Source: Acephala macrosclerotiorum (taxonomy: Eukaryota > Ascomycota > Leotiomycetes > Helotiales > Mollisiaceae). Taken from it: a DNA stretch of 64,000 nt. Position numbers and translations under genes: made by a program. Numbering within the stretch: the stretch's first letter is position 1; every line of letters begins with the position of its first letter. The stretch is from positions 155,833 through 219,832 of the forward strand of contig MU119280.1 of the NCBI GenBank assembly GCA_014904845.1. The letters run 5' to 3'. The notes under the pieces are model-generated. The model saw only the letters and a list, made by a program, of their open reading frames with translations, searched no databases and was not told where the DNA came from. This document shows positions 1 to 64,000 of the stretch, one piece after another.

Positions 1-108
1 CGAAACTACCACCGCCAGGTTCAATACAATCCACTCGATCATCAAGCTAATCCTCAACGTAAGGTAGCTGATGATAGCGATGACGATGAGGACGCCGACG
101 ATATGTGA
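1..108 (+). CDS. 3' end of an unidentified gene (partial)
   Basis: The first 105 bases are open in frame 1 and end at TGA 106-108. The visible 35 residues are polar and finish with a strongly acidic tail (ADDSDDDEDADDM). The start lies left of the window, so neither the function nor any intron can be judged. Acidic C-terminal tails occur in many chaperones, nucleolar and chromatin proteins, so the tail alone does not identify the family. That this is coding is inferred from codon-like composition and the clean stop. Confidence 0.5.
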   Translation, partial: RNYHRQVQYNPLDHQANPQRKVADDSDDDEDADDM

Positions 109-1539
109 TGACTCTCTAGGGAACATCACATTTCATGGTGAGCACTGCTCTGCGAAAGAAGTTTCTGGTTATTGGGCAGCCCTCCTGACGCTGTTCCCGA
201 CTTTGTTCGTTGCTTATGGCTCCAGCAAGTGGCTTTCTTTCTTTCCTTCTTTTAGAGGTTCAGCAAGGTATAGGGCATTTGCAACTAAGTTCAGGCATCG
301 GTCCAGTCTGCAATCTAGCTCTTCATATCATGGCGAGCTGGTAGGGGTGATGGTGTCATTGCCTATAAATTCCAAGCAAATTCGATCTTGATGTGGTTAC
401 GTTCTCATTATTCGGCACTCTACGTGGCTTGCTGTGTTCTACTTGCGGAGGATTTAGAGCAGCTATCACCCGGTCTTTATGGGTTTCTCGATCTGTCAAT
501 CAGATCAGAAGGGCGTAAGGTTGTTTTACAGCAGCTCCCTTCCTTTCCCGCTACCCATACGGGAGAACAATATGCATGGCTTTATCGAAGACTTGCTTCC
601 TTTCTTTTCTCGAATTGAACTGCAAGGCACTATCAGCAGTGCAGCACAACGGTAGCTAGCAGGGCATACATAGCATAGAATAATTGACGCTTTCTTTCCA
701 GCGCACTTGGCCCTGGGTGATATGTAACTCTACACGCAAGGTCGTACTAAGTAAGATCGTGCCTGGCTTGATACTGCTGTTAGCCTAGCCGAGTGCTAAC
801 TAAAGACCTCTCCCTTCTAGCACATTTCCAGCACTAATCATACTAAGCACATAAATAGCAAGGTTTCGTTCTGTGGCATCATGTGGCGAGGGCCGGGAGA
901 AGATTCGATAGGTGTGTTCGAGGGATCGTATTTTCCGTACGGGCACTGGTGGCAGCGCACCTACACTTTGAAACGGATATCGAGGTGTGGGAGATCTCCA
1001 GCTGATGCTGACGTCGCTGCAGGCAGGCTATTTGGAACTTTTGGCCGTGCGATGATGCAGTTTTTGGCACTAAAAGCTGCCTCGAATCGTTCCAGCAGAC
1101 ATCAATCGCACAGCCGACGGGGCTAAGAATGAAATAGTTTTGGTACGATGTCCATCTTGGCATCTTCCATCATCGACAAGGACATCTGATATCTCACAGG
1201 GCCATGAGTTCGCAGGAGTAATGAACAGTAGTTCTAGTGGAGAGATGGGGGCGGAAGGCCGGCCCATAGCGACAGAATTGGATGCAGCTGTGTCGGGCGT
1301 CGATCTTGCCGAGTACATCAATTCAAACCTTCAATTCTATCCCCCATAAACATACATACCAAATTCTACGTGCAACAAGAGTTTCCGCACTCCTTGTGCT
1401 GTCAAAGAGCTGCCATCAATCGACCCGTCATTTCCAGCAGAACAACCTCTGCGCGATCGACAGCCAGCAAACGAGTGCTCCTTATCACCTCATGTATTGA
1501 TATTTTCAGCAACAGCCTCACTCGCACCCACACCACATC
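109..1539. other. intergenic region, no gene seen
   Basis: Mixed-composition spacer between the partial gene and the DUF7514 gene. Short open frames overlap on both strands, but none shows codon bias, a splice pattern or a recognisable family. The last 200 bases should hold the promoter and 5' leader of the gene starting at 1540; I see no clear TATA box. Confidence 0.5.
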
Positions 1540-3618
1540 ATGACAGATTTCTATGGCAGACCATTACGAAGCAATGGAGGGGCTGCACAGGCTGGCTATT
1601 TTGACGATCCCACAAGCTATTACGCCGCCGAACCTCGAGACAACGACCCCTCTCGCCGGGAAGATTCTTCCAACACCCCCAAACGATCACCATCAACAAA
1701 ATACGACAAGATGGCCTCGACTGCAAGTCCATCGGCGCCAGAAGGTGTTTCGCCAGACTTGATAGCCGCAATCACAGAGAAGGTCAAGAAAGAACGTAGG
1801 TGACTCTTGTCCTGCCAACGTAGCCTTGTCCGCCATTAACCTATCCTACCAGTCCTGGAGCATTTCAAGCAAACAGGCAATCTCGAGGAACCAAGCAGAG
1901 CTCCTCCTATGCAACGAGACCCTTCGAACAAGTCGAGCTCTACATCGTCGCCTCCTCCAAATTCTCGCCGCGTCTACACACCACCGTCGCCTCAAGTTAA
2001 GCAGACGAATGCCGTGCCTCCGTCGACGGAGTCTATGAGGTCACCTCCTAGCAGCCCATTGGAGAAGGCTGGAGTGCGTTTCTCTGGTCGCGGATATAAC
2101 ACTCGGCCTACTCCAGGGGGTCGAACATACTCAACGATGGAATTGTCTACGATCGATCAGAAATGGAGAAGGTTATTCGAAAGTGATGGCACGCCGACCA
2201 AGCGACTTGGCGAGTTTCTGAGAGGTTTGGCAAATCACATAGTAGGTTTATAGGTCTGCTGCGGCGTCATTGTACGAAGACTAATTAAACATCAGATCGA
2301 GGACTTCGCGCCAAAGAAGAGCATCGTTGTAATGCCTTCGAAAATGGCAGAGTATTATTCCAGCCATGCTCTAGACAACGAGGCCCAGCCACTGCTCAGT
2401 ATGTTCAGAGCAGGAACGAATGAACACATATCTCGCTTGTATCAGGACCTTGGATGCGAACATCACTTGATACAAGAAGATTCTCGCTCCCCGCCGGTTA
2501 TTCCTGCACTCACGCCGGTTGGCTTTGCTCAGTGGATGACTATACAAATTTTGGCGTATCCGGACCAAGAGTCTAAACGGCTTGACAAAGTGGTTCTCGC
2601 AATGCCAATCGACGCGGATGGAGAACTGATCGATGGGAAGCCTGAGCGTCTTCCCAAGCAGATATCTCGATATCTGCTACCAGAAAAGACTGACTCTAAA
2701 TCAAGGAAGCTGGTTGAAGAAGCCATCTTCAACTTTCTCGATGATCTTGGATCGGGGCCTAGGCGGAAGGCATCAATTACCAGTCCTCCCCTCAGTCGAC
2801 ACCCATCAACATCTCAATCACGGACTCGACCAGTACCAGTCGAGATCCATCAAGCCAAGACTTCCCCAACTTCGGCGAAGCCCAATCCTCTAGAGCGGGA
2901 ACGCAAACCTTACTCTGGAACGCCAGCAGCCTCCGAATCTTCGATAAATGAAGAACCAGTCAAGATCGAACGTGATCGAGCACCTTATACCGCCAAGGAA
3001 GGCAGTGGAAAGACGTACGCCGATCCTTCATCACGACTGGGACGTGCAAATTCTACCACCACCCGCAATACCACAAGAACACAGCCTGAAAATACAGAAC
3101 CTCGCCATCACAGGGCACCAAGCAATTCGGATCGATACATGCCACCTCGAGCAAGAGGTCGTCGAACCAGCAGTCCTCCACTAAAGAGCTTCAGCCAGTC
3201 TACCCCCAACGATATCCACAACTCCAAATATGGCCCTGATCCTTCCTCATCTTCATCAAGCTTCACGAATCAGTCTCAGTCATTTAATCCTGGCTCCTAT
3301 GGCTCCAACAGCTCGTTCCCTCCTCCACCTGGTCCACCCCCAGTTGATATACACAGAAGGTCAAGGGACGAACGTGCATATCGCAGAGACACAGACGACG
3401 ACGACCTAAGATTCGTAAACACAGGCGACTTCAACAGTCCCCGAGATGCAGAGAGGTTCGATCGCTATCAAGATCTCCGAAGCGGCGAAGCAGAGCGCTT
3501 CGATAGAATTTATGAACGGCCACTTGATCTCCGAGGCGCTCCTCCTGATGAATGGTACAGAGACAAAGGACCCTCGAGAGGAACTGAATACGAACCACCT
3601 TTTGGAAGACGATATTGA
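1540..3618 (+). CDS. DUF7514 domain protein, about 655 aa
   Basis: Three exons: 1540-1795, 1853-2241, 2296-3618. The introns (57 and 54 nt) open with GTAGGT and end in CAG; both are needed to keep the frame. The N-terminus (about residues 1-140) is disordered and rich in Ser/Pro. Residues about 170-330 form the conserved block: the LFESDGTPTKRLGEFLRGLANHI segment, the IEDFAPKKSIVV segment, a GCEHHLIQE segment and the LTPVGFAQWMTIQI segment. These match the fungal DUF7514 family as I know it. The C-terminal half (about 330-655) is disordered, with poly-Ser, a PPPPGPPP tract and Arg/Asp-rich repeats. The second intron falls inside the conserved domain. No catalytic residues are known for the family; a role as a scaffold or regulator is a guess. 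Confidence 0.85.
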
Positions 3619-4363
3619 TAGAAACGAAAATACGCGAAGGAAACAAAATTTGGAGATTTGAATGATCGCTTTTTGATGAATGACGAATGATGAATGATGA
3701 ATGATACCTAGATAAGCAAGCGATTTACTTTCTCATGCAAGGATACCAAGTCAGATGCAGATACCACAGAGATACCAGAATCGTGTTTCCTTCTATTATT
3801 ACACTTCAAGCGTTGTCGATTGCGTTTAGCGATCTTTTGATTCGATATTGTATTGCAGATTTGGGAGATTGGAATGGAGTTTTGAGGTTGATTCTGGGGG
3901 TGGAAATCGAGGACGAAAGGGGCGGGAGGGGCGGAGGAGATTTGCACTCTTGCTCAGACGTTGATAGTCATTTACGTTACGGAACGAGCACTGCGCAGGG
4001 GCAGGAGGAGGATGGGGATGAGGATGAGGAAGGACTTTCTTTCAAGTCACTCGCTGATGCGGAATGAAATGGGAGGGTTGTCATTGTACTCTATATATGT
4101 TCTATCCAAGAATCGACAATGATACAATCGAATGCTTGTAGGTGGAGATGTTGGACTTTGACTTGACATGTTTGTTCCTTTCCATGTGAGAATTTCTCGG
4201 ACATTGATGAAGTTTCATCGGATCTACCCCATGTCTTGACTCTGAGAATACCCGGACGGGTGTGTTCATTGCGCTATCCAAATCAGATCGAAATAAGCAG
4301 CTTTCTACTCCAGATTTCTGCAATAAGACCTTTCCTTGCACGCTTCAAGACTCAAAGGCCATA
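3619..4363. other. convergent 3' intergenic region
   Basis: Spacer between the plus-strand DUF7514 gene and the minus-strand secreted-protein gene. It holds short ATGA/TGAATGA direct repeats near 3675-3705 and Glu-coding GAGGA-rich sequence near 4000-4030. No gene is supported. Confidence 0.4.
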
Positions 4364-5365
4364 TCATAGATTTGCAACAGAAGCTCCGCCAAACAAGGCA
4401 GCGATACCGACACGATCCGTCTACTCGAGGAATCAGCTTCCTTACAATACCGCAAGGTAAGGCGGAGACTGCTGAGTTGAGACTTGACTCTGCGGATGTG
4501 AATTCGCCGGAAATTGAATCAAGGCCCGACTGTTCGGCAGCGTCCATAGTACTAGATAGAACCCAAGCCAGCCATTCAGGAGTAGTCCATTTAGGGGTAG
4601 GAATAGTTTCGGGTCCTGTTTGGCAAGCAGTTGGGCTCAAGGCACACTCGAAAGATGATTCCTTAGAATACATCGAAGACTTGAAATATGAAGCTTCCGG
4701 CATGATTGAAAACATGACCGCATTCGTCGTTTGCTCTGATGCCCCCACCACAGTCACAATGAAGGAATCATATACTGATGCCAGCCAGACTATCCTGAGC
4801 TGATGTCCTTCCGGCGTAAATAAACCCAAGCTCCGACCACCTAACACCATCTATGGTGCTCCAACTATCCCAATCGGTAGTTGTAGTAGGTATGGTGGGT
4901 GTTGGAGAGAAATCTGTAACACCATTGCTGACTTGATCCACAATAGCAGAAGCCACGATCTTTTCTGAGAACTGTAGATAATCAATCTCATTGCCTAGAG
5001 CTAGGATGGCGAAGTCGTAGGCAGCATCTGGGGTTGCTGTGGACTCAACTGCTTCGACGTGGGACAGCTTTGAATAGAGGGGTGTAGCGAGAGAGGAGTA
5101 TTCTTGGTAGAGAGATTGTAGGGCTACGAACTCGGCGGTGTTGGTAGCAAAGACAAAGACGGTTGGTTGTGGGGGAACCTTGTCGACGGTTATTTGTAGA
5201 GATGGGAGGATGGTGACACTTTGTGTTGGGCTGAAGGACTGCGCAATTGTGAAGATTGCCATCAGAGAGACGAGCAAGCCTGTAAGGTTGCGAATTTCTT
5301 GCACTTTGGAATGCGGAGGAGATGTTTGGAATGCGCAAGGAGGAAACACGCTTTGGAGAAGGCAT
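4364..5365 (-). CDS. putative secreted protein, third member of a tandem family (model uncertain)
   Basis: Long open frames on the minus strand join into a protein with a hydrophobic stretch (GLLVSLMAIFTIAQS), a Thr/Pro linker and a Trp-rich C-terminal region. The last exon (4364-4420) codes a tail ending GIAALFGGASVANL, the same tail as in the two genes to the right. Its intron (4421-4469, 49 nt) must start with a weak GTCTCC donor to keep phase, with a CTGAT branch site as in the paralogue. A second intron around 4736-4775 (GTATAT donor) or one with a later acceptor joins the two large frames. The start is unclear: either ATG 5262 inside the hydrophobic stretch, or ATG 5365 with a 46-nt intron. 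The family likeness is visible in sequence; the exact exons are inference. Confidence 0.5.
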
Positions 5366-5574
5366 TTCAATACGCTAAGTCTCAAAGGTGATCACATAAT
5401 ATTAATTGAACAATCAGACGCAAAGTTCAGGACTTCATTCTCGGATAACTACTTTGCATAGACTACCGCAATTGACGAGATCCAGGCATCACGGAGCTGC
5501 GCCTAAGCAATTACCCATGGCCAGCTTCCCGTCGCAGACAATCCTTGATCAACGTGGTACTTGACGAGACCAGT

Positions 5575-6162
5575 CTACAAGTTCGCAAGGACAGCAGCTC
5601 CTCCGAAGAATACAGCAGCACCAATACCTCCAGTCTACAAAGCAAATTAGCATTGCCCTCAAGTTAAGATGTAGACAAGGGGAAGATCAACATGCCTGGA
5701 AAGCAGCACCAGCAGTACTAGTAGAGGTACGCGTGCTTGTCAGGGTCGAGGTCTCAGAAGCACCAGTACTAGTCGACGTAACAGAACCAGGGGTTGCAGT
5801 GGCGAACGAAGCTGTGACAGCGGAGACGTGGGAGATGAGTGAAGATTGGATAGACAAAAGGCTGTTCTGAACCGAGGACAGGTAGGGGATATCGGTCGCA
5901 GTGCCGGTGAAGGTTGCAGAGAAAGCAGAGGCTTCAGAGGAGATGATATCGCCTTGGACGCTGGCTACTGAGATGATTGAGGCTAGGACTGAGTTCACGG
6001 ACTGGACTACGGTGGCTTGGGTAGGGAGGGAGCCGATGTCGGCCTGCGTAGTTGTGTTAGATCGATTCAAAGCGCAAAGTGTAAATAATGATGAGGGAGT
6101 GCAGGACTTACGTTTGCGAGGGTAGCCATAAGGCCAGCGGCGATGAGGGCGTTGAATTGCAT
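5575..6162 (-). CDS. small secreted Ser/Thr/Ala-rich protein, 152 aa, with a GC-AG intron
   Basis: Exons 6162-6112, 6043-5696 and 5634-5575. Exon 1 codes exactly a signal peptide (MQFNALIAAGLMATLAN). Intron 1 (68 nt) has GTAAGT, CTAAC and CAG. Exon 2 starts ADIGSLPTQ and becomes a Ser/Thr-rich stalk after residue about 105. Intron 2 (61 nt) begins GCATGT and ends TAG, so it is a GC-AG intron; without splicing the frame stops two codons later. Exon 3 codes a hydrophobic Gly/Ala tail (GIGAAVFFGGAAVLANL) suited to a GPI-anchor signal or membrane tail. The neighbour at 6530-7028 has the same exon plan with a normal GT donor at this place. Likely a cell-surface protein; no enzyme domain is visible. 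HsbA-like or GPI-anchored cell-wall protein are possible labels. Confidence 0.8.
5635..5695 (-). other. GC-AG intron in the secreted-protein gene
   Basis: The donor reads CAG|GCATGT and the acceptor TTTGTAG, with a CTAAT branch-like site about 14 nt upstream. The paralogous intron at 6590-6638 sits at the same codon and has a GT donor, and the codons after both introns align residue for residue. Confidence 0.8.
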
Positions 6163-6529
6163 GTTTGCTGATTTTTGGTTTCTTGATTGTGGAGGTTGAG
6201 GAGTTGCGTTTGAGTTATTGAAGGAGAGGAGGCGAGCTTTGAATATTAAAGGCGGCTCGCGTTGATTGTCAAACGGGAAGGACGAAAGAGAGATCGAAAG
6301 GAAACTTCTTAAATTTCTGTCCCCGCAGGCTACGTCAGGGTCCGTAGCTTCGTCTCATCAAATCAGACTCCTAAGCCTCATCAATGCCTGTTCAAAGCCC
6401 GTCTATAATCCCAAGTACAGGCACACACAGAGAGAAGAGAGTCCATTGCCAACCTGGATACTCCATTCACCCTTAACCAAGCATTCCCTAACCTGTAACC
6501 TGTTCCTCGCCTCACCTTCCACCAATAAG

Positions 6530-7028
6530 CTACAGATTCGCCGCGAACATAGCAGCTCCTCCAAAAAGTGCAGCACCAATAGCACCTGTCTATTCATGAT
6601 CAGCCTGGCTCAACTCTGTCTCCAAGCGAAGCAAATACCTGCAAAGCAGCACCTCCGGCACTTGCACTCGTCCCAACTATTCCTGTTCCTGTAGCCGAAG
6701 CAACGGCCCCACTCGCCCTCGTGCTGACACTGCTTTCAATCGAACTTGCCTTACTCGCAAGGGAAGCCGCAATCGAGGAAAATGGCGAAGTAGCTGTTGC
6801 TGTGAAGGCTGTGTATTCGCTGGATAGAGAGGAGTGGAGGGATGATGCGTCTGCGCTGAGGGACGAGAAGAGGGAGGATCCGGCGCCGTTGGCAGATGTG
6901 AAGGCAGCACCAATTGAGTCGAAGATATCGGCCTGGAGTGTTAGTGGGGTTGTAGAAGAGGGGAACGGAGGGGGACATACGGTTGCGAGGGAGGTTAGGG
7001 AGAGGATGAGGAGGTGTTTGAGTTGCAT
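6530..7028 (-). CDS. small secreted Ser/Ala-rich protein, 133 aa, paralogue of the gene at 5575-6162
   Basis: Exons 7028-6981, 6932-6639 and 6589-6530. Exon 1 is the signal peptide (MQLKHLLILSLTSLAT). Intron 1 (48 nt) has GTATGT, CTAAC and CAG; intron 2 (49 nt) has GTATTT, CTGAT and TAG. The mature protein begins ADIFDSIG, matching ADIGSLP in the neighbour. It is dominated by Ser/Ala repeats (SSLSSEY, SIAASLASKASSIESS) that look like a helical, possibly O-glycosylated stalk. Exon 3 codes TGAIGAALFGGAAMFAANL, a hydrophobic tail that may direct GPI anchoring. A TATA-like element lies about 145 bp upstream. A role at the cell wall or surface is inferred from architecture only. Confidence 0.8.
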
Positions 7029-7170
7029 CTTTGCTAGCGTATGTACTGATTATTTGTGGAAAATTCTCGTTGTTGTGCGTTTAAGGGTTGAAGATGGAAA
7101 TGGAGCTCAAGCTCAGTTGATTTAGAAGTGAACAATATGGGACGAACGAGAAGTGGCAGATGCTGTGAGT

Positions 7171-7181
7171 CCTATATAAGA
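7171..7181 (-). promoter_or_regulatory. TATA-like element of the 6530-7028 gene
   Basis: On the minus strand the sequence reads CTTATATAGG, about 145 bp upstream of the ATG at 7028. The position suits a fungal core promoter; the assignment is by motif and distance only. Confidence 0.35.
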
Positions 7182-9176
7182 CGAAACCAAGAGGTTCAAC
7201 CACGGACCACGTCACGGCCAGTGGCTGTGAGAGTCTTCATTCTCAAGATGTACATTCATATCGAGCTTTGAACAAGGTCTGGAAAACTTGCAACACAATG
7301 ACACGTCTGAAGGATTCCTAGATTCCTAGACCACTTTATTTGGAGAAGCTTCGCGCCAATTATCGAAGTTTTTGTTTATCTCAGCCCTGAGCTTGTCAGA
7401 TGAGAGCTCAGAATTGCATGAAAGCGAAGTTATCCGCAATGATTGGCAGAGTATCCGAGAATGTGAGTTTCCGAAAAGTCCGGGTCGTAGGCTCGCAGTC
7501 GAATACGGTGGGAGAAGACGAACCGTTCAAGGGTTGCAATTCTCGTACATTTGTATATTTCGCCCATCTCAGAACATCGAGGTTATCCAAAAGTAAAGAA
7601 GGCCTCTTGGATGGCAAGGACCAGAGTAGCAGAGCAGTTATTCATGCATTCTAGCCATCGCCAATAGACCGACCCTTAAGAATGCAAGAAGAGAATTCCA
7701 AGTTTGAACATTTCATGTCTGCACCTCATCGAGATGAAACATGTCAATGATTGGAGGTCTTATTACTGATAGAGAAACATAATCTTCTTCCCGCCTCACA
7801 TTTCATTTGATTGATTATCTCGACGGAACTTTGAAGGACCAAAATATAACTCAAAGGTCGCTTGACATTTTGAGAAGAACCTAACGACCCACTTTGAGAA
7901 GGAGCGCCTTTACTTCCTTCCTCTCTCGCATTTCTCGCATTAGCGCGACTATAAGCCCCCCCCCCCCCCTGCGGGGTGGATTATATTATTCATCTTCCCA
8001 CTTTTTCTCCCGTCTTGGATCGACTTCGTCAAGTCAAATCTATCAACGAAATGCTTCCCGACTCAATGTGGTGCCTAGGTAAAGCAGTCGCAATAGCTGA
8101 GATGAGAGGCCAATATCAGACTGTCTGCTGCTAATTTGTGCAATGCAGTTTACCACAGGATGGCATCGATTATGAGAGAAGTTTCCAGGTGATCGCGTTT
8201 TGACCTTTCGCATACAGGAGTACGGTTGACGCGGTCGCGATGTGAGTGAAGTTTGTCTTGGAGACACGTGATACGACGCCGGATATGGACTAGTCTAGTA
8301 TAGACTAGCCTGTTTTCAAACCCTCTTCACTTTAAACGTCATTTTGCAGTGGATCTTCGACTTCCCATCTATGACAGCAATGGCCACAACACCACATACG
8401 CCAATGATCGTCAGATCTGGAGGGCGCGACGACGACGACCTCCTTGCTCTCTTCGCCGTTATGCGAAGGATTCCAACCCTCATTTCCCATGTCTGATAGA
8501 TGCGACACGGCACATTGACCCGAATGACGTAAATTTTCAGTATTCCTTGTTCACGATCTCTTGGGAGCGTAGACAGTGATCTGTATGCTGTTTTGAGACT
8601 CTTATGTCCTCAATTGAACTTCGCTGAGAAAGGGAGTACATCTATGACATTTCTCAAGCGCGGGCTGGGGGATGCTAGGCTAGATACAGTTTGGCAAGTC
8701 GCTTTATAACGGCTCCTACTCTACGGTCCTAGAGTTCACGACCTCATACACGCTTGTGACTAGCGAATTCTTCCCGATGTCCCACAGAACGTCGTCTGGG
8801 GAAGCTCTAACGACCTGTCAAAAGCGGTAGCCATTCCTAAGTGGGGAAAGAGCCTCTTTTTCCTCCAATTACAACCCACAATACGGCGCCCTACACCCCA
8901 CCTTCCCCAGTCTGAAGTCATCTCTATATGATTTTCATGGTACGCCTCCAAGCTGCAGTGACGATCGAGTATCACGAGGCAAGAAAAACAACCTGTTAGA
9001 GAACAATGGAGCCCACGAACTCTAGCTATAACTTGCTTCAATCCCAATCCCACATTTCCCTTATTCTTTTGCTTCTTCATAAATTTTGATAATTGAATAC
9101 TTTCCTACCTCCACCCGCCTCCGGTTTCTCGTCACGTACTTCTACCTTGATTAAAGATTCCTTGCACTCGGGTACA
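7182..9176. other. 2 kb intergenic region (divergent promoters)
   Basis: It separates the divergent secreted-protein and sugar-transporter genes. Visible items are a run of 14 C at about 7955-7968 followed closely by GCGGGG, and a CTAGTC-type inverted repeat near 8290-8308. Open frames on both strands (for example 7372-7654, 8760-9080) overlap one another and show no family. I see no gene. Confidence 0.45.
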
Positions 9177-11263
9177 ATGGCAGACAAGAACGAGAAGCTG
9201 GGCAAGTCTAGCAGTGACTCCGCCGATCTCGACGGCAGGACAGAGATCGAACACACTTCCATACGAAACACCTCAGACGTGGGAACAGAGAGTGTCGACG
9301 CGAATCAACTCCGAGCGAACATCAATGCAAAAATCGCCAACCCTCTGGCAGGCCTTACTCATGCCGAACTGCGTCAGAAAGGCGAGGCTTACGTCCGAGA
9401 ACATCAGATTGGAGACGACGAGGACATTCGAGCTTTCCAATTAGGTGCCATCCTTGCACAGGACCCGAACCGACACGCAGAAATCGATGGACTCACCGAG
9501 GAAGAGGGCGCCGTTCTAGCGAAGGAGATCAGCAGCAAGTGGTCCCAACCGAAGCTGCTCTACCTGGTCATCATACTTTGTTCCACATGTGCTGCTGTAC
9601 AGGGAATGGACGAGACTGTTGTTAATGGAGCTCAGATCTTCTATGCACAACAGTTCGGCATCGGCGACAAGACTAGCTCCCGAGACTCTTGGTTGGTTGG
9701 CCTCGTCAACTCAGCTCCCTACCTCTGCTGCGCTTTCATCGGATGTTGGCTCACAGTTCCTCTTAACAATTGGTGGGGACGACGTGGGACGGTTTTCATC
9801 ACATGTGTCGTCTCAGCGTTGGCTTGCATTTGGCAAGGCGAGTCCTAATTCCACCTTGCTCGAGACAATCTACTAACTTTGGTAGCCCTCGCTGGTTCAT
9901 GGTGGCATATGTTCATCGCACGCTTTGCGCTCGGGTTGGGAATCGGTCCAAAGAGCGCTACAGTACCTATCTACGCTGCTGAGTGTTCTCCACCCCAGAT
10001 TCGTGGTGCTCTAGTCATGCAATGGCAGATGTGGAGTAAGCATTTCGTCCCATTTCCGCTGAAACTCAGTCGCTGACTTTCACGTAGCTGCTTTTGGTAT
10101 CTTTGTCGGATACGCCGCCGATCTAGCATTCTACAGCGTTAAGGATCAATCTGGAATAGTCGGCCTCAACTGGAGATTAATGATGGGATCTGCCTGCCTA
10201 CCTGCGATTATTGTCGTCTGCTTCGTTTTCTTGTGCCCGGAATCGCCTCGCTGGTACATGAGCAAGGAAAGACACGCAAAGGCTTATCAAAGCATGTGCA
10301 AGCTCAGATACAACAAAGTCCAAGCCGCCCGAGATGTATTCTACATGTACACCTTACTCCAAGCTGAGAAGGAGAGTGTCATTCTCGGGGGCAACAAAGT
10401 CAAGGAAATGTTCACTGTGCCTCGAAATCGCCGGGCTATGCAGGCATCTGAGATTGTCATGTTTATGCAACAGGTGAGAACTTCTTTATACCATTGAAGA
10501 GAACTGAAGACTGACAGTGAATCAGTTTTGCGGAGTCAATGTCATCGCCTACTACTCATCCCAAATTTTCCTGGATGCCAATCTATCTGAGGTCAGCGCT
10601 CTTGCTGCCTCTCTAGGCTGGGGTGTTATCAACTTCCTCTTCGCCCTTCCTGCAGTCTATACCATCGATACCTTCGGCCGCCGAAACCTTCTTTTGGTGA
10701 CATTCCCGTTAATGTCTCTTTGCTTGTTCTTCACTGGCTTCAGTTTCTGGATTCCAGCAGACTCAACAGCCCGAATTGCTTGCGTCGCTCTTGGTCTCTA
10801 CCTTTTCGGAATCGTTTACTCCCCAGGAGAAGGTCCAGTACCCTTCACCTACTCGGCTGAAGCTTATCCACTGTATATCCGTGGTCTCGGAATGTCTCTG
10901 GCTACCGCGACAACTTGGTTCTTTAACTTCGTTCTTTCTGTCACGTGGCCCAGTCTTCTCAAGGCATTCAAGCCACAAGGAGCCTTCGCTTGGTATGGAG
11001 TCTGGAACTTGATTGGGTGGGTAGCTGTCTTACTGTTCGTTCCGGAAACCAAGGGCAAGACTCTCGAAGAGCTTGACCAGGTCTTCGGTGTCCGTTCTCG
11101 GGATCACGCGGCGTATGGTATCAGACAGATTAAGCACTTCTTCGGCAGGCATCTCCTCAGGAAGGATATCGAGCCCGAGCAGTTGTATGAGAAGGATAGT
11201 GTTGAACATCATCCCAGCAGCTTCTCCCAGGAAAAGGAGGCTGATTCTACTGCTAGAGTTTGA
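9177..11263 (+). CDS. MFS sugar porter (hexose/polyol/inositol-type transporter), 644 aa
   Basis: Exons 9177-9837, 9886-10035, 10088-10473 and 10526-11263. A hydrophilic N-terminus of about 130 residues precedes twelve predicted membrane helices. Sugar-porter marks are visible: GMDETVVNGAQIFY at helix 1, WWGRRG after helix 2, RFALGLGIGPKSATVPIYAAE in helix 4, the mid-loop PESPRW, FGRRN after helix 8, and PETKGKTLEELD at the end. These place it in the sugar porter family; the long N-terminus and the MDETVVNGAQ motif resemble fungal transporters annotated as polyol or myo-inositol permeases, but the substrate is inferred. Intron 1 (9838-9885) must be GC-AG: the donor CAAG|GCGAGT restores the frame, the nearby GT does not. 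Introns 2 and 3 are ordinary 52-nt GT-AG. Likely plasma membrane, proton-coupled. Confidence 0.93.
9838..9885 (+). other. GC-AG intron in the sugar-porter gene
   Basis: Donor AAG|GCGAGT, branch site ACTAAC, acceptor GGTAG, 48 nt. Only this donor joins ACIWQ to ALAGSWWHMFIARF in frame, which is the conserved order in sugar porters. The nearby GT at 9842-9843 would shift the frame. Confidence 0.85.
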
Positions 11264-11762
11264 GTATTGGATCTCGGTTTGGGTATGAGGACTTGGACTG
11301 CGGTGCAGGGCCTCCTGTCGCTATTATGTATGGCGTTCGGAAGATACCTAGTTTGCTCTTGGCTCGATTTGAATGTAATGTGTATATTAGTACTCCTTTA
11401 GGGTAACATTTTGTCTAATGTCGTGGCTTGTAGGTGTGCTCTCTAGTGCGTGCCTGCTATTTGAACAGTTATTGTTCTCAAGTGAGATTTCAAAAATTTC
11501 TCGTATTGTTTTGGTGCCTCACCAGTACATTGATCTGCTACCTCATAAAAAGCTGCGAAAGTAACGAAACCCCAGAGTTCACAGGACACTGAAGCTCGCT
11601 GCGCCCTTACCTCGTTACTCCAGTCCTCGCTTACAGCTTCCCAGCACCAAACATAGGCCCACTTCCGAGCTGTAAGTAAGCTGAAGCAAGTTCAAATTTA
11701 AAACGCCTGGCACTTGAATTTTGGTTTCTTGGGGCCTTAATGCCGGCAAGCTCCACGATTAT
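11264..11762. other. convergent 3' intergenic region
   Basis: About 500 bp between the stop of the transporter and the stop of the minus-strand low-complexity gene. No coding signal is seen. Confidence 0.4.
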
Positions 11763-12512
11763 TCAGTCCTCTGGAGGCCCAGGATTCGGGTCGCTTTGCG
11801 TTCCCACCTGGTCACTTCCTCCCCGTCCAAGACGGCCATCACCTCCCGTACCTCTCGCTCGCAGCATCGCTTGCATGTTAGGATCCATGCCCCCAGCACC
11901 TCTCATACCTTTTGCTTGCATCATCGCCTGAATCTTCGGATCCATACCCATACCCATATCCAGACCACCACGCTCACGTCCATGCCTGCCTCTCTCCTTC
12001 TTTCGATGTCTTCCTCCATACATACCCCGCAACGGCGGAAGGTAAGGGTCGTCGTTGTCCCTCCCACCACCGCCGGCTCTTTGACCTCTTTGGAGCATGT
12101 CGGGATTCATAGCCATATCTAAACCTCCACCGCCGGGTGGTCTCAGCCCCGCTCCTCCGTAGCCTCCCGTGGCTAGAAGTCTAGGGTCGTTGTAATTCCT
12201 ACCACCACGTCCGGCTTGCATGCCATATCCTCCTACCATACCTTGTCCACCCATGGGAGGCACTGAGTCAGCTCCTTCTTGTTCTTGTTCTTGTTTGCGT
12301 TCCTCACCACCCTCCTCTTCTCCTTCTTGGCCTTGTGTTTGTCCGGGTTGCATTTGCCCTGGCCGCATCTGTCCATACGGAACTTGACCCAAGCCTCTCC
12401 CCCCGTATCCACCTCGAGATTCGAAGCCAGGAGGTGGCATTTGCACTCCCCTATCTCGGCGATGGTGATGATGACGATGTCGGCGTCGGTTTTTACTTGA
12501 TCCTGAACCCAT
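11763..12512 (-). CDS. Gly/Arg/Gln-rich low-complexity protein with an N-myristoylation-like start, 249 aa
   Basis: Single open frame from ATG 12512. The protein begins MGSGSSKNRRRHRHHHH: Gly2, Ser/Thr at position 6 and a following basic patch fit an N-myristoylation plus polybasic membrane-binding signal. The rest is disordered: Gly/Tyr-rich blocks (GGYGGRGLGQ), a QPGQ/Glu-rich stretch at about 55-80, and a C-terminal duplicated motif of the form MDP-x-x-QAM-x-x-A-x-G. The motif GGRNYNDPRLLATGGYG at about 103-120 recurs in broken form in the next 800 bp. I do not recognise the family. Myristoylation is inferred from the motif only. Confidence 0.65.
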   Translation of the reverse strand: MGSGSSKNRRRHRHHHHRRDRGVQMPPPGFESRGGYGGRGLGQVPYGQMRPGQMQPGQTQGQEGEEEGGEERKQEQEQEGADSVPPMGGQGMVGGYGMQAGRGGRNYNDPRLLATGGYGGAGLRPPGGGGLDMAMNPDMLQRGQRAGGGGRDNDDPYLPPLRGMYGGRHRKKERGRHGRERGGLDMGMGMDPKIQAMMQAKGMRGAGGMDPNMQAMLRARGTGGDGRLGRGGSDQVGTQSDPNPGPPED

Positions 12513-12914
12513 GTTGATCTTTGATGAGTAGGAAGAAAGGGATTTTGCTTCAGCGTTGTAAAAATCGATTCCAGGGATGCATGAAGGAAGACTGGAGGAG
12601 TTCTAGACAGAAGTGAGCAAGGCAAAATGACTTGGCATTCACAGCGAATACATATCCGATTGGTATAAAAAGAGAAATGGCTTCTGAATGTTTCTGCTTG
12701 CTTGAATTGTTCAAGTTAATAGCACTGAGAAAGTTCTCGTGTGACTCTCTTCCACCCTATCTACCACATCTACCCTTCCCGACAAACTGTGCCTTACCCA
12801 ACATAGAGCCCTCTTCCAAGCTAGTACCTCAGACATCCGCCACCTTTCCTAACTCTCCCTTCATCACCCCAATTCATGAATTTCCTTCTAGCGGGAAACT
12901 TCATCTCCGTTTTT

Positions 12915-13340
12915 AATCCCCACCATAGGGAAGCATGGGTTTCCACCCATGGCTAAATTTCTAGTATTCTGGTAATTCCTACCACCTCCTCGATTGCTAT
13001 TTCTTCTTTCCCCTCCCATAGCGGCTGAAGACTCACAACCATCACTTTCTTCTTCGCCTGATGTCTCTCACATTCTGCCCCACTCAGACCGGCATCACTA
13101 GAGCGATAACTGGGAATATGCCTCCTCCTAGTTGAGGATCGTTATAGTCCCTTCCGCCTCCTCTTCTGCCAGGTCTTTGCGTAGCTGCTACGGAGTTTCC
13201 GCCTTCTTGACCACTTTGTTGACTGGCGTGGTTACTTTGAGTCTGCCTTTCCTTATCCAGACGGAGGTATTTGGGAGTGGCGGTTGGAGAAGTCGGTCCA
13301 TTTTTGGTTTTGGGGGGTGCGAGAGAAGTGGGTTGTGTTT
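12915..13340 (-). pseudogene. decayed paralogue fragment of the 11763-12512 gene
   Basis: On the minus strand a frame near 13095-13240 reads QSGQEGGNS... and then GGGRDYNDPQLGGG, matching QTQGQEGEE... and GGRNYNDPRLLATGG in the intact gene. A second, separate copy of the same motif (GGGRNYQNTRNLAMGG) lies near 12940-12985. The frames are interrupted by stops and shifts, so this looks like two decayed copies or one rearranged one. The likeness is short and low-complexity, so common descent is probable rather than certain. Confidence 0.45.
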
Positions 13341-13800
13341 AGGTGTTGGATGAAGATGATGAAAGATTAAAGTGCGGATGAAGGCTAGGTCGAGAATATG
13401 TAGAACTTAGAACGTGAGGATTCACGATGACGAGATATTTCATTCAGGAGAATAATTGGCACGCATAAATGTCTTTGAATTTTCATTATTCAAACTAAGA
13501 ATTCTGGTCAATGGAAGCATCACCTCCCACACCCTGTAGTTGCACTCTTCCTCTAAAGTTAGATTACTATAAGATGTCTAATTGAAACGGCAAGAGGAGC
13601 CATTTCTGAATATGCTGCATTACAGATGATTCAAATTCACAAAACTCAGGACACTCTCATGTGACTCTCTTTCCACGAAAAAGGATATCGCCATCGGCTT
13701 TTCCACGGCATGCATTCGCAAACGAAACGCAAGGTACACCGAGAGGTACAGCATCTTACTATATAGATTTAAACAACATGTTCCACTTCAACCAATCACA
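13341..13800. other. intergenic region before the tRNA-like gene
   Basis: No gene or promoter element is recognisable here. It is slightly AT-rich and contains no long open frame. Confidence 0.4.
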
Positions 13801-13989
13801 GCCCTCGTAGCTCGTATGTTCCATTAACACCACATTCGGGGTTCATAACTGACGAATTTCTCAGAATGGTAGAGCGCGTCACTAGTAAAAGCCTAACTTT
13901 GATATGACGAGGTTGCCGGTAAGCTTGCTTCTCTTCAATATTCCATAACAAAAACTAATTCTGAGAAGGTTCGATTCCGTCCGAGGGCA
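13801..13989 (+). tRNA. tRNA-Thr(AGU)-like gene with three interruptions
   Basis: The pieces assemble into a 72-nt cloverleaf. The acceptor arms are GCCCTCG (13801-13807) and CGAGGGC (13982-13988), seven perfect pairs. The D stem GCTC (13810-13813) pairs with GAGC (13872-13875) across loop AATGGTA. The anticodon stem CGTCA (13877-13881) pairs with TGACG (13905-13909), with anticodon AGT at 13884-13886. The variable loop is AGGTT, the T loop TTCGATT (13970-13976), and the discriminator A. Interruptions are 13814-13864 (51 nt, GTATGT...CTGAC...CAG) in the D arm, 13888-13903 (16 nt) at the normal 37/38 site, and 13919-13968 (50 nt, GTAAGC...CTAAT...AAG) in the T stem. The T stem has one C-U mismatch (second pair). 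TTTCTTTTT follows, suiting a Pol III stop. The A box is split, the B box is intact. It may be a functional gene with unusual introns or a pseudogene invaded by introns. Confidence 0.7.
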
Positions 13990-13998
13990 TTTCTTTTT
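13990..13998 (+). terminator. possible RNA polymerase III terminator
   Basis: The T-rich run TTTCTTTTT directly follows the discriminator base of the tRNA-like gene. Pol III stops at runs of four or more T. Confidence 0.45.
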
Positions 13999-14275
13999 GG
14001 AATTTCTCTTCGCTTCGTGACTCTACGTAGTTCTGAACAATTTTTGCTCTCACCGCATTTGAATGTGTTGTGGGGCATGCTCGTACTCGCTCGCTTCAGC
14101 CTCTTTTGAGGCAAGCGAGCTTGACCCCTTTATGGTCATATCACACTGTCCAAACAGAATTGTGAGAGATATTATATCTACGTGTTTCTTCATACGATTG
14201 TAAAGTTCTAAATCCATCGTGAGGTCCTCCTAAGACTTTACATTCTCTCACCTCCCCTCTTGACACCGATCTCTC

Positions 14276-15241
14276 TTATTTGTTCGATTTCTTCTTGCTT
14301 AAGTTGCTCTTATGTATCTCTGTACTACTTACGACCACAGTATTCTGTACCTTTGCAGTGCTCGGCGGCGGTGGTGATTCTTGAGAAGGGCGTGGGTAGT
14401 CTGAAGGATGGTATGAATCGGAACTGATGGTACCAGACTTACTCTTCTCCTTGTCTGGAAGCGAGGGTGTTTTTTGAGAAGATTTTTTGGTGACAGATAT
14501 GTGTTTTGAGCTGTCGGAACTCGATTCTTTCATCTTCAAACTGGCGATTTTTGCATTTTCGGAACTCTTTAACTTTTTGGCACTATTTGCCTTTTCATCG
14601 CTCTGTGTCTTTTCAGCGCTCTTTGCTTTTTCGACACTCTTCACACCACTCGGCTTTCGGCTTCCAGGTGGACTAGGACTGGGTTTCTGATGGGCAGAGC
14701 CTATAGGCGGGGTTGCGGGGTTGGCGGAGCCCTTGACACTTCCATTTGAACCCTTGGCTTTCGAGCCTCCAGCCTTCGAGTCTTTTGTTTTCGAAGTGCT
14801 GCCTTTGACGCTACTAGGCTTTTCCGGCTGTTGAGGAATATTTTGTTGGAAGCCAGAAAAATTAAACTGCGAGCTTGCCAAACTTGAATTTGAACTACTA
14901 CCTCCTGTTGACCGTGGAGCACCTGGTAGTAAGGCACGAAAAGGACCAAGGAAAGACACCCCAGCTCGTGGTCGAGGCCAACCTTGTTGCTGCAACAAAC
15001 CCGCATTCCAGTACTGAGAGGGAAGCCCATAAGTTAGATACGCGGGCGGCAGCAACACACTAGGTCCCTGTGTAAGTAACCCCACAAAGCCGTCTCGACG
15101 GCTCCTCTGGAAGTATGCCACCTGGCGTGGCAACACTGCTTCTTGCACATACTGCCAAAAATATCTTCCGTAGGCGTCTATTCTGATGGCGTAGATACCA
15201 GGGCTCTGAAGAAGAAGCAAACGTGGGTCGTAATATTGCAT
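14276..15241 (-). CDS. Ser/Lys/Pro-rich low-complexity protein, 321 aa (cluster member A)
   Basis: Single open frame from ATG 15241. Residues 1-95 look folded (YYDPRLLLLQSPGIYAIRI, YFWQYVQEAVLP, RRDGFVGLLTQGPSVLLPPAYLTYGLPSQYW). The remainder is disordered: FNFSGFQQ at about 128-135, a Ser/Lys repeat region (SVEKAKSAEKTQSDEKANSAKK), and YHPSDYPRPSQESPPPP near the end, closing with SKKKSNK. The FSGFQQ and YHPS-x-Y-x-RP-x-QE-x-PPP motifs recur in the next gene to the right, so the two are diverged paralogues. I do not recognise the family. The Lys/Ser-rich tail would suit a nuclear or nucleic-acid-associated protein, but this is only a guess. Confidence 0.6.
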   Translation of the reverse strand: MQYYDPRLLLLQSPGIYAIRIDAYGRYFWQYVQEAVLPRQVAYFQRSRRDGFVGLLTQGPSVLLPPAYLTYGLPSQYWNAGLLQQQGWPRPRAGVSFLGPFRALLPGAPRSTGGSSSNSSLASSQFNFSGFQQNIPQQPEKPSSVKGSTSKTKDSKAGGSKAKGSNGSVKGSANPATPPIGSAHQKPSPSPPGSRKPSGVKSVEKAKSAEKTQSDEKANSAKKLKSSENAKIASLKMKESSSDSSKHISVTKKSSQKTPSLPDKEKSKSGTISSDSYHPSDYPRPSQESPPPPSTAKVQNTVVVSSTEIHKSNLSKKKSNK

Positions 15242-15682
15242 CTTGGCGTTGGGTTTTCACTGCTTTGATGGTCTGGAAGTATAAAGTTGCACAAAAAGCA
15301 GAAGTCTGCGTGGCGTTCAGATTCTCTTTTATGCTCATTAATGTGACTGTTAGATTAAAATTATTGGTATCTGAAACTGACTTTTACTTATGCAGAGAGT
15401 ACCCTGACTACCAAGCATAATCATTTGATTAAATTTAACCTAAAAACGGTCCGTGAGTATTTTGCAATGAAATCAACCTGCCGGCTCGCATCCCGACTTG
15501 AGGAAGCGGCTAAGGACTGGAAATGCAAAAGATGGGGATTCAAGCTAGATTCAAGTGTATTTTGTTTACTGGATATGCTAATGTATAGAACTCTATGGAA
15601 AGTTTGGTCTCCGACAGAGCCACTGCTTCAAACTCCAAACTTATTCTTCTTTCCTGAGCATCACTTAACGGTGGCGAGTTAA

Positions 15683-16315
15683 TCAGCGAGAGCCCGGAGG
15701 AGGCGTCTCTTGCAAAGGGCGTACGTAATTCGAGGGATGATATGAGGTGAGAAGACCATTATTTGTCTCATCGCTCTTCCTATCGCTCCTCTGACTTCCA
15801 GGCTTGCCCGAATGGGACCCAACAATCCCAGAGCCGCTTGCAAACTCACCCATACTCCCTCTGGCACTCATGCGATTGCTTCCGGGTCTACTGCCCCCCG
15901 CGCCTGATCCAGAAAGCTGTTGTGAGAATCTTGGTTGGAAAGATTGAGGGGCCGATCTCTTACTGTGAACACCTGCCCTCTGTCCGGCACTACCTTGTCG
16001 AGAACCAGGCGGAGGCTGTTGGAATCCAGAAAATTTGAAACCTGAAACCTGAGGATTAGGCCTACCATGGAAGCCACTAACACTGGCCGGACCCATACTC
16101 CCAGACATTTGTGGATGAGGGCGCATCGACCCTCGCGTGGATATAGTGGTCCCTCCAGAATTTGCTCTCTTGCTGCTATGCGAGTATCGACCGCCCTTCG
16201 ACTTCATTAGTTCCATGTTGCCACATCGTTTACGCAGCGAAACCCTGACCCCATCCTTCGTGGTCTCAACGACATGACTTTGATGTGATCGTTCTCGAAA
16301 ATCTTCGTGTCTCAT
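15683..16315 (-). CDS. Ser/Gly-rich low-complexity protein, 210 aa (cluster member B)
   Basis: Single open frame from ATG 16315. The N-terminus (about 1-50) is basic (RERSHQSH, RVSLRKRCG). The rest is Gly/Ser/Gln-rich: FKFSGFQQPPPGSRQGS in the middle and SYHPSNYVRPLQETPPPGSR at the very end, both shared with member A. Member A has a long Lys/Ser insertion between the same motifs. No domain is recognised. It could be intact or a shortened copy; the stop follows immediately after the shared motif, where member A continues another 30 residues. Confidence 0.55.
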   Translation of the reverse strand: MRHEDFRERSHQSHVVETTKDGVRVSLRKRCGNMELMKSKGGRYSHSSKRANSGGTTISTRGSMRPHPQMSGSMGPASVSGFHGRPNPQVSGFKFSGFQQPPPGSRQGSAGQRAGVHSKRSAPQSFQPRFSQQLSGSGAGGSRPGSNRMSARGSMGEFASGSGIVGSHSGKPGSQRSDRKSDETNNGLLTSYHPSNYVRPLQETPPPGSR

Positions 16316-16737
16316 TTTGACGTTGTTTTTCTGCTTACTTGATAAATGTGCGAAACGAACTGGACGCTTGAAGCATTCAAAAAAAAAGTAGGTGAAAAGT
16401 GAAGAGAAAAGCCTTCTAATCTAGCAGGCAGAATGAAAAAAGGAGCAAGAATTATTGGAAATACCAAATAACAAGGGAATACATTCTTTGAATCAAAGTC
16501 GAATCAGAATCACGTACGTGCTTCTCCGTCTCTCATTTGGAAAGCCCGCCTGAACTTCGTTAAGTGAGACTACCAAGGTCACTTGTAGATTGTACTATAC
16601 GGAAAACATCCATAAAAGGTCCAAATTAGGTAAAATATCATGTAAATTAGACTTTAAACTGTGTTGAATAGCTACCTAGTCCACCGTGGGTCGCTTTCCT
16701 CATTTCCATTCTTGATTATCTCCCCACTTTAGTTCCC
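16316..16737. other. intergenic region
   Basis: Spacer between cluster members B and C with A-runs near 16379-16387 and 16435-16441; no gene is seen. Confidence 0.35.
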
Positions 16738-17719
16738 TCACTTACTCTTCCCTTCCTTCTTCGAGAGCGCTAAACTTTCGAATCCTGTTTCGGGTACCAT
16801 CCTCTCGATAAAAGTGCAATCCATCATCCCAACTTGGTTGCGGTAGGTGTGCTAAGAGCTCGACGAAGACGCAGGTCATCCACTCTTCTTCACAGCGCTG
16901 ACCTGAGTTCCTTGCCCTGTAGTCAACACTCTTTTTGAACCTGTATTACCAGCTTTTGAAGATGATCGAGTCTTCGAAGGGCTAACACCGGAAACTTTGG
17001 CACTGGCAATTGAAGGTGGCAGAATCATTGATCCACCAACAGAAGCTTTCGTACCATTTTTCAACCCTGGTGGAGGCACTGATCTGCTGCCCGAAACTTT
17101 TGTGGTGATCCTCGAGACGGGTAGGGGCACAGATCTACCACCAGAACCCCTCATACCAGATCTGCCACTTCTAGATGTGAAGGTTCAAGTCTTGAGGCTG
17201 GATTTGGCTTTGGTGGTCTTCGTACATACCACAGCTAGCGGCAGAGCCACCTTGTTTTTGAGATCAGCACCGAGATGGGGACGCACCGCCTTGACCAGAC
17301 TGTCTTGACACTTGCTGGGACCGCGACGACACACTTCCTTACCCCGCACCCCCTTGCATGTTGGCCAGCGCACGATCGAGTTGATCCATAGCTTGGTTGA
17401 AATGGTCCCATTCACCATTGCTCATCATGTGGTTGACCGCATCCTGAACTGCATCCATCGCTTCATCGACTTTCCAGGTTATAACACTTCCCCATCCGCC
17501 ATACATATTCATCTGTCCCGAGTTGCCGTTATTGATTATGACTATATTGCCTGATGGATCGGTTGTTACGGTTGTCGGAACGTCTTGCGAATAGTGCTCT
17601 CTGGAAAAAACACCATATGAATCATACAGCGACTACGAAGAAGCAGGCTATCCTGCCATTTGTGCTATTCGCATCTGCATCTGATTCCATCTCTGGATCC
17701 TTGGGCCATTTGGCCACAT
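16738..17719 (-). pseudogene. broken low-complexity gene (cluster member C)
   Basis: From ATG 17719 the frame reads MWPNGPRIQRWNQMQMRIAQMAG, then meets TAG at 17648-17650 and TAG at 17633-17635. It continues in the same frame as a well-formed segment (VPTTVTTDPSGNIVIINNG, then YGGWGSVITWKVDEAMDAVQDAV, then LDRALANMQGGAG) to TAA near 17339-17341. A second frame (16876-17154) carries a Gly/Ser/Lys-rich region like the other members, and the closing KSK plus TGA (16738-16740) matches the end of member D. All three stops could come from CAG or CAA by a C-to-T change. Unrecognised short introns are a weaker alternative. Confidence 0.5.
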
Positions 17720-17787
17720 TTCACTATATCGTCCAGTGAGATGGAGAAGAGGTGGTATAATGGTATGGTATTGAAACACTTTTTGTA

Positions 17788-17808
17788 AAAAAAAAAAAAA
17801 AAAAAAGA
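17788..17808 (+). repeat. poly-A tract of about 21 bases
   Basis: An uninterrupted A run lies just upstream of cluster member C. It could be a promoter poly(dT) element on the minus strand or a retroposition scar; nothing nearby decides this. Confidence 0.5.
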
Positions 17809-18262
17809 TTGATTGTGCCGTCAAAAAGGAGCGATTCACAACTGATATGCTTGCGTGGACGAGAGTGATGATTAGAAACAACGAGGTGACTCGAGGAGTC
17901 TCGATAGTCTTCCCCGCTCTGGACTTCTTGGGTTGCACACTCACAGAACGAACACAAGGAGAGGAGACGAAAACACACAGCATTGCCAACGCCATATCCA
18001 ACTGACTTTCTCATAAAGTCTTGGCATACTTTCGTAACGACTTCCCTTGAACTTGGAACAAAGATGTAGAATAGCACGTAATAATTTTCCAAGGCCTTGC
18101 CTAATCACTCGAAATTACAAGATTACAAGATTGAACACATTAAGAAAGGGGTACACAGCAGATTTCGTCGATTTAAATGAATGTTACTTAACGTAAAGTT
18201 CTACTCGTAGTATATACCTGTCAAACTCCTTACTTGACTCTCTTCTCATTGACTGCCTTCCC
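17809..18262. other. intergenic region between cluster members C and D
   Basis: No gene is recognised. The open frames on the minus strand run through the poly-A tract and look spurious. Confidence 0.35.
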
Positions 18263-19622
18263 TCACTTACTCTTCTTTTTGGTACCAGAAACACCACCCG
18301 GAGTCTTGTTCATGGAGCCGCCATATGGTGTCTTTTCTACCATACCTTCGACAAGTGTGCGGTTATGTCCCCAACTTGGTTGCGTCCGAGACTCGAAGCG
18401 TTGGTTCCTTTCTGTGACCTGCTTCCAGAACCAGTTAACCCCAAGTGTTTCGACTTCTCCTTCGTCTTCGCATCCTTGGTAATTCCCTTGGGCTCCTTTT
18501 GTATCTCCTTCTTAGTATTGCCTTTTCCACCACTTCCCGATACAGCCTGGCTGCTTCGTTGTCCACTTCCGGAACCAGGCGGAGGCGTTTCAGAGGCCCG
18601 GAATCCGTTCGGATTCTGAGATCCACTTTTCTGTTTTTCGAGGCTTCCAAGCCCAGCCCCAGCAATCTGAGATCCTCCAGGAGCTGTGAATCCAAACTTT
18701 GCACGTGTAGAACCCGCATTTGAACTTTGGGCAGATCTCGGCGTACCACTCCCAGAAATACCAGCTTTGATCTCCTTGGGCTTGCTCTTTGCGTCACCAG
18801 AACCACCAGAGCCTTGGGCAGACTTTGGAGTTCCCTGCCGGATATGCTAGGCTCGGTCTCCCTGGGCTTGGTCTTTGCGCTGCCAGAATCACCAGCTGCA
18901 GATCCAGCATTAGAAACTTTTGCTGACCTTGGGGTTCCACTGGCAGGTGCCTCCGCTTTGGTAATTTTTGCCTCTTTACTTGCACCAACGGAGGAGGTTT
19001 TAGCCCCCGATCCACTTGGCTTTTGAGCATTTTGAGACTCAGACGCTTTTGCTCCAGATCCTCCACTAGCTCTGGATTGTTGAGGCTGTGTTTTAGTTGA
19101 TGCTCCTTGCCCATTCGCTCCAATATTAATGTTATAGTAGCGTTCCACAACTTCTCTCCAAACAGCTTGTTCCGGATCTCTTAAGATCGCCCATATCTAA
19201 ACCATAGCCATGGCTTCTTGACCCCCATATCTGCACCACGCTTTGTAGATTGCAGCCTGCCCTCCGTCTGAAGCTCTTGAGGCCAGTGCTTTTCTGATTC
19301 TGGCTGTGTATTTGTCCCGCGCGATGTCCAGTGTGGTTCGGCCAGGATTTCTTGGCATTGTGGCCCATGCCTGGTTGACTTCAAGTATATAATCATTGAT
19401 CACAGCATCTTTAGCGGTACTTGTATTACTTCCAGAAGCCTTTGCTTGTTTCTGTCGATCGACAAATTTCTTCTGAGCAGCGGCAATTGTATCCTTGTGA
19501 CCGGGCAGGGTGGACATGGGAAGCTGAATGGCATCTGGTGCTCGAAGACTTGGAACTCGAAAACCTGGAGGCATGAGGTATCCCCTGTTACGACCCATTC
19601 GGCCTAGACCCCTTCCACTCAT
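18263..19622 (-). pseudogene. long low-complexity gene broken by one stop and frameshifts (cluster member D)
   Basis: From ATG 19622 a 141-residue frame (MSGRGLGRMGRNRGYLMPPG, later a helical KKFVDRQKQAK region and AWCRYGGQEAMAMV) ends at TAG 19197-19199. The same frame resumes at once with IWAILRDPEQAVWREVVERYYNINIGANG and a Ser/Gly/Lys repeat region. At about 18835 one base is missing relative to an internal repeat copy (SGSGTPRSAQ at about 18740-18760), shifting the frame; SGSGTPKSAQ is then read in the new frame. A further shift is needed to reach the ending GGVSGTKKKSK at 18263, which matches the tails of A and C. It is related to its neighbours by composition and tail. It could be two shorter live genes, but the precise continuity across the TAG argues for decay. 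Confidence 0.55.
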
Positions 19623-21152
19623 CTTATGCTTGGTATCGATATTTGACTTGAACTTTTTATGGACGTGAATGATCTAATCTTGTGAGGGAACGAGTTGAAA
19701 CGCAAGTGTGAAGGTAACGAAGAAGGGGAAGAGGTGGTGTAAACAAGAAATATATATGCAGGGCGATTGTGTGTCACGAAGTAAGAGTAATTCGCGATTG
19801 CTGGGAGATGAATGGATGAAACGAAGAAATTACTAAGAAACGATGATAATGATTAAAAGTGCTCAAAAATCTCTTTAAAAGGGCTCCATTACAAAGGAGA
19901 AGTCGGTTTTTCTATAGATGTTAGTGTTAGACGGAGACGAAATAGTACTGCAGGGGTGAAAATGATACACAGATTTTCCATGAACATAGTACAGCGTTAT
20001 GCGCTTTGAATGCGAGATCGCATGACAACTCTCAACACTTCGAGCTCTTGGTTCGAGTGCGATCAAGAAGGCCATTGAGAACACCGCCGCCATCCGACCG
20101 AGAAAAAGAATATAGGTTCTCTCACGACTCAAATTATATGATTCATCTAGCATCCATGCTGACAATTCAGCAAAGTAGCGGTGAGAACACTCAAGCTCTG
20201 AAGTTCTGACAGGCAACTTGCTTACCAGACTCCGATGCGCATAAGACGGAGCACCACCCTCTTCTTGAAAACTCAGGTAAATACAAAACTTGGCATTCAT
20301 AAATCTCATCCAGCTCGCGTACCAATGAAAATGTGCTGACGCTGGGCGATGAGGTGAGACAGAAGTTAATCAGAAATTCATGAGCAAGAAGCGAGAAGCA
20401 TACGCCTTCTCCTCGCCTTCATGACAAGTAATAGTCATAATTGAGTTGAAAACTGACTCGTTAGGTTCTCAGGTATGTTGTAGGTATGTTGTAGGTAGGC
20501 TCGCGTGGTGTTGGTGTTTCGTGGAGAAGGGCTTTGGAGCAAGCTTCAAGATCGTCGAGGTCGTCTTTCAACGAGAGGAAAGAGCAACTAGCGGTTGTCC
20601 CACGGAGATACACCGCTCGAATGTGTGTGACCAACGCAAGATGAGACGGACACCGGTAAATCTGATGATTGCATGGTATTTGACCGAGCTGACAGTCGCG
20701 TTCACGACCCTCTTCGAGAAGTTTTGCTATGGCTACCGACACCGAGAGAGCCTTTGAACGTGGCTAGAGCTAGTTGTAGACCAGTAATCGACCGTACGTT
20801 GCGCCAATGGGCTTTGAGCGACGCATCTTATCTATCTCAATCGTGAAAGTCTCGCAGATCATGGTCGAGATTTTTCCGCTTCGGACGTTCGTCGACGTGG
20901 ACCCCTGCGTCGGATCACGTGAAGCTGTATCGTCGTTCCAAGTTTCTCGACCGAACTTGAGAAGGAGAACAGGAGACTTGAGAAGATGGATAGGTTGGTT
21001 GTTAATTATATATTACATATGATATGCGAAAGTGTGCTGAGAAATAACTCTACGACTGTCAAAATGGCCCTGTAAACCTCCAATCTAGACCTCTATCCGC
21101 CTAAGTCCTGTAATGCTCAACGCCGAAACCCAATGAAAGAAAAAAGGGATTT
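19623..21152. other. intergenic region, one doubtful ORF
   Basis: A minus-strand frame at 19875-20309 (144 codons from a true ATG) is the longest, but it shows no domain, and its codon usage looks ordinary for noncoding sequence. A short imperfect direct repeat (AGGTATGTTGT twice) lies near 20470-20490. No gene is called. Confidence 0.35.
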
Positions 21153-22984
21153 CTATGCTGCACCACCCATTTGGACCTTCCCTTTCAGATTCTTCCACTT
21201 GCTGAACAGAGACGCAATGACTGCGATGCCAGAAGAGGCAATCGCAATGGCGTAAGCTACCTTCAAACCGGACATGTAAGAACTGATGATTCCAGGCACC
21301 AGATCCGCAGAGAACGTGGCTCTAATCTCCGTAACACCGACCGCGACCACATTCTTCGGATCGAGGGACGGTGAGTTTATAGGCAGCTTTCCAAGAAGGA
21401 TATTCGTAAAGGCGACCTCACCAGCCGAGACGAAGAAAGCTCCTCCGATTGTTTGGAAGAAAAGAATCATAGCGGTAACACTGGCGAGATCCGATGCGTT
21501 GACAGTGGCTTGGGCAGCGATGATAGGAACTTGAAGTGCAAGACCGATGCCGATGCCTGCAAGAATCTGGAATCCGATCCATTCACCTGAACTCGAGTGT
21601 GTGTTCAATGTGTAGAGGAGACCGCACCCAACTGTTGTGATGGCGCTTCCGAAGATCATGAATGGGACGAAATGTCCGAATCCGCTGATCATGCCCCCTG
21701 AGATGATTGTTGCGATCGTTGTAGCCAGAATGAGAGGAAGATTGCGAACACCTAAACAGAACCTCCAAGTCAGTGTTCTGTTGTACATGTGAAGAAGCGA
21801 GTGAAAAGGGTGGGACTTACCAGACTGTGAGGCGGAAACTCCCGAAACCACCTGGAAATAGATGGGAAGGTAGTAAAGCAGTAAGAAGAAACCACCTGCG
21901 AGGAAGAAGATGAAGGCCATGCCAACCCAGATTGTACGATCTTTCGCAATTCGGCCAACAATCATTGCGCGTTCACCCTGGTAGTACTCAATGACCACGA
22001 ACAAGATGAGGATGAGTACAAAGCCGACGAGACAGCCGATGACGTCCGAGTTGCTCCAGGCCTTACTCTGTCCACCCCATTGTAGGGCTAGAATGTAGCA
22101 GATGATAGCACACATGATAACAAAGGCGCCTGGAAGATCCATCTGCAAAATCTTCTCCTTGATCGCCGCCTGGACTGGGACAACGTGCTTTGGTGTGCGG
22201 AAGAACAAGAAGATGATTCCGGCTGAAAGACCTCCGATTGGAAGGTTGATGTAGAAGCACCATCTCCATGAAACGTGCTGTGCGAATACTCCTCCAAGAA
22301 GCGGTCCAATAACACTAGCAATTCCATAAGCTGCTCCCATGAGTCCAGTGTAAGCTGCTCGTTGCGCGGGCCTGGCTGTAAATGCGATAATCGTATAAGC
22401 ACCGGACGCAATACCGGCTCCACCAAGTCCGGCAATGGCTCGACCGACAATCAAAGCTGTGCTGTTTGGCGCGACACCACAGATGAGAGAGCCCAATTCG
22501 AAGATGAAGATCGAGGTGAGGAAGGTGATCTTCAATGGGAAGTACTTGTAACCTTTCCCCCAGGTGCTTTGGAAGGCTCCGACAGTCAAGAAGAAGGCCG
22601 AACCGTACCAGCCAACCAAATCGAGTCCGTGGAATTCATCTGTGATCTTTGGGATTGCTGTTGCGACGATGGTCATATCAAGTGAAACCTGATAAACTGT
22701 TAGTGACCGTTAAAATTAATTGCAGAGATAATGCTTACCAGAAAGATGCTCATAAGTAAAGCAACGACAATGGCTACTAATCGAAGTCCGGATGGATATT
22801 CTGCCTCGTCTTCCTCTGTTGCCGCTCCCGCTGCCCCCGAAACATTCTTGACTGAGCCCTCTTCATTGTCGGTTGGTGCTTCGTCGAATTTAGCGTCTTC
22901 CTCCTTGTTGAAAGATGGTCTTGGAGATGGTGATATGCTTCTCCCCACCTCCTTCTCCGCGAGTGTCTCTGCTCTCGAATCCAT
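21153..22984 (-). CDS. DHA2-type MFS exporter (14 helices), 570 aa
   Basis: Exons 22984-22739, 22688-21821 and 21751-21153. Introns of 50 and 69 nt have GTAAGC/GTAAGT donors, ACTAAC/ACTGAC branch sites and CAG/TAG ends. After a 65-residue acidic N-terminus come about 14 membrane helices. Visible marks include [18 protein letters not shown] in helix 1, a [20 protein letters not shown] segment (motif C-like, typical of exporters), the [14 protein letters not shown] segment of the 14-helix group, and [12 protein letters not shown] late in the protein. This is the fungal drug/toxin efflux type (drug:H+ antiporter-2). The substrate is unknown, and no biosynthetic genes lie beside it, so general drug or metabolite efflux at the plasma membrane is the best reading. 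Confidence 0.92.
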
Positions 22985-23117
22985 GGTATTGGCTTTCTCT
23001 AACAAGTTGCGTATGAAGAACCAAAGCAAGATAGAAAGGCCTCAAGGAAAGCTTGCTTATTTGAAAGAGACTGGAGTACGCTACACAGAAGCTTATTAGG
23101 AAGGGGCGACACAGTGA

Positions 23118-23126
23118 TTTTATATA
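23118..23126 (-). promoter_or_regulatory. TATA box of the DHA2 exporter gene
   Basis: The minus strand reads TATATAAAA about 135 bp upstream of ATG 22984. It is a near-perfect TATA element at a usual fungal distance. Confidence 0.55.
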
Positions 23127-24744
23127 CTTAATGCTAGCTGAAGGCCAATACTTGGCTCAAACATCAACAGCCGCTTGTGAGTCGGTCGGAGAGACTATCT
23201 CCAGCTTACATCGACAAAGTGGGCAAATTCTCTGTTCTAACAAGGAGCACTGGCCTGTCGCAGGGCGTAGAGTACGCACAATCTGCACGTAACAGCGATA
23301 AACACTAGCCCCATGCCTCCGCCGGGACTTAAAATCTCACATGGTCGTCACATTGCGGCCTCACAGCTCGACATTTGCGCCTCAAAAAGCACAAAATGAC
23401 GAGATGAATCATCAGGAAGGGTTCATAGACCCTGCATTGTGGATCCACAAGCTTCTCCGCCGAGGCGGCGTTGAGCATGAGTCGATATGAGGCTTCTTCG
23501 ACTTTGTCAGCCGTGCAGAGAAAAAGTGAAACAAATGAAATCGTCCGCCGAAGGCTGGGTGCAGAAAATCTTGCTGACTGCCGATCAACCGTGTCGTTGG
23601 GAGCCACGGGTCGACGCCATTGCGGATATCGCGTTGCTGACCAATGATTGGGCCTGAAAGATAGCGCCGAGTTTGCTTTTCGAGGACGGTATGCTGTTGT
23701 TTGACAGGGAAAAGCATTAAGAGGGAGAACTTGAGATATAGACTAGTCTATTTCGAGGCTAGCGCATTAAGCAACGAATTTTGGGTACGGCACATCCTTT
23801 CTTTAACTTGCCTCCAGGAAGTTCACGAACAATTCGTTCTACATTTTCCAGAAAGGCAGATGCTTTGATTTGTAAGTCTTCAGCAAAGAAGGTGCAATTT
23901 CGTGTCTGAATAGCTGAGCAAGCGCTCGAATGTTGAGACTTTTTCTCGTTCCCCAGACCTCACGCTTTCTGTATAGTTCTTATCTTCTGCTGGAGCTGTG
24001 GCAGTCTCGATATCTTATTTCTATACGCGGAATTTCGCGAGCGCCCTCCTATGGTGGAATTCCGCAAATAAGGCTATATGAACCTGGGGAAACCCTTTTT
24101 TCAGGGTCTTTCAGGCTTCCACGATCCACAAATTCCGATACCGAACTCCATCGTCTCGCTACGTCCGCCTCGGCGGTGTAACCTGAACACATGTCCCCAA
24201 TGTTATCAGGTTGAGTCAGCAAGTCACATTTTGGTAAAGAAAGTCTCCATAAAGTCTCCTTGACAGCGGCTGACTTCCCGTGTCGTAATTTTACCTTGAT
24301 ATTGGGCGCTTTGAGTTGCCGCAAAGTGCGGAGTTCCGAGCACGAGAACAAGCTTATTACCAAGCCGTGAAGGTGTCTTGGGGAAAGATTTGTGCATGCC
24401 AAAGAAACTTCAGTTGGGATACGGACCCTGGACACATTGCAATTCCACCGACGTTTGCTCAAACTTCAAACCGACTTCACGATCATGCAAGATGAACTAG
24501 CGGATCGAGGATGACCTACCGAATCAAAATAACAGAGACGAAGGAGAGATGAAGTAAAGTCGCATAATGGGGTATACATTTTGACTATGTAGTCGACCTA
24601 TGGCCTCAACCGAATTATCATCAATCCGCAAAACTATCGAATCCCTCCCTATGACCATGCTATCTATCGTACACTATCGTACACTCTCAAAAAGCCATGC
24701 ATCATTATCTCACCTCATCATCACCCTCCCCTCAAGTGATGAAC
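23127..24744. other. intergenic region upstream of the exporter
   Basis: Holds the exporter promoter and the 3' flank of the CsbD-like gene. A palindrome with core ATAGACTAGTCTAT lies at about 23738-23752. Minus-strand frames at 23329-23717 and 24049-24462 overlap others and match nothing I know. Confidence 0.4.
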
Positions 24745-25385
24745 TTAGGAGTTCTGCTTCTGGATATCAGCCTCCGCACCACGCTGCTGAGTCTTGCCAA
24801 TATCATGCTGCTCCTGGGCCTTGAGTTGTGCCTCCCGATCTCCAGTGAGTCCTGCGACTCCTCCTTGAACGGCACCAGTGACGCGGTTGGCGATGCCGGA
24901 ACCGAAATCGTTGAGTTGGCCTTGGGCTTCTTGACCCTTGCCTTCGGCGTTTTGGCGAGCACCGGCGTTCTTCAGGTCCTGTGGATAATGTATTAGCAGA
25001 TGCTCAGGAAGTATGGAGGCTGGAAAGAAATATACTTGAGAACCGATGAGACCACCAACAGCTTCTTTGGCGGAGCCAACGGTTTGGTTCCAGCTGCCCT
25101 CAGTTCGGTTAGGGTCATCCTTGGTGATGGCACCTGAGTATGGAGTCAGTATTGGGAGTGGCAGACACAGGAAAGAGTTTGGGACTGACCTGAAGAGGAG
25201 GCAGTGAGATTGCCAACCTTGGCAGTAGTGTGGGAGGCATCGTTCTCGAATTGAGCCTTGTCCTTCTTGGTCTGACCAGTGGTCTCTTGAGAGGTGTTGT
25301 TGGTCAAGCTACCGATGGCAGACTGGACAGCTCCAGTGGCACCGTCGATGTAGGATTGGAGAGTTGAGGTGTTCTTGTCAGACAT
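24745..25385 (-). CDS. CsbD-like stress protein (mismatch/cruciform DNA-binding protein-like), 175 aa
   Basis: Exons 25385-25190, 25133-25036 and 24978-24745; introns of 56 and 57 nt with GTCAGT and GTATAT donors and CAG ends. The protein starts MSDKNTSTLQSYIDGATGAVQSAIGSLT and is highly charged and Gly/Ala/Gln-rich throughout. It contains repeated CsbD-like motifs: GSWNQTVGSAKEAVGGLIGSQDLK, ARQNAEGKGQEAQGQLND, and GAVQGGVAGLTGD. Fungal homologues are often annotated as mismatched base pair and cruciform DNA recognition proteins. CsbD proteins are small hydrophilic proteins induced by stress; a protective role during desiccation or osmotic stress is inferred. The segment boundaries agree with the family pattern. 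Confidence 0.85.
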
Positions 25386-26193
25386 ATTTGCGATTATTTG
25401 TTTGTTTGTCGTTTTTGAATTTTGTGATTCAGGTCTTGATTGGAATTGTAGAAGTCGATGAGGGAAAGAAAATGCTTGTTGACGAAGGACAGGAACTATT
25501 TAACCTCTTGGGCGTTCGTCCTCTGAATCGCCTTGCCCCCTCCTATGATGTCATTTGGTAGCCTCGCGTCGACCTCTCCTCATGGCCCCACGATTATATC
25601 CCTGCTTTGATCAAGTGCAAGAATTTTCCATAAGGGCTGCGTGCCGTCATTTTGCAATTTCTTTGGCTGTATGTGTTTCATGTTTTCATTGTTGGATGGT
25701 GTGTTTCGAGCTCCCGTTGACGTCTTTGGACTGCATTGTCTGGCATCAAGCCATGAAATTTGCCCATGACGCATGTGAATGCCCATCACTTGACAAGCTT
25801 TTTGCTATCGGTCGATCCCGAGGCTAGAATAAGACTGAAGGGCTGTGTTCATTGTCATATCAATCTCGTAAACTATATACAAAGATGCCAATCCAGCAAG
25901 TCTGATCCCATGGTATTCCAAACGCCTCGCCTCCAACTCCTCAAGAAACTTTCTCCACCTCTGGGTCTAGCAGAATGCCATCAACACTAGAATCAAATCT
26001 CGTCCTCATAGGGCTCTTGGCGCCCTGAAATCTATTGCTCTAGATCTTTCTATATTGTGCGGCTGAGCGCCCACAGTCTGAAAACACCACGAGTACTTCG
26101 AAGCACCTGCTGCCCCGAAAAGCTACGCTCCGTACGACTCCGAAACGTCCGAAGTAACCCATCTGCTTCTGCTTCTTGTGTCTCCATCTGGAC
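25386..26193. other. intergenic region
   Basis: Promoter side of the CsbD-like gene and upstream flank of the pseudogene at 26194. No supported gene. Confidence 0.4.
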
Positions 26194-27291
26194 ATGTTGT
26201 CACGATTGCTGGGTCTGAACAAGACGACTCGCGAGGAGCCCACAATCCGCATCTCTAAGATCATCGAGGAGGTTGAGCAAGGAAAGCCTCTGGGGCAGAT
26301 GAGAGTAAGGTTCGAATTCTTCTAATGATTTAATCTTATACTAGAGCAGGATCCCCTCCGTCGAGCAGTGATCTCGGGCATGTACAAGTTTATGCTGGAT
26401 AAAGGCATTCTCTCTAGCCTTAACGCCCGTAGCCCTGGGAACAGACTTGTCGGAGATAACGCCTTAGCCAAGTTCAACAGCTACAGCGCAATCGGTCGCC
26501 CAGGTCTTCTCAGCTGGTGCCCGACCAAAGGTCTCCTGAAACAGATCGTCGACCAAGAGGTCGAGATGTATCAATGGCATCAACGGGATGTGGATGGCTG
26601 GCATGACAGTGCCTTACACCACATGGTTTTCTCACTTACGTAGCGGGTGGCATGACAAGATCCAGCTATGTACCTCGCATACGTCTCTCTGAGAAGCGAC
26701 CTTAAGACGAAATTCATATTATATCCTCAATGCGCCAAGTATATGCAGGAAGGTGACGACGTTGACAGTACGTGCGTCATTGACCAGCTAGGACCGAACC
26801 AGCGTGACTCTATCTGCGACGAAATATGGTTCCATTAGTCAGAGAAGGAGCATGTCGTGGAGATGGTTGAGAAGCTCGATGGTACCACCTCTTCGAAGTG
26901 GAGTGATGATCGTGCTGGAGGTGCAGCTGGAGGACCCCACGCATTTGGAGAATTCTTGAAAACTCAGCCGAATGTCTCCTGGGGCCGGTTTGCTACTCAG
27001 CGAGGTGTAATCTTTACTGCGCCTTGGCTGCCGGACCGGACGAAGTATACGGCTAGCCAGGTTCGCCGTAGCAATTCCATCTGCCTCACTGCGATCGTTG
27101 ATGATAGCAAGTACCTCGAAAATGGAACTTCGGTTGAGGACTGTTACGAAGCCATCGAAACTTGGAGCCGCTTTAGCATCCACGATACTTCCAGATCCCA
27201 TGATGGCCATCTAGCTCTCCTTGCAAAGATGCCCTTCTCTTTATCCCCTCTGCCAACTTCTCGGCAACCGAATCCTCTTGCATCCGAGTGA
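26194..27291 (+). pseudogene. unrecognised two-exon gene with three in-frame stops
   Basis: Exon 1 (26194-26304) codes MLSRLLGLNKTTREEPTIRI and on to EQGKPLGQMR. A 45-nt intron (26305-26349, GTAAGG...CAG) joins in phase 0 to DPLRRAVISGMYKFMLDKG. The same frame then runs to about 27290, broken by TAG 26641-26643, a TGA a few codons later and TAG near 26836. Between stops the reading is well formed (MYLAYVSLRSDLKTKFILYP, EYCDEIWFH-like, GRFATQRGVIFTAPWLPDRTK). The last 120 bases overlap the 3' end of the minus-strand OSBP-like gene, so the true end is probably before 27170. I do not recognise the family. Sequencing errors at three sites are less likely than decay. Confidence 0.5.
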
Positions 27292-28439
27292 AGTATTTCC
27301 TTGGAAACTCTCGTCCTTCGGCTTTCTCTATCTTGCGCATCTCTCGTTGCTTGTTCTCGATTTTGCTCTTCTCGTGTCCAACGGCGAAAATATCACCTTT
27401 AAGAATAGCTGATGCGACATGCTGCCAAGCACGCCTTGATTCGAGGGGATGCTGATGTTCGAGAGGAGCAACGGTCAACGGTGTCCTTGGTATGCTGTCG
27501 ACGTTGAATGTCTCAACCACTTTCCCACTCGCTACGTTCTTGATGCTAAAGTCTCCGCTCCATTGTCCCTCTGCGGTATATAATGGCTCATTCTCCCTGT
27601 TGTCATGGAACAATGTAGCGATGAATGAGTTCTTCTTTCCGCTCAGCCATCCCCTACTCGAATAGTCTATCTTCGCAGTGTACCCGCTCGAGCTGCGTAT
27701 GAATGTTGTGCCGCTGAGCTCGGGGCATAATGATCCAGACATGATTCCTTCGATGTGGATTTTGGGCATGGTGATTAAGTAGTCTTCATCGAATTTATCG
27801 AGGTGCAGAATTGAGTATCCTTTTCGGTCGATATGTACCGTGGTGGAGAAATATGCTTTAGGAGCGACATGTCCTTGAAGCTGGAAAAGATTGTTAGTAA
27901 ATGACTTGAAACATTGGCAGATTGAACCTTACCCTAACCCCATGTTCATTGTTCCAGATATTGCAAGCAGTAATTGGGGGATGATGGCTGACTTGCTCAG
28001 CAACCAGATTCGTTGTTCCACAGTCGTCAACCCATTTCCCCAAGAATAACTCTCCCAAGAACGGATTCAAAGGCTTCATGCGTTTTTTCTTGCCATCCTC
28101 ATCCCTATTATTATGTTGTTGTCTCAGCGTACTCAAGAACCATTTCAACACCAGCAGTGCCCGCTTCTCAGGATCCTCTTCTTTACTTGGTGCTACGAAG
28201 AGGCATGGGTGTTCAGCCCAATACGCGCTAAACTCAATTATCGATTGGGGAGAAAGGAGGAATGGTGGTGCAGTCAAGGAAGCAAGATCTCCTTTGAAGG
28301 TCGCAAGAGACTATTACCGTTAGCCTAATCTCGACCTGCATTGCCCGCGGCGCCAATCGAGTCAAGAACGTACCTTGATGAAAGAAAAGAAGGCGCTCTT
28401 GTGCTGCGGTGGCAGTTTCTCGCTATCGCATCTAGACAT
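27173..28439 (-). CDS. oxysterol-binding-protein-related lipid transfer protein (Osh4/Kes1-like), 383 aa
   Basis: Exons 28439-28374, 28310-27933 and 27880-27173; introns of 63 and 52 nt (GTACGT/GTAAGG donors, CTAAC and ACTAAC branch sites). The protein is an OSBP-related domain alone, with no PH or ankyrin part, as in yeast Osh4/Kes1. The family signature is clear: [17 protein letters not shown] at about 120, preceded by [18 protein letters not shown]. Later blocks [40 protein letters not shown] and [17 protein letters not shown] are typical. The N-terminal [22 protein letters not shown] forms the lid region. The function is exchange of sterol and PI4P between membranes. The C-terminus after DGHHGIWKY is short, ending RGC. 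Confidence 0.93.
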
Positions 28440-29273
28440 GTTTCTTGATATTCAGGATATACAACAGCAAGCGTAACTTCAACTGCTCGTATACGATAAG
28501 AAAGAAAGAAGAGAGAAGAGGAGTACGGAGATGAAATGTGAATTGAAGAAAGGGAAACATTTAAATCTTGCGGTGAAGCATTGGGTACTTCTATGTTCAG
28601 ACGAACCTTGCTTCATCTTCGTAACAGCCACGCTGATACGTCCGGATGGTTGCTAACCGTCTGGTCTTAGCCACCCTGCAGATGTATGATGAGGCAGTTT
28701 GTGTTTGATCGAGGGGCGACGGGCGCTTTGTTGACATGTGAACTCGGTGCCTTTACCGGCGCTTAGCCCCTTTAGAAGCATCACGTGTCTACTACGGCGC
28801 ATTTGCGGACAGCTTGGTCTGCGATTGGGTGGCTTTGGTAAGTGGGTCCAGTATACGACGTACGGCATTTCTGGATCTCGTAAATGTAACTTTTGATACG
28901 CACGAAAATAGCAAATTGTACGCTGGGCATGGTGTTGTCAGAACCCTTCGGCGCATCTGCCGCCCGCGCTGCGCCTCCCCGGTGATGAATCGAATCTCAC
29001 TTTGCCTGAGAACAGAAGCCGAACTGAATATCCAAAGATATTATAGCCTCAAAAGGTTTCGCTTGGTAAGATGACGACAGGACGATAATATCTAGGAATC
29101 AACGAATACATTGTAAGGGATCTGTTAAAGAACAGTCTCGGGTATCTAATACATAGCGAAGCAATGAAAGTCTCGCCAAATCCATCTGGTTCCAAACTCC
29201 TGCCTGTACGGCAGTATCCACCATTATCATCTCAAGCAACCCTATGACAATAAGGCCCAGACTTATTCGTCCA
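28440..29273. other. intergenic region
   Basis: Upstream region of the OSBP-like gene and 3' flank of the 29274-29837 gene. No gene is supported. Confidence 0.4.
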
Positions 29274-29837
29274 TTATATCATCATCCCATCAACATCTTC
29301 ACTTCTCCTTCGCTTACAGCTTCTAGTCCTTTCAACTTTCAACTCCCTCTCGGCATCCATCAGACGTGTCTGGACCCAAGTTCGCCACTGTCGACTCCCT
29401 CTCACCGACTCGCAATTCAAGAGTTCCGTGAGGGTGCTCTTGATCTGCAGATTGACGTCCTTTAACTTCATCTCGTCCTCTTCTATCTCTCCGATAATGC
29501 TTTCGTCGATGACGGTCGGTAAGGAAGATCTTCGTGTGGCCATGGCAGGGCGTTGAGGACGTAGGCCTGCTGGTATGCTGCCTGAGTGATAGTGGTTACG
29601 GATAACATGTGGTGCTGAGGAAACTGGGAAGCCGTTGTCGGACTCCGGCGAGGATGAAAGCGAAGAGTGATGGATTCGGGTCGATGATGTAGAGGGGAAT
29701 TTCGTCGTAGGGATTTTCGCTGAGACCTGGTTGAGATGCTTCTGGAGGGCATCGTGTTGGGAGTGAAGGAGAAGATATTTCTGGAGAGCGAAGGCTCTTT
29801 CGGGAGATTTCTGGGTTGGATTCATTGTGATTGACAT
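29274..29837 (-). CDS. coiled-coil protein of unknown function, 187 aa
   Basis: Single open frame from ATG 29837. The N-terminal helix (ERAFALQKYLLLHSQHDALQKHLNQVSAK) and the C-terminal helix (GEIEEDEMKLKDVNLQIKSTLTELLN followed by WRTWVQTRLMDAERELK) look like coiled coils joined by a Ser/Pro-rich linker. A basic patch near the end (CKRRRSED) could be a nuclear signal. The two-helix plan looks like a conserved small ascomycete protein, but I cannot name it. Start choice: the first ATG; another ATG four codons later is possible. Confidence 0.65.
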   Translation of the reverse strand: MSITMNPTQKSPERAFALQKYLLLHSQHDALQKHLNQVSAKIPTTKFPSTSSTRIHHSSLSSSPESDNGFPVSSAPHVIRNHYHSGSIPAGLRPQRPAMATRRSSLPTVIDESIIGEIEEDEMKLKDVNLQIKSTLTELLNCESVRGSRQWRTWVQTRLMDAERELKVERTRSCKRRRSEDVDGMMI

Positions 29838-31016
29838 CGTGAGTTGTCGTGCCTGACGATCAGATGATCTTTCAAGATGAAGGTAGGTATACTTTCAGCT
29901 GTTGATGAGGGTTTGTTCGTCAATAGCTCTCCTCATAGGACTGCTTGGCTTTTTGGGTTGGAAAGAAGGTAGGTGTCTTTCAAATAGAGTTTGAGAGGCT
30001 GCAGGATATTTAAGGAATATTGGAAGTTCGGGTGAAGAGATATAAATGGAGCCTCATACTTACCGTTCCGTGACGTCGGCGTCAAATTGATACTCTCGGA
30101 CATCTCTCCTACGCAAGCCCTATCTTCTCTAGCGCTACGACGAAACCCTGATTAGGACCTGTGGCTTGACATACGTCGCTCCAGTATATTGGTTAATTTC
30201 CCCCCAATGGGAAGCTATCTTGGCTGAGGGGAAGGCGTTGGAGTTTGGATAATGGTGGGACAGGTTCCACTTCATGGCAAGGATGAAAAAAGGTTTCTCG
30301 AAGGTGTGGCTTGACTGTGGCGTCATACTTGTTACGCGTGGACCACCGGCTTTCTCACATCAAGTTTTGACGATGATCAGCTTATCGCGTTCCTGCATGG
30401 GCGAATAAAATCCGATCGAGTGGCACGGTGTACGTTTCAGCAAGATTTTCCCGGGCCAAACGCTCCGACGAAAGGAACGGCGCCACAACTAAAGGACGAT
30501 CTCCCTTGACGTTCCCGCTTTAGCCTGTAGAGAGCAAGGTTGAGGCATCAAGTTTCGATCGATCGATCTCGATACCTTCACGTGGAGTATTCTTCTAGTC
30601 AAGTGACTATTGAGTAGATCATTAACGTTGACGAAAATAAGCTCGTAATTGTAATCACAGGGAGAACTTGAAGCTCCTCGATCCACGTGATGGCTCCCCT
30701 CGAAAGGCTTATGCAGTTGAAGAGATCATGTCATTCGATGCCAGCTAAGCCAAAAGTGCCATAAACACTGAAAGACCCGTGCATTGTGCCGGGACATCGT
30801 GATGCGGTGAGTCCTGTGCAGATACGGTCGTGCTTCACTTCCTCTGTCCCGAGATCGGTATGATGTTCCCTGCGATCTCATCCCCTTAATACCGGATGTT
30901 TCTTCGAGTGCCCTCATGTCTCTGTGTATACTAATTCGATAACCCTATCGCGACTGGCCATTTTGTATCCAAAGTATCTCGAAAGTGATACCGAATGTCA
31001 AAACAACCTCAGGCAT
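29838..31016. other. intergenic region
   Basis: About 1.2 kb with promoter of the 29274-29837 gene and 3' flank of the regulator gene. Nothing else is recognised. Confidence 0.4.
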
Positions 31017-32739
31017 TCACACATCAAAGCCTTCGAAACCGATATCCTGATCCGTCACTGAATTCTGCAAAGGGTCTGTGGAAGGACCAGCAGCAAGTAC
31101 TTCCTCCCAGATAACGTCCAACAGTTTGCCGAAGACTCTTCTCAGATCGAAAAATCGAGTCAAAGGAAGTGCTCCATCATCGAAGGGGAGGATTCCACCA
31201 ATGTTCGTCGACTGTTTTGAGCAAATGACAAACCAGCCTCGATCTTCACCTTTTGACGACATAGCTCCAACCAGAGCTAACCATGTCAGCAAAAAGACAT
31301 TATCTTCAGTCATGAAGATAGCGTTTAGCGATTTATGAAGCTGATGTGTCAATATTGAGGCTCCAGTTGCTGAGTGCGGAAACTCTTGCAGTATAGCTTT
31401 CACATACAGTAAAGCTCCCAGTCGACAGGCCTTGTTGATCGATTGTTCTGCCGAGTCTGGAACCAGTAATAGAGAATGTTCAATCCAATACAAGTCCTCC
31501 GCGAACGGAGCAGGATCGAGGGAGATGTCGGTACTCGAGCTTGCCATGCGAATCGCTTGGGTGAAATATGCCAATTCCACCATAGCGCCGACGATATCCG
31601 TATGGAGTCCGGACTTCAGCAGAATGAGAGAAAGACTAGAACATATTTCCGTCAACCATCGCTCTGGGACTATGGTCCATGTTGGAGGGAGAGGAGATCT
31701 TGTAAATTGCAGGAGAGGTGATGCAGCATAATCGATTGCGCCGGTAATGTCTGACCTATTCGCACGTCAATCTTGTCCTAGATTCACTTCGGCGAGAGGA
31801 CGTACCTTCGGAGTTTAGCCAATAGTAAGGGGGACATCGACGAGAGGTTGCCTCGGGATAACATCATATGCTTTAGACCTTTCATGTGCATCCTCCAGAG
31901 CTGTTCATTGCCTGATACTGCCTAAACGGTCACACGTCAGTCACGGGCATGCACACTCAAGGGAACCGACGAACCTCTCCAAGTGCTAAACAAGATATCG
32001 CACCAAGAGTCGAATCTGCGTTGAAGTGTGTTGAATCACCAAGACGCTGCTGAACAATCGCCATGACCTGGTTTCGATGATGTATTGTATCTTTGGACTC
32101 CCGTCTCCCCTCAGCAAGCGCAAGCCATACTGCTGCGGCGTAAAGTATGGCATGAAACATTGCGGGATCAGTCGTAGCGAAGTGGAACCACTCTGGCGAC
32201 TGAAGAGGATTCGACTTCAACTTCAGGGCAGCGATAGGGTACATCCTTCTTGATACATGTATCAAGTAGTGGCTCAACAGTGCGTGTGTCTCCTCGTGCA
32301 TTTCAAACGGATACCCTGACGTTTCCGTAGGATATCCGAACAGCATTGGGACTTTGAGATTCACAGAGTCCGGGCTCTCTGCTGAAACCGGGGTAGATGG
32401 GGTAGACGGTGTCTCCACTCGAGCTTCTACACCCTCCGATCCACACCTATCAACCTTCTTCTTGCCTCTGGTCTGTGTGCCGTTGAGCCGCACAAACTCA
32501 TTCCTCACATGACGACGGATAAGTTTCCGTGTTTCTAAGTCCTTGGTATGGCCAGGTTTGGATGAATCCACAAACTGAAAGCGTTTCTTAGGTTCGATTT
32601 TCGGCCTTATCGAAGCCTCTTTCACTGATGGTGACACGCGGTCTGGTATCTTTTTGACCAGTTTCGAAGGTATATTCTGTGATCGCCACCCCTTGTGTAT
32701 CATCACCGTAGGTCCATCGAGTTGAACTATGCAATCCAT
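31017..32739 (-). CDS. fungal transcription-factor-domain protein without zinc cluster, 539 aa
   Basis: Exons 32739-31975, 31921-31806 and 31755-31017; introns of 53 and 50 nt with GTTCGT and GTACGT donors. A basic, Pro-rich N-terminus contains RFQFVDSSKPGHTKDLETRK followed by LIRRHVRNEFVR, the entry motif common in fungal regulators of the Fungal_trans_2-like type. The rest is helical: MHEETHALLSHYLIHVSRRMYP, FHAILYAAAVWLALAEGRRE, LGAISCLALGEAVSGNEQLWRMHMKGLKHM, then a long C-terminal helical domain. No Cys6 zinc cluster is visible in the 539 residues, as is usual for this subgroup. Such proteins are thought to be nuclear regulators, often near specialised genes; target genes are unknown. 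Confidence 0.85.
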
Positions 32740-32887
32740 GCTACCGAATGCTAAGACTGTGGTTTAATAAACCGTCTTCTGCTCTTCAAGGTAGTACCGC
32801 GGAATTACTTGTTTTGGGTATCATTATCTTGAGGTTGGTCGACGTCGGGGCGCTTAGTGAGCAGACTCCATGTACCTGCATTAGCGC
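32740..32887. promoter_or_regulatory. short divergent promoter region
   Basis: Only 148 bp separate the start of the regulator (minus) from the start of the 2EXR-like frame (plus). If both are expressed they share this region. No clear TATA element is seen. Confidence 0.3.
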
Positions 32888-33577
32888 ATGAGCCAGACCC
32901 ATTTTGGCACTTGCCCTTTCGGTCCATTTTCTCCTCAAACGGCTGTCGACTTGTCTAGAGACCTTTCATGCCACGAGTCTCGACGCCAGGTTTGGAAGCA
33001 CTTCGATGAGAGCAGGCACCTAGGCAATGAGCTCTGTGCGGATATGGTTTACTTCAGCTTCTCACGAGACTTGGCATATTTGACACAGAATACCTTGCAC
33101 GATTTGATGCAGTTCTGGAAGCGCTGCAGTGATCAGCACCCGGAATTTCCTCTGAACGATGGAGCAGGAAAAGTCTTGAGAACGCAATTACGCTACCTTG
33201 TGTTTGATGCATCTATTCTCTCAGGAGATGATGTTTGCACGACGCCGCAGCAGACAGTTGTGTTTGGAAATGAGGAGGTCATGGAAGCACTGGGTCCGGG
33301 CCTGGCATCGTTCAGCTCTCTAGAGGAGGTCACTCTCGTTCAAGTCCCGGTTGCCAATGCCTCTGTCGATGAGGGACTCTCAGCCATCAATTTATTCAAA
33401 CCACAAAAGAACACCTATCCCGATTTCCTGCTCGAAATGGCGGCAGAGTTCCTTCGTTATAACTTGGACCACTATTTCAACAAATTTGAATACAAAAGAC
33501 GCAAACCTCCGTCTATAGTTCCACGCAAACCCCGGAAAATCCCCGCTGTCAAGACGATGTTCAAGAGCTTACACTAA
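32888..33577 (+). CDS. 2EXR-like protein, probably missing its N-terminus, 229 aa
   Basis: Open frame from ATG 32888 with no intron. The segment LSCHESRRQVWKHF, then VYFSFSRDLAYLTQNTLHDL and later LRYLVFDASILSGDD, follows the usual order of fungal 2EXR-domain proteins (CHESR motif, then a VYF-x-F-x-RD strand pair). The family normally starts with an F-x-x-LP-x-ELR-x-x-IW motif about 50 residues before CHESR; here that part is absent, with only 25 residues before it. Either an upstream exon was missed or the gene is truncated, perhaps by the rearrangement that placed it 148 bp from the regulator. Function of 2EXR proteins is unknown. Confidence 0.6.
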   Translation: MSQTHFGTCPFGPFSPQTAVDLSRDLSCHESRRQVWKHFDESRHLGNELCADMVYFSFSRDLAYLTQNTLHDLMQFWKRCSDQHPEFPLNDGAGKVLRTQLRYLVFDASILSGDDVCTTPQQTVVFGNEEVMEALGPGLASFSSLEEVTLVQVPVANASVDEGLSAINLFKPQKNTYPDFLLEMAAEFLRYNLDHYFNKFEYKRRKPPSIVPRKPRKIPAVKTMFKSLH

Positions 33578-34357
33578 GTTTTGAAAACGGACGGTTATCC
33601 CTATCGATACTACATGCCAATAAAGGGCCTTACCCATACTAGCGGACCCGTCCGAGCATAAAAATCTCCTGTATCTCAACAATTCTCCAAATCATAGTAG
33701 GTCAGCCTTTTCGGTCACCGCCACAGCATGACAGTATACGGCGACATACCCAGCGGACACGATTTTCAGCGCACAGCCACGAAGCAATTGCAATCAAATA
33801 CTTTACTACAGTCACAAATAGAACAATAGCTTACTCAAATGCTAATCTATATCAGTCAACTCTGTGGGTTATGTATAGCAGCGCTCCCTTCCCATTACAT
33901 CTGCACATGGCTCCTGCATCATAACAGCATATTCCCAATTGTCTAGACAGAACTCTTAGGTTGAACAGTCGTGTTCTCAGCACAGTCTGTATGTAGAACA
34001 TCTCAAATAAGACAAAATACCCAACCTGATCTTCTTGGACGATGTGAGCGGCTAACGTGATAAGTTGGTAGACAAAGTATGAGGCAAATATCTGTTCGTG
34101 AGTAAGGCACACTCTTCCAATTTACTCGCGGCAAGTGATGCGAGTAACTGTCTGCATAGTCGGATACCCCTTAGATGTCGCAACTCATTGGAATTATTTG
34201 TTACGGTCATTTCATTCACGTCTGTACAGCAAACACTCTGGGAAGACATCGCCGTTAACAAATCCAACTTGCTTTCCAAACCGAAATCCCCGACATCCCA
34301 AGTTGACTCCGAATTAGTTTCCAATATTGCCGCAAGCCATTCAAGTCCCGCCCGTAA
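33578..34357. other. convergent intergenic region
   Basis: About 780 bp between the 2EXR-like frame and the flavodoxin gene; open frames on both strands overlap and show no family. Confidence 0.4.
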
Positions 34358-34979
34358 TCAATTTACGAGTCCCGCATTCTGCTGATCAACCCTCAACTCT
34401 TGGACGATACCATCAGCCCAGTCATCCATCAAATTCCACTTCCTTTTATCCTCAAACTTTCCACCAAAGCATGAGAAGAGCATCCTGAAGCAACCACCCA
34501 TGTCCTCCGCCTTCCATGCGCCTTGGAACAATGTATGTCCGCGAAGGGGGATGTATTTCCTGAGCCATTTCTCCATCACCTTTGCTTCGGCCTCGACTTT
34601 ATCGTCTGGGGGGAGTCCGACGCTAAATGCCCATGTTGGTTTTGGGTTCTTGTGGAGTTCGATTGCACTCTTTTTAACGAATTTCTTGGAGGCTTTGATC
34701 CAGCTTTGCATGTGGATGCAGGAACCAAGGATTAAGACGTCTGTGAGATTTCTTAGTATTCACTTCTTCACGAACGGTCGAGAAGACCCAAGCACGATCC
34801 TACAGGATGAATCTTCATTCTTCTTTGAGATGCTTACCAAAGTCGTGGACGGAAAGCTTGTCGTCATATGGGGCGATGGTGATTTCCCCGATGTTGGCTG
34901 TAGCAATCCTCTCCTTGATGCGCTCTGCGATCGATCTGGTGGAACCGTATGTCGTGCCATAAGCGATAAGGATCTTCAT
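34358..34979 (-). CDS. flavodoxin-domain protein (HemG/MioC-like), 174 aa
   Basis: Exons 34979-34838 and 34740-34358; the 97-nt intron has GTAAGC, ACTAAG and CACAG. The protein begins MKILIAYGTTYGSTRSIAERI: the GTTYGST loop binds the FMN phosphate. Then comes a second strand (DVLILGSCIHMQSWIKASKKFV) and the third (TWAFSVGLPP). Length and plan match single-domain flavodoxins of the protoporphyrinogen-oxidase/HemG type. These carry FMN and move electrons between reductases and targets; the partner here is unknown. A large plus-strand frame over the same region is only its shadow. Confidence 0.85.
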
Positions 34980-35514
34980 CTTGCAAAATTTGGAGTTTGT
35001 TTTGATGTACTTGGGTTATTAATCCAATTTCGTTGCTTGTCACTCAAAGCAAAAAGCGGAGCGTTGTTCCTAAATGCTTATAATATGGCAGAATTTTCTC
35101 CATTTGATTTTCAGAATCACAACACAATTCACCTCATTGAGCAGTTCATTTCCTATTTAACATGTGCTATGGGCTCAGAATCATGATGGCAGTCATGAAA
35201 TGTGGGTTGTCTGATAATGAGGGGAGAAGCTGCAGCTTGGTGGGGGAATCACACCACTCCATGTATGATCCACTTCTCCGCGAATTGAACGACGCTCCTC
35301 AGTTGCGCCTTGCATGAGAAAGCCATGTTAGTTAATCATAGCCAGTCTCCGTCACATTATGGTTCTTTGAGGCGTTTGAGGCATCCCGTAATCAGATGGT
35401 CAACTGATGTTCTCGAGGAACCTCTCAAAACTTGCATTACGGCAAAATCAAGTATCTTACAAGCAAACGCCCTCCCATGTACCCATACAACCTGAACCTC
35501 TGAAGATCACAAAT
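34980..35514. other. intergenic region
   Basis: Promoter side of the flavodoxin gene and 3' flank of the 35515-36111 gene. No gene is seen. Confidence 0.35.
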
Positions 35515-36111
35515 TCATATAAACCTTCCATGGTTAGAACTCCCCACGCTACTCACCGTATTGCTCCTCATCCCTCCTTTGCTTACGCTAACGACTTTGT
35601 TAACTTGTATCCTTTCCTCTTCTCCCTTCTTCTTCTTCTCCTCGATATATCTCGTCAGAATACCCGTATCCCAAAAGACACTCGCTTCATAAATCTGCAA
35701 CCCATCCATCCCCTCTCCCTCCCCTCCTTCCGTCTCCCCAACAATAAATACAAAAAACCTCGGCGCAACAACCTCCCTCTTATCCCCCTTCAACCAAAAA
35801 TGCGTCAAGAACTCTCCATAAATAATATTTCTCCCATCTTCTTCTGGAATGACTCGTAGTTCGATGACTTCATGAAGGAGTTTTTCGAAAGGGGAGAGTA
35901 TTCGTGAAAGCCAGGTCCAGATGTGGGAGCCGGAGATGTAGACATCGCCTCTCGTGTCGTGGAAGATTGCGGAGGAGGAGTAGAATTTTGACCAAGGGTA
36001 GGTGGTTACGTCTAGGGAGTCGACGGTGTGGAGATAGGTTTCGAGGAAGAGGAGGATTGGGGATTGGCGGGAATGTGAATCCCAGGGGCCTCGGTGGGTG
36101 AAGACTGACAT
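35515..36111 (-). CDS. hypothetical protein, possible NTF2/SnoaL-like fold, 198 aa
   Basis: Single open frame from ATG 36111. The order of segments (LFLETYLHTVDSLDVTTYPWSKFYSSSAIFHDTRGD, then IWTWLSRILSPFEKLLHEVIELRVI, later FLTHFWLKG, then FVFIVGE and the IYEASVFWDTGILTRYI end) suggests an alpha plus beta barrel like NTF2/SnoaL proteins: N-terminal helices followed by a curved sheet. The C-terminus from about 165 is Lys/Glu- then Ser-rich and disordered. No catalytic pair is obvious, so the fold assignment is only moderate and no reaction is claimed. Confidence 0.6.
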   Translation of the reverse strand: MSVFTHRGPWDSHSRQSPILLFLETYLHTVDSLDVTTYPWSKFYSSSAIFHDTRGDVYISGSHIWTWLSRILSPFEKLLHEVIELRVIPEEDGRNIIYGEFLTHFWLKGDKREVVAPRFFVFIVGETEGGEGEGMDGLQIYEASVFWDTGILTRYIEEKKKKGEEERIQVNKVVSVSKGGMRSNTVSSVGSSNHGRFI

Positions 36112-36463
36112 CAAGTTTGGTGGTCGAGGCGTGTGAAATTTTTATTGCTTTTTGGACTTTTCAAAGGTCAAGAGCTTTTCCAGGGCATTTCTACATGTTG
36201 TCGTTGTTTTATTTTATATATTTCTTGGAGTTCATGATAATCGGAAAGCATGGGTACTCGCTGTCGGTTTTCGCTCCGCGGCCTTTGCGGAAACGGGCTT
36301 CGGTACGGCCGGATTAGCCTCCACCAACCGAAAGACATTGTACAGTAAGCATCGCCACAACTACGATTACAATTTGCAGGCAATGAAGCACACGACATAG
36401 AAAGTTCACTCTAGACTTTGTCACTTGGCAATACCATTTGCCCCATTTACGGCTGTTGCAGGT
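36112..36463. other. intergenic region
   Basis: Short spacer between the SnoaL-like gene promoter and the decayed tail of the GFA gene. Nothing else is seen. Confidence 0.35.
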
Positions 36464-36525
36464 TCAAGCAATTTCATATCCCTCGGCTCCCTCATCTGAC
36501 CTCTCGATCGCTAACTCATCCCAGT

Positions 36526-37669
36526 CTACACATCTAGTACAGCGACTCTGATAGGAATGACCTCTATCTTTTCTTTGACCATTTTCTGTCTTGCCTCGGG
36601 CCAAGTGTCCACGACCTCTTTAGGAGGTCCATGAAGTCTCATGAAAAGTGGAACTCTGCATGTTTTGCAGAAGCAATGTCCATTAAACTTCTGACCGAAG
36701 AGATACTTGGTAGTGTTTTCCTCTCCGGAGATAGACACATGGCGCTTGTTTGGGTAGATGCAGACATTCGCGTTCTGGCATGTGTTAGTGATCGCCCATA
36801 GAGTGTATTGAGGAAGGAACAGTTCACTCTTCTGCAAATGCTGCAATTGTCCTCTTTGACCCGCACTTTAGACAACAGGCTACTTCTTGGGGCTAAAGAA
36901 ACAGCACCACAATGACAACCTCCTGTATAGACCTTGGTGTCTGTTGGTTGAGAGTCTGCCGGAGGTAGATCTCCCTTGAATGGTGGTTTAGGATAGTCAG
37001 GGTACATGCTCTTGCCATCAAATCTGTACATCCATCAGACAAGTTCAAAAGAAAAGCGCCTTGCATTAGACAATGAGGCGGATGGGAATTATGCATTTTA
37101 ATTTTGAGATCAGACGTATTCACGTCCATCAATGCTCGTATCTGAGCTAGTCAGTCAGGAATTAATCCGTCTCACGTCCATTCCCAACTCACGTTTATAT
37201 AGACCTCCTCATGCTCGCTCGGAGCAGGAATCCTCCTCAGCATCACCCCCGTACCACAAACTGGACAGAACTTCTCTTATCAGCTGACCTTTTCTCCTCG
37301 CCCCCAAATTTCACTTACCTTGTGCGGCATAGTCTTAGCCCCAAACTCATAACTTGTCAACTCATTCTCCTTCCCTTTAGTAACTCGAAAATATATTTCT
37401 GGAAGAAAAATCCCTAGATAACCCTTCTTGAAGCATATACTGCAGTTGCAGGTTTCAACTTGCTTGATTGGTGGGGCGTCTATTTCGAATCTGAAGGTGC
37501 CGCAGTGGCAGTTGCCTTTGTAGGTCCTGAGTTATTGCTGAGACATGATTAGAAACTCCTAAATGAGAATGATTTTCGTTGGGCCATTTAGGGAAAAATA
37601 AATAATAGAATTGTTGCACCTCCCTTAATAGGGTACATACTGCGCTGTGACGTCACATGCCGTTCTCAT
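36526..37669 (-). CDS. tandem GFA/CENP-V domain protein, 268 aa, with a damaged C-terminus
   Basis: Six exons: 37669-37641, 37526-37319, 37270-37193, 37141-37095, 37023-36828 and 36774-36526. Two GFA-type zinc modules are seen. Module 1 has GNCHCGTFRFE, CNCSICFKKGYL and KFCPVCGTG; module 2 has GGCHCGAVSL, CSICRR and GHCFCKTCRVPLF. The paired CHC and CSIC/CxxC cysteines are the zinc ligands of the glutathione-dependent formaldehyde-activating/CENP-V family; real activity in fungal members is mostly untested. Intron 4 (37024-37094) appears to start with GC (AAAAT|GCATAA); a GT alternative exists but would delete the conserved LKIK segment. The frame stops at TAG after RVAVLD. One base downstream the reading VDWDELAIERSDEGAEGYEIA, the normal family ending, appears in the next frame to 36464, so the last 20 residues are lost by a one-base deletion. 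Confidence 0.8.
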
Positions 37670-37808
37670 GGTGTAGGTGTTCAGGAGAAGGGCGTGCTTC
37701 GGCTCTTATTCTTCTCGAACTTTTCTTCATGACAAGATTTCGTTTTCTCGAGCTTGCCACCGACTCATCTCAGCCAAAAATCCCATTCCAAACATAAACT
37801 TCCACCCT

Positions 37809-38921
37809 TCATTTCAACTCCCCCCTCTCCCTATACCACCCCACACTTCTCCTCAACCCCTCCTCCATACTCCAAATCGGCCTATACCCCAACCTTCTCT
37901 TCGCCTTTCCAATGTCCAACGTCCTATTCAAAGTACTATACCTCACCCCATTCCTCTGAAAATTACTCTCCCTCCTCCCGCTACTAAAAATCCAAACCCA
38001 CCATTCCGCAAAAATAGCCATTAGCATCCCCATCCATCTGGGAACAGTCCTGATATTTTCCTTCTTGACTTCAAGCCCGACTTCTTTGGCTACTACTCGC
38101 GTGAAGTCCCAGAAGAGCCAGGGTGAGTCGTTGGTTATGTGGAAGGATTCTCCATCCACCTTCTCTTCGTCCTCAATCTCATCTTCGAGAATTGAAGATG
38201 CGAGCAAAAGCTTTCTGGCGGCGAGGATATGAGCGTGGACGAGATTCCCCACGTAAAGGAAATCGTATACGTTCTTCCCATCTCCCATCTGGACATTCGC
38301 TCTCCCACCCTTCGCCACACCAAGTAACTTCTCCATCGTTTCCGAATCGCCTTCTCCGAAAGTGCCAGCTGGACGGATAGAAGCAGTCAGGAATCCGTAT
38401 TTGCGGTTTGCATCCAGAACTGCCTTTTCAGCGAGTGCTTTGGAAAGTGGGTATGGGAATTTTTGATCTGGGAAGAAAAGCACGGGTCGAGTTTCAGAGG
38501 CGTTGAGGAGATCGGAATACCCATCTTCTATTACGGAGGATGACGAATGATAGATCAGAGCTTTCACTGTTCCTAGATCTTGGATTGCTGAGAGGAGGTT
38601 GAGCGTTCCTTCGTGATTGACTCTTGAGTGTGTCTCTGCAGGTAGAAGGAGAGAGCAAGTGCACGCTGCATAGAAGATGACCTTTGGCTGAACCTGTTGT
38701 AGTGCTTTTTGTACAGCAATCTTGTCTGTGATATCGGCTTCGTGGTAGGTGACTGATGAGAGGCGGGGAAGTGAGGTGGGTAAGTCGAGGACGGAGATGG
38801 TACAAGTAAGGTCGTCTTGGAGGATTTTGGAGACGATATCAGATAGAATCGAGCCCTGATTTCTCACTGTTTTAAGAGCCGAACTCTTCGGGAGTAATTC
38901 AAGAGTCGAGCGAGGTTTCAA
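37809..38921 (-). pseudogene. 3-beta-HSD/NAD-dependent epimerase relic, 5' end destroyed
   Basis: The open frame from about 38921 codes a short-chain reductase of the 3-beta-hydroxysteroid dehydrogenase/C-4 decarboxylase type. Visible marks are a VIFYAACTCSLLL strand, NHEGTLNLLSAIQD, the SSSSVIEDG loop, the catalytic YPLSK, RPAGTFGEGD, and the C-terminal FHITNDSPWLFWDFTRVVAKEVG. The nucleotide-binding loop GGxGFLG is missing: the matching place reads VRNQGSILSDIVSKIL. No ATG is in frame before residue about 190; the frame starts from a TTG. The damage ends right at the AT-rich block (about 38.94 kb). An upstream exon is unlikely because that sequence is already AT-saturated. Confidence 0.7.
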
Positions 38922-41900
38922 GAGAATAAAAACAGGTAAAGTTCACGTGATTACGCTTAGCGACTGTAGTTAATCAAATCGAAGCGATTTAGTACAAATA
39001 TTAATTAAAAGCTAACTACTTTACATTTATTTCAATACGAAAGCGCAATTATTAATGTAAAAAACAAAGTAAATTGTTTTTTATTTTTGCTTTTAATAAA
39101 TATAAATTTTATATGTTTAAATTTTTAGTTTTGTTTTTAAATACAATTTTTTTTTTTTTACATTTTTACGACTATTATAAAAATTATTTAATGCTTATAA
39201 TATGACGCTACAATTAGAGTATATTGTATTTATAACTTAAATCGCTAGTAGAATATTAATTGATACGAGCGCGAATTGTATAAAAAAAAAAAAAGATTTA
39301 ATATTATGAATTTTTAATTAATTTCTTTCAATACTAAAATTTACTTTTTTAGATTATATTTAAATACTTAAATATTATCGCAATTTTTTATCGCTATTTC
39401 AAATTTACATTTTATATTTTCTTAGTTTTAATTTTAAAGTAAAACTTTTTTTATTTATTAATAACTTTTTAAAATCTCGTTTTTTTAATTCTCGTACGAT
39501 AAAAAGTATTTAAATTGTAAAAGTACTTCGCAATAAAACTTCAATAAAAATACGATCGTTTTTTTGTATAAAACGAATCTCGAAAAACAATTTTAAACAG
39601 TGAAATTATATTAGCAAAAAATAAAAAACTCTTTAAAAAACGAAATTGAATAAAAAATATTATAATCGACGTTTATACGAAATCGATAATAAATTATTTT
39701 TATATTTATATTATTTCGAGAGATTTTATATCTAATGATATTAAATGTAAAACTTATTATAATAATTTCGTTTTTCGATTTTTTATTAATCTCAATAAAT
39801 TACTTTTAATCGAAATTTAAATTTATTATTAAAAAAACGATATTTATAAAAATATAAAATATTAATAATATAAAATAAACTTTAAAAAATTTTATTAATA
39901 TTGAAATAATATTTGATAAAAAAATTAAATAAATAAAAAAAAAAAAAAAATTAAAAAATATTATCAAAGTATTTAATACAAATTTTAATATTACATTAGA
40001 TTTTTCGTATAAAGTAATACTCGTATTTTTTCGTTTGTTGTTTATAATCTTATTATCGATAATAATTGTAATTTCAAAAATTTTTAATTTGATTTTTTTT
40101 TTAATAACTCGTAATTTCGAGTTTTAATTTGAAATCATATTAGTTTATAATACAAATTACAAAAGTATTTTTTGTTTTTTTATATAAAATTGTATTGCGA
40201 CGCGATATACGCGTCGAAAATCGATGTTTATTTATTCGAATATCGCGAAAATAATAATATTAATAAAATATTCGAATTCGAGATTAATTTCGTATCGTAA
40301 TACAAAATTGTATACAAGATCGAAGATTAATTAACGTTTAAACATTACAATATAATAATAAAATAATAGTAAATAAAAATTTATTTTTTAAATTAATTGA
40401 TTTGTTTAAAATTTTTAAATAATAATATATTTAAAATTTATACTTGAAATCTTTCTAATCTCGAGATTAATATTATCGCTATTATTACTATTATTATTAT
40501 CGCGATCAATCGTAAAAAATTACTTTTCGAAAAACGTATTAAAATCAAAAAACGAATAATAGAAATTAAAATCGAATTTGCGTTTAATTTCAAATATAAA
40601 ATCTTAATAAAATAATTTAAAAACAACGTTAATTTTTTCACGGAATTAAATTATAAATACAAAACTAAATTATAAATTTCAATTAAAAAATTGCATTAAT
40701 TTTAATCGCGAAAAAAAAAAAAAAAAAATTGTATTCTTATAAAATTTCGTAAAAAATCGTCGTTTAAATAATTGAAAACTTCGACTTTTTCAATATAATC
40801 GTTTTTAAATGTTTTGAAAATTTACTTTCAAATTTTTATATCGTTCGTTTTACAATCGATATTATATTAATTAAAAACTTGTAATTATATTTGTAAAAAT
40901 AATATAAAAATAATATAATTTTATAAAAAAGTATTACAGTGAAAAATACTTTTAAAATTTATTAATAAAATCAAATTTTAAAAAATTTATTTACGTAAAT
41001 TCAAAAGTTTTAATATAAAAAAATATATAAATCGTTTATTCGAATTTATTTATTATTCGAAAAAAGTTTCGATTTTTTTATTTTTTTAATTAATTTTTAA
41101 ATATTAAATATTATTTCTTTAGAGATTTCATAAATAAATATTATTATAATAATTTTAAAAATAATTATTAAAAAATAATAAATTAAAATGCGATAATCGA
41201 AATTATATTAAACAAATAAACAATATATTCTTATAATTAATTTATATACGTATCGTATTATTATAATCAATTTTCAAATCGTAATAATTTTATTAGATTT
41301 TATTTTTTAAAATTTTTTTTTTTTTAAAAATATTTAGAAAATTTTTGCGTATTTTTTAATACTATTTTTATTTTATTATATTGTAATATTATAAAATTAT
41401 TTAAATTTAAAAATAAATAAAAAATAATAAATATATAATTACGACTCGATTCGAATCTCAAACTCGAATTAAATTAAACTTGAAATTGAAAATCTAAAAA
41501 ATAAAATAATTACAAAAAAACAAACAATAAAATATTTATTTTTTATAAATTAATAAATTTTTATTTTAAATTTTTTTTAGTATTTTTTATATATATATTT
41601 AAAATTCTTATTTAATAAATCGTAATTATCGTTAAAACTACGAAATTTATTAATTAATAAAAATAAATAAAATTTCAATTTTATTACGCTATTAAATATA
41701 ATTGAATTCAATACTAATAAAAAAATATTTTAATTTTATATTTTATTATAATATCGTATTTTACTACAAAATTATAAGTTTCAATTTATTTTTTAAATAA
41801 TATTATAAATCGAAATAAAATAATAATAATATCGTAAAAACTATTTTCAATTTTAATTAACTTCTTTAAAAAATCTTATTTTTTTTATTAATAATATTAA

Positions 41901-42608
41901 ATTTCGTCGAAAAATATTAAATATTTATTTTTAATTTAAAAAAATTTTCAATTTACGATTTTTTGTTATTTTTTATTATCGTATTATACGTTTTTAAAAC
42001 GTTTTTTAATTTAATCAATTTCGATTTAAAACTTTTTTCAAATTTATTAAATTTTTTTTTTATTAATATATTGAACTTTTTTCGTTTTTGTAATAAACTT
42101 TTTTTTAATATCGATATTTTTTGTTTCGATATTATTAGAAATAACGAAATCAAATTAAAAAAACTTATAGCGAGTATTAATAAATTGTTTAATCAAAATA
42201 ATACGTTTTATTATTAAACTATTGAAATTGTCGTAAAATTACTACGAATAAAATAATAAAAAAAACGCATTTGAAAATACTATATTAAATATTAATTGAA
42301 AATTTAATTAAATTAAAAAAAAAAACTTTAAATATTTACAAACGAAAAATTTTAATATTTTTTTTTACAAAAATCGTATTTTTTAAATTATTTGATTCGA
42401 AATCTTTAATATTAAATAGAGTTCTTTGTAGAATTAAATTTATTTAAATTATTAAACGATCAATTTAAATATTATTTATTGAAATAATAATTACTTTTTG
42501 TGTAAAAGTAATATTAATATTAAATTGTTTTAAAAAATTTCAATAATTTTTACGACGTTAAAATTGGTTTTATTATCGTTATTCGATAAAAGAATAAATA
42601 TATTTTCT

Positions 42609-43400
42609 TTAAAATAATTTTTTGAGTAATAAATTAATAAAATCATTATTACTATTATCGTTTAATAAAAAAATATTTGCAATTTCTTTGATTGAATTTC
42701 TAAAGATTGATTTTTTAAACGAAAGATCGATTGCTTTTTGTAACTCAAAATCATTATTATTATCGCTGTAAAACGTAAATGTATTTTTATTTTTTTTAAT
42801 CGAATTGTTAAAAAATTGAGTTTTTTTTGAAAAACTAATAATTATAGTTTGTATCAATTGATGCTAATATTCTTTGTCGGAGTTAAATGTGTAATTAGAT
42901 TCGTATTTTTCAATTTTGCATGATTTCAACTTTTTTTTGCTAGAGATTTTAATATTGGTCCTTTTATTAGTAGGTGGCTCGACTGCGGTTGCAGTAGATA
43001 AAAGTGCAGTAAGTGGATTCGTAGTAGGTAGAAATGCAGCAGTTGAAAGTGCAACAAATAAAAGTGCAACAAATGGATTCGTAGTAGTTGGAAGTGCAGT
43101 AAATAGATTCGTAGTGGGTGAGAGTGCAACAGGTAGATTCGTAGTGGATGGGAATGCAGTAGCTGGGAGTGCAACAGGTGGAAACGCAGTAAGTGAATTC
43201 GTAGTAGCTAAAAGTGCAACAAGTGAAAATGCAACAAGTGGATTCGTAGTAGTTGGGAGTGCAACGGGTAAAAGTGCAGCAAGTGAATTCGTAACAGTTG
43301 GGAGTGCAACGAGTAGATTCGTAGTAGGTATAGTATTCGTCGTAAAGTCGTTGCTATTTTATGGGCTTAGAAATCTGTGCAAAATAAATATTAATCAATA
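42609..43400 (-). pseudogene. relic coding region overlapping the minisatellite
   Basis: On the minus strand one frame runs from about 43360 through the 15-bp repeats (reading units such as TNPLV and ALPTT), then EPPTNKRTNIKISSKKKLKS and TFNSDKEY, a single TAG, then LIQTIIISFSKKTQFFN and ELQKAIDLSFKKS to 42609. The TAG and the Asn/Lys-rich bias fit a mutated gene. It may be a transposon-encoded protein; I do not recognise it. Confidence 0.35.
42986..43330 (+). repeat. 15-bp minisatellite, about 23 units
   Basis: Two alternating unit types are seen: GATTCGTAGTAGGTA-like and AAAGTGCAACAAGTG-like, in 23 head-to-tail copies with no length change, so every reading frame is preserved in register. 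GC content is near normal here, unlike the AT block around it. On the minus strand the units read as five-residue repeats. Confidence 0.85.
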
Positions 43401-46400
43401 GTAAAATAAAGAAAAGGAATTTAGTATTACTAATAATAGTACAAAGCTTTAATCGTCGAAGTTTTGTTGTAAATAATATTTAAATCTATTTTAGTAAATT
43501 CAATATATAAAGTTTTTTCGAATGCGTTTTTTTTAATTAGTATTTTAAATCAATTATAAACTTTTTAAAAATCTGAATTAATAATTAGTAAAAAATCAAT
43601 ATCGAAAAAAAGATTTATTAAACGAGTTTAAAAAATCTTTTTAATGTTCTAATTATTAATCTTTAAATTAATTGTACTATAAAATTAGATCAATTATTTT
43701 TTTTTAATTGTATAAATCGCTACAAATATCGAAAAAACTATATTTAAAATATTCGAAGAAATCGATTGCAAATATATTATATATACTAACAAAAAAAAAA
43801 TATTATATAAAAACGAGATTTTTAAATTTTTTTTTTTTTTAAAAAACTAATAATTTAATATATATTCGTCGATTATATTTTATTAATAAAAAGAAAATAT
43901 TGTATATTCGTTTTAAATTTTCTAGTATAATATATTATATGCGATTAATACATATTATAATACGTTTTTTAAGATATTATAAAAAGATTTTATATATATA
44001 AAAATAAACAAAAAACGAAAATTGTATTTTATATATTTATACGTTTTTCGTATTTTTAATAATTAATAAAACGTAATAATAAAAAAAAAAACTTTTTAAA
44101 TTTAAATATAAAATTTTATTTTAAAATTAATTAATATTATTAATATCAAAATACAAAGTTTATTAATATTCGCTACAAATAAAATATTATTATTTAATAC
44201 AATACAAATTAAATATTTTTAATTTAAAAATAAATATCAAATTATATACGTTTTTTATTGATATAAAAACAATAATATAAACGTAAATTATATATTTTTT
44301 TACGTAAATATTTATTTAAAACGAAAATAATTATTCGAATTAAAACAAATTTAAAAATGTACGCGTTTTTTAATCGAAAAAATAAATAATCGATTTTAAT
44401 ACAATATACAAATATAACGAATTCGTATTTTTATTAATAATTAATTAATAAATTATTCAATAATTTTTAATTCAAAAATTAAATAATTTCTCAAAAAAAA
44501 TTTTTAAAAATTTTATAAATTTTAAAACGTAATTAAAAAAAAAACATAAAATTGATTAAAAAACTTTTTAATATTTTTATATATAAAAATCGATTATTTA
44601 TTTCAAAATCTTTCGATAAACGTATTACTATCGAATTATCGTTTTTAAATACTATTAAATCGATTTAATTTTTTATAAAATACAAAAATCGATCAAATTA
44701 AAAAAATAAAATAAAAAATATAAAAATAAAATTATAAATTAAAATCGAAATAAAATTCAATTATTTTAATTATTTGAATTTTAAACGTTTTTTTTTATTA
44801 AATTAATTTTATTTTATAATTAAATATTAATTTAATTATTTTTATAATTTGTTTTTTTAATAATTTTTTTTATTTATAATACGATACAATACGAACGTAT
44901 TATTAAATATAATATCAAAAATAGTATTTATATTTTTATAGTATTTTTTTAATTAAAAATAAACGATTTTTTTTTCGTATTAACGCTTTTTGATAATACG
45001 TATATAAATACGTTTACTATAAAATTATTAGAATTTTCTTTCATTGAAAATATTTTTTAAATTATCGAAAATTATAAAATTAAAAAAATTTCTATATTTT
45101 TATATTTTTAATAAAAATTTCTATTTTTATTATACAAATACAAAAAATTATTAATAAAAATTGAAAAAAAATCAATATTTCGCGAATTTTAATATTACAA
45201 ATTTAAATATATTTTTTTTCGTACAATTTATTTTTTATAATTAAAAAAAAATTTAAATACGATTATTTATATATTTAATATTAAATACGAAAAAATTATA
45301 CAATAAATTAAAAAAAACATTAAATAAAAATTTATTAATATTTAAAACTCGATTTAAATTTTTTTATTTATCAAAAAATACTTTTAAAAACTTTGTAAAA
45401 CTAATTTATTTTTTATTAAATTATATTCAAAAAAATATAATTTTTATTATTTTAATATTTTATAAATATATAAAATAATAAAATAATTTAAAATTATTTT
45501 TAAAATTTTATTCTTTCAAAAAAATTTTTTTTACTCAATATTACTAACGATTATATATTAAAATCTTATAAACGAATTCGAATAATTATTAATATCAATA
45601 TAAAATATTAAAGTTTAAATAATATTATAAATACAAATAAAATTAATAAAATTTATACGTTTTTTATTTGAATATCGAACGATAATAAATTATTAATAAT
45701 CAAAGAAAATTTAAAAAATAAAATAAAATACTTTTTTTAAAATAAAATATTAAAAATTTATTAATATTAAATAATTATTTTATAATAAAAATAATAATTT
45801 AATCGTTTTTTTTTTAAATATCGAATTAAAATTTGATTTTTAAAATTTGATTTGAAAAAAATATTATTTTAATTCGTTTTTTTCGTTAAACGATTTACAA
45901 ATATTTTTTTTTAATTAAAAATTATTTAAAATTATTTAAAATACTAAATAAATAAAAAAAATTTAAACGAATAACGTAAATAATATAAAAAAAATAAAAA
46001 AATAAAATAAAAAAAATTAAATAAAAAAAATTAATTAAAAAAAAAAAATATTAAAAATAAAAACGAACGAAAAAATAAACGTAAAAAATACAAAAAAAAA
46101 AATAAAAAAATCTTCGTTAAATTTGAATTTTAATTACAAATTTAAAAAATTATAAAAAGTTTTTAAATTTATAATATTGCGATTAAAATAATAAAAATAA
46201 TATATTTATCAATATATTATTAAATTTGAATTTAATATTGAAAATTTTATAAAATTACAATTATTCGTTTTTTATTATATATAAATTAATAAATTTAAAA
46301 TTCGTTTTATTTAATATTTTTTTAAAATAAAAACTTTTTATTTTGTTTTAAAAAGAATATTTTCGTAATAATAATTCGAGAATTTATAAATATAATTTTT

Positions 46401-47100
46401 ATATAAAATAATAATATTCTTACAATCAAATTTTATTATTTGTAAAAATAATTATATTCGAAAAATCGCGATTTAATTACAATTCGCATTTTTTTATTAA
46501 AGTAATAATTAATTTCTTTTATTTATTCCAAGTTTAATTAAATTTTTTACGATATATTTTTTATAATAATATTTTATTTTTTTATTTTTTCGTTTTCGTT
46601 TTCAAAAATAAACTAATTATAATTATCAAAAAAATTATCAAATTAATAATTATTATTCAAAAAAACAAATTTATTATTAAATTTAAAATCGTTTTTATTT
46701 TAAAAAAACAAAACAAATTTATTATTATTCTCGAAATTTTTTTTGTTTTAAAATCGAAATAAATCAAATTTATAATTTTTATTATTTTAAAATAAAAAAA
46801 ATTCAAATTAATAAGTGCGATTATTGTAATATAAATCGTAAAAAAACAAATTACTACTAATTTTATTATTATATTAAACGAAAAAAAACTCAAATAAATT
46901 CTTATTAACAAATTAATATTTCGTTTGTTTTTTAGTAATTAATAATTATTTAATCGTAATAATAATTTTATTAATAAATAAAATATATTTAAAAATTATT
47001 AAATTTTTATTAAAAAATATAAATATCGATATATTTAATTAAAAACGATTTTTAATCAATTTCAAAATTTTTATAATAATATTAAATTTCAAAGTTATTT

Positions 47101-47430
47101 AAATATTTTTAATTTTATCAAATAATTTTTTTTTTCTTTTGATTTCAAACGTTTAATACTAGTTCGTTTTAATATTTCTCGATTATCAAATTTTAAAACT
47201 ATTTAAATATTTTTAATTCTATCGAATAATTTTTATTTTTTTAATTTTTGATTTTTAATTTTAATTAGTTTCAATATTTTTCGATTATTAAATTTTAAAA
47301 TTGTTCGAATATTTTTAATTCTATCGAATAATCTTTTTTCTTTTGATTTTTAATCTTTAATTTCAATTGATTTCAACGTTTCTCGATTATTAAATTTCAA
47401 AACTATTTGAATATTTTTTATTCTACGAAA
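47101..47430 (+). repeat. tandem array, about 102-104 bp unit, 3+ copies
   Basis: The phrase AATATTTTTAATTCTATCG-like recurs at about 47102, 47206, 47308 and (degenerate) 47410, each followed by a T-rich stretch and a TCGATTAT block. Copies differ by substitutions and small indels, so the array is old. Confidence 0.6.
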
Positions 47431-48112
47431 CTTTTTTCTAGTTTCGAATATTTAACGTCTAATATCGATTCGTATCTCGAAAATCTTTATTCGATTTTTA
47501 TTTTTCTCAATTATATTTTTTTTAAAAATTATATTATTAAAAAAAACTTATTAAAAAAACTATTAATATAAAATCGAATTTAATAATTTTCGTATTAAAA
47601 TTAAATAAAAATTTGTAAAAAAATTTATTAAAAATATTATTTAATTTAATTTAAAAAAAAAATCGAAAAACGATTTAAAAAACAAAATAAAAAATATACG
47701 AAATAATTTTTTATTTTACTCGAGATTTTATATACAAAATTATTTTTTAAATAATAATATAAATATAATCACTTTTCAAGAATTTTATTTTAAACTTTTT
47801 TATAAATTTAATAATATTTTTTTTTTATTTACGATTTTATAAATTCGTAATTCAAATAATACGTTTTTTTTATTTTTATATTAATCGCTATAAATATTAT
47901 TAATTATTTCATTTCAAACAATAAAACAATTATTTTCATAAAATAATTAATACTTATAAATTTCGTGAAATTACGTTTTAATAAAAATTATTCAAAATTT
48001 TTATTTATTTATTTTATTATATTTTAAAATTTAAATAAAAATTAAACGAATAATATTATAATAATAATTATAAATAATTATTATATTATTCGAATTATAA
48101 TATAAAAAGAAA

Positions 48113-48131
48113 ATATATATATATATATATA
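48113..48131 (+). repeat. (AT)n microsatellite
   Basis: An uninterrupted alternating AT tract of about 18 bases within the AT block. Confidence 0.6.
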
Positions 48132-50399
48132 AAATATAAAAAATAATAAAAAAGTTTTATATTAAATATTTTTTCTCTAATAATATTTTCAAAAATATAA
48201 TTATTTAAAACAATTTTTTTGAAATTTTTTTTATTATTTAAAATTCGTATTAATTCGTTTTTTAATCTTTCGATATATTATTTATCGATTAATAATATTA
48301 TAAATTTATCTCGAATTTTTAAAATAAAAACACAATTTTTATTAATAATTATTATTTTTAATACTTTTTTAAAATTAATTCAAATTATATAATAATAATA
48401 CAAATTATAATATTTTTATATTTTTTTTTTCTATATAAAAAAACAAATTAATACATTAAATCACAAAAATATATATTTTCTTTTTTATTATAATCTTATA
48501 TTCATATGTATTTTTAAAACAAATTGAAAAACGTATAAATAATTTTCAATTTTTTATTCTATAAATTATTTTTTTAATTATATTAATCGTATAAATAATA
48601 TTTATCAAATTTTATTTACTTTTAAAAAATATTAAATTTAATAATCATTTCTATAAAAATCGATTCTTTTTATAAATTCAAATTTATTTTTTAACGTACT
48701 AATTTTTAAATAATTTTTTTTTATTATATATACTTCGTAATAAATATTTTCAAATTATATTATAATTATTATTCAATTAAAAAAAACGCTAATACGAATA
48801 TTTTCAATTTAATTATTTGTTTAAAAACTTTCAAAATTCAAAATCTTAAAAAATATTATTATATAATTATAATAAACTATTAATAATATTAATATAAAAT
48901 TTCAATATATTTAAATAATTTTTTTAAATTTAATTACGTTTTATAAAAAATATATCGATTTAAATTATAATAAAATATTAAATTATTAACAAATTGTAAA
49001 AATTTATTATAAATTCGTAAAAAATTAAAAAAAAAACATTTTAATAAATTATTTTTTTAAAAATAAATTAAAAAAAAAAATTTTTATTCGTTATTATATT
49101 AAATGAATTTCTTTTTTCAATATTTATCGAACAATTTATTTCGATAATCGAAATCGATATACAAAAAAATATAATATTTACATTTTTTATAATTAATAAC
49201 GAAATAAAAATACTAATTATTATTAATATATAATTACTATAAAACTTCGAAAAAAATAAATAAAAATATTTGTAAGAATTTCGTAATTTGTCGTCGATAT
49301 TCTTTTAAAAATCGAATTCAAAAAACTAATTATTAATCAATATAAAAATCGATTAATAAAAAAACTTTTACAATTCGCGTAATCTCGTTTAATACTTTTT
49401 ATAACTATTTTTTCTCTTTAATAATCAAATTTAATTCTTTAATAATAAATCAAAAAATATTATTTACAATATATAAATTTTTTAATAAAATAATTCATTT
49501 TAATTACTATATAAATCGATTAAAAAAACGTATATTTTTCAAATCAATTATTATTTTCTTTATAATTTTTATTTTAAAAATCTAAAAACGTATTATTTTT
49601 TTTTTTTAAAAATAATTATTTGCAAAAAAAAATACAATTCAAATTTATTAATTACGTTTATATAATCTTATTTCAAAAAACAAAAAATTAAAAAATATAT
49701 TCAATTTTATATAAAATCTTATTTTTAAACGATATATTAATATTTTTCGAATATTTAATAAAAATTTCATTTTATACTTTTAAAAATAATTTTTTATAAT
49801 TACGATTTTAAATTTTTTTTTTTTTTTATAAATAATATTTTGTATTATATTATATAAAAATTTCACTTTATATAATAACAAATAATATTATAAAATAAAA
49901 CTCGTATTTAATTTGTAAAAATTATATTTAAAAAAAAATCGTTTAATAATATAATATTTTATATTTTATTATTTTATTTAATTTATATTTTTAAAGAATT
50001 TTCAAATAACAAAAAATACGTATATTCGTAATTATTAATTGATATTTTAATAAAATTTTTTAAATATTTATTACTATAAAAACGAGTTAATTACGTTATT
50101 TGTATATTGTATTTAATCGAATATTTATTTTTTCGAGATTCGAAAACAATAAAAATTATTTACTTTTTATTAATTAAAAATCATTTTATTATTAAAAAAA
50201 ATATATATATATATTATAACAAGATACAATTTCTATATTTAAATTAAATAAAACGAAACAAAAAAAATTATTTTATAAATTGCAAATATAATTTTTAAAT
50301 TTTAAATATTTTATTTTTATATTTAATTTAATATTTATAAATTCTATATAGATTTGTTTTAATCGAAAAAAATAAAATTGATTTTATATATTTAAAACA

Positions 50400-50680
50400 A
50401 ATAAAAAAAAATAAAAATTGATAAAAAAATTACAAACTTTCAATAAAACGTTAAAACGTTTTAATTTATTAAAATTAGTAATATATACGTTAATATTAAA
50501 ATTGTCGAATAAATACATTTTTATACGATTTAATATTAATTATTTCTATTTAAAAATCGAAAATAATAATATAATTTTAATAATATTATTAAATATAAAC
50601 AATATTCAATTAATTATTATAATTGTATTGTTTTTCGTTTATTGTCGAGAAAAGTATATTATTTATAAAATTAAAAATTA
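50400..50680 (+). pseudogene. probable RIP-mutated Ty1/copia reverse transcriptase fragment
   Basis: The frame from about 50415 reads LIKKLQTFNKTLKRFNLLKL, then KYIFIRFNINYFYLKIENNN, then IILIILLNINNIQLI. The spacing and hydrophobic pattern match the copia RT region before and including its catalytic YVDD/VDDI box, which here appears as INNI. Val to Ile and Asp to Asn are what G-to-A changes produce. A stop stands where copia elements often carry a Trp. This is inference from pattern; no alignment was run. Confidence 0.4.
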
Positions 50681-53600
50681 AAAATATTATAAACGCTATA
50701 AATATTACGTATTTAATATAATATTATTTTTATATTAATTTTTTTTTTTAGTTTTAAACGTTTATAAACTCGTTTTATATTAATATATAAATAAAAATTC
50801 GAGTTTTTATTATTATTAAAAAAGATTTATATTAAAAATTTATAATAAATATTTAAATCTCGAGATAATAATCGATACGTTTATAAAATGCAATTAGAAA
50901 AAATAATAATCGAATAACGATAATAATAATTCGAGTAATTTATTTAAAACTTTTTTTAATAAAATTTTTTTTTTTTATTTCGTCGAAAACGTAAAATTTT
51001 TATAACGAAAGTTTAATCAATAAATACTTTTCACTCGAAATAATCTACTCAAAATAATTCAATCGAAATTACGAAAATAAACAATAATTCTAATAAATTT
51101 CAATTTAATTTTCAAATTAAAATTTTGAATATATTATATTTTTCTATAATATTCTTATATAAAAAACTAAATCTCGAAAATAAACAATTTTATTTAAAGC
51201 GTTTACTATTACAATACTTGGGATTTCAACGTTCAAAAAAACAAATAAATTCGAAATAAAAATCGAATTACATATAAAATTATAATAAAATTTTATTCAA
51301 TTTACAAAAAATATATTCTAATAAATTATTAAAACTTCGATTATTAAAACGATAAAAACATTATAATTACAAACGTTAATAAGAAATAAATCGATATAAT
51401 ACTCAAAAAAATAATTAACGTTTTTATTTTTTATTTTATAAAACGATTATTTTTAATAATTGAACTTTTTTAAATTAAAAAATATATAAACTTTCGACGT
51501 TTTGATCGTAATTAGTATTATTATTACCGTAATAAAAAAGTATACTAAAATTGAAATAAAATATACTTTTAAAAAAAATAATTATAAATTGAAAAAAATT
51601 CTATAAAATCTAAAAATCAAATTCGTTAATCGAATTAACTCGAATAATACTTATAATAATAACAATAATAAATTATTATAATCTCGATACGAAATATTAA
51701 TATGAAATAATAATTTGATTATTACTTTTTTTTTTGAATTAAAATTTCAAATTAATATAAAAATTAATATATTACAAAAAAAACTATTTTATATAAAGTA
51801 ATTTAAATAGTTTTTTTATTTTTAAACGTAAACTTTTTCGATTTTAAATTCCAATTATTAAAAAAAAAAAAAAATACAAATAAATATTTAATTAAAACGT
51901 AATAAAATAAAAAAATCGTAAAATAATATATTCGTTAATTTTGTATTTTTATTCGAATTTTAAAATATTTATTTATAAATTATTTTTATTATATACAATT
52001 TTAATTATTTCGTATTTTTTACTAATAATAAAAAAATATTTTACTATAAAACAAAACTTATTATAATAAAAAAAACTTATTATATAAATTTTATATTATT
52101 ACAAATATAATTAATATTTTTATTTATTTAATTTTATAATTATATTATATTTAATTTTTGATTTTATTTTATTTAATTATTTGAAAAAAAAATAAAAAAT
52201 ATTAATAAATAATATTTTATATAATTAAAATTTAAAATAAAATATTTAATTTTCGTTTTTTTTTTTAAAATTTATTTAATATTTATAAAATTAAACTTTT
52301 ATATTATTATTATTAAATAATAATAATATATTAATTAAAATATTTAATTAATAAAATTTATTATTATTTTATTTTTATTTATTTTTAAATTATATTTATA
52401 TATAATATTTTTTATTTAAAAAAATATAATTTGATTATATTATTTTTAAAAAATATTTTTTATATTAAAAACGAAAAACAAAAAATATATAAAAAATTAA
52501 AATTTTTATAATTAATTTTATTTATTGTAATTCAAATTTATTTTATATTAAAAAAATTTAAACGAAAATATTTTAATAAAATTTTATAATAAAATATCAA
52601 ATTTTATTAAATTGATAATTAATTATACTATTAATACAAAAAATCGACGTAAAATATTTTATATAAAACGTATTTAAATAACGTCAAATAACGTTTAAAA
52701 TTCGTAATTAAATTATTATAATATTAATTTTTTTAAATACTTCGTTTTTAAGAATATAAAAAGTGAAAATTTTAATTTTATTAAATTTTAAAAAAAGAAA
52801 ATATATAGAAAGTTTTGAAATTCGTAAATTAATAATATTATAATTGTTTTTTTTTTATTTCGATAATATATTTCGTAAATCGAAATAAATAAATTAATAT
52901 AAAATAATTTAAATATATAAATTATTTAATTTTAAAACAATTAAAAATATTATTAATAAATTTGTAATAAATTTTAAATTATATTAATTTTTATTATATT
53001 TCGCGAAATATTTATAGTAAATTTTATTTTTAACGTTATATTAATTTTTAATTTGAATCGTAAATATATACAATTTAAAATAAATATAAAAACAAAATAA
53101 ACTATTAAAATTGATTAAAATAAAATATATTAACGAATTTTAATTGAAAAAAATTCAACGATAAAATAAATAATATTATAAAAAAATCAAATAAAAAACA
53201 AATCGAAAATAAAAATAATAAAAAAACAAAAATTATCAATTTTTTCGATTTTTAATAATATAAAAATCGCAACGATTTTACTATAAATTTACTAGATTTT
53301 TTAATCAATTAATATATATAATTCATTATAAAATAATAAATAAATATCGATTTCAAATAATTTTTTTAAATTTTAAACGATTTTCACGATAACGTATTAA
53401 AAATATTATAAGATTTAATAATTACAAAAATTAAAATTAAAGTAAAATTATAATATTTAATATATTAAATACAAAATTTAAAAATTTTATATTTTAATTA
53501 TAATAATATATTAAATATTTTAAAATGAACTTGAAAATAATTTATATATTTAAAAATAAATACGAATTTCTCGTCGTTAAAATAAACGTAATTTTTTACA

Positions 53601-56600
53601 AAAAAAAATTATTTCAAAGTTTAAATTTTATAAATAAAAAATATTAATTCTACGTTAAAAATCTAAAAAATATTTACAAAAATTTTTTATTAAAAAATAA
53701 TATTAAAAAGAATTATAAAATCAAATAATAATATGTAATTCGATAAATAAATTTATTAGAACTATATATTTTAAAACTCGTTTTAATTTTTTCAATATAA
53801 AAAATAATATTTGATAAATTAATATAAATATTTTAAATTGAAAATTTTTAATTTTTTTATTTTAAAATAATTAAATCTATTAAAATAAAATTATTAAAAT
53901 TATTATTACTAGAAAAATCAAATAATTCGTATAATAAAATTATTTCGAATTATTTAATTTTGAAAAATAAAATAATTTTAATATATAAATACAAAAAAAT
54001 ATATTATTATTCGATTTAAAAACTATTTTTTATAAGAAATTATTTTTCGTTCGATTTAAAAAAAATTTATATTTGTTTTATATAAATTCATAAAAAAAAA
54101 AATTTTAAGTAAATTATTAAATATTTTTTTTAAAAGTAAAATTAATAATAAAAAAATAATAAATATATAAAACTCGAGTATTTAACGTTAAAATAAAAAA
54201 CAAAAAAAATAAAATTATTTTGTAGTAATTTTTTTAATTTTTTTGTTTCGTAAAACGATATAATTATTTTATAAGTAAAAAATATTATTAATAAAATATT
54301 GTATTAAAATTTCAAAACTTTAAATCAAAAAATTATTAAATTTATTTAATTTTATTTATTTTTTTCAAATTAAAAAATTCTTTGAATTTTGTAAAAAGTA
54401 TTTAACAAAAGTAATTTCTTTAATTATTTTTATTTAAATTTATAGTTTTTTTTAAAAAAACGATTAAACAATAAAATAATATTAATAATATATTTATTAA
54501 ATATATTAATACAAAAGCGACGACAATATATTTATTAAATACTATTTAATTATTTCAAGTTTTTTAAAATTTACGTGTTTATAAAAAAAGAAAATCATTG
54601 ATTAATATTTTGAATTGAGTATTGCGTTTTTATCGATTTTTTAAATTTGAAATTAAAGAAATTTGTTTTTACAATTTTTTTTTTTTTAAATAAATTAAAT
54701 TTTAATATATATTAATAAAAGTATAAAAAAACAATAAAAAAACTAATATAATATATTTATGAAAATACGATTATTAATTTGTTTAAAATAAAAATATTTA
54801 TAAATTTATTAATTAATAGTAATAAAACAAATTATTATATATCTCGCGAATATATTTTTTAAATTTTATATCGTTTTCAATTTTTAGAAAATAATATAAA
54901 AATAAGTATTATTTTTTAAATACGAAAAACAAAATATTATTAAGTACAACGAATTTGAAAATACGCAATTTTTATTTTATAAAATTGAAAAAATTATTTT
55001 AACGAGTAATTAACGAAGTTTCAAAAATAGAAAAATATAAAAAATTAATAATAATAAAATATTAATTTTATCGATATCAAATTCTAGTAAATTATTTAAT
55101 TATTTGAAATTTTTAAAATTATTTATTGACAATATAATAATTGTATAATAATCGTTATATTATCGATAGAATTTATAAAATAATTAAAGATTTATTAATT
55201 TGTATTAATATAAAAAATAGAATATATTTTTTAATAATTTGAAAACAAATATAAATAATTATTTTTAATTGATATTAATATTAGATTTATAATTCGAATT
55301 AAAATTATATTTGTATTTAACGTTAATAATATTAAAATCGAAAATAAATTAAAATTATCATTGAAAAAAATATTATTATTAATAATAAATTGATAATTAA
55401 TTAATTGATTTTAAAATAAAAACGAGAAAGTATTTTTCAATGTTTAAAAACGATTATAAACGATTCGAAAATTAAAACAAATTGTAAATAAATTAATATA
55501 TTTCGAATCAAAAATAGAAATATATTTTTTAATAATTCGAAAATAATTTAAATTTAATATATTCGTACTACGAATAAAAAATAATAAATCGAAATAAATT
55601 AAATAAAATTAATATATTTCGAAATAAAAATAAAAATATATTATTTAATAATCAACGAATATTGAAATTAAAAATTAAAAATTAAAAAAGTTTTTAAATT
55701 CGACGATAATTAATTATTAATTTTTTAATTCAACGAAAATACTTTATTTATAATTATTATATATATAATATCGTTTAACGTAAAAAAATTCTTACGATTA
55801 TCGCGAAAAAAATATTGAAATTATAAAATGTAAAAAGAAATTAATAATAATAAAAACGAATAAAATTCGTTGATTATAATTAAATATTAATTTTTAAATC
55901 GAAATAAATTGTACGAATTAATTAACGATTTCAAATTAAAAACGAAAATATATTTTCTAATAATTTTAATATTTATAATCGAAATTGTAATAATATTAAA
56001 AGTAATATTAAAATTAAAAATAATATCGAAAGTAGAGAATTCATTAATAATAATTTAATATTAATTGAAAAATCAAAACGAGTTATATAAATCTATTAAT
56101 TGATTTCAAATTAAAAACGAAAATATTTTTTAATAATTCGTAAACGATTTTCGAAATTGATACTAAAAATTGTCGTAATTTAAAACGTTAAAAAAATCAA
56201 TAATCAATAAAAAAAAATATTTATTTATATTCGAAAATCGAAAATTGTATACGTTTTAATTTTTACGTCGTAATAATAAAATATTAAAAATAAAAACAAT
56301 AAAATAAAAATAATATAAAATTATAATAATAAAACAAATTAATAAAACGTTTTAATTATTACTAGAAAATATTAAATAATAGAAAATAATTACGTAAACG
56401 TTATAATTAAAATTTAAAATAGAAATTAATCGTTGAAATTAATAAATTTATTATTATAAATAGAAAAAAAAATAATAAAATAAAAATTCAAATAAAAATA
56501 TATATTTTTAATAAACGTAATATAAAATATTACATGTCGTATCGTCGTAATTAAAAAAAACAAATTCATTTGACGAATTTGAAAATATAATTTTTTTTAA

Positions 56601-59600
56601 TAATTATTTTAATCTCGAGTTTAAATTTTAATTATTTCAATAATTAAATATTTAAAAAAATTAAAAAATTATATATTTAAACTCGTAAAAATTCAAAGAA
56701 TCATTTTATTAAATAATTATAAATTTAACGTTAAAAAAAAAATTTATTAAACTTTTTCAAAAAAACGATTTTTAAAGTTCAAAAAAAAATTTTATTCGAT
56801 TATATTATCGAATTTTTTTTATTTTTTGATCACATTAATTAAATCGCGTTTTTTTAATAAAATCGTTTTATTTTTCTCGTGATTTTTTTTTTGAGACGAT
56901 TAAAATTCGTATAATATTCGTCAAATTTACGATTTTAAATTTTTTTTTTTATAATAATTATTGTATTTAATAAATTATTTTTAAAATTGAATTTAAATAT
57001 ATATTTATATTAGAAAAATCATATTTTAAATTTTAATCGTTTTCGATTTTAAACAAATTCAAAAATATTAAATTTTATTATTTAAAATTTTTTATTAAAA
57101 ATCGCTCGAGTATTTATTACGAATTTCAATTGTTTCGTATTTATTATATTATTATTTTTTGTTTTTACGATTTTTACGATTTCAATAATTTCGAATTAAT
57201 ATAATAACGATTTATATAGTAATTATTAATAGTATCGAATAAAAAATTGTACGTAATATATATCGTATTTATTGTATATTATTTCAATTTTTATAAACGT
57301 AATTTCATTGATATAATAAATAAATTTCAATAAATTTTCGTAATCAAAATACGTTAAAATTCGAAATTAAAAAAAAATATTTGATTTAATAAACGTGAAA
57401 TTATATAAATAAACTAATTAATAATATATATAAACGAAAAAAAAAAATTATTAAAATTATTATATAAATAATAAAATACGAAAATAAAAAATAAAAATTC
57501 AATTATTCGTTGAAAATTAAATAATATATTATATTAATAAAAAAAATTTAAAATTTAAAAATATATTAAATATAATTATATTTTTGAAAATTGCATAAAT
57601 CGAGATTTTAATATTCTCGTTAAAAACATTATAAACCTTTGAAAATTATAATATTAATTCGTTGTTTATATTTAAAAAATATAAAAATTTTAATTTTTAA
57701 TATTTTTTGATCAATCTAAAGATTTTTTCGTATTTCAATTTTTATTTTTATTACTCGTTTTCGTTTTTACTATTATTTTTTTCAAATTTCTTATTAATTT
57801 TTATTCTAGTCGAAATTTTAGTTTTTTTACAATTTTTTATTATTTTTTTCGAATTTCAAGTTTTTCTCAAAATTAAAATTCTTTTCAAAATTCGAAGTAT
57901 TTTCAAATCTCGTATTCGTAGTAATTATATCGCTTAATATTACTAGTATAAAAATTTCGTTATTTATTGCAATATTCGAAAAAGTATTAAATTTTTTCTA
58001 GTATTAATTCAATATTACAAAATATAATTTTTTTTATACAATTTTTATTTGAATTTTTTTTTTAAAATTTAAACGTTTTTTACAATTTTAATCGTTTTCG
58101 TTTTCTATATATAATATATTTTATAAAATTATTATTCGTTGTTTTTTAAAAACGCGTTTTGTTTTTAAATAATTATTACGAAATTTCAATTACAACGATT
58201 AATTAATACATTAAATAAAAATTTTAAACTCGTAAATTTAATATTGAAATTAAACTTGAAAAATAAATAATAAATTACTTTTTTTAATATCGAATATTGA
58301 AAATATTAAAATACTTTTATATTACAATAATTACTAGTAATTATTTTTATCAATATTTTATTTTTAAATATTTTTTTATCGTTAATAATTATTGTAAATA
58401 CTATAAAAATATTACGACGAAAATAAATAAATGTATATTTAATTTAAATTGATATTTATAAAACAATAAAAATTGTATTTTTTTACAAAGTATTAATCGA
58501 CGATTATAATATATTAATACGAATTTCTATAAACTCTTAAAAATTCTTTTTAATCGTCGATATAAAATAATTATCGAATTATTTTACAAAGATTAAATCG
58601 TTAAAATTCGTAAATATTTTTAAAGTAATATATTTATCGAAATAAATATTATCAAATAAAAAATTATATTGATTTAAATTCAAGCGATTAATTATATTAA
58701 TTGAATTTTTTTTTTTTTTTTTTAAATATATTAAACGTTTTTTAAATAAAAAAAAAAAAAATCTTATAATCAATTCAAAAAACGATAATCGCGAAATAAA
58801 TAATCGAATTTTATTGTACAAATTATTAAATAATCGAAAAAACTATATTGTATAAAATGTAATTATTCTAATTTTAATATATTTATTAATATTATTTATA
58901 TATATCGAATTTGTAATTTACAATAAATTTCAATTTATTTTTTACTAATTATTAATTCAATAAAAAAATATATATTATATTGTTTTTAATAAATTGAATT
59001 ATAAAATTTTTATTAACAAATTGATTTAAATTAAAATTATTTAAATTGATAATATTTAATTACGAGAAAATCGTCGAAAAAAATTTGTATATATTGAACG
59101 TTTTAATTTTGCGAAATATATTTTGTTTTATTATTCAATAAAATTATTAAAAAAATGTAAACTCGATTTTAATACGATCAAAAAAATTACTTTAATCGAT
59201 TTAAATATTAATATTAAAAATTCGATAAATAAACTTATTATAAAAAATTGAAATTATATTAAATACTTGTATTAAAAATTTTATATAAAAATTGTATAAA
59301 GTTTTTTTTACTATAATATGTATTAATCCAATAAAAGATTTCAAGTTTAATCTTTGATTATCGATAAAATATTTTATTTTAAATTTTTATTTTTTCGATA
59401 ATTAATAATTGTACATATTACGATTTAAATTATTTACTCGAAAAATAAAATATACGTTTTCTATAGTAATATTCGTACTACGAATTATATTTTTTTTTTG
59501 TTTTTTGAGATTTAATATTGGTAATAAACTAATTAAACGTTTGATTTCAATATCGTTCAAATATTGAATTTAAATATATTTTGATTTTAATTTAATATTT

Positions 59601-59839
59601 ATTTTATTATTTGTAATTTCAATATTTATCAAAGTATTAATATTAAATATTTTTAAAAATAATATTATTAATAATTTAAAAGTTTTTATATTAATATTTA
59701 TATTTTGAAAATATATTAAAATATTAATAATTTTTATTATTTTTATTATTATTAATTCAATTAAATTATTTTTTAAAAAATTCGAATTATTAATTAATTA
59801 ATAATTCGAAAATTTATAATTCGTTAAATTTTAAACAAA

Positions 59840-60640
59840 ATTTTTTTTAAAAAATAATTCAAAGAAATTCGTAGTAATATTATTATTTTAAAACGATTTC
59901 AAATTTGAAATATTAAAAATATTAATATTAATTCGAGAAAAAGTTTTATTATTATAAATAATAAAATTTATCGAAATATTTTTTTTAATATTATTATTAT
60001 TATAAAACGATTTTAAAGAAATTTTAAAAAAATTGTTATTAATTTAAAAAAAAACTTCGTTTTTACAAATTGCAAAATTTATCAAAATATTTTTAATATT
60101 ATCGTTATCATGAAACGATTTTAAAAATATTTCAAAATTATTATCGTATTGAAAAAATATTTTATTATTACGAATTATAAAAATTATTAAAATATTTTCT
60201 TTGACGTTATTATTATTACGAGATAATCTCAAAAAAATCTTAAAAATATTATTATTAAATTACGAAATAATCGTATTATTAATAAAAAATATAAAATTAT
60301 TTTTTTTAGTATTATTATTATTATAAAACGATTTTAAATTCGAAATTTTAATTTTATTAATATCGATTGAAAAAACAATCGTATTATTAATAAAATTTAT
60401 AAAATTACTTTTTTTAATAATATTATTATTACAAAACGATCTCAAATTATAAATTTTAAAATTAATATTAATTTTATTAATATTAAATCGTTTACTTAAA
60501 ATTGCTAATAAAAAACTCAATAATATTTTATTTGTAATAATTGACAATATTTCAAATATTATTTTAAAATTAAAAAATCCAATTTTAATAATAATCTCAT
60601 TATTATTATATTTAAAATCATCGTAAAAAATCAATATTTT
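59840..60640 (-). repeat. satellite-like array, about 108-bp unit, 6+ copies
   Basis: An AAACGATT-type anchor recurs at about 59891, 60004, 60113, 60219 (degenerate), 60326 and 60434, a period of 106-113 bp. Between anchors a common order is seen: a TTTATAAAAT-like stretch, a poly-T/TATTATTATT stretch, then the anchor. Copies are diverged by substitutions. Two long but low-complexity minus-strand frames (60044-60232, 60260-60634) are products of the array. Confidence 0.65.
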
Positions 60641-62090
60641 AATCGATTTTTTATTATTATCAAATTTTAATAAATTAAAAAAATCAAATTACAATATATA
60701 AAATTCAATATTATTAAAATTAATTATTTCAATTTTTTTTTTATTATTAATTTCTTTTTATACTTTAATAACGTTTTTAATAATAATAGTTTTTTATTAA
60801 ACGATATCGAGTTTTTTAATTTTAAAATTTTTTACGAAATTTTTTTAATTAAAAATCTCAAATATACGTTCAATTAATATTGTATTTATAATAAATATAA
60901 AATTTTTTAAAAATTTATTTTTCGTTATTTTAAGATCTTTCGTCAAATATAAAATAAAAACTCGTTCACGTATAATCGTTTAAATATTTTTTAAATATTT
61001 TAAAATAAAAAATTTTTTATTTCGTTTTTTTTTGATTTTTTTCAATTTAAACAATAATATTTATATAATTTACTAAGAATTTCAAATAAAAAATAAACGC
61101 GATTTCAAATTTTTTAAATATTTTTATATAATTATAAAATTTCTTAAGATTATTATTAACGTTTTTTTTCTTTTCTAAAAAAATCTCAAAAACTTTTTAT
61201 TATTAATTGTATTATTATTCTTTGAGTATTTTAATTTTAATATAAATAATAATATTATTGATAAAAAATTGTTTTTCGTAAAATTTGATTATAATACTCG
61301 TATATAATACGAGAAATATTTCGATATTATTTTAGTTTTTTATATTGAATTAAAAAATAAATAAATAATAATCGTAAAAAAATTATTCGATAATTAAAAT
61401 ATTGATTTATTAATTCGAATTATATAAATAAATATTTTAAAACGTAATAAATATTATAATTCGATATTGAAAAAATTTTTAATTTTAAAAAATAAAAAAA
61501 TATTTTAATATTTTTAAAATAAAAAAACGTTTATATTAAATTTCGATTTAATATTAAAAAATAATAATAATTTTTTTTATTTTTTTATATTTCTTTACGC
61601 GATTTTTTTGCTTTTTAATAATAATATATAAAACGAACAATTTTTTTTATTATTTTGATTATATATCGCAAATTTCAAATTTTTTTATAATTATTTATAT
61701 TATAACAAATTATTAATTATTTTTAAAATTAAACGAAATTATTAATTTTTTTTCAATTAATTTTAATATATATTTTATTTTTTCGATTTTTATTCTTTTT
61801 TATTTTCTTCGCTTATAAATTTTTTTTTTTTTTCTTTTTTTTACTTTTTAATTTTCTTTATATTTATTTTAACGTACTATAGATTTTTTCGTTTTTCATT
61901 AATTTTATTTTTATAATCAATGTTAAATTTCGATTTTTTATATCGAATTCGTATTTTTTATTATATTAAACGTTTTAAAAATTACTAATATTAAAAAAAT
62001 TTTATTTTATTCAATTTTTTTGTTTTAAATAAATTTTTTTTATTTCTTTAAACGATTTTCAATAATAAAAAAAAAAATTTTTTTTTTTTA

Positions 62091-62176
62091 TAATAAATTT
62101 AATTTGTAATTATTTTAATATAATATATTTTTATAATAAATTTAATTTGTAATTATTTTAATATAATATATTTTTA
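62091..62176 (+). repeat. perfect 43-bp tandem duplication
   Basis: Positions 62091-62133 and 62134-62176 are identical, beginning TAATAAATTTAATTTG. In a block where other repeats are strongly diverged, this is a recent duplication. Confidence 0.8.
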
Positions 62177-64000
62177 AATATTTTACGCTTTTTTTAATAG
62201 TTTACTATTTAAAACGAGATTATAAATTCGATTAACGTTTAAAAAATTTTTAATTAAATTACGAAAATTGAATTAATCTTTTTAAAAAAAAATATTTATA
62301 TTAATATTATATTAAAAAATCGATAATTTACAAAAATAAATTTTCGATTAATTATACACTTTTTTTTACGTAATATTTTTTTGTATAATCGCATATTTTT
62401 AATTACGTATTATTATTTCATTAGAATTTAAAATCTTAATCTCGAAAGATTTTTTATTATATTATTTATTTTTTCGCGAAATTATTTATATAAAATTATT
62501 TATTTAAATCGAGTTTTTTTTTTAATTTTTTAACGTTTATATTTTTATATTACTTTTAAATATTTTTTAAAAAATATATTTTATATTTTATACATTTTTT
62601 AAATTGTTTTAAATTTGTTTTAATTTTATTTTTATACGCGTTTATTTCAAAAAACTTTTTTAAAAATATTTTAAAAACAAAATATTTTAATAATCAATAT
62701 ATCAAATAATAAAAACTTTATTTTTTTTTTTTCTAGTAATATAATTACAAAAAATACTCAAATTATATTGTAAAAATAATTCGATTAATTTTATTTTTCG
62801 ATTTTAAAATTACAAATTATTTTTTTCGATTATTTTTTATTTTTTAATATAATTATTTTTTATATTTCGCAATTAAATATAAAACAAATAAAATATTTTA
62901 TAAATAATATTATAATGAATTTGTAATATGTTTTTAAAATAAATTTATCGATTTTTTAAAAATTTAAAATTATTAATTTTATTTTAATTTCGAGATTTGA
63001 GTTTATAAAATAAAATTTTCAATTCGTAAATATAAAAATTTTTATTTTACTATAAAATATAATGATTTTAATTAGTATTAATTTTATTGATTTTTTAATT
63101 TTTTTTTTAATATTTTTAAAATTGAAATTCACGTTAAAAAACTCGTTATTTTTTATTAATAATATAATAAATTCGTTAAAATCAATTTTATTATATGTAA
63201 TATAATAAAAAATTTTAATACGATTAAAAATATTTTATTTAATTTAATTGAATAAAATTAAATTTTTTAATTAATTAAAATTACAAATAAAATTTTTTAT
63301 TTTAATTTCGAAAAATTAATTGTAATCAAATTAAAAACGCGATTAAAACTTTTTTTAAAATTATTAAATTCAAATTACAAAAAAAAATTTTGATTAAAAA
63401 TTTATTAAAATTTAAATATAATAAAAACGTTTTTCGTTTTATTATTAAAATTACTAAAAAAATATTTTAATTAATAAAGTTATTTATAAATTAAATAATA
63501 TTATTATTAATAATTTGAAAAAAAATTATTCGTAAAATTTTAAAATTATTAAAAATATTTTTTTTTTAAAAAATTGAAAAAGTTTTAAAAATAATTAATA
63601 ATTTTAAATTATTTTTTTTTCGAGTTTTTAATAATTAAAAAAATAATAAAATAAAATATAGATTATATTTTATACGATTTATTATTATATTATAGTTTTT
63701 TTTTTTATTTTTTATTTTTAAAAAATGAAATAAAAAATAAAAATTTATAAAAAATAAAAAAATTATAAAATATATTTTTAAAAAAATTAAAAACTTTAAA
63801 AACGATTTTTAATAATTTGAAAACGTACAATATAATAATTACGATAATATTATACGAAAAAATTAATTTATTAAATTTATTATAAATTCGAAATTTGTTT
63901 TGAAAAAAATTAAAATTGAAAATAAAATATTAATTAAAATAAATATTAAATTTGAGAAAAAAAAAAACTTGAAAATCGTAATTAAAAAAATAATAAAAAT

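Follow-up and report, generated by a model that had tools for sequence, protein, structure and literature searches.

The tRNA-Thr(AGU) locus that we analysed in Acephala macrosclerotiorum was very probably a functional nuclear gene and one of many in this genome in which spliceosomal introns interrupted the body of the tRNA. It was located at positions 13801-13989 (189 nt; C79:169633-169821 in the assembly) of a 64,000-nt stretch of DNA (the window), where four exons, together 72 nt after joining, were separated by three introns of 51, 16, and 50 nt. The original prediction stated that a cloverleaf would form once these three pieces were removed, that the middle piece was an ordinary 37/38 intron, and that the D and T arms contained spliceosomal-looking introns. 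These statements were borne out. Namely, the cloverleaf was recovered by the finder described below, and the spliced 72-mer was present without interruption elsewhere in the genome (at C276), where it scored 67.2 bits with RF00005. The middle piece (16 nt, 13888-13903) had the position of an ordinary 37/38 intron, and introns of the outer kind recurred in 27 further resolved tRNA genes. The locus comprised the following parts:

13762-13778, plus strand: upstream TATA-type element TATAGATTTAAACAACA (also written TATAGATTTAAA), 39 nt ahead of the gene; proposed Pol III promoter element
13788-13800, plus strand: block TCAACCAATCACA directly 5' of the tRNA, mostly common to the C173 copy (CAACCAATCACA); possible start site, by its putative function
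13801-13813, plus strand: exon 1, tRNA-Thr positions 1-13, identical in the C173, C13, and C276 genes
13814-13864, plus strand: GT-AG intron of 51 nt at 13/14, the border of the D stem and loop, splitting the A box; GTATGT...CTGAC...CAG
13865-13887, plus strand: exon 2, positions 14-37, anticodon AGT
13888-13903, plus strand: ordinary 37/38 tRNA intron of 16 nt
13904-13918, plus strand: exon 3, positions 38-52
13919-13968, plus strand: GT-AG intron of 50 nt at 52/53 in the T stem; GTAAGC...CTAAT...AAG; genomic B box GGTTCGATTCC completed by its last G
13969-13989, plus strand: exon 4, positions 53-73
13994-13998, plus strand: TTTTT, a Pol III-type terminator that begins five bases 3' of the gene

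The gene was flanked by open reading frames of the opposite strand. In genomic DNA its A box was split and its B box was contiguous, because the final G of the T-stem intron and the exon sequence GTTCGATTCC together formed GGTTCGATTCC. Neither ARAGORN nor Rfam at the gathering score found a tRNA in the unspliced window. Since the intronless twin scored well, this was attributed to the limited reach of both tools for split genes; the covariance-model check proposed with the prediction thus failed on the genomic form and succeeded on the sequence at C276 that was identical to the spliced form. A scan of 13601-14200 for bacterial-type promoters and terminators returned nothing, which had no bearing on Pol III. 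The minimum free energy fold of the spliced Thr 72-mer was a cloverleaf with a 3-bp T stem (z of -1.70; 14 of 200 shuffles were equally stable), and its centroid fold contained only the acceptor and anticodon stems. By this model, the folding of the spliced RNA would surpass that of shuffles only modestly. The corresponding fold of spliced Ala(AGC) was without a D stem. Elsewhere in the window, positions 38000-64000 formed an extreme AT-rich block with about 8-31% GC per 2 kb, mostly 8-13%, versus 46-50% before it.

Copies of the gene were sought with a DNA search of the 69.7-Mb assembly, together with a search for exon 2 at up to three mismatches, the latter of which gave seven places. Looking for other tRNAs with both insertions, as had been proposed, was productive since two genes carried introns at the same three places. 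The first was the only other match to the whole structure (C173:87986-88168), in which 72 of the 72 exon bases were the same and the introns (50, 12, and 49 nt) had diverged in sequence from those of the window. The three-intron Thr(AGU) structure was therefore present at two loci only. The second was a Thr(UGU) gene at C27, with compensatory changes at stem pairs 7-66 (G-C to A-U) and 51-63 (C-G to U-A). Additionally, a Thr(AGU) gene at C13:103326 had the D-arm intron only, and the intronless Thr(AGU) gene at C276:28773-28844 was exactly equal to the spliced 72-mer. Given the latter, the window locus itself need not be essential.

It had been suggested that one mismatch in the T stem left a pseudogene possible. 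This mismatch, C50-U64, was shared by the four whole Thr(AGU) genes, among them the gene that lacks introns, and its counterpart in Thr(UGU) was a U-G pair. Thus, it was a property of the tRNA rather than the mark of a pseudogene. Two fragments were also observed. The sequence at C13:103662, considered as a twin gene, was rejected as an inverted, 5'-truncated, degenerate Thr(AGU) fragment, and C276:28356-28425 contained a degenerate inverted Thr(AGU) fragment without an intron. Each was located about 340-420 nt from a whole gene, and the C13 fragment retained the final bases of the D-arm intron.

For a genome-wide census, loci were gathered by Rfam tRNA matches, by a pattern of B box plus T run (100 matches listed), and by an upstream element (80 regions). 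The finder required a cloverleaf to form once as many as three GT-AG introns had been taken out, each 40-90 nt long, with a scored donor and a YTRAY site. Applied to 164 loci, read as 650 overlapping strand pieces that totaled 342,384 nt, it returned 57 unique calls; the reversed sequence and five shuffles yielded none. Taken together with the identical exons and different introns of the C173 copy, these null controls excluded chance. One call was a duplicate, so that 56 loci remained, of which 19 contained between one and three GT-AG introns and 37 contained no such intron. Eight more split genes were added from exon-pattern searches for Ala(AGC), Ser(GCU), and Gly(GCC), and one unsplit call was re-read as split. 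The finder's call of L073 as Leu(CAG) was rejected in favor of Gly(GCC) with a 31/32 intron. Pattern YAGGTTCGANNCC was discarded, with 61 places versus 77 in the reversed control, which was chance level.

In total, we obtained 28 split genes for 15 anticodons with 47 GT-AG introns, and 36 unsplit genes; the ratio of 28 to 64 was no estimate of the genome fraction, as the loci were not randomly drawn. The introns were found in the D, T, and anticodon arms, the variable loop, and the acceptor stem. Their sites were 6/7, 11/12, 13/14, the D loop, 26/27, 31/32, the variable loop, several positions from 49/50 to 57/58, and then 61/62, 64/65, and 71/72. An Arg(CCG) gene (L155) combined three GT-AG introns with one 37/38 intron. 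The least certain model, at L132, was an Ile(UAU) gene that had an anticodon intron of 70 nt and a second intron at 71/72. Three loci unsolved by the strict finder (L074, L055, and L066) were left out of the counts, and so were L061 and L110, which were solved under relaxed rules only and carried stem mismatches. At L074 (C98:23400-23850), a Glu-like tRNA with a T-arm GT-AG intron was observed, and its D-arm insertion started with GTAAGT and had no AG end where the cloverleaf required one.

The 47 GT-AG introns were 46-59 nt long (median of 51, with 40-90 allowed) and ended in TAG (20), CAG (17), or AAG (10). CTAAC was the best branch motif in 20 of the 47, and the branch A was located 9-19 nt from the end in 42. 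The donor, the [CTA]AG end, and the YTRAY site were search criteria for 38 of the 47, so these features were partly built in for most introns. The other nine, all from Gly(GCC), were collected with a plain GT...AG pattern between fixed exons and had the same features, including branch-like sites and a length of about 50 nt, although some of their donors were weak (GTTTGT, GTCAGA, and GTTAGA). Introns of 46-59 nt are too short for the catalytic core of a group I or group II intron, and Rfam at the gathering score found no intron of either group in the window.

The similarity of the outer introns to the mRNA introns of this genome, also part of the prediction, was confirmed in ends, donor, branch motif, and length by comparison of the 47 introns with eight mRNA introns (45-54 nt, with the same signals). 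Three of the eight came from a sugar-transporter gene in the window (9177-11263; 48, 52, and 52 nt). The first of them was of the GC-AG type (9838-9885, GCGAGT...CTAAC...TAG). The remaining five were taken from transporter paralogues by tblastn, which gave few introns; candidates needed a branch motif, one of 87 nt was excluded, and at two loci where a pair of alternative introns was possible, the shorter was taken.

We also considered that the D- and T-arm pieces were ectopic introns of the bulge-helix-bulge (BHB) type, which in Cyanidioschyzon merolae and some archaea are excised by the tRNA splicing endonuclease. In the published account of C. merolae, nuclear tRNA genes had up to three introns of 11-69 bp that often interrupted the A and B boxes, with TATA-like sequences upstream and a T stretch downstream (PMC3978253). 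The genes described here were similar in having multiple introns, also outside 37/38, split boxes, a TATA-like upstream element, and a downstream T stretch, and the split boxes together with the upstream element spoke for a common mechanism. However, the C. merolae junctions formed the BHB structures recognized by the tRNA endonuclease (PMC3978253), whereas the introns of A. macrosclerotiorum had GT-AG ends, branch-like sites, and lengths of 46-59 nt, with no excess of BHB. Namely, under permissive criteria, a 4-bp central helix between two bulges could form at 2 of the 47 GT-AG junctions versus 3.8 expected with introns dealt to other sites. The 37/38 introns of the census served as a positive control and gave 9 of 30 versus 5.0 expected (P of 0.03). 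The nine Gly introns, gathered without a donor or branch filter, had branch-like sites at about 50 nt in length as well, and we considered the BHB origin very unlikely.

The canonical eukaryotic 37/38 introns were represented in this genome too, both in the window gene and in many of its relatives. Unlike the GT-AG introns, they varied in length, lacked splice signals, and were confined to the anticodon loop. tRNAscan-SE 2.0 applies BHB models to seek noncanonical introns in archaeal tRNAs (PMC8450103). A closer parallel in intron type was the rDNA of lichen fungi such as Cladonia grayi, for which a 57-bp spliceosomal intron was described (PMC8527467). As there, the introns reported here were short, of the mRNA type, and located in an untranslated RNA gene probably outside Pol II, and their removal by the spliceosome would be comparable (PMC8527467). 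The lichen case concerned Pol I rRNA rather than tRNA, and the word "tRNA" did not occur in the main text of that paper (PMC8527467). Among the literature matches listed, judged by title and the start of the abstract and with thin coverage of subscription papers, none described a nuclear tRNA gene with spliceosomal introns.

Spliceosomal removal of introns from these tRNAs was also consistent with the genes that appeared to depend on it. All four Ala(AGC) genes found were split at the same two GT-AG intron positions (15/16 and 51/52), and their mature sequences were identical. The six Gly(GCC) genes found, one solved as such by the finder (L077/L188) and five read by pattern, all carried the 31/32 intron, and four of them also had a T-loop intron at 57/58. 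An acceptor-stem intron at 6/7 was present in all three Ser(GCU) genes found, two of which had another intron at 49/50, and the anticodon stems of the split copies covaried (ATGGC/GCCAT, ACAGC/GCTGT, and ATGCC/GGCAT). The Ser search led to two further places at three mismatches (C291 and C425), neither with a tRNA call. These counts covered genes within two to three mismatches of the patterns. Since all the genes found for the three isoacceptors were split, splicing looked obligatory for Ala(AGC), Gly(GCC), and Ser(GCU), as judged from the sequences.

Under another explanation, the window locus and those like it were tRNA pseudogenes or decaying copies that bore insertions and made no tRNA. 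The original prediction named a lack of spliced RNA together with intact Thr(AGU) copies elsewhere as the grounds for rejecting the split gene, and of these two, an intact copy was present at C276; other isoacceptors, however, were found only as split copies, which made pseudogene status untenable as a general explanation. The two degenerate fragments near the C276 and C13 genes and the stem mismatches in L061 and L110 were in line with decay. On the other hand, the exons of paralogues were identical or covarying, as in the 72 of 72 bases shared by the split Thr(AGU) copies and in the compensatory changes of split Thr(UGU) and Ser(GCU), whereas intron interiors were near shuffled similarity (group means of 0.47-0.65 identity versus 0.49-0.52 shuffled, mostly slightly higher). 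The most alike were the Gly 57/58 introns, with up to 0.88 identity. A promoter-like element and a T run were retained as well, and the restriction of the three-intron Thr(AGU) structure to two loci spoke against a tRNA-derived repeat. We therefore regarded the pseudogene explanation as highly improbable. Moreover, copies with and without a given intron had identical mature sequences in Thr (C276), Trp (L012/L029), and Glu(CUC) (L072, L081/L062), and these intron-free copies fixed the splice junctions. Functional genes with spliceosomal introns would account for the conserved exons, the intron anatomy, and the isoacceptors found only in split form.

The split A box had been expected to block ordinary Pol III start. 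A TATA-type element like TATAKATTTAAATAAGC was drawn by eye from loci L053-L083 and scored at 12 or more matches of 17. It was found about 30-70 nt upstream of 17 of the 19 split and 35 of the 37 unsplit calls, and the 40 control windows were all free of it. In L001-L052, which were neither selected by the element nor used in drawing it, it preceded all six split calls and 28 of the 30 unsplit ones. The same element was present before SRP RNA and U6 genes; the SRP RNA locus matched Fungi_SRP, and the U6 gene (L164:89-234) had an Rfam score of 67.7 bits and was interrupted by a GT-AG intron of 52 nt, with GGAT on its 5' side and GACACGC on its 3' side. Among loci that were not fetched for the T run, all 11 split calls and 32 of the 33 unsplit ones were followed by TTTT at a distance of no more than 60 nt. 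The shared upstream element and the T runs suggested transcription by Pol III with an upstream promoter. With such a promoter, the split A box, and also the split B box in four Gly genes, need not stop transcription, and the expected block would not necessarily follow.

The mRNA-type introns known from U6 snRNA genes of some fungi offered a further comparison. The similarity lay in a GT-AG intron within a Pol III RNA, exemplified here by L164 behind the same element, and the difference was that the U6 case concerned an snRNA with one intron rather than a tRNA. Within the introns of the census, TTTT runs were present in 2 of the 47 versus a dinucleotide-shuffle mean of 8.6. AAAA runs were low too (12 versus 23.5), and so the scarcity of TTTT could not be cleanly assigned to selection against termination by Pol III.

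It was also conceivable that the introns were spliceosomal and the precursors were Pol II transcripts, or were contained within longer Pol II RNAs, and underwent ordinary co-transcriptional splicing. Pol II RNA is the usual substrate from which GT-AG introns are removed, and a TATA-type element by itself names no polymerase. However, the element was common to the U6 and SRP RNA genes, which Pol III transcribes in other organisms, T runs followed closely behind all 11 split genes that were not fetched for them, and the genes ended as ordinary tRNA genes do. On this evidence, Pol II precursors seemed rather unlikely, and we infer transcription by Pol III. Regarding its factors, the genome encoded Tau95 of TFIIIC, and the TFIIIC B-block family was not found in it, perhaps because the search was not sensitive enough. 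A loss of TFIIIC did not follow from this pattern.

Other sequences were observed in the regions selected by the upstream element. A 5S rRNA identity was dropped for these loci, as none matched the 5S motif. A rough motif for a family of small RNA-like units, with sequences such as CGCCTGGCCCGA and CACACGCCA, was matched by 18 of the 80 regions (L085, L091, L095, L097, L105, L107, L111, L112, L115, L130, L131, L140, L143, L144, L148, L149, L156, and L163). L085, L091, L095, and L097 had no Rfam match at the gathering score, and L105 had none at an E value of 0.01. Possibly, these units represented a new Pol III RNA family. In addition, two related loci, L092 (C4:492036-492532) and L103 (C13:448735-449231), had a B-box-like end and an insertion of the GTAAGC...CTAAC type. 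No matching 5' acceptor strand was seen in either, and neither matched Rfam at an E value of 0.01. They were possible candidates for a further split small RNA.

For the tRNA genes with spliceosomal introns, we propose the following route, in which spliceosomal removal and the order of steps are inferred as well. Pol III would start at the upstream TATA-type promoter and stop at the T run. The spliceosome would then take the GT-AG introns out of the primary transcript, after which the tRNA body could fold and its ends could be trimmed by RNase P and tRNase Z. The 37/38 intron would be removed by the tRNA endonuclease after folding. The spliceosome was placed first because the body recognized by RNase P, tRNase Z, and the tRNA endonuclease would be absent before splicing.

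In the textbook view, nuclear tRNA introns are solely for the tRNA endonuclease, and the spliceosome serves Pol II transcripts. It was likely that in this fungus the nuclear tRNA genes were invaded genome-wide by spliceosomal introns and that Ala-AGC, Gly-GCC, and Ser-GCU were only available in spliceosome-dependent form. Translation would then be tied directly to the capacity for pre-mRNA splicing, and two unrelated splicing systems would have to act on single tRNAs, one always before the other. If true, this would be a second route of tRNA splicing, with the spliceosome routinely acting on Pol III transcripts that are short and presumably lack a cap. Split genes of this kind can escape standard tRNA detection, as the one in the window escaped both ARAGORN and Rfam. 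Copies in which the same site was either occupied by an intron or empty provided a natural series for intron gain and loss. These genes pointed to a route by which introns could spread into essential untranslated RNA genes.
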